Below are positions 1 through 64,000 of a DNA stretch of 64,000 nt, piece after piece (the first letter of the stretch is position 1; each line of letters starts with the position of its first letter). The notes below the pieces were generated by a model, which saw nothing but the letters and a program-made list of their open reading frames with translations, was not told where the DNA came from and ran no database searches. A program made the translations under genes and the position numbers. Source of the stretch: Pagrus major (Eukaryota > Chordata > Actinopteri > Spariformes > Sparidae); NCBI RefSeq assembly GCF_040436345.1, contig NC_133236.1, positions 13,446,443 through 13,510,442 of the forward strand, written 5' to 3'.

Positions 1-637
1 TTACTGTTAAGAGTATATCCACAACTTAAGATACTTTGTATATACAGTCGGTTATATAAAGGTTTAAAGTCATTAACGTCATTAAACACACCTTTTTCTG
101 ATTGCAACTGAATGAACTTATGCAAACAAAAAAAGCCTAAACTAAACATTTTTTCATACACACTAATAACTATCAATAAACATGTCAAGAAAGATATCCA
201 TTAAAATATTATAGATCAGTACACTTTACAGTTTGTATCTGCTTGTAGTACGTGCTTCAAGTTTGCCATTTACCTTCAACAGTGGTGGAACATAAGTCAG
301 TACATTTACTCAAGTACTGTACAAAGTAAAGTCCAATTTTAGGTACTTGTTCTTGAATATTCCCTTTTTACGCCTTATTGTGCTTCAACTCAATGACATT
401 TTGAAAGCCAGTAATGTACGTTTTACTCCTCAACATTAGTTACCAGTTAATTTGCAGATTTAGATTAATGATACAAAATATCGATCAACTAATAAATTAT
501 TATTTTAAATGAATTCTTAATTATAATCCAGTGACATGAAATGGACCATATTGCATAAAGAGCGATTCTACTTTCAGTAATTTAAGCAAAAGACCTGAGC
601 ACTTCTTCCACTACTGTTTCTTTTGTCGTCCAAGGAT
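1..637. other. AT-rich DNA downstream of the ADGRG-like gene
   Basis: No coding exon is visible. The part next to position 638 should be the receptor's 3' UTR, since that gene reads leftward and stops at 638. Around 285-350 there is a diverged copy of a common fish repeat recognisable by 'cagtggtgga' and 'tttactcaagtactgtac'. Confidence 0.5.
285..420. repeat. Diverged copy of the 'ACTCAAGTACTGTAC' teleost repeat
   Basis: The stretch carries cagtggtgga, tttactcaagtactgtac and ttttaggtacttgt, the signature of a very abundant fish interspersed repeat. A related copy lies at 12828-12930, and a weaker one around 51700-51800. Confidence 0.55.
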
Positions 638-3600
638 TTATTTTTTCTTTGGCATGTTCATGTAGGGGTTGTCGAAGATGTCCAGGTTGGATTTCAGAGT
701 GGTGGTGCTGCTGCTGCTGCTGGTGGTGTTTGAGTTTTTCCCACCCGCTACTTCCCCTGAGTGGCTGGTGTTGTAGTAGTAGATGAACAGGAAGAAACCT
801 GCCGGGCAGAGAATGATGACCAGTCAATCAAATGTATTGTATTTTAGTTTATCTCTACACTTGTGGCTCATGTAGCAAATACAGTAGGTTGTCCATTCTT
901 TTAATATACCGCTTTAGCGGGCCTGTGGGAGAAAAATACAAGATTGTCAATAAATGTCCAAATATTTCTCCATGTTTTAACCAAAGCTAAAGAAAAAGAG
1001 ACGGTGCAGAGGTCTAATTTGGGTCAAATAATTGGAACTTGTACTGTGATTGGTGTGGTGTAAACAAACTGGAGAAGAGTGGAGAATTTCTACTATGAAT
1101 GGGTAGTGCACTCAAATCACCCCCCACTCGTGGTTCCCATTTAAAATAAAGAAATCCCACTGACAAATATCTCAAAACATCAGCAGACAAAATCTGAACT
1201 AGATAGATAACAAACCTAAGGAAAATATTACTCTCTTCGGTACTGATGTGCAGATTGATACAGAAATATGGATCAATCTAAACACAAATATCTCTGTTCT
1301 AGGATCAATTTGCATATTAAAAGATTGATATCTAAGCTTAGTAATTTGGGGGTTAATGTGTATTTTACCATCAAGTCTAAATAAAACCCATTTGCCGGGA
1401 ACTACTTCTCCACCTCTCATATGCAAGCTTCGGCTTTATAAATGCATAAAGTGCCTATGGACAGAAAAGCACAGACTAAAAGTCACAGGGGCTGATTAAC
1501 TAACGAAACACAGTTGTACACAGGCAGGCAGGAAAAAGACAAAGACAGGAAATGGAAAGTAAAACGTGACACAAGGATAAAACCTACAAAATAAAACAGG
1601 AAACAACTAAACTGAAAACCATTGACAGTGGACAGTGTGCTGATGTTCAAACAATGGGAGTTCCCCTTATTTTTGAAACCTTTGAATGCCGTCGACATCA
1701 TAAGTCTTATTGGTTGCTAGTTTGTGGGGAAAAAAATGTAGAAATGGCTGAGCTCTGTAATATACACCCCGTCTTAATGTTAGCTACATAGCTAGCGTTA
1801 GCAACAATAATGTTACCTAGTGTTAGCGATGTTAACATTAGCCAGCTAGCATATAAAACGTTAACATTTAAAGGCTATTGTAAGCAATGTATGCTAGCTA
1901 GCATTAGCAATGTTAGCTATTGCAACAAAGTAGCAACCACCTAAGGGTCTAGATGGTTCAAACAAACAGTGTTGTAACGTGAACGCAGTGGAAGGGGGCG
2001 ATGGAATCTCGCATGTAGAGGCTGATGGTCATCAATAAAGCCTTTCAGCACCAAATTCAGCCCTGACCCTTCCTGTTACAGATACGGATACAGATTATTT
2101 AGTTGTTTGAACAGGCAGAGATAATTGTGTGCTTGCCCATTCCTAGTAAAAACCTACCTACATGAGCAGGGAGTATAAAATAGGATTAACAAGTAACAAT
2201 AAATTGAAACATAATCATTTAGAATGGCCTGATCACAGTCGTGAATACCTTGGAAAGAATTGAGGACCGTGAAAATGTAGTAGGAGGGGATCCGGAGGAC
2301 ACCGTAGGCGAAGAAGGCAAAACCCCATGTGATACCCAGCATGCAACACAGTCCCATGATAGTAATGATGCTTTTGCCACTTCTGCTATCTTGTGCGTTG
2401 CCTGAGGCAGTTCTCCTTCGACAGAGGAGCCAGGACAGTACGATGATGAAGGTGGTGAAGGTGAAGAGGAAGACCAGCACATAGTAGCCTATGTTGACAG
2501 CTAAGTGCGTGTCACTGTCGGTTATCCAGCACCTTGGAACAGAAAAACATCTCAGTAAAGGAAAGGAAACGTAGCTCTACTGTACTATTGGATATAGATA
2601 AATAGTAAGTTCACCCAAAAAGTGAGTAGATAATGACTGAATTTGCATGTATGGGGGAATTTATCCTCGCCAACTCACATGGCCACGTTTTGCTGAGTGT
2701 CAGAAGTGGAGATGACTTGTTCACCGTATTTTCGAACGATGAGCAGGACAATCACGACGACACTCGGTAGCACTGGAAATGGAGCGAGAAAACAACAGAA
2801 TTTTGAAAATCGCGTCCATGATCAGCTCTAACAGCAGAAAATGAATGACTTGTACTCACCCCAGCTGGTAATGCAGAGTTTGAGTATGTAGCGACGGATC
2901 ACAATTTTGCCCTCCATGTACAGCTGAAGGCAGAGGTGGAAGGCCTGCGCAGCAAACCAAGTGAACGTGGCCAACATGAAGTAGTGCATGACAGCCGCCA
3001 TGATCTTACAACCCATAGCGTGCTTCATGTCTGCCACGTAGTTGTTGACCAGGAAACTGAGGTTAAGCAGGAACATGGCTGTAACGAGGTGGATGAGAAT
3101 CCTTGTGGAATTACTGGCTTTGCTCTTCCTGTGAGGAGAGACGATCAGATAATTCATATTATGCAAACTTCAAACTGCGGATATTTATATACATCATCAC
3201 TTATTTGGTCATGAAACAGTTTATAAATGCAAAGTGAAGTCAAACAGTCCAACATATGCCCGTGTGACCATACAAGATGAGGAAAGAGAGAGATGACAGG
3301 TTGTTTATTTCCATAGCAGTCCAACAATGATGCTACTATTCAAAACAGTCTCATTTCCCTAACGAAAATATCCTGAAGCTTTACCTACACAGTGTTCTGC
3401 TATTCTGGACAGCAGGCTTATTTTCATATGCATTAACATCATAAACCACTGTGGATATTTGCCCCAGGTTTTTTTTTGTTTATTTTTTGGTTTACCTGTA
3501 TCGATGTGTAGGCATTGTAGGTGGCTGAAATGTTATTTATTATGGATCTATCGGTCGTGAAAGAGTTGGCCAGGAGCCTCGTTTTTGTCATACAAAACAG

Positions 3601-6600
3601 AATAATAGGATGATGAACATATTTGTTAATAACCTCTAGAAACGTTTCACTTAAAATACAGACCCACGCATAGTGAGACTTTTGTATGCTGCGCTGGTTG
3701 CCAACAAAACATAGTTCATTATAAATATCACGTTCAACAGACATAATAATGTTTGATGTTTTTACATTATTAAAGGTTTTTATGTGAAACATAATGTAGA
3801 ACTATGGTATTCTGAAAATTATGAGGTTTAATATAATTACACTGATGATTTAAGTGATACGTGAATACACATACCCATCACAGGTCAAATCATTGAATTG
3901 TAAAATTCAGAAGTGGCACTAAATGAAGAAGAGCCAGAATTCCCCATCAGTTTGTGTCATCGTGTTTTCTATCTTATTTATTCATGTTTTTTTTTTATGG
4001 TTTACTGTAAAGCACATTCAGTTTACCTGTGTGTGAAATGTCCTATCGAAATAAAGTTTGACTTGACTTGTTCTTTACTTTATAAACAGTTGAGCACCTT
4101 TTTCTGTGTTCAAAGCGCTGCTAACTGTGAATCTATTTTTACCACCTGCTTTTTTATTTCTTCCGTCCTGGTTTTGGGTTTCAGTTAGGTATTTCCTGGT
4201 TTATTTTTTTTAGGTTTTACTTTCCACCTCCTGTCCTAGTTGTTTTCCCACCTGTTTTCTGTGCTACACCTGTGTTTTGTTAGTTAACCAGCCCCCTTGT
4301 ATTTTAGTCTGTGTTTTACGTCACTCTTTGTTGGTTTGTCTGCGTTTCACAAATGTTCCCCGGTCCTGTGTCCCCTCAAGTTTGGTGTTTGGACTGGTTT
4401 GTTTAGTTTTGTTGCCAGATTTTTATTGCCCTTTTTGTTTTTGTAGACATCATCTTTATTTGATTAAAGCCCACTAACATAAATACATTACTGAATGGAA
4501 TGGCGACGAGCGGAGCAAGCTACTGCTAACGTGAGTTGTTCAAAAACCTTCTTTTTAGTAAACTCTGTGTACACAAACAATGTTCTCAATGTGTTCACGT
4601 GTAGAGACCCTGGTGATACTACGAGCAAAGTTTCATGTTGTGTCGAGTCTTCTTAGTGTTTTAAAAATAGCGATTTTGATGCTACCATACAGCTGCCCCT
4701 AGCATGCGATGGAAAATGATTTTGACCCTAAAACTAAAATACGGTACATCTTAAAAGTGGCTTTTTCGACGTAATTATGCTTTTACACGAAGGTTTGACT
4801 GGGGTACATTCACAAAAAAGGCCTAGGTTGAATTTTGGCGAGAGTCACACTTTAAGGCCATATCCTCCAGCCCTAAGATAAGTTATTTAGTAATTTCACA
4901 CTGGGATATTATTCTTACCTCTGTGGAGGCTTGTAACAGAATTTCGACTTCTATTTTGAAAAGTGTCGCTTTTTTTTAAATGCACATTATTTCCTGATAA
5001 TTTCCCTGGAAATTTCAAAGCTGTGTCATCCTTACCTCAAGAGGAAGTGCATGAAGAGGACTATGCCGAGGAAGAACATGGACAACCCACAGCCAACTTG
5101 GGTGATGATCGTGAGCTTGTTTAGGTCAGAACTAGAAATGGTTTCATTAAGAGGAGTCTGCAAAGAGCAAGAATTAAACACTTTTAAGCATTTTTTTCCC
5201 CAGGAATCAGGATGGCTTTATTACAGATTGGGGGAAATTAAAAATAAGGTCTCTACAGTACACAGTGCAATCAGCTAAGACGGTCATAGAGAGGAATGTC
5301 CAAATATTTAAGCATTAAAATATTACAAAAGAAGTCAAACGCACCAATAAGATAGCAAAGAATGTCAAATGTGAACACTGGCATGTTATGTTGTCTCCTT
5401 CTTGTATTGTCACACATCCGTCGTTGGTCCAGGTTGGTTGGCCTCCTAAAAGACATGCGAATGGTGAAGCGCTGAAACTGGAGGGTTTTTAAGTTCATTT
5501 GTGTGAGCAACAACACTCAAGCATCAACGTTCCAGCCAGTCAAGGTTAATCCAATTTGCCCCAATATCACCCAGAATTTATCTGGCTAAATGTTTGAGTA
5601 ATGACATCCAGAGTGGTTTGACATCAAATTTTAACTTTTGTTTTTAATATATAAAAAAAAGATACAGAATCTTAATATCAAACCCCAATGTAAATTAGGG
5701 TACATTCGAATTAAAAAGTCATCAATCAACTTGCAAATTAGCAAGTGGGAAAAAATACCTGAACCATTCCATGATTGACAAGATGGATATCCTTCCTGTA
5801 AACAAAACAAACAGAACTGCATTAAAAATGTGCGCTTGGTTGGTAAAGAAACTCATGATGATGCGCCTTTTTTTTCGCTTTACTCACATATTTCATATTA
5901 CGAAAACTGACGGATATTTTTTCTGTGAGATTCCTGATCGTGGTGCCCATTTCAACGGCTAAGACCTCATCACCTAAAACAGTGCTGTTATTCGCATCCT
6001 GAAAAAAAAAAAGCGGAACAACTACAAAATAATAACATGATCAAATATATGTATATACAGGGTCATCAAAGGTGAAACTGAAATATTTTTTTCCTACCTT
6101 GCTCATATTGAGGAATCGGAACATAACTGCAAATGGTACACTAATGTTCATTTTGAGAGACTGTTCAAACGCCTCTTTTGGCACTGCAACAGATCTTGAA
6201 AATGTATCCAGAACATCTTTGTTGTCTACCATCTGCAGGGAAGAGCGTAACAAGTTTGGTGTTATAGTCATGTACATGTACAGTTTAAAGCCCAATTACA
6301 AGGATATAATGTTAGCAGTTAACCTTTCTATAAACAATAGATACTCCCAAGGTTGACATGTGTACCAAACGTGGCATATCATGTTTGCATTTTATGGTTA
6401 TTAGCCACCTTCTCCGGAGGGGATGGTGGTGGCGTCATTACATGCCAACGAGGCTGACCGCAGTTCAAGTTACACCACCTGGGGACATTTCCAGCCATTT
6501 TTCACAGAAATTCGGTCCCTCGCCATCTATGATCGTGGTAACCAAAGCAGGTATTATACGCCCAACCGTAATGTTTTCCTAACCTTAACCAAGTGGTTTT

Positions 6601-9600
6601 TATGCGGAAACATAAGCAGGGCATAAGCACAGCGTTGTGACAAAAGAGAAAAGGAAAATTTAACTTAAACAAACATAAAGTTGCAACATTCAGTTCTAAC
6701 TTATCTGTGGTTTTGCTGAAGCTTACTTAGCTAACATTTATTCTGGTGATTGGGTTGACAGTTTTTACAATTATGAAACTATTCACTTTAACTGGGTGGA
6801 ACAGGCAAAGCTACCAATTCCAGCACTCCTTGTGATGGTTTATAGTACCAAACAGGTCAAGTAATAAAAAAAAGTTTGAAAAATAAAGAGGCAAAGATAG
6901 CTGCCTCGAAAGACAAAAGATAAAAGTAGATAAGAGTAATGCACCTACATTTATGCTGGAATTTGGAGACGTGTAAGCAAATAAGACTTCAGTTACGTCC
7001 TCTGGCTCTGTTTCTTTCACTAAGATACCATCGATTCCTTCACCCAAGGTCAGTGCGGCTGAAGACCCGTTGATGGTGGAAGCAAGGTCAGATATTTTGT
7101 TCATGACTTCACTGTTGACAGATGGAAGAATATTCATGCCATATACATATGGTACCATGCATGTATCAGTACTTTTTTTTTTTTTAAATCTTAACAATTT
7201 TACATTCAAAACCTGAATATAAGCAATATCATGATAAACATTTTAATTAGCCCAATACATTTTCTCTGTTCCAATTTAAAGAGAAGAGTTTATATAGTTT
7301 ATATGTAATAGTTTAAGTTTAAAGACCACTGCCACTCTCATGTCTGTGTGATAAGTTCGGAGCTGGAAGATGGAGGCGATTAACGTTAGCTTAGTTTAGG
7401 TCAAAGGCTGAAAATATAAGGAAACAGCTAGCCTCGGACAATCCAAAGTTTAAAAATATCTGCCCAATTCTCCACTTTCTTTGTATATATTGTTAATAGT
7501 TTACCATTCGTTTTTGTGTATAGCATTTTTAACATTTTTGATCCTTAAGATAATCATGTAGGTGTTTTTAACTAGAGAGGTTAGCCTGTCAGCTAGCCCA
7601 CCTGGTGTCTTAAAAAGCTCTGCATGTATACATAATAATAGGACCAGTCATCCTTCTCTCTGATTTGTGATATAAATCCCTTATCCAGCAATGGAAGGTC
7701 GGAGCATTACTGCTTGCTTTCACGAGACGGTGTATGTCAGTCACTTTTATTTTTAGCAGCTCCTCCAAGCACCGTCTGTTAAACAGAGCCACAGCGACCT
7801 TATGTTAGCGTGTGGAAGATGGAGGCGATTAACGATAACTTAGTTTAGCTCAAAGGCTGAAAATAGTGTGCATATAAAGAGTGTGTATATTCGGAACAAT
7901 GAGACATCAGCTATGGGCTAACATTAGCGTAGTTACGTTAGCTATAAACAACTTACATTGCAGTCATATGACTTCGATGTCACCACTACTAAGCATCTAT
8001 ACTTTACACATTTTACTATAAATGTAATCATCTAAAAGTTGAAAAGTGAGACTTTGAATACTTTGCAACTAAAATCCACCTGTAAAGACGGACTAATGAG
8101 TAGATGAATCTCGGCATAATGAAACCTTTTTTTCAAACTAGTGGGTTTTTCAGAATAATGGGCCTCAGTTAAGCTCCACAGTGGTATCAGTCTTCCCATC
8201 TGATTCTTGTCAATACAGCAAATAAACACAGATTGTTTTATTCCATGTTTTTATCAGGGACTAGGTCCAACAAACATTAATCTCACACACATATTTCCCC
8301 AAATTTCTAACTATCCCTTTAATAAATTAATGGAGCACTTCTTACGCAGCTTGAGCAGAGCTGATTTCTCCTCCATCTTTGGTGTCTAATATTATATCAA
8401 GGTTTTTGAGAGCTTCAGAATTTAATTCCTTTTCAGGCTTCTTCACTGGATTATTACAGTTGATACAGGAATGTGTTGTTGCTGTAATGTTGATGATGTA
8501 CACGTTGTTTTTCCCATCATCTGAAAGAAAGGGACATCCAGTTTTATCTCAAACTACCATTTTAAACAACTTGAAGACATTTCACTCTTGTTAGTTTAGC
8601 TAAACTTTCCAGTCGCGACAGTGTCAGCAGGTAATGTTTTCACCTAGTAAGTCTGCATTGTTGTAAATGGCTAGAGACAAATAATTTTTTGATCCCGTTT
8701 GAATTGGACCATGAACTACACATATGATGTTTAAAAGATAATCTTTCAACTCGAGAAAGTCACAGTTTGTCATAAAGCTAATCAAGTATTAGGCTGTGTA
8801 AGTACGCAGTTACAAAAACTACACACCTAACAGTCACATAAGTGATGTCGTCTTGTTCAATGCTCACCAAAACCCATAACCGAAACCTTAGAGCTGTTTC
8901 CACATAGATAGCTCACAGAACTGACCAACTCTCCTTCTGCGTAACTGCAGCTGTCGATACGGCCTGACTTCTTGTGATTTTCATCTTTTAAATACTTTTT
9001 CTGTGTTAAGGTGGCGGCCATGTTGGTGTTGGTGACATATATTGAGCATAAATTGCTCTAGTTTTTTTTTCTTATTATTCACTGTACTTCAGTAGCAAAC
9101 ATCTGTAAGGTAAGATATAGTATGTAACAGATCATGACACATCATTTTTTACATTCCTTCATTGTGTTATATAGATTCTTGTGCATGTAAAAGGTGTTGA
9201 AAACGAAAAAGGCCAAAGTCCGCAACTACAAAAGCTCCTTCCTCCCACAGAAAACACTGCTCCTGAAGGGCCTGAAACACCTTGTCAGTAGTCCTACCGT
9301 TAATACTGTGCCTTTGTGACATCCAACTATGTCACCATGTCACTCTTTTGCATAATTTATGTCTATATTCATGGAAGAAGTGAAGCTAACCGGGAGATGA
9401 AAACACAACAGAGCCAACCGGAGACAGGGTGACCGGTGCTGGCTCAGGCGTATGTAAGCTGACCAATCAGAGCAGACTATAAAGCTAAAAGAATGAGCAC
9501 GATATGTCCCCTTTAAAGCCTGTGTCCACAGTATAAACAGCATGATGTGCAATATAAAAAAAATCCAGAAACGCTAGAAGTTTGGAGATCTGCACAAACA

Positions 9601-11305
9601 ACATTTACATACTTTTTTGTGCTTATCTGAAGAGAACTCACCGTTGTCGTTGCACTGATTTTCATCGTAAAAACCTTCATTACATGTTTCTGTTTCAAAA
9701 CATGTAACCTGGCAAGAACCTATCATTGGAAAGACAATCAGAGTTTAAGTAAAGAAGGAATACAATACCAAAGCATTAGATACAGAACATATAGCTTCAG
9801 AAAGTGAATAAATAAAATGATGTTACAGGGTCTTTGATATTATTCATTTAAATTGTTAAATTATTAAATTGGGTACTAAAAGTTTACTACAAATATAATT
9901 ATACTTTATTGGCTCTGTTTCCATCAATCAGTTTTTTCTGACCAAACTGTAAAAGAAATTAGCTTACCTGTGCCATTGAAACACTTTGAACCTGGTGTAT
10001 AAGAGAAATGTAATTAACAAAAACAAATCATCAACTTGTTTTATAATTTTAAAGGATTTGATCACCCAAATTTCTCTTTTAAACACACAACAAACAAACA
10101 CAACTTTACTCTCATCTGCCGTGGATAATAAATACAGCAAAGATGAATAACTTTTCATTTTGTGGTTTTCAAAATTTGAAAGATGACATTAAATGTTATG
10201 TAATATCACCTGTGAGGTTGGATAATGTGGCGTTGCACTGCCTCCCATGCAGGACATTCAGGTGCAGTTTCCTGTTTACAAGCGTCTTCGTCACGCTCAG
10301 AAGGTAAGGATAAGAACCATTATTTGTCTTCATGTGAGGCCAAAACTTCTCTGACTTCTCTGTCAATTCAAAACAGAATTATAGTTTGGTTTTTATTTTG
10401 TTGAAAACATACTGGAGTCCGTTAGTATAATAAGTAGATTGTACTCACCTGGTCTTGTTCCGTTTTCGTGCAGAAATACAAAGCAACCAATTTCTGGTGA
10501 GAGGTAAAAAATATTGTCTTTTTATGTCAAGTAGTAATTTCATAAAACTCTTACATATCTTGCACACTTTTACAGTAGTTCTCCAAAAGCACAATTACCT
10601 ACAAACAAAATTTAACATCTAATAATTCAGAATTATTTACAAAAGTTCAGTTGATGCATGAGGAATTTGATCTGGTCATTTCGTCTAGACCAGGGGTGCC
10701 CTTAAGGGCCAAAACTGAAACTTTAATTGTGGGCCACCGGCCAAAAGCAAACACCTAATTTACAAAATCGCTGCTACAAAAAACAAACACTGAACAATGT
10801 CCATTATGTAGACTTTGTAATGAGGTAGAGGAAGAGCAGTTGCATCTTTTTTTCTATAGTCCATCTGTTGCAACGCTGTTGTCTGATACCCAAAATTGGC
10901 TCAAGCTACTCAACCTTTATTTTAAATTCCTACCGACAAACATTGTGTTGGAGAAACTGGATGAAAAATGTCTCCAGATATGAAATACATTTTTTTTTTG
11001 TTTACAGCTCAATCAAGAACCAATTTGAATTTAGGGGCAATACGTAGTTTTTGGGGAAGAAAGTCAAAGTCGGAATTTAATATATACAATATTAATGGGG
11101 TAATCATACAAACTCAGAAATATTGATCTGTTCCACACCTGAATAAACAAGCTGTTCTCAGAGGAAAATAAGGTCCCCAGAACACAGTTTGAAGCTAGAA
11201 AGGTGGCAGGGTCAGCCAAATATAAACAAAGTAAAACATCTTCTGAATTCATCTTCCCCAAAACTACATGGTGCAACAAAAAAATTAGCGTATCATATGT
11301 ATAAA

Positions 11306-11368
<63 letters not shown>

Positions 11369-12404
11369 GTGTGTACACATACACACACACACAATGAGCA
11401 TACATTTTTCTGTTTAGTATGAACTGCTGAAGGGATCAAACATAATTTAATTTTATGTTTTTATTTGATTGTATTTGATTGTATTCTTTTACATGCTTTT
11501 TTGTGTCCTTGTGTCTTTTGTTTTTTTGTGAAAATTGTATATTGTATGTCATTTGTGTTTGCCTGTATCAAATTAAATTATGATTTATAACAAGAGCATA
11601 AAAAAACATTGCTATTTTGTTAAGATGTAAAATGGTACTTCAGTCCCAAGCTCCCTTTACTGACTGACTTTACTTTGCCTGCCAAGCTCAGATTATTAAA
11701 AATTAATTAATAATTAGTGGTCCTACCTATTTAAAGAGCATTTTGAGTAATCCACAAAAAAATTTAAAAAAATAAAACAGCATGTACAGCGATTTATTTT
11801 TGCCACTGTGGTCAGTCTTGGTCTAGACTGTCTAGACAGATGGTCTAACAGTCTACTGCAGGTCTAAAGTTGGGGTTTGCCTCATACAAACCAGTTGTAG
11901 CACGTCCGAGTTCAGAAGTGTTTCCAGCCATTCATATTGACCACGATTCCTATAGCTTCCTATGACTTATAAATCAACAACAACTGTTTATTATAGTTTT
12001 TACTTACTCTGATTCCAAAGGCTTTTTGTTTGGATGACGCCATCGAACTTATCCGGAACAACAAAACTTGGGAGTGTTTTGACCAAACATTCTTTGACTT
12101 TACTCTCACTGCTATTTCCTGGAGCTAAAATGCCACAAACAAATCAGATAACGTGTTAAAAACAATGGCGTTTTCTGTCACAGTGTTTTTACACATTATA
12201 ATAATCATAGTAGATCTTAAAACGTTTGCAGTTCTCTATATTCATGCTGAAAAAAATGTCATTCATTCTCAAAAGAATAAAACAATGTGATACACAAGTG
12301 CAACAGAGATACAAGAGGTTCCATCAGGCTTTAGTACTGAGAGATTGTGTCTACTTACAAATCCACAGAAGGCCCGCCAAAAAAACCCAACTCATCCAGC
12401 CCAT
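638..12404 (-). CDS. Adhesion G-protein-coupled receptor, ADGRG (group VIII) type, 18 exons
   Basis: Surface receptor of the adhesion GPCR family, expected to self-cleave and signal through a tethered agonist. Coding exons in transcription order: 12404-12359, 12124-12008, 10493-10449, 10359-10210, 9991-9968, 9719-9642, 8963-8868, 8520-8346, 7111-6949, 6232-6098, 5998-5888, 5795-5759, 5445-5345, 5157-5036, 3128-2860, 2772-2679, 2532-2249, 798-638. All have GT/AG borders and all phases close: 2208 nt, 735 aa. The N-terminus ([15 protein letters not shown]) is a signal peptide. Residues about 119-245 are Cys-rich. The GPS spans about 381-426, with C386/W389, W398/C403, C414/C416 and the cleavage triplet HLT at 418-420, followed by a hydrophobic Stachel (TFFAILL). 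TM1 is about 440-464 and TM2-TM7 about 476-692. The short tail is Ser/Thr-rich and ends NMPKKK. I see no CUB, pentraxin or hormone-receptor domain. The group G assignment rests on TM2-TM4 motifs; the exact paralogue is unresolved. Confidence 0.88.
708..727. repeat. Coding CTG/CAG triplet run in the receptor tail
   Basis: Repeated ctg units on the plus strand encode a Ser run read leftward, within a Thr/Ser-rich stretch just before the conserved-looking C-terminal tail of the receptor. The run may be length-polymorphic. Confidence 0.6.
1745..1935. repeat. GTTAGC/GCTAGC-rich low-complexity block
   Basis: The hexamers gttagc and gctagc and their reverse complements recur densely here. The block lies in the last intron of the receptor gene. 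Similar richness occurs near 24300-24790 and in the reps1 5' region (37830-38120). Confidence 0.6.
3920..4490 (+). repeat. T-rich interspersed repeat in receptor intron
   Basis: Pyrimidine-rich DNA with phrases such as 'ttttcccacctgttttctgtg' fragments and 'ttagtctgtgttt', resembling the 3' end of a fish retroposon. A shorter inverted relative lies around 1496-1620. The family was recognised only by its general pattern. Confidence 0.35.
5345..5795 (-). other. GPS autoproteolysis site and Stachel of the ADGRG-like receptor
   Basis: Exons 5795-5759 and 5445-5345 together encode the GPS. Its pattern is SCQSWNGSG, then PTWTNDGC, then ITCQCSHLT directly followed by FFAILL. The His-Leu-Thr triplet needed for self-cleavage is intact, so the receptor should be cleaved and agonist-tethered. 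The 37-bp exon is one of the shortest in the gene. Confidence 0.85.
7330..7450. repeat. 'TTAGCTTAG...ACAGCTAGCC' teleost repeat, two nearby copies (second at 7805-7870)
   Basis: Both copies contain 'gatggaggcgattaacg' followed by 'aggctgaaaata'. The first copy also has 'ggaaacagctagcct'. This is a common fish interspersed repeat. A longer relative lies in the reps1 3' UTR (about 55325-55595). Confidence 0.55.
10680..10990 (+). mobile_element. hAT-like edge fused to a LINE C-terminal (zf-RVT type) relic
   Basis: At 10685-10745, 'ccaggggtgcccttaagggcc' resembles the end of a hAT-type element. Immediately after it, the plus strand reads [22 protein letters not shown]..., with the spaced Cys/His pattern of the zinc-binding C-terminus of LINE reverse transcriptases (CPLC...HLFF). 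The reading ends at a stop near 10983. It is a fossil, with no reverse transcriptase core nearby. Confidence 0.5.
11033..11275 (+). mobile_element. MITE, 'GCACTATGTAGTTTTGGGG' family, internally shortened copy
   Basis: Inverted ends 'gtagtttttggggaag' and 'cttccccaaaactac' flank the family core 'caagctgttctcagagga', 'aggtccccagaac' and 'gaaaggtggcagggtc'. Other members in this window are at 25241-25607, 27325-27500, 28109-28412, 41631-41980 and 57819-58170. Confidence 0.75.
11308..11362. repeat. (TA)n microsatellite followed by a short CA run
   Basis: About 55 bp of uninterrupted ta dinucleotides, then acacatgtgtgtacac and a short (ca)n. It lies in the second intron of the receptor gene. Confidence 0.95.
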
Positions 12405-15142
12405 GTTCTGTTGATGGCATTAAGTCACGGTCAGGATGTTTGATCCAGTCACCTCTACAGTCAATAAATAACAGGTATCGTTCAAAAGCACTTTTTCTTG
12501 AAGAGATGATCTGCCAGAAGCAAACGATGCACTTGAATTCTTACCCGTCCTTCTCTGGTTGAAGTGAAGTCGCAGCACTAGACAAACGCAACTGAACATG
12601 TTGGCATAATGAACATATTATTAAGCCGACTTTGCATAGCTCACCGCTGTGGAAATTTTGTTTTGCAAATTCACTGTTCCTGAAAACAGCACAACACATG
12701 AATCCTTGTGCCACTCTCATATGCAAAACAACCCATGTAGCTGTACACTTCCAGTGATGATGTGACAGAGTGAAAGGTGGCTGTGACATGTGAAAAAAAG
12801 AAAAATATTTTAAATGTGTAAATACCAGTGATGGAAAGCACTGTGCTTGAGTACAGTTTTAAGGTACTTGTACTTTACTTGAGTATCTCCATTTTCTGCT
12901 TCTTTATACTTCCACTCCACTACTGATACAAATACTGATATTGTACCTTTATCTCACCTTTCCCACTTTTTTTTTTTGTTTGTCATTTGTTTGTTTGTTT
13001 TTGTATCCATGCGGGAATATATGTTTTATATAATATATTAGGCAACCTACAAGTGCAATTATTGTTTAAATTGATTATTCTTTAAAAACCATAAAAAAAG
13101 TTATCAAAAAATCAGTCACCCATAATATACAGTGTATATTTATATATATACGTGTAAATATATGTATAATGCACATTACTTGTACTTTTGATACTTCAGT
13201 GCATTTAATATAGAGATATTTTAATGCTTGCATATGTTCTGGTTAAATTTTCCATTACCTGTGGGATTGTTTTTTGCATGGCTCACTGTGTTCATTTCAC
13301 ACGCCACAAACCAGTCTATTCCAGGAGACAGAGAGATGGAGATAACATCTCTGCTCTGCTCAAATGTTTCATTTACTGCAGAAAACAACTAACATTTGAT
13401 CATTTAAATTCTTGCTTTAATAAATTATTAATGAAACAACAAGATAATGTTTCTTTGTAACTGACAACAAGAAAATAACATTGAACCATACCACTCTCAT
13501 GTCTCAATTATCTTCATATTGAAAGAAATAGGTTTGATTTTGAGAAGTGAGCTTAAAAAATCAAATCAATTAAAGATCTCTCGCTTTCAGAGACTTGGAT
13601 GTCACTAGATGAGCTTTATGGAACCATTTTATGCCTTTTTTTTTTACTTTTACTTCAGTTGTTTAAGAGAACACTGACACGTCCAGACATGTTTTTACGA
13701 CAAAACTTCACCCCACTTTCCATCCTCATGAGTAGATAATGACTGAATTTTCTTTTTTGGGGTGAACTTTTCCTTTAATATGTTAAAGTCGTGTCCTGCA
13801 CCGTCCTGACGGGGGCAGCACCGTGTTTTGGTTGCATCTGTTCTCGCTCAAATTACATGAAGAAGTGCATGACGGAAGAAGACCCAACAGTCACCCTGCA
13901 GACCCTGAAACAGACAGAAAGCATGAATAGACGACATTGAATCACAGTGAGTAAACAACACAGAAACAGAAGACACGTTTGGGGGATTAGCGTTTAAAAC
14001 ATCTAATTTGACCTTGTGTGCATGTGTTAATGGTTTTTACCACAAGGACTCAGTGTCTTTAAACAAGTTGAGACGTGCAGGACAACTTGTACGAAATGCC
14101 AATGAGCCTGATGGTTTATTAACTCAAATGACATTGTTTCCAGACCGTGAAGCCAACAATTAACTCAGCCTGGATGACTGTAAACAGCTCTCTCGGTCAA
14201 CTCCAGACTCGCCTCTGAAATCATACATTTTAATGTTGGCATGTCAATTCCACACCCAGTTCAACACGATGCTGGCACTGCAATGTTTTTTTTTTCGTTT
14301 TATAAGGGATTTCTGGTCAGTTCGGCGTAATGTCACAGGTGAAATTTCGATGAAATATTAGCGTTTACGAAGCCTTTAATAGTCACGACCGCGACCAGAG
14401 CGAGTGCTTTAACTGCAGACACTTGTCAGAATGACGCGAAGAAACATCACTGACAAGCAAATACGCGTAAAGCTTCCAAACGGAAGTAATGAAATAAGTG
14501 TGGTGTATGCCGAATATCACACTGGACCATGACGGTTTGGGAAAAGTCTTTATTTGTGATGTGTGGGGTGTGTTCAGTAACAGAAAACTAAGGCAAACTT
14601 TAATTGGCAGATGTTTTAATGGGGGCTGGCCAGGTGGGGGTGTTCAGGAAGCTAGAAAATGATTTCACATCTGTATGAACTGGCTATTTATGCATTGTGT
14701 TTATACGTTTCAAACAGGATTATGCTAATGGTCCAGAGATTAAATTGATCTGAACATCCATTGAATATATTTTTTTTATTTTCAAGTGTCATGAACATGA
14801 AAGGTGCCTAAAAGACAATACTCGCCTGACCTCCAGAGGCAAGAGAAAGCATGAGGAAATCAAGACAACTTATGTATGTTTGTGTCAAACTGATTATATC
14901 AGATTTAAGCCTACCCCATTACACACAAACACTCTCATACATGGATGGTAAGCATCTGGCAGAAACAGAGTCATGTACAAGGCCATGTATGGAAATATGT
15001 GCTGTTATCTACACTCAGCTGTTAATTCCATGAGATATCTTTAGGAAATGCTTGCAGATCATGAAAATATAAAATATAAAACGATTGCATACTCTAAATC
15101 ACATCTAGCAGCCCATTTGTCCCTTCTCTTCTCATCTAGGAC
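12405..15142. other. Intergenic DNA between the divergent ADGRG-like and mtif3 genes
   Basis: This is the shared upstream region of two genes transcribed away from each other. A repeat relic lies at 12828-12930. The CpG-richer stretch around 14380-14480 could hold the mtif3 promoter and first non-coding exon. That is suspected because the mtif3 ATG follows a splice acceptor (ctcatctag) by only 3 bases. I see no coding exon. Confidence 0.4.
12828..12930 (+). repeat. 'CAGTGATGGAAAG...TACTTTACTTGAGTA' teleost repeat
   Basis: The phrases agtgatggaaagca, aaggtacttgtactttactt and ttccactccactac are the hallmarks of an abundant fish repeat. It lies upstream of the receptor start exon. Confidence 0.65.
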
Positions 15143-16249
15143 ATGTCTGCAGGTTGTCTGAGATGGATGCTAAGCCGAACAGTGAGAGCTGCGTGTGGTG
15201 GCGGCTCTGGCTACTGGACCCCAGCATCAAGATTTACCATATGCAGTGAAAGATCTAACCTCATTGCTTCCTCCTGGAGATGGTCTCCGTTCTCCACCAC
15301 TGTGGAAGACATAGTACAGACTCCTGCACCGAAGAAAATAAAGAATTCTCATGCTCACAAAACAGTCAACGCCGTCGGCCGCAAGATCCCGCAGCAGCAT
15401 ATACAGGTGATAAGTGAAGCGGGAGAGAACTTGGGCACAATGCACCGTGCAGATGTGATCAGAATCATGGATGACAAGGGGCTCAAGTTGGTGCTGCTCA
15501 GTCAAAACAAAGATCCTCCCGTCTACCGGCTGATGAGCGGCAAACAGATCCATGAAGAGCAGCTGAGATTAAGGGAGAAGCAGAAAGCAAAAGCAGGTAT
15601 GCGGTGTCTTTGCAGAGACCTATATCAGAACTTAGTTTAATACAGTGGTTCTCAACCTGGAGTCAGACATAGTTGCTGTCTTACCGTTTATGATAATAAA
15701 CTGTCTTTATTCTCTCTGCAGCCCCTGTGCAAGTGAAAGAGCTCACCTTTTCATCTGGCATCGCAGCTCATGACCTCACTACCAAGCTGAAACAAGTGGA
15801 GAGCTGGCTGGAGAAGAAGCACCATGTTAGAATTACTCTGCGATCAGGACGAGGGGCACCTGCAGTCGACCTGGTGAGGAAGAGCTCCCTTTTCTTTTCT
15901 TTTTTTTGACAAGGACAGTAGGGAGATGACAGTCAATAAGGGATTCATGGTCAAAATACATCTTTCTATCATATCTTAAAGATTTGTTGTGTTTTTTTAA
16001 CATTTCCCATAGGACACATCTCTGGACCAGATGGTGCTACAGATGGGGATGATGGTAGGATTTGTTTCCAAACCGAAAGTCATACGTGACGGTCAGGCAG
16101 CCATGTGCATCCTGCGACCGCCTTCAGCAAAAGAACTGTCACAAAAGAACAAGGCTGCAGCTGAGCTGTCAGACGAGTCCAGTTCGAAAACCTCTCAAAA
16201 CAAAACTGAAAACAAGGCGGACACAACAGAAGAGTCAATACAGCAGTGA
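15143..16249 (+). CDS. mtif3: Mitochondrial translation initiation factor IF-3
   Basis: MTIF3 binds the small mitoribosomal subunit, keeps subunits apart and helps place initiator tRNA at start codons. Coding exons are 15143-15596, 15722-15873 and 16013-16249, phases close, and the product is 280 aa (human about 278). The N-terminus (MSAGCLRWMLSRTVRAACGG) is basic and Ser/Arg/Ala-rich, as expected for a mitochondrial transit peptide. The IF3 N-domain is about residues 80-150 (GRKIPQQHIQVISEAGENLG onward). The IF3 C-domain is about 152-235 (VQVKELTFSSGIAAHDLTTK onward). A hydrophilic Ser/Lys/Glu tail follows, as in vertebrate orthologues. The start is the first ATG after a good acceptor at 15139, so the 5' UTR is spliced. 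It converges on heca. Confidence 0.95.
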
Positions 16250-16258
16250 ACTGATGGA

Positions 16259-16264
16259 AATAAA
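16259..16264 (+). terminator. mtif3 polyadenylation signal AATAAA
   Basis: AATAAA lies only about 10 bases past the mtif3 stop codon, giving an unusually short 3' UTR if used. A second aataaa near 16465 could give a longer form that would approach the heca 3' end. Confidence 0.6.
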
Positions 16265-16639
16265 ACATTTTCACAAAAAAAAACTTCACAGACTGGTTTT
16301 AATTCCTGACTTGTAGAGTGCTGTTTTGGTTTTTAAGAAAGCTCAGGTGTGTTATAATGACACATCAAACAAAACAGCCATTAGAGATTAGTCCGTGGAC
16401 AGTTTCATCTTTGTGAGCCATGTCACTGGCACTAAAAAGGTCTTGTGTATGTGCTGAGCGGAATAATAAAACTTGGGCATCTGTGTGCAGCACTTGAGGA
16501 TCAACCGTGACAAGCTTGATGATGATTTTCACAATAATTTGTCAAAATTGCTTGACAGAGGGAGTCATTGTTGTCATCAATGGTGTAAGAAAGTGAGATG
16601 AAAATATCAAACCCAACAACACTGCATATCTTTCTCTGC

Positions 16640-16645
16640 TTTATT
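16640..16645 (-). terminator. Candidate heca polyadenylation signal
   Basis: tttatt on the plus strand reads AATAAA leftward, about 340 bases past the heca stop. Another candidate is near 16810. Either would leave a few hundred bases or less between the 3' ends of heca and mtif3. Confidence 0.4.
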
Positions 16646-16986
16646 CAAGATTCATCTTTATGTTGTCTGTAAAAAATAAAAATAAAAGCAAATTTGGCGT
16701 ACAGATACATTCACTTGTCACAGATAAATGTGTTCGTTTGACTCGAGTGTCAGTTCCACACTTTATCAACACCTTTCTCTTTTAAAAGCAGAGATACTGT
16801 CCTGGAGCCTTTATTTTTAAACTAAAGTCAATCTTTTCCTATACATAAAAAAAGAAATTTTAAAAAAAGAGAGAACATAAAAACATAAAACCACCTTAAG
16901 GCCCAAAAAAATAAAAATCTTTCCTAGATTGTGTTAGAAAAAAATGAAACAAAAGCAGCTTAACTAGCATGCATGAACAGCATTTG

Positions 16987-19900
16987 TCAATATGCCTCGA
17001 GTACTTTGTAGGAGGAGAAAGGTTTAACAAAGTGATAGTCCAGGTTGCCGCAGTGAGGGCACTGCTGGACGTTGCTGTACTCGGAGAAATACTGCATCCC
17101 GACTCGAACGTCTACCACCGGCTTCCCGCAGTGTTTACAGTTGAGACGAGCCTGAGGACACACACAGGTCAATTATAACATACATGGAAGTTAAAGAGTA
17201 ACTCCGCCAATTTTAAACTGTGTTTACAGGTCAGAGTGCTACTGCATATGTGAAAAACTAGTATATAGCCTTTTGTGGCTCCAGGGGAAGCTGCATGTAA
17301 TCTGAGAAATTGCCTCCAGTGATGTCACTCATACCCCTTTAACACTGGCCAAAAAACCCACATAGACCCCCTAACATCTGGCTTGTGTGTTCAATGTGAA
17401 TGTGAATTATCTGGATTTACTCCCTGGTCAATTCACACTGCAGTAGTCGGGTATTTATCGTCTCCAGTTCAGCTTGTCTTGGCTGTGATGTGAACACAAC
17501 ATCCGGGCAGACACACTAATTTACTCTCCTTCTCAGACACAATGCTATGACGTGTGTTGAAGTTAACGGCCGTTGGCTTGTTAATACCTTTCCATCCATC
17601 TCTGTAAAGCAGCGCTCGGACATCTTTCAGTCTGCGCTGATATTTAAACAGGTACAGTTGTTTGTGGCTTCTGCGTGGTCTGAGCCTCATCAGCAGCCTG
17701 ATCGGTACTTTACATGTTCAGCTCATCAGAGATCAAAAAGAAGCGAGATGTCTCGCTCCTCAGCAACTTCTGTCATCAGCTCCGGAAAAAACAATGTGAC
17801 CAATCTGAATATTACTGATTAAGACTAAACAAGTTTAACGTCTTCTGAATGTAGTCTGATGAGGTTTATAATTAATTTTGCAGCCCTAATTGTAACTCCT
17901 GACTCACTTTAGCTCCTAAATGTTCCACTATGATCACCAGCTAGTTGCTAACTGTGTCGCCTGTTTTTACCTGCACGGTTCTTGGCAAAAATAGACCTGA
18001 AAACTACCTACAGACAGTCATCTTGACATCATACCAGTGTTTCACTACAGTTCTCAATGTCTGTTTCTGTAGAATAGGTCACAGACATGAAGAGAATACA
18101 CACAAGTGAAGAGCAGTTTTTTTCCTGTGCACTCTCTTTTTCTTTTCCTCCCTCCCTCTCGTTCCCCTCCCGTATTCTCGCTCTTTCAGCAGGGGTAAAT
18201 TAAAATCACCTCATAATATTTATTGATAATTATCAAAGGCAAACGCCATGTAAACAGATGGCAGGCAGGAGCTGCGCTGCGGCAGCAACACTGTAGCCAC
18301 GCACTACACAAGCATCCAGTGTGGACAGCCTGTTACAGCAGGTTTATGAGAGCTTTCCTTTCACTGAAAACAGATGCCTGCTGTGGGTGGAAATAGGTGG
18401 ATAAGAAAGTCACACTGAATCCAAACAATAATGTTTCAGGCCAGAAAACCAAAACAATGAGCTGAAAGACACTAACACACTCCATTAAGCCGAGGGGTAA
18501 CTGTAGTTTTGGGTGATATTTCTCTGCTGGTTCGTCAACACGATCAGCCCCCTCTCACTCAGTCATTTGTTTCATTGTTAATCAGGGTTCCTACCTGGCA
18601 ACACGGTGAAGCAGCCAGTATATCGTAGGTGTACATGGTGCCCAGTTGATGCCAGCTCCCGTCCCAGCGTGACTTGCACTTGATGCAGACGATCTTGTGG
18701 ACGCCTTCTAAACAGTCCACACAGATGGCGTAGAGGTGCATTAACCTGCCTGTTACAAATAAAAATGTATAATTAGGCATTACATTTACTAAATAACAAG
18801 TCAGCTTGTCTTTAAGCTAAAATAACAAACTGCTGATTACTTAATTTGCTTTTTATCAGCTTTATCGGCAAATAAAAGTTGACTATGACTGATTATTACA
18901 GTGAACTGTAACTGTAACTGATGTGGTTTCTTGGCAAGTACTAGAATGAAACTATCCCAGCTCTGCACAGCCTCTGTGTTAAAGACCCTGCGTCTTAAAA
19001 ATGCTCGGAAAACGGTTGCAAGCCAGGTTTTTTAATCTACGCTAGCCAGGCAGAGCTTTAAACCTCTTAAAACTGAAGTTATGGTGGAAATACAATGAAT
19101 TCAGAGCCACTCACAGGGTCCAAAACTGGTCACAAGAGAGTTTGAGTGTTCTGGTGTGTTTTCAGTGAACTTGCTTGGTAAAGCAAACACATTCATTTCC
19201 ATTTCCATCAAGACAAAATCAAGCTCCAGTCCTCTTAAGGGAAAAAGTCTCGACGGTAAATGACCACTGAATAAAGAACAAAACCAATTTTAAACAAACT
19301 TTGCTCAGAGCGTGATTTCACCATTTCTCTTTCCTCAGCATTTATATTCTGCCTGACACAGAAAGCCTGAACACTGGAACCAATAATCCTTTCACTCTGA
19401 TGCATATCAAGGACTATACATATCAAAGCTTGTGGGTCAGCACATCAAAGAAGCTCCATGCAGCCGCTGTGCTAATTCACATTCATGTTGGACGGTGCAG
19501 AAGCCAGCAGAAAGCCTTTTATGTCACAGTACGGGCTCACTAATGGATTAACCAGTCATAATTTGTCTATACAGAAAGTAAACAGACACAATTTGAACAT
19601 GTTAGACAGAAAGTGAATATATGATTGAGCTAAATAATTGCACCAATAAATATGTCATGTTTTTTAGTGATTAGAAGCTGATTTCCTTGAGATTTATTTA
19701 TGTCAGGTTTTTGCGAGTAACATAAAAGGATTAAACCATCGTTTCATAATACAATCATGTGTCATTTAATGATAATATCAATTGAATGTTGAATTAAATG
19801 TACAAAATGTTTGAATTTTTTTAAGCTACGTCAAGTTGTGTAAAACAATCTCACTTCTCATGCCATGATCTTCAAACCCGGTCTGACCTTGGAGGTGGCA

Positions 19901-22900
19901 GGGGACGTCGTACTCAATCTCGTCGTGGCGTGAAGGGCTGAGAAACAAAGTCCCGTCCACCAAAGGAAACTGTTCGAATACGGGCAGCGCTCGGTGGCAC
20001 AGCGCACAGTTGACCACGTTCCTCTGGCTCGCACTGAGAGCTGACAGAATAAACCTATAGGACACAATATGGATGAAACGCCATTATTAAAGGGGAATTG
20101 ATGTTTTTTTTAAACTTGGGCCTTATGTTTACATATTTTGGTGTGTAAAGGATACAAAAAGTTTTGGGATTGCTCCGGTACATCGCCTCAGATGGCAGCC
20201 GCCACACAGGCTGCAATGGTTGGAAAGTGATCCTTAAGTATGTCAGCTAAAAGTGCTTCTTTGTGCGAGTGAAGGGCTCAGATTGTTATTCTCAACAACA
20301 TTCTGACAACATGATGGAAAGGATGCCGGCAGAGGCGTCATAAATTTTATCATCATAAAACACATTTAATTCAAACTTGAAAGACACTAAATAAAAAGAC
20401 TTGTCTTTTCACTGTTCCAACAATCAGCAAACTATTCTCACTCTACAGGCTGTATATCTGATGTCTGCCCTCCCTCTTGCTCCTGATCACTAACTGAGAG
20501 TTTATCACTGAGAGAAACCTCTTTTACATAACATTTAATACAAATGTAATTCATTCTTATATACAACATATTCAAAATCAGATTTCTAGTGTTTATTGTC
20601 AGACCACTTCAGTACTGAGTTACTTTGGACTTTTGGACTTTTGTACAAAACGAGCTATTTGAATTTGAAATCTTGTTATTTTCTAGCATATCGACAAAAT
20701 TAAGGTTTTTTTTTTAAACAGTGAGTTTGAATGAATGCACTGCTGAGAGTGTGAAAGAAACATGATGATGGTACTACCAGGCTTCCCAGCATGCATTGTG
20801 TGAGTGTTGCAACTCTCCAGAGACCTCCACTGTTTGGGAGTGTGAGAAGAATAGATTTGATGGAAACCTGCTGTCTCACATTGTTTCAGACCAACTTTTG
20901 TACAAGAGTGATTCCACCGGCAGTATTCACAGTTTCTTTCTTTCAAGGTCGACACTGACTTTCAAACTGAGACGACGTCACTTAAAGCAAATCTGTCTCT
21001 CACGTTTGACGATGAAGTTGTTGATTCAACTTGCATCTTCAGCCCGTAAAACTTATTTTCTCTAATTCTCAGTTTAACATATTGAAAAACTCGCCTTTGA
21101 GATGCCTTTAAACTAATTATTCAACTTAAAGGTCCCATACTGTGCAATGTGAGATATAAGGCATGTCTAGGTGCAATTTCACTTCTGTCAAGTAACAAAT
21201 AACAACAAAATAATAAAAAAAATAATAGAACAACAAAAAAAGAGGTTTTGAACTTGAAAGCATTTAAATATTTCCTCGCAGAGATCCTAAATAAAAATAT
21301 GAACTGAGAAAATGAGCAGAGTATTGGGACCTTTAAGTTCAGGTTGAAGTGTTTTACAATGTACCTGCGCAGCTCTTCTCCCTGGCCTGCCTGGGCGTCG
21401 TCCTCCATGCGGACGTGGTAGGTGTTGAGTTTGTGTCGAGGTACGTGGGTGAGGAGCTCCGAGAGGTCCAGCCTCCTCAGGAACTGCACTGGGTGAGTGT
21501 GGGTGCCGTCGCCCACGCTGCCGGAGGTGAGCCGGTGATGGAGCGGGAGGGCGAAGGACAGCGGCAGGGGGAGAACAGACCCGGAGTCGAGGTGAGCTCC
21601 GCCGCCGGGGGCTCCCATCGAGCAGCCGCCGCCTCGACCCAGAGCTCCCCCGATCAGGAGGTGTTTCCTCTGCGGGTCCATGTGGACGGCTGATTTGAGG
21701 AACTCTCCAAGCGGACGGGAACCTCGTAATCCTGCTCCTCCGCCTCCTGGTCCGAGGGCAGCGGTGGGGGAGAAAGGGAAACCAGTTGGAGGAGACTGTC
21801 CAGGAGAGTCACAAGGAGACTTCTGAGGGGGCCCCAGACCAAAGGGTCCTCCTGCAGCAAGTCCTCCTCCTGCTGCTCCTCTCTCTGAAGAGTTCTGACG
21901 GTCCATTGATTGTCTCCGAGGTAACTCCTGACTAGAGGCTCTGTGGGATAGTTTACCTCCTACTGCTCCTCCTGGTAGCTTGCTTTTCTTGGGCTCCTCA
22001 CAAAGCCCGTCCCCGGCCCCCACAGCCCCTCCACCAGACCCGTTCCTGCCCGTGCTCCTCTCAGGCGGCTTCTTCTTGCGCTCGTCCTGCATCCGTTTCA
22101 CCTGATACCAGTCGGTGTCTTTCTTTAGATGGCCCTGGCCGCATCGGCAGGAGCAGAACCTGAAGGCCAGGTCGTAGCCCTTCTTGGTCCACATGTTCTG
22201 CCGGCACTGCTTCTCGTTCCAGGACCGCGCTCGTCCAATGCAGTTGAACTGGACGAGGATGGAGCTCTCCCACTCGTAGAAACACTGCAGATGCATCCAG
22301 TTGCCGTAAGGGCAGAGCTCGTTGTTACAGAGCACCCGCTGGTAGTCGTCCTTCTCCAGGTCGATGGGACGGGCCAGGCTGCAGCCGAGAGGGGTCGCAC
22401 ACTGGCCCTCTGAACCAGTAAAGACAAGAGGAGAGAGGATTAATTTTTATTTTCTCATCACAATTTCCCACAAAAGCCTGATTTATTCACATCATTCACA
22501 CGTGAAGTTTATAGCACCTTCAAATGGCTCATTTTCTCACAGCAACAGTCAGACAAACAAAGATATTTAACTTCAGGGTGCGACTAATGATAATTATTGA
22601 CTCATCTATCTATTATTTTCTGGTTTATTGACAAATTGTGTCGTCTATGAAATATCAGAAAATCCATAAAAGTGCGCTTCATTATCACCTGGAGCCCAAG
22701 GTGACGTCTTCAAATGCCCAAAACCAAACATGATAAGTTTACTACAAAACAAGAAAAAGGAAAACAAAGGACGCTCGTTTAAGAAGCTGGAACCATCAGT
22801 GTGTTTTTTTGTGTTTTGTTTTGTCAGAGAAACAGTCTGAAAACCTAAATGTTTTCTATTTACACTAATATAAATCAAGGAAGTAAACAAATGCTCATAT

Positions 22901-25900
22901 TTTAGATGGTGGAACCACTAAAAATATGGCATTTTTCACTTAATTTGATAAATTATTTGAAGCTGAGTCACTGAGAATTAATCAACAACTACCTTGACGA
23001 TGGAATAATCTTTTCAAATAATTTTCCTAGCAAAAATACAAACATCTGATGATTCCAGGTTCTCAAATGTGAGAATTTTCTGCTGTTCGTTGTTTTAAAT
23101 TATGATAAACTGCTAAAATCTTGGATATAGATATATTTGGACTTTGGGTTAAAGAAAATTGGGATTGGGATTCTTTTTTATTTGTCCTTTATTTATTTTG
23201 TAGATAAAACAATTTGTTGATTGATTGAGAAAATAGTATGTGAATTAATCGACAATCACAATAATCATTAGTACCAGCCCTGAAATGATCAGAACTGAAA
23301 CAATTGGTGGATTAACAGATTTGTAAATCAACAAATTTCTTCTTCTTCTTCTTCTTCAAGCTTCATCTCGACAGCACAGATTTAACTTGAAAATGAAGAA
23401 ACCACCCCAAGTTATATTTTGCAAGATCCTCGTCATCATCAACTCAATGTGAGATAAAAAAAAATGTTAACAGAGAGATTCCAGTGTCCTCGCTGCCTCC
23501 TCGCCATCAATTTATAAAATTCAACTAGGCCACCGAAGCCTGTGAGCAGCTCTCTATTCAAGCGCTGCCAATCGTCAAGTCTGGATGTGAATCAAGCAAA
23601 TGTGGGCACACAGTCTCAACAAGAAGTAGCTCATGATAATACACTGTGGGTGTTTGTGGAGTGGGGGCAGTTTCCTCCTTTCTTTTCCGGTACTGTCAGT
23701 TATTTTTTTTCTCTCTCTGAGGTCACCACACAAGAGAAAAATATAGTTTCCCATTCATTTTTAGCTCTATGCATCATTTTATTGGATAAGTGCTGCACTG
23801 AGTCGACACAGAAACCCAGGAATAGACAATATCTACATAAAGATACTGTCTAAGTTGACTTAACAATGCACTTTAATTATTTTATGATGTTATAACAAAA
23901 CAAAGGTAACACTTTATCATAACCATTATTAATAAACAGTACATTTATATGTTATATATTTGAACTCTTTTTGTGTATCTTGACATTATTGCAAATGAGG
24001 GGAACCTCAATGATTTCCGAGGCTTAAAAAAGGTTTGAATTCAACTGAATTAAAATTTATAAACCATTTGTAAAGTTGTATAAACATCAGTCGCTACTTT
24101 ATAATGACCATCTAAATAATGTTTACAAATAAACACAGTATTTATTAACCATTTACAAAGTATTATACACTTCAGTTTAATTGTTTGTTAACAGCGAAAT
24201 AACTATTAACTAAAGTTTAATTAAAAGGTGCAATATGTGAGAATTGGCCATTTGTTGAACTCATACTCCAAACACACAGCGGCAGCATATCACCTGAGTA
24301 GCTAACTATACTCTGTTTGTGACTGTACCTACTGTTAGCTTAGTTAGCTATATTGAGCTTGGTTAACTTTATTGAATATATACTCCAAACACACAGCGGC
24401 AGCATATCACCTGAGTAGCTAACTATACTCTGTTTGTGACTGTACCTACTGTTAGCTTAGTTAGCTATATTGAGCTTGGTTAACTTTATTGAATATATAC
24501 TCCAAACACACAGCGGCAGCATATCACCCAAGTAGCTAACTGCTGCTAACTGTATTTTGTTTATGACTGTAGCTACTGTTAGCTTGTTAGCTCAGTGAGC
24601 TATTTTGAGCTCATACTCTAGACATAAAGCAGTAGCATATAACCAGAGTAGCTAAGTGCTGCTAACTGTATTGTGTTTATGACTGCAGCTACCTAGAGTT
24701 GGTGTTCACACAGCTAGCACAGGTACTTTTAACCGCTGGGAGAAAGAGGTTTTCATGCCTGGGGCTAGCCGGTTAGCATGCTAACATCAGAAGGTAACTC
24801 TACAACACAATACAGACACGTCTTTGACAGAATGTCAAAACTGTTATTTCTTCACATTCTGGTGAAACTTTTACTTAATTTTTGAACATTTTAAACTAAA
24901 ATTCTTACATATTGCAGCTTTAACTATGAATTTACCATTCATTCATACCAAAATATACATTAATTTTCTGTAGGGTTGCAACTGCAGATTTATTTGTGTA
25001 TTATTGATTAATCAATTAATTTCTAGTCAATATAATGTGTCCTATTTAAATACATTTTCACCAAACTCAATGATAATTTGGTTTACTATCATTTAAGACA
25101 AGACAGGGTAGCATATCTAACATATTTTAACATTTTTTTTTATCATATTAACATATTCGAGAGGCTGGAAAAAATGCTTAAACATTTACTTTAATGATAA
25201 ATAACAAAAACAGTTGCCGATTAGTTTTCTTTTGTTTAACTTAAAGGGGCACTACGTAGAAGAAATTCAAATATTTACAATATTAATTAGGTAATAATAC
25301 AAACTCAGACATATTTATTTTATCCATAACTGAATAAACAAGCTGTTCTCAGAGGAAGATAAGGTCCCCAGAACTCTGTTTGAAGCTAGAAAGGTGGCAG
25401 GGTCCGCCACATACAGTATAAACCAAGTAAAACAGTATGAAACTGTGTTGTCCTTTAAGGTCAGTTTGTTCTTTCAGTTTATTCAGTCATGAAAGAGAAA
25501 AATGTTTGTTTGTTTATTTAGTTTGTTCAGGCATAAAAACTCAGTCCATGAAGATCTTTCTCTTCTGATTAAAATGTATTCCCCAAAACTGCATAGTGCA
25601 CCTTTAATGATTGATATATTAATGGTTCAAGCTGTACTTCATTGGAATGTTAACTATAATGACTAAAACACACACTTTACAATGCATCTTTGCCTTAACA
25701 GTTTTATAAATGTTATAACAACGTAATCATATATCTATATTGAGATCTGATATTATTTATCATAAAATATTGAACCAGTTATATCTAAAGTGCAATAACC
25801 TACACAGGATCTGAGATGCTGTTTTTCCATATACACGTCTGACTCAAGCAACATTTGTTCCACATTTACAAAGTGCAAGAAGCCAAGCAGGACAACTTTT

Positions 25901-26925
25901 CCCAGCAGTTGTAAGTCTGTATTGGTTGAAGTTGAACTTGAGTGCGCAGACAAGCGGTGAAGCGTCAGTATTACCCTTGAGGAAGGCCACAACCAAAAAC
26001 TGTGTGAACGAAGTGCGCGTCAGGAAAAGACAGCTGAGGCCTGCAGAGTAGCCTACACAGCAAACACAACAGCCATCGATCATTAATGTGGATGTAATAA
26101 CATTCAAATAAGTCTTGCATTGTGCCATTAACAGTCTCTGAGGCTGCATATGACCACGAGGGATCTTATTTTCATGGGTTATAATCCCTTTCCCCCCAGA
26201 GGATCTCGTGGCGCCAGCATCCATTCATAAATCCTGCAATTTAAAGATTTCTTGCTTATCGTGCACAACTCAACCGTGTTACAACCAAGACTAAAGGCTG
26301 TTTACGATAACACGCTACCTGTGCTACAATTCGGCTAACATCCGACACACCAAGCAACACCTGTTTCAGCAATATTTAAACTTTTTCCTTACTGTTCTTG
26401 CACCAAAACAAACCACAGTGGCCTTTCAAAAATCCGTGTAAAGCAATGACACAACCAAAGACTCCAGTCTAGGTGAGGACATGCTGATTGCTGGTTCACA
26501 AGTACACCCACGGCCAAAACAAAACCACTCTATTCATACAAGGCCTCAAGTCGTGATCGACCATTATAGCCTCTGTTTTCCGATAACGAAAGAACCCTTA
26601 AATTGACACGTTTTCAAATAGAAGTTTGGTACGGCAGTGGAACGAAGTGGAGGGGGACAGTGCCAGTTTGCAACGTCGAAGTGCATGTAAGTCACAGTCG
26701 CACAGACAAGACAGACAAGAGCTTCCCCAGGCAGGAAAGGCAGCATCACCAAACTTCTACATCTGCGTCCGTTTCCTCTCTCTTACCACTCGAGCGCTCG
26801 TTTCTGGGTGCAGCCGCCGCGGCCGCGCCTCCTGTTGCGGCCGCACAGGCTCCATTTTCCTGCTCATCTCCGCTACTGTTAGTGCGTTTGCTTTTCTTTC
26901 CCTTGTTGTTCTTCTGGTTGGGCAT
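16987..26925 (-). CDS. heca: Headcase protein homolog
   Basis: HECA is the vertebrate homolog of Drosophila headcase, a mainly cytoplasmic regulator of growth, cell cycle and terminal differentiation. Coding exons in order: 26925-26787, 22409-21365, 20054-19888, 18749-18595, 17151-16987. Phases close: 1671 nt, 556 aa (human about 543). Exon 1 starts MPNQKNNKGKKSKRTNSSGD, a Lys-rich start followed by an Ala run (about residues 36-42). Exon 2 holds the conserved Cys/His-rich Headcase domain (about 47-150: CATPLGC, LCNNELCP, FCSCRCGQGHLKK), then a long low-complexity Gly/Ser/Pro linker. Exons 3-5 form the C-terminal conserved region, with paired-Cys metal-binding motifs (CALCHRALP, CVDCLEGVHKIVCIKC, CKHCG, CPHCG), ending KVLEAY. 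Intron 1 is about 4.4 kb and rich in transposon copies. It is followed by abracl, as in human 6q24. Confidence 0.96.
21126..21336. mobile_element. MITE with TTAAAGGTCCCATACT ends in heca intron 2
   Basis: The left end ttaaaggtcccatact and right end agtattgggacctttaa are near-perfect inverted repeats about 17 bp long, ending in TTAA. The interior is AT-rich and non-coding. The right end lies 28 bases from the heca exon 2 splice donor (21364). Confidence 0.75.
22572..23285. repeat. 'ATTAATCGATTAA'-type teleost repeat copies
   Basis: The phrases 'gcgactaatgataattattgactc', 'aaatatcagaaaat', 'caaggtgacgtcttcaaatg' and later 'attaatcgacaatcac' match a very common fish repeat that begins GGGCTGCAACTAACGATTA. 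Other diverged copies lie about 24965-25230, 32370-32415, 42365-42800, 45490-45700, 46075-46365 and 53975-54140. Confidence 0.55.
24219..24925. mobile_element. ~700-bp inverted-repeat element with internal tandem repeats
   Basis: The left end (ttaaaaggtgcaatatgtga then gaatt) and right end (attcttacatattgcagc then tttaa) are inverted copies about 25 bp long. The interior holds tandem units of about 116 bp. It lies in heca intron 1. Confidence 0.65.
24258..24720 (+). repeat. 116-bp tandem repeat, four copies
   Basis: Units begin near 24258, 24374, 24490 and 24606 with 'tactccaaacacacagcggc' or a diverged form. Units 1-3 are nearly identical; unit 4 has drifted (tactctagacataaagcagt). Confidence 0.85.
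25241..25607 (+). mobile_element. MITE, 'GCACTATGTAGTTTTGGGG' family
   Basis: The element starts ttaaaggggcactacgtag and ends ctgcatagtgcacctttaa, so the ends are inverted and TTAA-bordered. The family core 'aagctgttctcagaggaa' is present. It forms the outer part of the left arm of the inverted repeat around heca exon 1. Confidence 0.8.
25241..26211 (+). repeat. Left arm of large inverted repeat flanking heca exon 1
   Basis: Sequence 25608-26211 recurs almost unchanged, inverted, at 27505-28108, and the flanking MITE copies continue the match outward to about 28412. The arms are similar enough that the same ~120-codon open frame reads through both. The inner edge is the shared ccacgagatcctctgggg (reverse strand here). 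The shared unit has no function I recognise. Confidence 0.85.
26787..26925 (-). CDS. heca: heca coding exon 1
   Basis: The ATG at 26925 opens a Lys-rich N-terminus, and the exon ends at 26787 before gtaagag. It lies in a CpG-rich island. The longer open frame on the opposite strand (26603-27142) is a shadow of this exon and its 5' UTR. This exon and its promoter sit in the loop of the inverted repeat 25241-26211 / 27505-28412. Confidence 0.92.
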
Positions 26926-27260
26926 TGTACAGGATTCGGATGTCAGTGTTATTTTCGACCTCTATCAGCGGCTGCTGTCAACGCTGTGTGACATTTCTGT
27001 GGACTCCATGTCTGCAGTGTGTTTGCAGTGTTTTCTCTTTGTGTTGTTGTTGTTGTTGTTGTTGTTTGGCTGTCCTCGTGCACCGACAGGTAGGTTTCGT
27101 GCAGCTCTGACAGCACCAGTTAGGAGGAATAAGCTGCTATAACCTTTAAGATCGAAGGCGTGTCCGTCTCTTGTTTTGATTCCTGCTCCGCTGTTTTCTT
27201 CCACCCACTGACGTCACAGGACCCCGCCCCCGGCACTGGCCGTCAGCGAGTTATGCCGCG
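26926..27260 (-). promoter_or_regulatory. heca 5' UTR and CpG-island promoter
   Basis: The stretch has many CpGs, a perfect CRE palindrome TGACGTCA at 27209-27216 and a GC box (ccccgccccc) at 27222-27231, about 290-300 bases upstream of the heca ATG. The 5' UTR includes a (GTT)n run near 27045-27067. No TATA box is evident. The promoter call is inferred from composition and motifs. Confidence 0.55.
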
Positions 27261-27324
27261 TTCCCGTTCTGTGGGAAAGCTCGGATTTTACTGCTTCAAA
27301 TGGATGTGTTACTATTTCAAACTT

Positions 27325-27500
27325 TAAAGGTGCCCTATGTAGTTTAGGGGGGAAGCATTTTTTACCCAGAAGAGAGAGATCTAAACTCTCTCAGTTTTCA
27401 TGACTGAATAAACAAACGAACCTTAAAGGACAACACAAGTTCATACTGTTTTACTGTGTATTTGGCAGACCCTGCCATCTTTCCAGCTTCAAACAGTTTG
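27325..27500 (-). mobile_element. Partial MITE, 'GCACTATGTAGTTTTGGGG' family, reverse
   Basis: The copy begins aaaggtgccctatgtagttt and runs through 'ttaaaggacaacac' and 'gaccctgcca', then stops abruptly at the inner edge of the right inverted-repeat arm. It lies about 95-110 bp from the heca CRE/GC box. Confidence 0.65.
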
Positions 27501-27504
27501 GAGT

Positions 27505-28412
27505 CCACGAGATCCTCTGGGGAAAATTGGATTATCACCCATGAAAATAAGATCCCTCGTGGTCATATGCAGCCTCAGAGACTCTTAATGGCACAATGCA
27601 AGACTTATTTGAATGTTATTACATCCACATTAATGATCGATGGCTGTTGTGTTTGCTGTGTAGGCTACTCTGCAGGCCTCAGCTGTCTTTTCCTGACGCG
27701 CACTTCGTTCACACAGTTTTTGGTTGTGGTCTTCCTCAAGGGTAATACTGACGCTTCACCGCTTGTCTGCACACTCAAGTTCAACTTCAACCAATACAGA
27801 CTTACAACTGCTGGGAAAAGTTGTCCTGCTTGGCTTCTTGCACTTTGTAAATGTGGAACAAATGTGGCTTGAGTCAGACGTGTATATGGAAAAACAGCAT
27901 CTCAGATCCTGTGTAGGTTATTGCACTTTAGATATTAGTAGTTCAATATTTTATGATAAATAATATCAGATCTCAATATAGATACATGATTACGTTGTTA
28001 TAACATTTATAAAACTGTTAAGGCAAAGAAGCATTGTAAAGTGTGTGTTTTAGTCATTATAGTTAACATTCCAATGAAGTACAGCTTGAACCATTAATAT
28101 ATCAATCATTAAAGGTGCACTATGCAGTTTTGGGGAATAAATTTTAATCAGAAGAGAAAGATCTTCATGGACTGAGATGTTATGCCTGAACAAACTAAAC
28201 AAACAAACAATTTTCTCTTTCATGACTGAATAAACTGAATAAACACACTGACCTTAAAGGACAACACAGTTTCATACTGTTTTACTTTGTTTATATGTGG
28301 CGGACCCTGCCACCTCTCTAGTTTCAAACAGTGTTCTGGGACCTTATCTTCCTCTGAGAAGAGCTTGTTTATTCAGTTAATAATGTTAATATTACAACTT
28401 ATGTAGAGCTAC
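27505..28412 (-). repeat. Right arm of large inverted repeat flanking heca exon 1
   Basis: Inverted partner of 25241-26211. The unique-looking part (27505-28108) matches with few substitutions. The MITE part (28109-28412) is shorter than its partner because of internal deletion. See the left-arm entry. Confidence 0.85.
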
Positions 28413-31048
28413 AAAATGACGTGCTGTTGATCAATATATAAAGTTACCCATAAAACTTAATCAAATCCAAATAAATTTAACCTGAAGGAGCTTTTTCAGA
28501 TATTCCCACTGTACCTGAATGCAGCAGCAGCAGACTCAGCACAAGTTGATAAGAAGTAATCAGCCTCACATACCTGTGGGGAGGCATCAGTGTCTTATTT
28601 AGCAGTAATGACAGCAAACATTTCATCAGTCTGGGTGTTGACAGTCCCAGGAATCCCTGTTAAGTAACTGAAGCGCCACAGAAAAACTGCACTAGCAGGT
28701 TGTGTCATAATCTACTGTAAACGATCAATGGTATTGAGTGAGTGAGTGAAAAGTGAAAAGACAAGAGAAAATACTTTTCGTGTTCAGGGCACCAAACTCC
28801 ACTTGTAAATCTTACAATTTAGAGATCTCTTATCAATTACTGTTCAAAACCTATTTAAAACATTACTCAAGACATTTTGCAAAACAGCAGCTTCCCCAAT
28901 TTGGCCCAAATCCAACACGCCAAGCAACACCAGTCTTAGTAGTATTACAACTTCAAGATAAAGAGTCATTAGAAAAAACACGCAGCAGAGTAGGTTCAAG
29001 GCTTCAAGTGTAAAGTTTTTATTCCTTGGAGTTCATCCCACAGTAACAGACACTGTTCGTTTAGGAATGTGTTATTGCCAATACAAAAAGACAGTAATGA
29101 CGCACGTGAACACATCATGCAGGCATCCCACTAGTTCAGAAATGGCTCGAGGTATTGGCACTGCTCTGATCATAAATTTCTCCTCTTGCTAAATGCTGAC
29201 TTGTACTCAGTTTGCATTGATGTTCAGGGCGCCATCTGAACTCACTCCAGTGGAACAACAGCAGGATAATACAAAATGACAGTGATGTAGGCAGCAGGTT
29301 CCTTTCTCATGACTGATCTTTTCTAGGCTACATTTCAGTTTCATTCATAATTAAAATATGATTATGCTCATTCGGTTTTCCTGATTTGAATCCATCTGTG
29401 CCACCAAGGCTGTTCAGAGCACCATCACACAGTAAGTGAATGGTTTCCTATACAGTTTCAGAAAAAAAAAAATCACATAGTTCAAGTCTAGCAGACAATA
29501 CCTGAAACCTAAAAGATTAAGCTAGGTTGATGTGACAGCAGTGAATGTGAAATGGTCTTATAACACTTGCAAGTGAGGCATGTAAATTGAGTGAAGTAGA
29601 AATAGTTTGATACTATACAGATGAGCACAACAGCTGCCAACAGATGTTACATTCAGGCAAAGATCTGGAGATTTTTGGTCCTTCAGTGTGTTTCAAAGAC
29701 AAAACTTTCTTCTCATGTCTAAATAGTGGCAGCTTCTTACCAAATCTACGGAGACTCAAAGTGGCAAAAATTAAATTAATAAAAATTATTAAATAAATTG
29801 TATGATTATAGACAGAATTTTAAATGTAACCAATACATTTTCAAGGTGCAGATATTCTGCTTCTTTTGGCAATAACAGAGATTTTATTTCAATTGTCCTT
29901 TTTTCCCCAAAAATGTTTTTATTCCAAAAATTACTTTCCCCTGTGACCTATCAATGCCACTTTTCATGACAAAGTTTTTGTAAACCAAGAAGACAAAGAT
30001 GGAAAGACAAGGTTTGTGATTGGCTGTTAGCTTTGGTCTGAATGAGTTAACAGCCAATCACATAGCTGGAACTGTCATGGCAAATTCTTTGTTATGAAGA
30101 AAAGCATTTTCAAATAAAATGGTCACTTGGAAAAATGGCATTTCAAAATAAAAGTATACTTCAGGAAAAGGACATTTTGAAACAGCTGGAATTAAATAAA
30201 ATATAGCAAAAATGTCGTTGTTATGCTGTTATGAGTTAAAGAAAATTATTTAACAATGTTCATTTATGTAATTTTGTCAGATTTTATTCATATCATTATT
30301 TAATAAACGTAATTTTGACCACTCTTGGCCTCCATATATAGCTGGGAGTGCTTGTTGATATGTCAGCAAAGCTAAATAACAAAAAGGACCTTTGCTTGAA
30401 AAAAAAAAAAAAAAAAGACACAATAAAGTGATGAGTTTTCATTGTGGGAAACCAAGTGGTCATGCCTGCCCTGCAAGTATCATTTATCCTACAGTACAGA
30501 ACAATGAGTGGTAAAAACAAAAATTACAAACTAATAAAACTATAAATGCACATCTTGTGTCGCAAGTAAGACACCTACTTTAAGCCACAGGACAATTATT
30601 AAACATATTTTGGTTGTGTCGATTTTGGTCCTGAGAAACATTTGCAAATTCATCTTCTGCATTTGGCACCAATCACCCTGTAATTATACACTAATAAAAA
30701 TTGCACGAGAAATACATTCGCCATTTTCTCATCAACTTTTTCTTACGAAAAGGCAAGTTTTGGAGTTCGTTTAGCAGAAAGAAATTCAGTATTGACCACT
30801 TATAAAAAGATGGAATAAAAACGACTCTAGCAGATTGCAATGAGTACAAAAAGGTGCAAAAGTCTTTCTTGAAATGCACTTGTTGTTGAAGTTTCTACGA
30901 AGGAACTGTTCTTATTTTCCCACAAGCACTGGTCTAATAATGTCTCTTTACAAAGTCCACAAGAGGTAGTATAAATGGCTCATGTAAACGATGAATGGTA
31001 CTGCCATTTGGTGACACTGTTGGTGGACACACACTACCCGTTGTCTTA
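28413..31048. other. Intergenic DNA between heca and abracl
   Basis: No coding exon is visible. A segment at about 28805-28970 is a diverged direct copy of 26226-26390 (shared 'caccaagcaacacc'-like core). At 30010-30065 an inverted pair, gtgattggctgttagc / aacagccaatcac, forms a potential hairpin with two CCAAT boxes. A poly-A run is at 30399-30417. The abracl 3' UTR may extend in from the right; a leftward AATAAA is near 29015. Confidence 0.4.
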
Positions 31049-31152
31049 AAGCTGCACTAGATTAAATGTGAGAAACTCAACGTATTACATTATTTTAAGC
31101 TAACATGCCACGTGAGGCTGTTGAGGAGAGAATTTTCCTAGTGCAGCTTTAA
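31049..31152. mobile_element. ~100-bp MITE with TAAAGCTGCACTAG ends
   Basis: ttaaagctgcactaga on the left and ctagtgcagctttaa on the right are inverted copies around about 75 bp of non-coding sequence. A similar end motif closes the 24219-24925 element. Confidence 0.65.
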
Positions 31153-31765
31153 AATCAAATATCCATTACTTACTAGATCAGAGCACTCCAATTAAAAATG
31201 TTTAGAAGAAGTCTGTCAAAGTTGCTAAATCCAGCCAGTATCTTGTTCTGTGCATCCTTTATCCTGACTCTGATACCATCAAGAGAGGCATTTGGTTGTG
31301 AAAGTAATCCTATACTGTACTTTTTCCAGAAATCAACAATAAAATGAATGTTTTATACAAATTATTACATTCCTGATTTGTGCGTTTATAGTCTTACAAG
31401 TGTATCAAAATGACATGTCAGACCCGTGGTTGATAGAACAGCAGCGCCTGAGAAAGACAGAACTTTTCCTTGTTATGTGGCCGTTAATCAGCCCCTGATA
31501 ACCTAAAATATTCTGAAATAACCTTCTGTGATTCTGCTTGACACAGTGAAATCAAATGAAATCATAAGCAGACATGCCTGCTGGGTCCATAAGTGTACTG
31601 TTTGATCTAATCATTTTGGTCGTTATGTTTGAATTCAAATACTGAGCCTTGTTGTACATGAAGGAAGAGAACTGAAAATAGAAGCTCAGTGACAGAAGCT
31701 CAGTATTTGGAAGGACTTGGTGTGACCCACAGCTGCTCGAAGCCCGCCCGGTCCCAACTTTGGCC

Positions 31766-33401
31766 TCATTCTTGGAGCAGGACAACTTCGACGTTATCAT
31801 GGACGCCTTGTAGAAGCAATTCGCCCGGGTAGCTGACAATCTTCTTCCTCTTGGCTGCCCTCAGGGTGCCCACCAACGCCTCGAAGATGTTGGCGCAACG
31901 ATCGTCACTGAATAGGACTCCAAACTTCACGGTAATTTGACCATCGGCATCTGAAAAAAAAAAAAAGAGTAGCACAGATTGATTAAGTTGTTTCCAATAC
32001 TTGAAATACAGTAGATACCTATCATTTTTTTTTGACTCAATGATGTCTTCAAGTTGCTTATTTTGTCCAATTAACTGTCCAGAATCCAAAAATATTTATT
32101 GAACAGTGATATATCACTGAGAAACGCAACACATCCTGACATTTGAGAAGAAAATTACTTGTGTACATTCGAGAATTAACTAAAATTTTCAGCAGATTGT
32201 GAAGAATTGACGCTTTTGATGTTGTGACGTATTGTGTGGCAGGGATACCTACTGATTTTAGCATGCTAACCAGCTAGCCCTGGCTCATCCCGGACCAAAG
32301 CTCCCGTGCTAGCAGCGTAAGCGCCAACACTTCCTACATATTGCACCCAAAACAATAGAGTATACATTTCTGCCAATCAGCCAATTGATTAATCGACTAA
32401 TTGTTTCAACAATAGGTGGCCTTGCAGTCATTTTGCATCCAATTGGTTGGCCAGCTGTAGTAGTGTAGTTGTCTGAAATTCCCCATGACGGTAAATGCAA
32501 CATTAGCACCAAAGCTAGATGCATTAAAAAAAAAAAGATTGATCAATGTCCAATAACTGCACGAGAAACCAAAAAAAACAGTTGGATAGAGGGACCCCCT
32601 TACACATTTGTAAGGGTAATTTTAGGAATCTAAAGACCTGAGTTCAAATCAGTAAGAAGTGAATGATCATATCTATTTTTGAGAACTTGAATGCACCATT
32701 CCTACTGTGGTACAATTGAGCCCTCAGTTAGAGAGGCTCAATGCCTGTACAGTGGACAGGCTTGAAACAGTGTAATCTGGTAGTTTATTTATGTTTCCTT
32801 GAGCTAGGTCATCACATGATTGCATGTTTACGGTTAATCAGAATTCATGTCATGAACAGGTCTCAAAAATGGCCAGTTTTGCCATGCGAGTACTTCAAGA
32901 TTAAAGAATAACACCATTTTCCAGTAATAAATCATAGCATGAACTCACTTTTACTGCCGAGTCGCTGAATCTCCTGCACCAGCAATTCGACTTCAAATAT
33001 CCATTACTTACTAGATCAGAGCACTCCAATTAAAAATGTTTAGAAGAAGTCTGTCAAAGTTGCTAAATCCAGCCAGTATCTTGTTCTGTGCATCCTTTAT
33101 CCTGACTCTGATACCATCAAGAGAGGCATTTGGTTGTGAAAGTAATCCTATACTGTACTTTTTCCAGAAATCAACAATAAAATGAATGTTTTATACAAAT
33201 TATTACATTCCTGATTTGTGCGTTTATAGTCAGAATTCATGTCATGAACAGGTCTCAAAAATGGCCAGTTTTGCCATGCGAGTACTTCAAGATTAAAGAA
33301 TAACACCATTTTCCAGTAATAAATCATAGCATGAACTCACTTTTACTGCCGAGTCGCTGAATCTCCTGCACCAGCAATTCGACTTCATGAGCGACGTTCA
33401 T
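31766..33401 (-). CDS. abracl: Costars family protein ABRACL
   Basis: ABRACL is a small Costars-domain protein related to the C-terminus of ABRA/STARS and linked to actin dynamics and cell motility. Coding exons are 33401-33341 and 31950-31766; phases close, giving 81 aa, the same length as human. Exon 1 encodes MNVAHEVELLVQEIQRLGSK. Exon 2 holds the winged-helix-like core with VKFGVLF, CANIFEALVGTL, AAKRKKIVSYPGE and GVHDNVEVVLLQE, then TGA. A strong acceptor (cccttctag) lies 5 bases upstream of the ATG, so the 5' UTR is spliced; the likely non-coding first exon ends near 34480. Its position next to heca and divergent from reps1 matches human 6q24. Part of exon 1 is duplicated inside the intron (32949-32995). 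Confidence 0.96.
32839..33387 (-). repeat. Composite direct duplication with a copy of part of abracl exon 1
   Basis: 157 bp at 32839-32995 repeats identically at 33231-33387 (offset 392). The 235 bp between them (32996-33230) is a direct copy of 31158-31392 (offset 1838). The first repeat holds the last 47 bases of abracl coding exon 1 plus its splice donor, but no ATG and no acceptor. Junctions share only a few bases (tca and gtc). Confidence 0.9.
32949..32995 (-). pseudogene. Duplicated fragment of abracl exon 1
   Basis: The fragment encodes residues 6-20 of abracl in frame plus a functional-looking donor (gtgagtt), but lacks the start codon and the acceptor of the true exon at 33341-33401. 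It should be inert as an exon, but its donor could compete as a downstream 5' splice site. Confidence 0.85.
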
Positions 33402-34259
33402 TGTTGCTAGAAGGGAAAACAAAATCAAGAGATGAATACAGTAACACAAAGTCTACTTCATTCTTTCAAAGCATCAAGTACACTGAGTGGGATAGGAGCA
33501 GCTATAGTTTTCCTGATGCCACCTAACCAAACTCCGTTCAAAATTGTGTCAATTTCTTGTTCTGTTGCTTCTAGGAAAAACGCAAATGCCTTCTTACACA
33601 TATGATCTTTTTATTAGAAGTCCATGAATCAATTCGGCGTAGGCTCAATCCACCAAGTAGATATTGTTTGAATAAAATTTTCAACTTTCCTGACTAACAT
33701 AATGGGCTCCGTGGTGCAATGACAATAGAGGTAATTGTGAGGGAACATTAATATTAGTGCTGCTTAGCGATTAACTGTACGCCGAATTTTTAACAAAAAG
33801 GTAGTACGTCGGAAAAATGATTAACTTTTACTCCTCCTCATGATCACATTTGATTATCAGCAAGGCAATTCTAATTTTGCCAGATTTGTAAAGGGATTTC
33901 GGGGACTGAGATTCTCTCTCTCCTACAGGAAAGAGGGTGTTGTCGCTATAAAGTTAATACAAATGCAATTTTTACTCATCAAATATACACACATACACTG
34001 GCACCATCAATACATTTGATAGGATTAGGAAAAGATCGATTGTGCAGCGTTCACATCAACGTAACAAGCTACAACACGAACAGGGCGGACAATGCGGAAG
34101 TGGGATATTAGCACTCCATGCTAGCCATAGTAAAGCACAAATGCTTGTTGTAATTCCTCCATTTCAGTGATGTGTAGTTACTCTTGAGTTCGGCTTGATG
34201 TTCGCAATGCAGACATGTTTATATAACTTCAGATACAATAGAAAATATTCCAGTGAGCA

Positions 34260-34540
34260 GCAGATATGAGCTCGCCGGCACTGTTAGCTAGCTCGTAGCG
34301 GTAACAAATGATGAGCTGAGGGAGGACCGAGCACTTCCAGACTGCTGCACGGATTTAATATGCGGTGGCAAAAAGATTTAATAAAAAAGTGAATACACAA
34401 CCAGGTTAAATTTAACATTGACACATACAGGTTGAGCTTTTAATTCTTCTTAATTGTAATTAGATAACGAACGACTTACTGTTGAATCGGCTGCGGTGGA
34501 TAATGTCGCTGCGTTCAAGGTCCGCTCGGAAATTAGCGAA
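34260..34540 (-). promoter_or_regulatory. Candidate abracl promoter and first non-coding exon
   Basis: CpG-containing sequence upstream of abracl. A leftward donor (cag then gtaagtcg) at 34480/34479 could end the non-coding exon that splices to the acceptor just before the abracl ATG. This is inferred from the splice signals and position only. Confidence 0.4.
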
Positions 34541-35391
34541 TATGCGACTTTAAAACACAAGTGATCCAAGTGTACGGATTAAGACGATTTTATGTACTGG
34601 GAACAGAGGGTTTGGTAGATATTGCATTCAAGCTTTAATTTTTTTTTTCCCATTCGTGTTGTGTATGACCATTTAAAGACAAGGAGAAACATCCTTAAAC
34701 ACCGAACTAGAAATGTGACATTTGTAAAAAAAAAAAAATAATAATAATAATAAAAAAATACAAGCATATGAGCAGTATCGTTATATAACTTTAATTTGTA
34801 ATAAGCAAAACACACTGTCATGTCAACAGTTAAGTGTTCATACGCTGAGTGTAGGCTTTTTTGGATTCCTATCATGAGTTCTGTAATGTGTAGTCAAATT
34901 TCCCATGAGACCTTAAGGCACCATTGCAGCTCATCTGACTTCATCGTGACACAATGCGATACCTTCACGGTCTGTGCTCCATATATGGCATGGAAGAGGG
35001 ATCCCTGTGTCTGTAGTCTGCCCCGCACACAGTTTACCTCTGCCAGTCCACCTCACACTCGATACACAGGTGTTGAACTGGGAAAGAGCCAACATTCAAC
35101 TGCTAGATGCAAATAGATTGTGTTTTCAGGCTTTCAGAGGTGAGTCCATAACAGACGTTTTCCTTCACACAGAACATTTCTACATTTGAATCCTCTATTG
35201 CCTCATTTAGCTGTACACATTTAAAGGAAGGCCGCAACGACAGCTCTTAAAATTATTTGTTTGAGCTGAAAGCTTGTGGCAGTGATGGGCTTGTGCTGTT
35301 TATATGAAGCTATGACATGACACACATTTTTAATTAATTATTATTTATTACAATATTATTCAAGATTCAAGATGTGTGTGTGTGTTGTTTT

Positions 35392-35393
<2 letters not shown>

Positions 35394-35458
<65 letters not shown>
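35394..35458. repeat. (AT)n microsatellite
   Basis: About 62 bp of pure at dinucleotides, preceded by a short (tg)n. It is able to form cruciforms. Confidence 0.95.
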
Positions 35459-35463
<5 letters not shown>

Positions 35464-35557
35464 AGTCTTTTGCTTGGAGACTCCACTACAGAAATGGTAA
35501 ATAGTTACTAGTAAATAAAATGTATATCATAATAAAAGTAAATACAACAACAACAGC

Positions 35558-35598
<41 letters not shown>

Positions 35599-35608
35599 TA
35601 ATAATAAT
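35558..35608. repeat. (AAT)n microsatellite
   Basis: About 16 aat units with one gat interruption. Read leftward it gives an artefactual poly-Leu frame. Confidence 0.95.
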
Positions 35609-37584
35609 ACATCAAGAAAACAAAAACAGAGTATGTAGAATAAATATATGGACAGCAGGGATAAGGTGAATGTGCATATACTATCTATGTATGTACATGA
35701 GACACAAATAATTACAGAATGTAAGGGCAACCAGGGTGTGTTGTTGTTGTGCAAAGATAGTAAGTATAAAATGAAGGTTAACATTATAAAAACAGAAATA
35801 GAAGTGATGAAGTGTACTGACTGATGTGTACTGATTTAAAGACAACAGTGAGACAGAGAACAGTCTCAGAGGTTAGCATCTGAAAAACACAGCCAATCAA
35901 CGGCTGTGTTTTCAGTGCAGTAGGCTAACCTGTCCCATCTTGTATCCATGAAGCTTTTATTTTGAAATCACTCATCCGGGTCCCTACAGGCCAAGCAAGC
36001 TCGCGCTGACTCGGACGGTAGCCCTGTGACGTCGCGAGACATCAAGCTAGCCTTAAAAAACGTGACGGTGGAACCGGAAGTGTGATGAGTTTGTCTTCAG
36101 AACAAAAGCGCAGCTAAGTGTAACTGGATATATGCCGGATAAGTGATTGAGTGATGTATTTAAAACCTTTTGTTGCATTTAAATTGTATTTATCTGCATC
36201 TATTTATAGTTTGTTTATTTAGATTTAATATTCTGGGGGACAGGGGGAATGATTTGATTGGATGGGATTTTTCTTTTGCGCTTTTGATTCATGAAAACAT
36301 ATTTAAAACACCCTCACCCAAAAAAATCTTTCTTTGTTGGCCCATTATAGGCTGACAAAAATTCATTTTCAAAGACGTCAAATGCATTGTTATTAATATT
36401 TTTTATCTATAAATAACGACATGACACTTGAATGTTGGATCACCTTGCCAGCGGGCCACATTAACCTCATTTCCCTCCATCTTTCTGTGCAATGCGAAGA
36501 GCTTTTGTGTGCTGAAATACAGCTTTGACTGGTGGCAACTTAAACACAGATGGATTTGGGAATATGCAACATGAAAACACAATGCAAGATGTCTCTTATA
36601 CACTGAGACAGACATATATTCAAACCATAACCTTGGCCTATATCCCACTGCAATTATGGATGGATTGACCCACTAGGGAGCTCTCTGGGAGAGGGAGGTG
36701 TCTTTTCTTGTCGTTATTAAATTTATTTTGACCAGCTCAGACACGACAGGTGAAAACTACATCATCTGGGGCTTTCACAATATCAGATTTTCACTTCAAG
36801 GTCATTGTGCCCTGAAGAATTTACAATAATGATATTGTCGCAACAAGAACAGAGAAGTGGAAAGTCTGTAACCATAGCTGTACTAAAGCATACAAAAAGA
36901 ACAATTACGCCTGATGATTCTTTCCATTGCATAACCGCCGAAACAGAAACAGAAATTAACTAAGTGATTAATATTGATATCATGATCTGATATCAATATT
37001 TCATTTTTTAATATCATCGTTGTCGTCAGTAGCGTAGCCTTGAGAGAGAGAGAGAGACACACAGGCAGACAGAGAGAGCAGCTTTAATGGTGCATGTTGC
37101 CAAATAAATTTGAAGTGGATTTAATTACCATGGACTATTTGTTAATGAGTGCAGGGCATTTGGGCCCTCTAACGGCTGGGGCCCCAAGACAGTTGCCCAC
37201 AATGCCTGGCTGCTAATCCACCTTCACTGCACTCAAACGTGAGGTAAGGTTAAAAGAAGATGGCCTGTGAAAATATTATTATACAAGATAGAAGGTAAAT
37301 TAATTTGTCATTTTTTTAAACAAGGGTTTAAAGGAACCTGTAACTGTTCACATGCTCAGTCACAGCTCCACCGACGTAGACAGGGGTGTGTGTCTTTGCC
37401 TCCTTTTTTTCCTTAAAATCAACAATCAGCTCCTTGGGTTTGCTGACGTTGAGCTGGAGATTGTTTCATGTGCACCACTCTTTAAGACTGTTGATCATAT
37501 ATATCATAATATAGCTCGAGGGGGGGCTTGAGTTAGGGTAAAAATTGCCAGGATGCGAAGTTGAAGGGGTGTTTTAATTTGAAG

Positions 37585-37665
37585 AACCCTGCCGGAAGTG
37601 TCACTTTCACTCTGAGTGGCTTGACGCTGGCGGTAGGAATGGCGGCTAAGATTACTAGAGGAAGG
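37585..37665 (+). promoter_or_regulatory. Candidate reps1 core promoter
   Basis: An ETS-type ccggaagtg near 37592 and a YY1-like aatggcggctaag near 37638 lie about 600 bases upstream of the reps1 ATG, in CpG-containing DNA with no TATA box. Both motifs are typical of housekeeping start sites. The transcription start is not defined by the sequence alone. Confidence 0.45.
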
Positions 37666-38235
37666 AGCCCAAAGACCATGAAACTTTACTTCTAACGGCC
37701 CCGCAGAGGAATTTGTCTCTAGCGAAACGCAGAAACACCATCCCACAACGGATTGCAGAGAGAAGAAGTGCTATAACGTGAGACTAACGCGGTAAACGTC
37801 CGGGCTGAGGAAGTGGAGGCACTTTGCGACTTGCTAGTTAGCTTAACGTTAGTGCCACTGACTTTGATTCAAGGTAGCTGTTAGCTCGCCGTACCACTAG
37901 CCAGCTGTTGGCTACTTGGCTTGACTGGCCCAACAAGTTAACTAAGTGATTAACTGTATGAAGGCATTCCTGGTTTGGATTTTTGAATGGTGATCAGCTC
38001 TCTTTGATAGCAGACAGTGTTAGGGGGTTTTACAGAGAGTGGGATCGGGCGACAACAAGTCGACACAGCGCGTTGTGAACATTATTACAGCTAACCTCAA
38101 CGTTAGCTAGTACAGCAACGCTAGCTAAGTTGGGATCCTGAAGTCTCGCCCATTTTTTGGATCCTGCCCCAGCCATTGGCTAAGGGGCTAATCAACAGCC
38201 AAGTAGTCTGCTTTTCAGGTCCGATTGGTACTACG

Positions 38236-54785
<16,550 letters not shown>

Positions 54786-55324
54786 CCAACGTGAGGAGGA
54801 AACCTCGGCTGTATTTCATCTGAAGCGAGGCTGTGGCCCTCGCTGTGACCCTCCATCACTCCCTCCCTCCCTCCTTCCTTCCACCATCTCAGCTTTCCCT
54901 GGAGGCTCCGACCTGCCACAGGGCGCTCCGTTAAAACTGTTAAAAAGCTCAATCACACACGTATTAATCATAAACCGGAAGGACCTGAGAGTCTTACCTT
55001 GAGGAGGAGGTACAGGAGCGAGAGGAGGTTTTACAAACTGGCACTTTTCAATTTCTCTGAAGAGAGGTGAACGTGAGGACGACAGCAGACTCAGAAATGG
55101 TTAGGAGCGGCGGACAAGACGCTCCGAAGACAAACTGCTGGTGTCCGATAACTCTGGATGACTGAAGAAGAAAGGCGGAGTGTGTTTGACGTGTGTGTGT
55201 GACTGTTTGTGCATCTGTGCTCCTGTTTAGTGACTTACCTGAGGCTAGCACCAATATGTTTATTCTCTCTGTGGGTACAGACTCGGCCACACCAAACTCC
55301 TATTAGAAAACTGGTAAATTTAAA

Positions 55325-55595
55325 GAAAGTTCAGTAATTTGGGATAATGCACCTCTTTACTTTCTTTCTTAGAGATGGATGAGAAGATATAAACTGGTCT
55401 CATGTGTTTTAAGTACAGAGATGGAGTCTGCAATTAACTTACCTTAGCATAAAGACTGGAAGCAAGAGGAAACGGTTAGCCTGGCTCTGTCTTAGGTTTA
55501 AAAACTACACCTACCTGCATCTCTGAACTTCAGTAATTATCATGTCTGTTGTTTGTTTGATCTGTACAATAACAGAAAAGTCAACACAGTAAAAG
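55325..55595 (+). repeat. Teleost interspersed repeat inside the reps1 3' UTR
   Basis: The phrases 'gatgagaagatataaactgg', 'ctcatgtgttttaagtac', 'agcataaagactggaagcaa' and 'gttagcctggctctgtc' match an abundant fish repeat with the consensus feel AGCATAAAGACTGGAAACAG...AGCCTGGCTCTGTC. It is diverged, so probably an old insertion. Confidence 0.65.
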
Positions 55596-57710
55596 TATGT
55601 GTCTTTTTCAAAATGTTGAACTATATTCTAATTGCCCTCTCACTTATTGGCAAACCTATTTCCCTACCGCTGTGAATACCGTACAAAAATTGTTGGAAAC
55701 AGGGCTTCAGGAATTTCTGCTTTATCTACTGTACATTTTCCTGAATGTTCAATGTCCATTTTCAAAACAGTCTGTTAAAAATAGGTAGCAGAGTCATGCT
55801 ACAACATATATAAGAAGCTTTGAAAACACGAGGAAGTCTACACCAGGAATCTATGCCTGCCATTAAGGAAGGAATGTAAAATTGGCATTTTTTTGACTGG
55901 AGTTTGGTTTGGTCGGCCTCTCCTTGAAATATACTGGGCTACTTCTGGACAGGACTTGGCATGTGTGTTTGTGTGAGGCCTTTAATGGCAAAATCATCAT
56001 GGTGAAGGCTTTTTTTTTTTGACTCATCCTGCGACATGAACTCAACCCACCTCCCTCTTCTAACTGCCCCTCGAAGTCTACGTGTGTGTGTGTGTTTGTT
56101 TGTGTGTGTGTTGTCACGATGCAGTGAATGAAAGAATGTGCTTTGTCGTCTTTCTCTATGTTACACAGTGTTTGGGGATTGATGTGACTGAATGGTTTAA
56201 CTTTATGCCAAATGACTGAACTCTCTCACCTCTACTTGGGCTGTGTTTTAAAGGAAAAATGCGACCTCTTTTCCCTCCTCAAAGGTTTCTTTTTGGTTGC
56301 TGCGGTTATTTCCAGTCTTTAATTTCACCTGGATGAGAAACCATTCAGTCAAAACAGACATTCACTTGAAGGGGTTTGAAGATATTCCAGCTGCTTGACT
56401 GCAGGAGGCGGCATTTATGAAGAATCGCGTTGCCGATCCGGGAGAAGTTTTCCTGTGATTTCCCGGTCGGCGAACGCACAGATCCAAACTGACGGTGCAG
56501 ATGAGAGTTCTGTTTTCCAATCGGGCAGTCGGCACTATGCAAGTACGGGACGATACATCTTCAACTATACTTAGCTGTTTGTACTATGATAGTAGCAACT
56601 GTGTGAGCAGTATACTCTGGTTTTTGTATCTTAGATCTTCCAAAAAAAAAAAAAAAACACCATCTACTGTATGTTTGTGATTCATTTTTGCCTTTTTTTC
56701 TGTTTTGGTACTGACGAGCAGTCCGCTTCCCCTCCGCGCCCGGCTCCAGAGGGAAGTAAACTCCAGATCAGTGTTTTATCAGGGCACTATCACCCTAAAA
56801 TCTGCAAGATACGACCCTTTAGTGGTTGTAGATGAAGCTTAAACGGAGACCAGTCAACAGAATGGGAGACCTGAATGACCCAACTGCACTTTGAACTCCT
56901 TATTTCTTTTTTTTTCTCCTTTTTTTTAAACTTGTCGTGTTCCTCTTTGCTTTCTTTTTAACCTGCATGTTGTATTTGTCTTTCGCGTGTATTTAAAAAA
57001 AAAAAAGAAGATGCTTTAAGAAGAAAAAATAATGAACCACTCGAGTTTTATTTCTTCAGTACAACCTGGAAACTGTAAGGTTTTTGTGCCAGTACCCTAA
57101 AATATCCTGTCTTGTTTTGTTTGGTTAAATCTCTTCTTTTTTTAATATAAATGTCTCGTCCCTGGAGCTTCCTGTGTGTGTGCGAAGAATCTGCCTTACT
57201 CCCCCCTACTGGCGTTCAGGTTTCCGCATTGGCTGACTGACCTCTCTTCCTTGTTGTATCAAGGCTCGCCTTCTTTTTTCTGCTGTTGAGGACGATGATG
57301 TGTGTGTGTGTGTGCGTGTGAGTGTGTTATATTGTTTCCAGACCTGGAACTAATACCATTTAAAACCCTATTAAAAACATTGATGTGGGATTGATTTATG
57401 TTTGCTAGCACAATAGCTCCCCTTCGTCCCCGAACCCACGAGGCAATCCACGGCAGGCAGAAGCAATCAGTCGATAACAAAAAGTCTTTGATGGGATTTT
57501 GAATGCTATTTGCTCCCAGATCTGTGTTGTATATTGTATATGATACACACTTTTGGACTCATATGTAAATTTGCATTAATTGCTGACTAACAGCGAAAGA
57601 ATATTCTATTTAATTCCTTCTCTCTTGGCTGTGGGATCCTAGATGTTTAACTGCATGGATGTACTGTATCTCTGCAGAGTCAACTAGCAGCTGTGTGATT
57701 TTTACACAAA

Positions 57711-57716
57711 AATAAA
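57711..57716 (+). terminator. reps1 polyadenylation signal AATAAA
   Basis: AATAAA at the end of a gene-free stretch downstream of reps1. A MITE begins about 100 bases later. Confidence 0.6.
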
Positions 57717-57818
57717 AACGGCACAATATTTTAAACGCTGCTCTCTCTGCTGACTTCTTTATCGTTAAGTAAGAATATGGTCCTACTGAACACGCACGTC
57801 TCTGCTCGGGTTAGAATC

Positions 57819-58170
57819 GTCACTATGTGGTTTTGTAAAATAAATGTTAATAATTACAATTTTAATGAGCTAATAATACAAACTCAGAAATATTTATTTT
57901 TTCCATGACTGAATAAACAAGCTGTTTTCAGAGGAAAATAAGGTCCCCAGAACACTGTTTGAAGCTAGAAAGGTGGCAGGGTCCGCCACATATAAACAAA
58001 GTAAAACAGTGAAATTGTTTTGTCCTTAAAGGTCAGTTTGTTTATTCGGTTCATTCAGTCATGAAAACAGAGTTTGTTTGTTTGTTTTATTTAGTTTGTT
58101 TAGGCATAAAAAAAACAGTCAATGAAGATCATAATATTTCTTCCCTAAAACTACATAGTGCACCTTTAAA
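57819..58170 (+). mobile_element. MITE, 'GCACTATGTAGTTTTGGGG' family, downstream of reps1
   Basis: Ends tcactatgtggttttg and aaaactacatagtgcacctt, with the family core 'caagctgttttcagaggaaa' and 'gaaaggtggcagggtccgcc'. This is the best preserved forward copy in the window. Confidence 0.8.
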
Positions 58171-58655
58171 AGTATAAATAATTGTGTGCAGATTGGCCTA
58201 AACAGTGAATGAAATCCAACCTCTGTCACATCTGTATTTCACAGTGGATTTTTTGAATACATTTTTTGCACAGTGGATTCAAAACGTGTCTCGGAGGTGC
58301 TCAGCTGTTTCTGCACTGAAGCCACGAAAGACAAACTTAAGAGACGTCTGGAGCTCTCGATGGCTGAAGAGCATAAACATCTGAAGGGTTGTTACCAGGG
58401 GCCTGTTTCAGGAAGCAAGTTTAACAAACTCTGAGTCAAAACCTGAACTCTAGGTTGACCAACTCTGAGCTGTCAAACTCAGAGTTTTCGGTTTCAGAAC
58501 AGGTGTTAACAATTAGTTCAATCAACTCTGAGTCAAGGTTAACCTGAGTGAAGCTCGTGCATGAGGATATAAAAAGCCCTCATCAGTGGAACGCAGATAA
58601 CATGATCCACCATAGCAACAGGTGAAAAAAGCCTCGATCCTCCTACTTCTCCCCA

Positions 58656-59395
58656 GTGGAGTTGGAAATATTAATGACTGCATATGCAGAAAATGAGCAT
58701 ATTTTCAAAAGACAAAGCAATACTGGGGCAGCAGCAAAATAGCGAGAGCTTGTGTGGCAGAAAATTGCTGACCGAGTCAAGGCGTGAGTTTTAATTGGAA
58801 AAAAAAAAGAAATGTTTCGTCTTGAGTGTTCCACTCATTTAACATTTATATTCTATATGTGTGTTTGAGCGCACAGGTGCAACCCAACAGGCACAAAACG
58901 GACTGCAACGGGCAGCAACTAAAGATGAAATATAAAAATATAGTCCAAACAGGTAAGGTATAATTTAATTACAAGCAATTGTGGTGTTGTTATAGCCTGC
59001 CCTCATTAAACAGCATTCAGTGGCTACATTCAACATGTGATAGCGATATTTAAGTAATTAGGAAAATCCCCTAAACAAAGAAAAAGCCAAATCTTCAGCC
59101 ATCCCATCACTGCCAGTATTTAATATTGTCTATATGAAAGCCACACCTAAATGCCTGTTGTACATGCATGTCTCCAAATTTTTGTTTTCTGGATATGTTC
59201 AAATTTGACCTCCAGTATAGCCAACAGAAAAAAGGCTGAGGCCCGCAAAACAGGTGGCGGTCCACCACCACCACCACTCACAGAGGCTGAAGAGATGCCC
59301 TCAGTCAGAACAGTGGGCGACCTATTGCTGAGGGCATCTCTGGGGGGAGCTCATCAGAGCCAGCCACGCCCCAGGACACAAGGGCCTACATAAGA
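58656..59395 (+). pseudogene. Harbinger Myb/SANT-like DNA-binding protein relic
   Basis: The plus strand reads VELEILMTAYAENEHIFKRQ followed by SNTGAAAK, a stop, then RELVWQKIADRVKA. This is the N-terminal trihelix-like segment of Harbinger-associated Myb proteins. A gt donor follows at 58785. A second block near 58870-58950 (QLKMKYKNIVQT) is frame-shifted. A third (59221-59395) reads RKKAEARKTGGGPPPPPLTE, the typical linker. The in-frame stop and the frameshift make it non-functional. Confidence 0.7.
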
Positions 59396-60413
59396 GGTAA
59401 GTTATTTAAATGAATGGCATATTTACATTCATCCTTTTTCTACTGTTAGCTCAGTAATGGCCATCCATTCATCATAGACACAACTTGGCACACTGATTTT
59501 TCTTGTAGCAGTACGCTACAGTTCTGTTATTGGCTGCTGTTGCTCTCAGATATCAATCTATTTCAAGGTGACTCAGAGTCTGAAAAATTGTGATGGGACC
59601 TGCACACTATTGTAAAAAAAAAAGAAAAAAAAAGAAATGTACATTAGGTGGGGCACTTTTCTGGGTAATCATCAACTGACTAATCTTCTTCAACCAGTTA
59701 CTGATGGTGTAATCTGTCTCGTGGAGCCTTCTGCTATAAGAGACCTCCATGATGTTGTAAGTACTCTTAATATTCCACAGAGTTGTCATGATGGGTAGAC
59801 TATAACACAATAATTTCTTTTTATTACAGGAGGACGATGAAGACACCCTATCTGCCGCCACAGAGAGGGAAGTTGCAGAAAGGCCTGTTGTGGTTCACAC
59901 CTCTTTAAAATAACTTTGGTTTCAGTTAATGATAGTGTTGTTCCACAATGCAACTTGCAGCTTCTTTCTCTCTAACAGAGCAATGCTGGAAATTACAATG
60001 AGGAAGAGGGTCCATCAACCTCCACAGCACAGGTTTCCTCAGTAAGATGTTGTTCAGCATTGACCCATAACTTACTATAACACTAAGTAGACATGGCACT
60101 GTGAAATTCAACGTCATTTGTGTTCCTATAGCTCCCTGTGAAACAACTGTACAAGGTGTACTTGCAGACACAAATCAATAAGTAAAATCTGGAAATGGAT
60201 CACATAAGGCTGCAGATCAAAAAGACACAAATGGAAATACAACTGCTGGATCAACAGTTAAGGGTGGGTGATGTGCTCACAGGTGCATGATTTTCAATTG
60301 TTTCAACAACAAAAGATTAACTGTACAACATTTGTACTTCCAGGAAATAAAGAAGACCTCATAAAATAAGAGGCATATTGTCTTTCTTTGACACTGGGGA
60401 GGTGATGGGTCAG

Positions 60414-60618
60414 TTAGAAATGGTTGGAGCATATCATGTCTCTAACAGCTCTACCATCTCGTGCATCAGCACGGGGGTTAGGATTATTGTCTGGATCATC
60501 AGACCGCTGATAATGATAAAACATCCAATCGGGGTCTGATAATCTTCTCCCGACGGAGATTTCTGCGGAGTATTTGCGCTTCGACATCAACTGGCTCCTC
60601 GAGAAACGGACACGCCAT
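60414..60618 (-). pseudogene. HARBI1-like transposase, N-terminus joined to C-terminus by deletion
   Basis: From the ATG at 60618 the frame reads MACPFLEEPVDVEAQILRRN and continues LRREKII, a typical fish HARBI1-like start, then stops at 60501-60499. Directly after it, another frame reads DPDNNPNPRADARDGRAVRD, then MICSNHF and a stop at 60416-60414, which looks like the C-terminal tail. The catalytic DDE region is absent, so an internal deletion has fused the two ends. Confidence 0.6.
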
Positions 60619-60646
60619 GTCTGCAGGCTTCAACTTAAGAGCAGGC

Positions 60647-62270
60647 CCTGCCGAGAAGTGACTGCACCGTGTAACTCTGGATTACAAGGAGTGATATTGA
60701 CCAAATTCACTGTACATGCACCTGGTTTCCTCTACTATTAATGCTGAAAAGACAGAGAATGTAACCCCTCCCAATCCAGAGTTACAGGGTGCAGTCACTT
60801 TTTGTCAGGGCCTGCCGAAAAGTGACTGCACCCTGTAACTCTGGATTGGGAGGGGTTACATTCTCTGTCTTTTCAGCATTAATAGTAGAGGAAACCAGGT
60901 GCATATACAGCCCTGCCGAAAAGTGACTGCACCCTGTAACTCTGGATTGGGAGGGGTTACATTCTCTGTCTTTTCAGCATTAACAGTAGAGGAAACCAGG
61001 TGCATGTACAGTGAATTTGGTCAATATCACTCCTTGCAATCCAGAGTTACAGGGTGCAGTCACTTTTCGGCAGGCCCTGCCAAAAAGTGACTGCACCCTG
61101 TAACTCTGGCCCTGCCGAAAAGTGACTGCACCCTGTAACTCTGGATTGGGAGGGGTTACATTCTCTATCTTTTCAGCATTAATAGTAGAGGAAACCAGGT
61201 GCATGTACAGTGAATTTGGTCAATATCACTCCTTGCAATCCAGAGTTACAGGGTGCAGTCACTTTTCGGCAGGCCCTGCCGAAAAGTGACTGCACCCTGT
61301 AACTCTGGATTGGGAGTGGTTACATTCTCTATCTTTTCAGCATTAATAGTAGAGGAAACCAGGTGCATGTACCGTGAATTTGGTCAATATCACTCCTTGC
61401 AATCCAGAGTTACAGGGTGCAGTCACTTTTCGGCAGGCCCTGCCGAAACTACACCCCGTAACTCTGGATTGCAAGGAGTGATATTGACCAAATTCACTGT
61501 ACATGCACCTGGTTTCCTCTACTATTAATGCTGAAAAGACAGAGAATGTAACCCCTCCCAATCCAGAGTTACAGGGTGCAGTCACTTTTCGGCAGGCCCT
61601 GCCGAAAAGTGACTGCACCCTGTAACTCTGGATTGCAAGGAGTGATATTGACCAAATTCACTGTACATGCACCTGGTTTCCTCTACTATTAATGCTGAAA
61701 AGACAGAGAATGTAACCCCTCCCAATCCAGAGTTACAGGGTGCAGTCACTTTTCGGCAGGGCCAAATTCACGGTACATGCACCTGGTTTCCTCTACTGTT
61801 AATGCTGAAAAGACAGAGAATGTAACCCCTCCCAATCCAGAGTTACAGGGTGCAGTCACTTTTCGGCAGGCCCTGCCGAAAAGTGACTGCACCCTGTAAC
61901 TCTGGATTGCAAGGAGTGATATTGACCAAATTCACTGTACATGCACCTGGTTTCCTCTACTATTAATGCTGAAAAGATAGAGAATGTAACCACTCCCAAT
62001 CCAGAGTTACAGGGTGCAGTCACTTTTCGGCAGGGCCAGAGGTACAGGGTGCAGTCACTTTTTGGCAGGGCCTGCCGAAAAGTGACTGCACCCTGTAACT
62101 CTGGATTGCAAGGAGTGATATTGACCAAATTCACTGTACATGCACCTGGTTTCCTCTACTATTAATGCTGAAAAGACAGAGAATGTAACCCCTCCCAATC
62201 CAGAGTTGCAGGGTGCAGTCACTTTTCGGCAGGGCCAGAGTTACAGGGTGCAGTCACTTTTCGGCAGGCC
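60647..62270. mobile_element. Mirrored array of a 163-bp terminal-inverted-repeat element
   Basis: Thirteen abutting pieces. The unit is about 163 bp, with a perfect 38-bp inverted repeat at its ends (cctgccgaaaagtgactgca ...) and an ~87-bp core. Approximate pieces: 60647-60809 R; 60811-60910 F truncated; 60911-61074 F; 61075-61109 end only; 61110-61273 F; 61274-61437 F; 61438-61597 R; 61598-61761 R; 61762-61870 R truncated; 61871-62035 R; 62036-62069 end only; 62070-62234 R; 62235-62270 end only. F and R denote core orientation. Pieces join end to end with GGCAGGCCCTGCC-like junctions and no host DNA between. Open frames across it are repeat artefacts. Confidence 0.9.
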
Positions 62271-63000
62271 AATAGAAAGAATACTCTCCAGCCGTTGGAT
62301 TAATCAAGCGCCACACATCTATTACAGCAAGCTGAGTTTGAAACTCCATAAAGGCTGCTGATATCTGTTTATCTGAGGGAAGGGGGAACTAGATCTGTCT
62401 AATGTAGGGTCACAAACAGAATTAAAATCACCACCTATAATAAGAGGGCCCTCCATGAACTGAGATATTGCTGGGCACAGAGAAGCAAAAAACAAAGATT
62501 GTTGTGTGTTTGGAGCATACAAGCTCACAGGGGTCAGTTTTTCATTTTGTAAACAGCCTGAGGTAATAACATATCTCCCATCATTATCATGATGCATACT
62601 AGAAAATTTAAAGGGGAGTTTTTTTTAAATTAAAATACTAACACCTCTGCTTCCTTTGAAACCAGGGGAGGAGAACACCTGCCCAACCCATTTCTGTCTC
62701 AGCTTGTTTGATTCTGTAGCATTCAGATGGGTCTCCTGCAGCATGGCCATGTCACAATTAATAGAGTTAAGATACATCAACATTTTGTATCGTTTAATTA
62801 GATTGTTGATTACATTTACATTCAAACTGACCAAAGTAATTTTGTTCAATTGAGTATCCATAATATAACAAATGCATCATATGAATCAAAATACTGATGG
62901 CACACATCTTTAGTAACCACAAGTGCGCACCAGGTGAGACAGCATTCTGGTGTGCACCCAGAGCCCGCTGCAGGAGATAGCATATGAACATAAACTTAAT
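62271..63000 (-). mobile_element. LINE (L1-like) ORF2 5' part: endonuclease domain, truncated
   Basis: The minus strand from about 62861 reads ITLVSLNVN..., ...[11 protein letters not shown] and SRGVSILI, then, after a break, GRYVITSGCLQNEKL, SLYAPN and PLIIGGDFNSVCDPTLDR. These are the start, the QETH motif and the GGDFN motif of an apurinic-type LINE endonuclease. After a further frameshift it reads DVWRLINPTAGEYSF and ends exactly at the element array (62270). Reverse transcriptase is absent. 62862-63000 is likely its upstream spacer. Confidence 0.75.
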
Positions 63001-64000
63001 GAGGGTGACACTCTTGCATCAATAAGGGAGAGGGATATATGTAACCCCTTTTTCCTTAGTGTTTATAATCTACACTGAGGTCACACCCAATAAGAATAAA
63101 ACAGGTCCTAGGTGCTCAGCTAAAGATGGTGAATTTGCTGTGGTTCTTCTCTGCTGAATTAAGCAAGGGACTTTATCGCTTGAGTGGAGAAAAAAAGGAA
63201 AATATCATGTAACTAACGCGGTGCCTCCACTGAAATGCTATGTTACTATGCTATGTTCTAGCAAAAAATATGTAAGCCCTCAGAACTCAAGTAAATACAG
63301 TTTACTCTAAAAGAATGTTAAACAACAATATGTAAAGGTAGAACACAAACATTTATTTTGCTTTAAACCTTCTAGATCTTTGGAATAATACCTTTAAAGG
63401 AGAAATGCTTCAGAGATGGATAAGTAAATAGAAAACAACAAACAAAACACTGGTATGCTTTAAATCAAGACAGTTATTACCTGAAGCATCAAAATGCTCG
63501 TCCTCTTACCCTTTTAGATCAATAGAACAGTTTAAGTTTTCTTCAACAAACCAATAATGAAATGTGTATGCATGTGTATGTGTAGTTTTAAATCAAAAGA
63601 TATAATTTTTACTCAAAAGAGTACACTTTTAACCCTTACTGTTCTCTCACATCAATTAAATGAAATGTTTTAATTTGAGCTCACCTTGTTTAATCTCGAG
63701 AATAAAATCTACTTATCAAAGATTTTGTGACTTAAAAAAAACGTTATAGTATTTTGATTCGTGTCTGTGGTGGAAATGCAGAACAGATCTTGAATTTAGG
63801 CACATGTATGTCCAGGTGCTAAGGGTGCTGTACCCAAAGCGTTTGGTGGAAATGTGGCTTTTGATAAACACAGCATAAGTTCAGATAATTTGTCAACATA
63901 AATGACAGACACTGAGTGGATTTAAGCATGTTTTATTACATCTCTATGTATTGCTTCAATGCTAGGCTGCTGTACAGAGGGGCCCAAAGAAATCCTTAAC
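63001..64000. other. AT-rich DNA with no recognised feature
   Basis: No exon, RNA gene or clear repeat family is recognised in this last kilobase. Confidence 0.4.

Follow-up and report, generated by a model that had tools for sequence, protein, structure and literature searches.

A 163-bp repeat unit in the genome of the fish Pagrus major is the monomer of a dispersed satellite, in which near-identical monomers follow each other head to tail at many loci. The monomer probably sits in the centre of a larger, non-autonomous fold-back DNA transposon with the structure T-[unit]n-T', and the mirrored array described here was, as part of the same reading, probably formed in place by local inverted duplication. 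This array lies near the end of the window, by which is meant the whole 64,000-nucleotide stretch that was analysed. It is an atypical, arm-less derivative piece, with a broken Harbinger on one side and a broken LINE on the other. The interpretation given in an initial annotation, that a hairpin-ended element of unrecognized family had multiplied here, is partly supported.

The array and its flanks

A unit-by-unit count bears out that thirteen full or partial copies of the hairpin-ended unit lie at positions 60647-62268 of the window as assembled (Table 1), and the perfect 38-bp terminal inverted repeat reported for the unit was found again at its termini. Eight copies are full-size (c7 with 158 bp, the other seven with 163 bp), two are medium pieces (100 and 109 bp), and the remaining three, of 34 bp, are stubs formed by the terminal repeat only; such repeat-only pieces are present in both halves, as had been noticed (c4 on the left, c11 and c13 on the right). 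The left copies had been called mostly forward and the right copies all reversed, and the orientation of the ten larger copies agrees with both statements, being -,+,+,+,+ in the left five (c1 is the reversed one) and minus throughout the right five. Neighbouring ends had been described as directly fused (GGCAGG/CCCTGCC); the joins are confirmed in the form ...GGCAGG-S-CCTGCC..., i.e. GG-S-CC, where S is one C or G standing between the units.

The longest inverted repeat in the window, of 474 nt, pairs c3-c4-c5-c6 on the left with c12-c11-c10-c9p on the right, and the stub partners c4 and c11 have in common an A at position 7. Variants common to both halves, another claim of the initial annotation, are real: among the window copies, T at unit position 43 is found in c6 and c10 only, and A at position 57 in c5, c6 and c10. 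The c6/c10 pair was, though, rejected as proof of the mirror, as the positional partner of c6 is c9p and that of c10 is c5; point variants are thus shuffled between the mirror registers. Nor is a copy's mirror partner in every case the copy most similar to it (c6 and c9p differ at 3 of 109 positions, c3 and c12 at 2 of 163), and S differs in one of the three comparable mirrored junctions.

Table 1. Features of the mirrored array and of its flanks (window coordinates).
Feature	Position	Strand	Description
Left flank, Harbinger-type transposon	58399..60645	-	Distal terminal repeat, adjoining CAG, at 58399; truncated at AACTTAAGAGCAGG
c1	60647..60809	-	Full unit, most diverged window copy
c2p	60811..60910	+	Unit positions 1-100; join to next unit ACAG-C-CCTGCC
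Left arm, local inverted duplication	60910..61383	+	98% complementary to 61762-62235
c3	60912..61074	+	Full unit; positional mirror partner c12
c4	61076..61109	.	Terminal-repeat-only stub, end CTCTGG; unit strand ambiguous, junction forward; mirror partner c11
c5	61111..61273	+	Full unit; mirror partner c10
c6	61275..61437	+	Full unit, variants T43 and C99; mirror partner c9p
c7	61439..61596	-	158-bp unit; tail-to-tail orientation switch between c6 and c7
c8	61598..61760	-	Full unit; identical units present at several other loci
c9p	61762..61870	-	Unit positions 1-109; reverse-strand join AATTTGG-C-CCTGCC; C99 elsewhere only in c6
Right arm, local inverted duplication	61762..62235	-	Partner of 60910..61383
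c10	61872..62034	-	Full unit carrying T43 and A57
c11	62036..62069	.	Stub, CTCTGG truncation as in c4; junction on reverse strand
c12	62071..62233	-	Full unit
c13	62235..62268	.	Third CTCTGG-truncated stub; junction on reverse strand
Right flank, LINE fragment (endonuclease part)	62271..62876	-	Cut at AATAGAAAG by the array

The array had also been called host-free, which holds for its interior; on either side lies another transposable element, in both cases broken. The left one we take to be a Harbinger, from an N-terminal protein motif and a CWG-type site, and two short translations of it gave no match in Pfam. The element lacks some 190 bp at its 5' end: nine other Harbinger-type copies, 95-98% identical to it, all run on past the cut and read ...AACTTAAGAGCAGG/GGAAACTC, while in the window the array begins at that point. 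A Harbinger origin of the unit was considered and rejected, as those nine copies carry unrelated sequence past the cut. The LINE fragment on the right matches Pfam PF03372 with E 3.1e-4 and 21 bits, below the cut-off of 24.5. The genome has a single further match to it, C17:872710, which extends beyond the cut and reads ...GTGCACACCAG/AATAGAAAG where the window reads ...GGCAGGCC/AATAGAAAG. The array thus joins two broken and unrelated elements, and is not a clean insertion. A separate tandem repeat of 117 bp (2.4 copies, 98% matches) is present at positions 24263-24541 of the window.

The unit family and its fold-back element

The genome searched comprises 785,883,843 bases (about 786 Mb) in 25 contigs. 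At least 292 unit matches were obtained with 40 of 386 candidates scored, and 1,648 sites (up to 2 mismatches; control 0) have a palindromic end-to-end junction, arm-unit and arm-arm junctions included. Twenty array regions picked by unit match and ten loci picked by arm match were read, a sample biased to the best matches, in which the elements of L010, L025 and L011 appear a second time, as L039, L044 and L046 respectively. Head-to-tail arrays are found at many of these loci, with as many as 50 full units in one stretch (L028, a 10-kb stretch that is all array). Two or more full units are present in 26 entries, and only in the window do full units lie in both orientations; L025 and L044 overlap, so that 5 units are counted twice and the other 25 entries represent 24 elements. 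Shorter reversed pieces are also seen in L010, L017, L019, L025, L027 and L028. Inversion is hence not unique to the window, which holds the only inversion of several full units.

Only four unit positions have a minor frequency of 30% or more, and these form the block that defines classes A and B. All full units of the window belong to class B, which has the perfect inverted repeat; most other entries mix both classes, L010, L013 and L021 (one or two units) have B only, and L042 has A only. The arrays of L025, L017 and L028 contain recurrent truncated forms of their own (40-bp end pieces, 79-165 pieces, end-only pairs), and truncation within an array with later amplification of the product may be frequent in this family. 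The exact end motif had no match in viral and genome contig collections, both without fish.

Within the stretch read, 14 of the 20 array regions are flanked by an arm on one or both sides. The six arm-less ones comprise L009 and L014, with an outer arm end only, and L012, L026, L027 and L028, in which the array meets the end of the stretch read. Arms are present at both sides in L010, L015, L016, L018, L019, L040 and L047, and L021 has a short arm end and an arm. An arm measures about 645 bp, or 727 bp where its inner end is formed by unit positions 87-165 (L017), and the long terminal inverted repeats make up most of the element, as is typical of fold-back elements; variable tandem repeats were not found within the arms. 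The tandem units lie between the arms, the full ones in one orientation, and n ranges in armed copies between 0 and at least 20: L040, which consists almost wholly of its two arms, has no full unit, and L015 has 22 full units by a stricter count. In the armed copies, what moves seems to be the larger T-[unit]n-T' element. The earlier view that the 163-bp unit itself inserts finds no support in the sample, every array locus read having several units or an arm; likewise, the unit as a free MITE was rejected, with no single unit among the loci read, a sample of best matches.

The ends of the fold-back element start GGTGTAGTGCCGA, and the motif of the unit end, TGCCGA..A..GACTGC, recurs in the outer arm end as two degenerate copies, which are possibly binding sites for a transposase. 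At L010:1663-2306 the arm holds a stretch, ATCAGAGGTGGGTAATAACG..., presumably akin to the end of a hAT-type fish repeat; the arm may have captured another element.

Target sites, mobility and related systems

For two insertions in other repeats, the empty site could be compared with its filled counterpart. The first reads GGT-CCGG-AACATC when empty, with CCGG in 4 of 4 unfilled copies, and GGT-CCGG/TGTAG...CTACA/CCTG-AACATC when filled. The second reads AATTAATG-CCGG-TATGTC when empty, with CCGG in eight of nine relatives (L068-L076) and CCAG in one, and AATTAATA-CAGG/.../CCTG-TATGTC when filled. Distinct arm ends whose end motif is intact number 31; they abut CCGG in 19 cases, CAGG in 10 and another sequence in 2, which gives C(C/A)GG at 29 of 31. 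This count leaves out degraded motifs (L013, the left of L018 and the right of L021) and the end of a related short element beside L042. From these letters, we read a CCGG target that is retained on both sides, with a C-to-A change at some ends. Neither empty site shows a clean target duplication, CCGG becoming CCGG/CCTG or CAGG/CCTG, and in the two comparisons there is no longer duplication such as the 8-10 bp of Tetris; the 7-8 bp of the P superfamily (Galileo) were not found either. PIF/Harbinger elements duplicate 3 bp, TWA or CWG, and this too is absent, the fish element having a CCGG target and an outward-facing C(C/A)GG at both sides. A literature search on CCGG target sites and zebrafish DNA transposons found nothing.

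The insertion sites suggest that the fold-back element is mobile; no transposase was found, and the element would be moved by one made elsewhere. On C16, beside a T arm, L042:1786-1914 holds an element of about 130 bp with related ends (CCGGTGTTGTGCCAGAAAACAACTGC ... GGCACGACACCGG). It directly abuts the end of the fold-back copy, and next to it comes a gene that matches HTH_Tnp_4 and, weakly and below the cut-off, DDE_Tnp_4. The open frames after this gene resemble, we presume, a growth-factor gene. The transposase was not retained as the partner, as an end that matches was sought and not found over the 3.4 kb beyond its gene.

That fold-back elements and MITEs seed satellites is already established (Tetris, Galileo, Xstir, miDNA4). 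Tetris of Drosophila virilis, with the TIR-220 satellite, is presented in the portion of the source consulted as a non-autonomous fold-back element with long inverted arms (PMC4079207). On the same description it resembles the fish element in its variable tandem repeat, in a stretch common to repeat and arm (37 bp in Tetris) and in satellite arrays of kilobase size, but its repeats lie inside each arm, whereas the fish units lie between the arms with full units in one orientation; it also makes 8-10-bp target duplications instead of using a CCGG target, and the perfect 38-bp inverted repeat of the class B unit itself sets the fish element apart (PMC4079207). Galileo, of the P superfamily, is similar in its long and dynamic arms, its internal tandem repeats in one copy and its link to inversions, but, in the sections available, is given a 7-8-bp duplication with consensus GTATTAC and transposase-coding segments, neither of which was seen in the fish element (PMC4168063). 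Xstir and miDNA4 of Xenopus and the zebrafish Angel fold-back model are similar in that tandem arrays are carried by MITEs and stem-loop models of amplification have been proposed, as summarized in PMC12628747; the extracts of that account, compared by description only, do not mention palindromic junctions centred on C or G. A fish case of this unit family was not recognizable by title or start of abstract in the full-text literature search, Repbase being outside its scope.

Origin of the mirrored array

The evidence for duplication in place comes from the stub junction CTCTGG-C-CCTGCC. Searched as TGTAACTCTGG-S-CCTGCCGAAAAGTGACTG with at most 1 mismatch, it occurs three times in 785,883,843 bases, once forward and twice reverse, and all three are in the window array; the reversed-pattern control gave 0. 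T43 and C99 are likewise absent from every other fetched locus, and each occurs twice in the window, once per half. As this stub junction is confined to the array, where it is read in both orientations, and as the locally restricted variants appear once per half, the inverted copy was most likely made here, by local inverted duplication from one truncated original. Growth by template switching or hairpins rather than by independent insertions, as first proposed, is thereby supported for the mirror. The process probably began with a deletion that cut one unit to a 34-bp stub (CTCTGG/), after which the stub and its neighbours would have been copied in place, once inverted and once more in tandem. 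A likely route would be template switching guided by fold-back or microhomology at the palindromic junctions, in replication or in break repair; the truncations of the window, in which an internal GG or CAG is joined to the exact end of the next unit, are as expected of deletion or template switching with short matches. Given that some mirror partners are not each other's closest copies, later exchange between copies has to be assumed, and would have reshuffled the point variants.

All units end in the same inverted repeat, so that every unit-unit junction is palindromic and can form a hairpin. Between class B units the palindrome spans 77 bp and is perfect apart from the central base, and the 77-nt junction folds at -47.4 kcal/mol, against a mean of -8.4 for 100 shuffles. 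Junctions between neighbours of the same orientation are standard in 218 of 232 cases, with S being G in 122, C in 96 and A or T in none, although one A/T-centred junction is present in the wider junction list; of the 14 non-standard ones, 6 have an asymmetric spacer in one sense and 4 the same spacer in the other. S differs in 17 of 71 junction pairs with identical flanking units and in 90 of 205 with one flanking difference, the pairs not being independent. This strict C/G variation fits hairpin flipping, in which inversion of the palindrome tip explains the change. Ordinary exchange between two S alleles, the main alternative, could also account for it; within one locus, S differs in only 3 of 37 identical-flank pairs (again not independent), which speaks against flipping. 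A wider reading, put forward tentatively, is that every monomer junction is a site of closed hairpins, that arrays grow and invert by the opening and joining of hairpin tips, that S records the flipping and that the window is one such inverted-copy event, frozen.

Ectopic recombination, by inversion or deletion, between two opposite arrays, one in a Harbinger and one in a LINE, is a possible but doubtful source of the mirror, the window then being the breakpoint. It would suit flanks cut mid-element from unrelated elements and the GCAGG that the left junction has in common with the unit end, and Galileo, itself fold-back-like, is reported in the part of the source seen to have caused inversions in this way (PMC4168063). 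However, the window-only stub lies in both halves, so an inverted duplication is needed anyway, and no orphan Harbinger 5' end exists among the 16 matches at 92% or above, all of which adjoin a Harbinger body (40 of 82 candidates scored); a balanced inversion, sought through such an orphan end, was accordingly not found. Ectopic recombination may have contributed to the mismatched flanks, but does not by itself duplicate the stub.

It is improbable that units repeatedly transposed into GG-type sites, including their own ends, and that the mirrored order is a coincidence. GG stands at the join in 6 of 7 places in the window and, by our own reading, in 9 of 14 distinct forms elsewhere, arm ends likewise have C(C/A)GG, and dimers formed by insertion into the same site are described in the review, as far as its text was available (PMC12628747). 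Nevertheless, five of those 14 forms, including recurrent ones of L025 and L028, have no GG, and the same truncation, present three times in two orientations, would require three identical events. The initial suggestion of repeated insertion into the unit's own ends also finds no support in the truncated pieces of the window, where no split copy with both remainders is found. An assembly artefact, with the inverted half produced by a fold-back or collapsed read, is very unlikely: palindromic arrays are hard to assemble, but the two halves disagree at several positions and in the order of their pieces, the window contains no N, and the full units of the other sampled arrays all run in one direction.

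With local inverted duplication as the preferred origin, the window array documents, on a small scale and in nature, the rearrangement of hairpin DNA, and is not a colony of an unknown transposon. The loci read suggest stages on the way from a fold-back element to a satellite: the arm-arm element, the central array, the arm-less array and the inverted rearrangement. Hairpin flipping may have left a trace that can be measured in the C/G-only centre of the palindromic junctions, and in any genome with such arrays the rate of flipping could be set against that of ordinary mutation. If the wider hairpin reading is true, the family would keep, in the germ line of a vertebrate, a natural and readable record of how cruciforms are processed.
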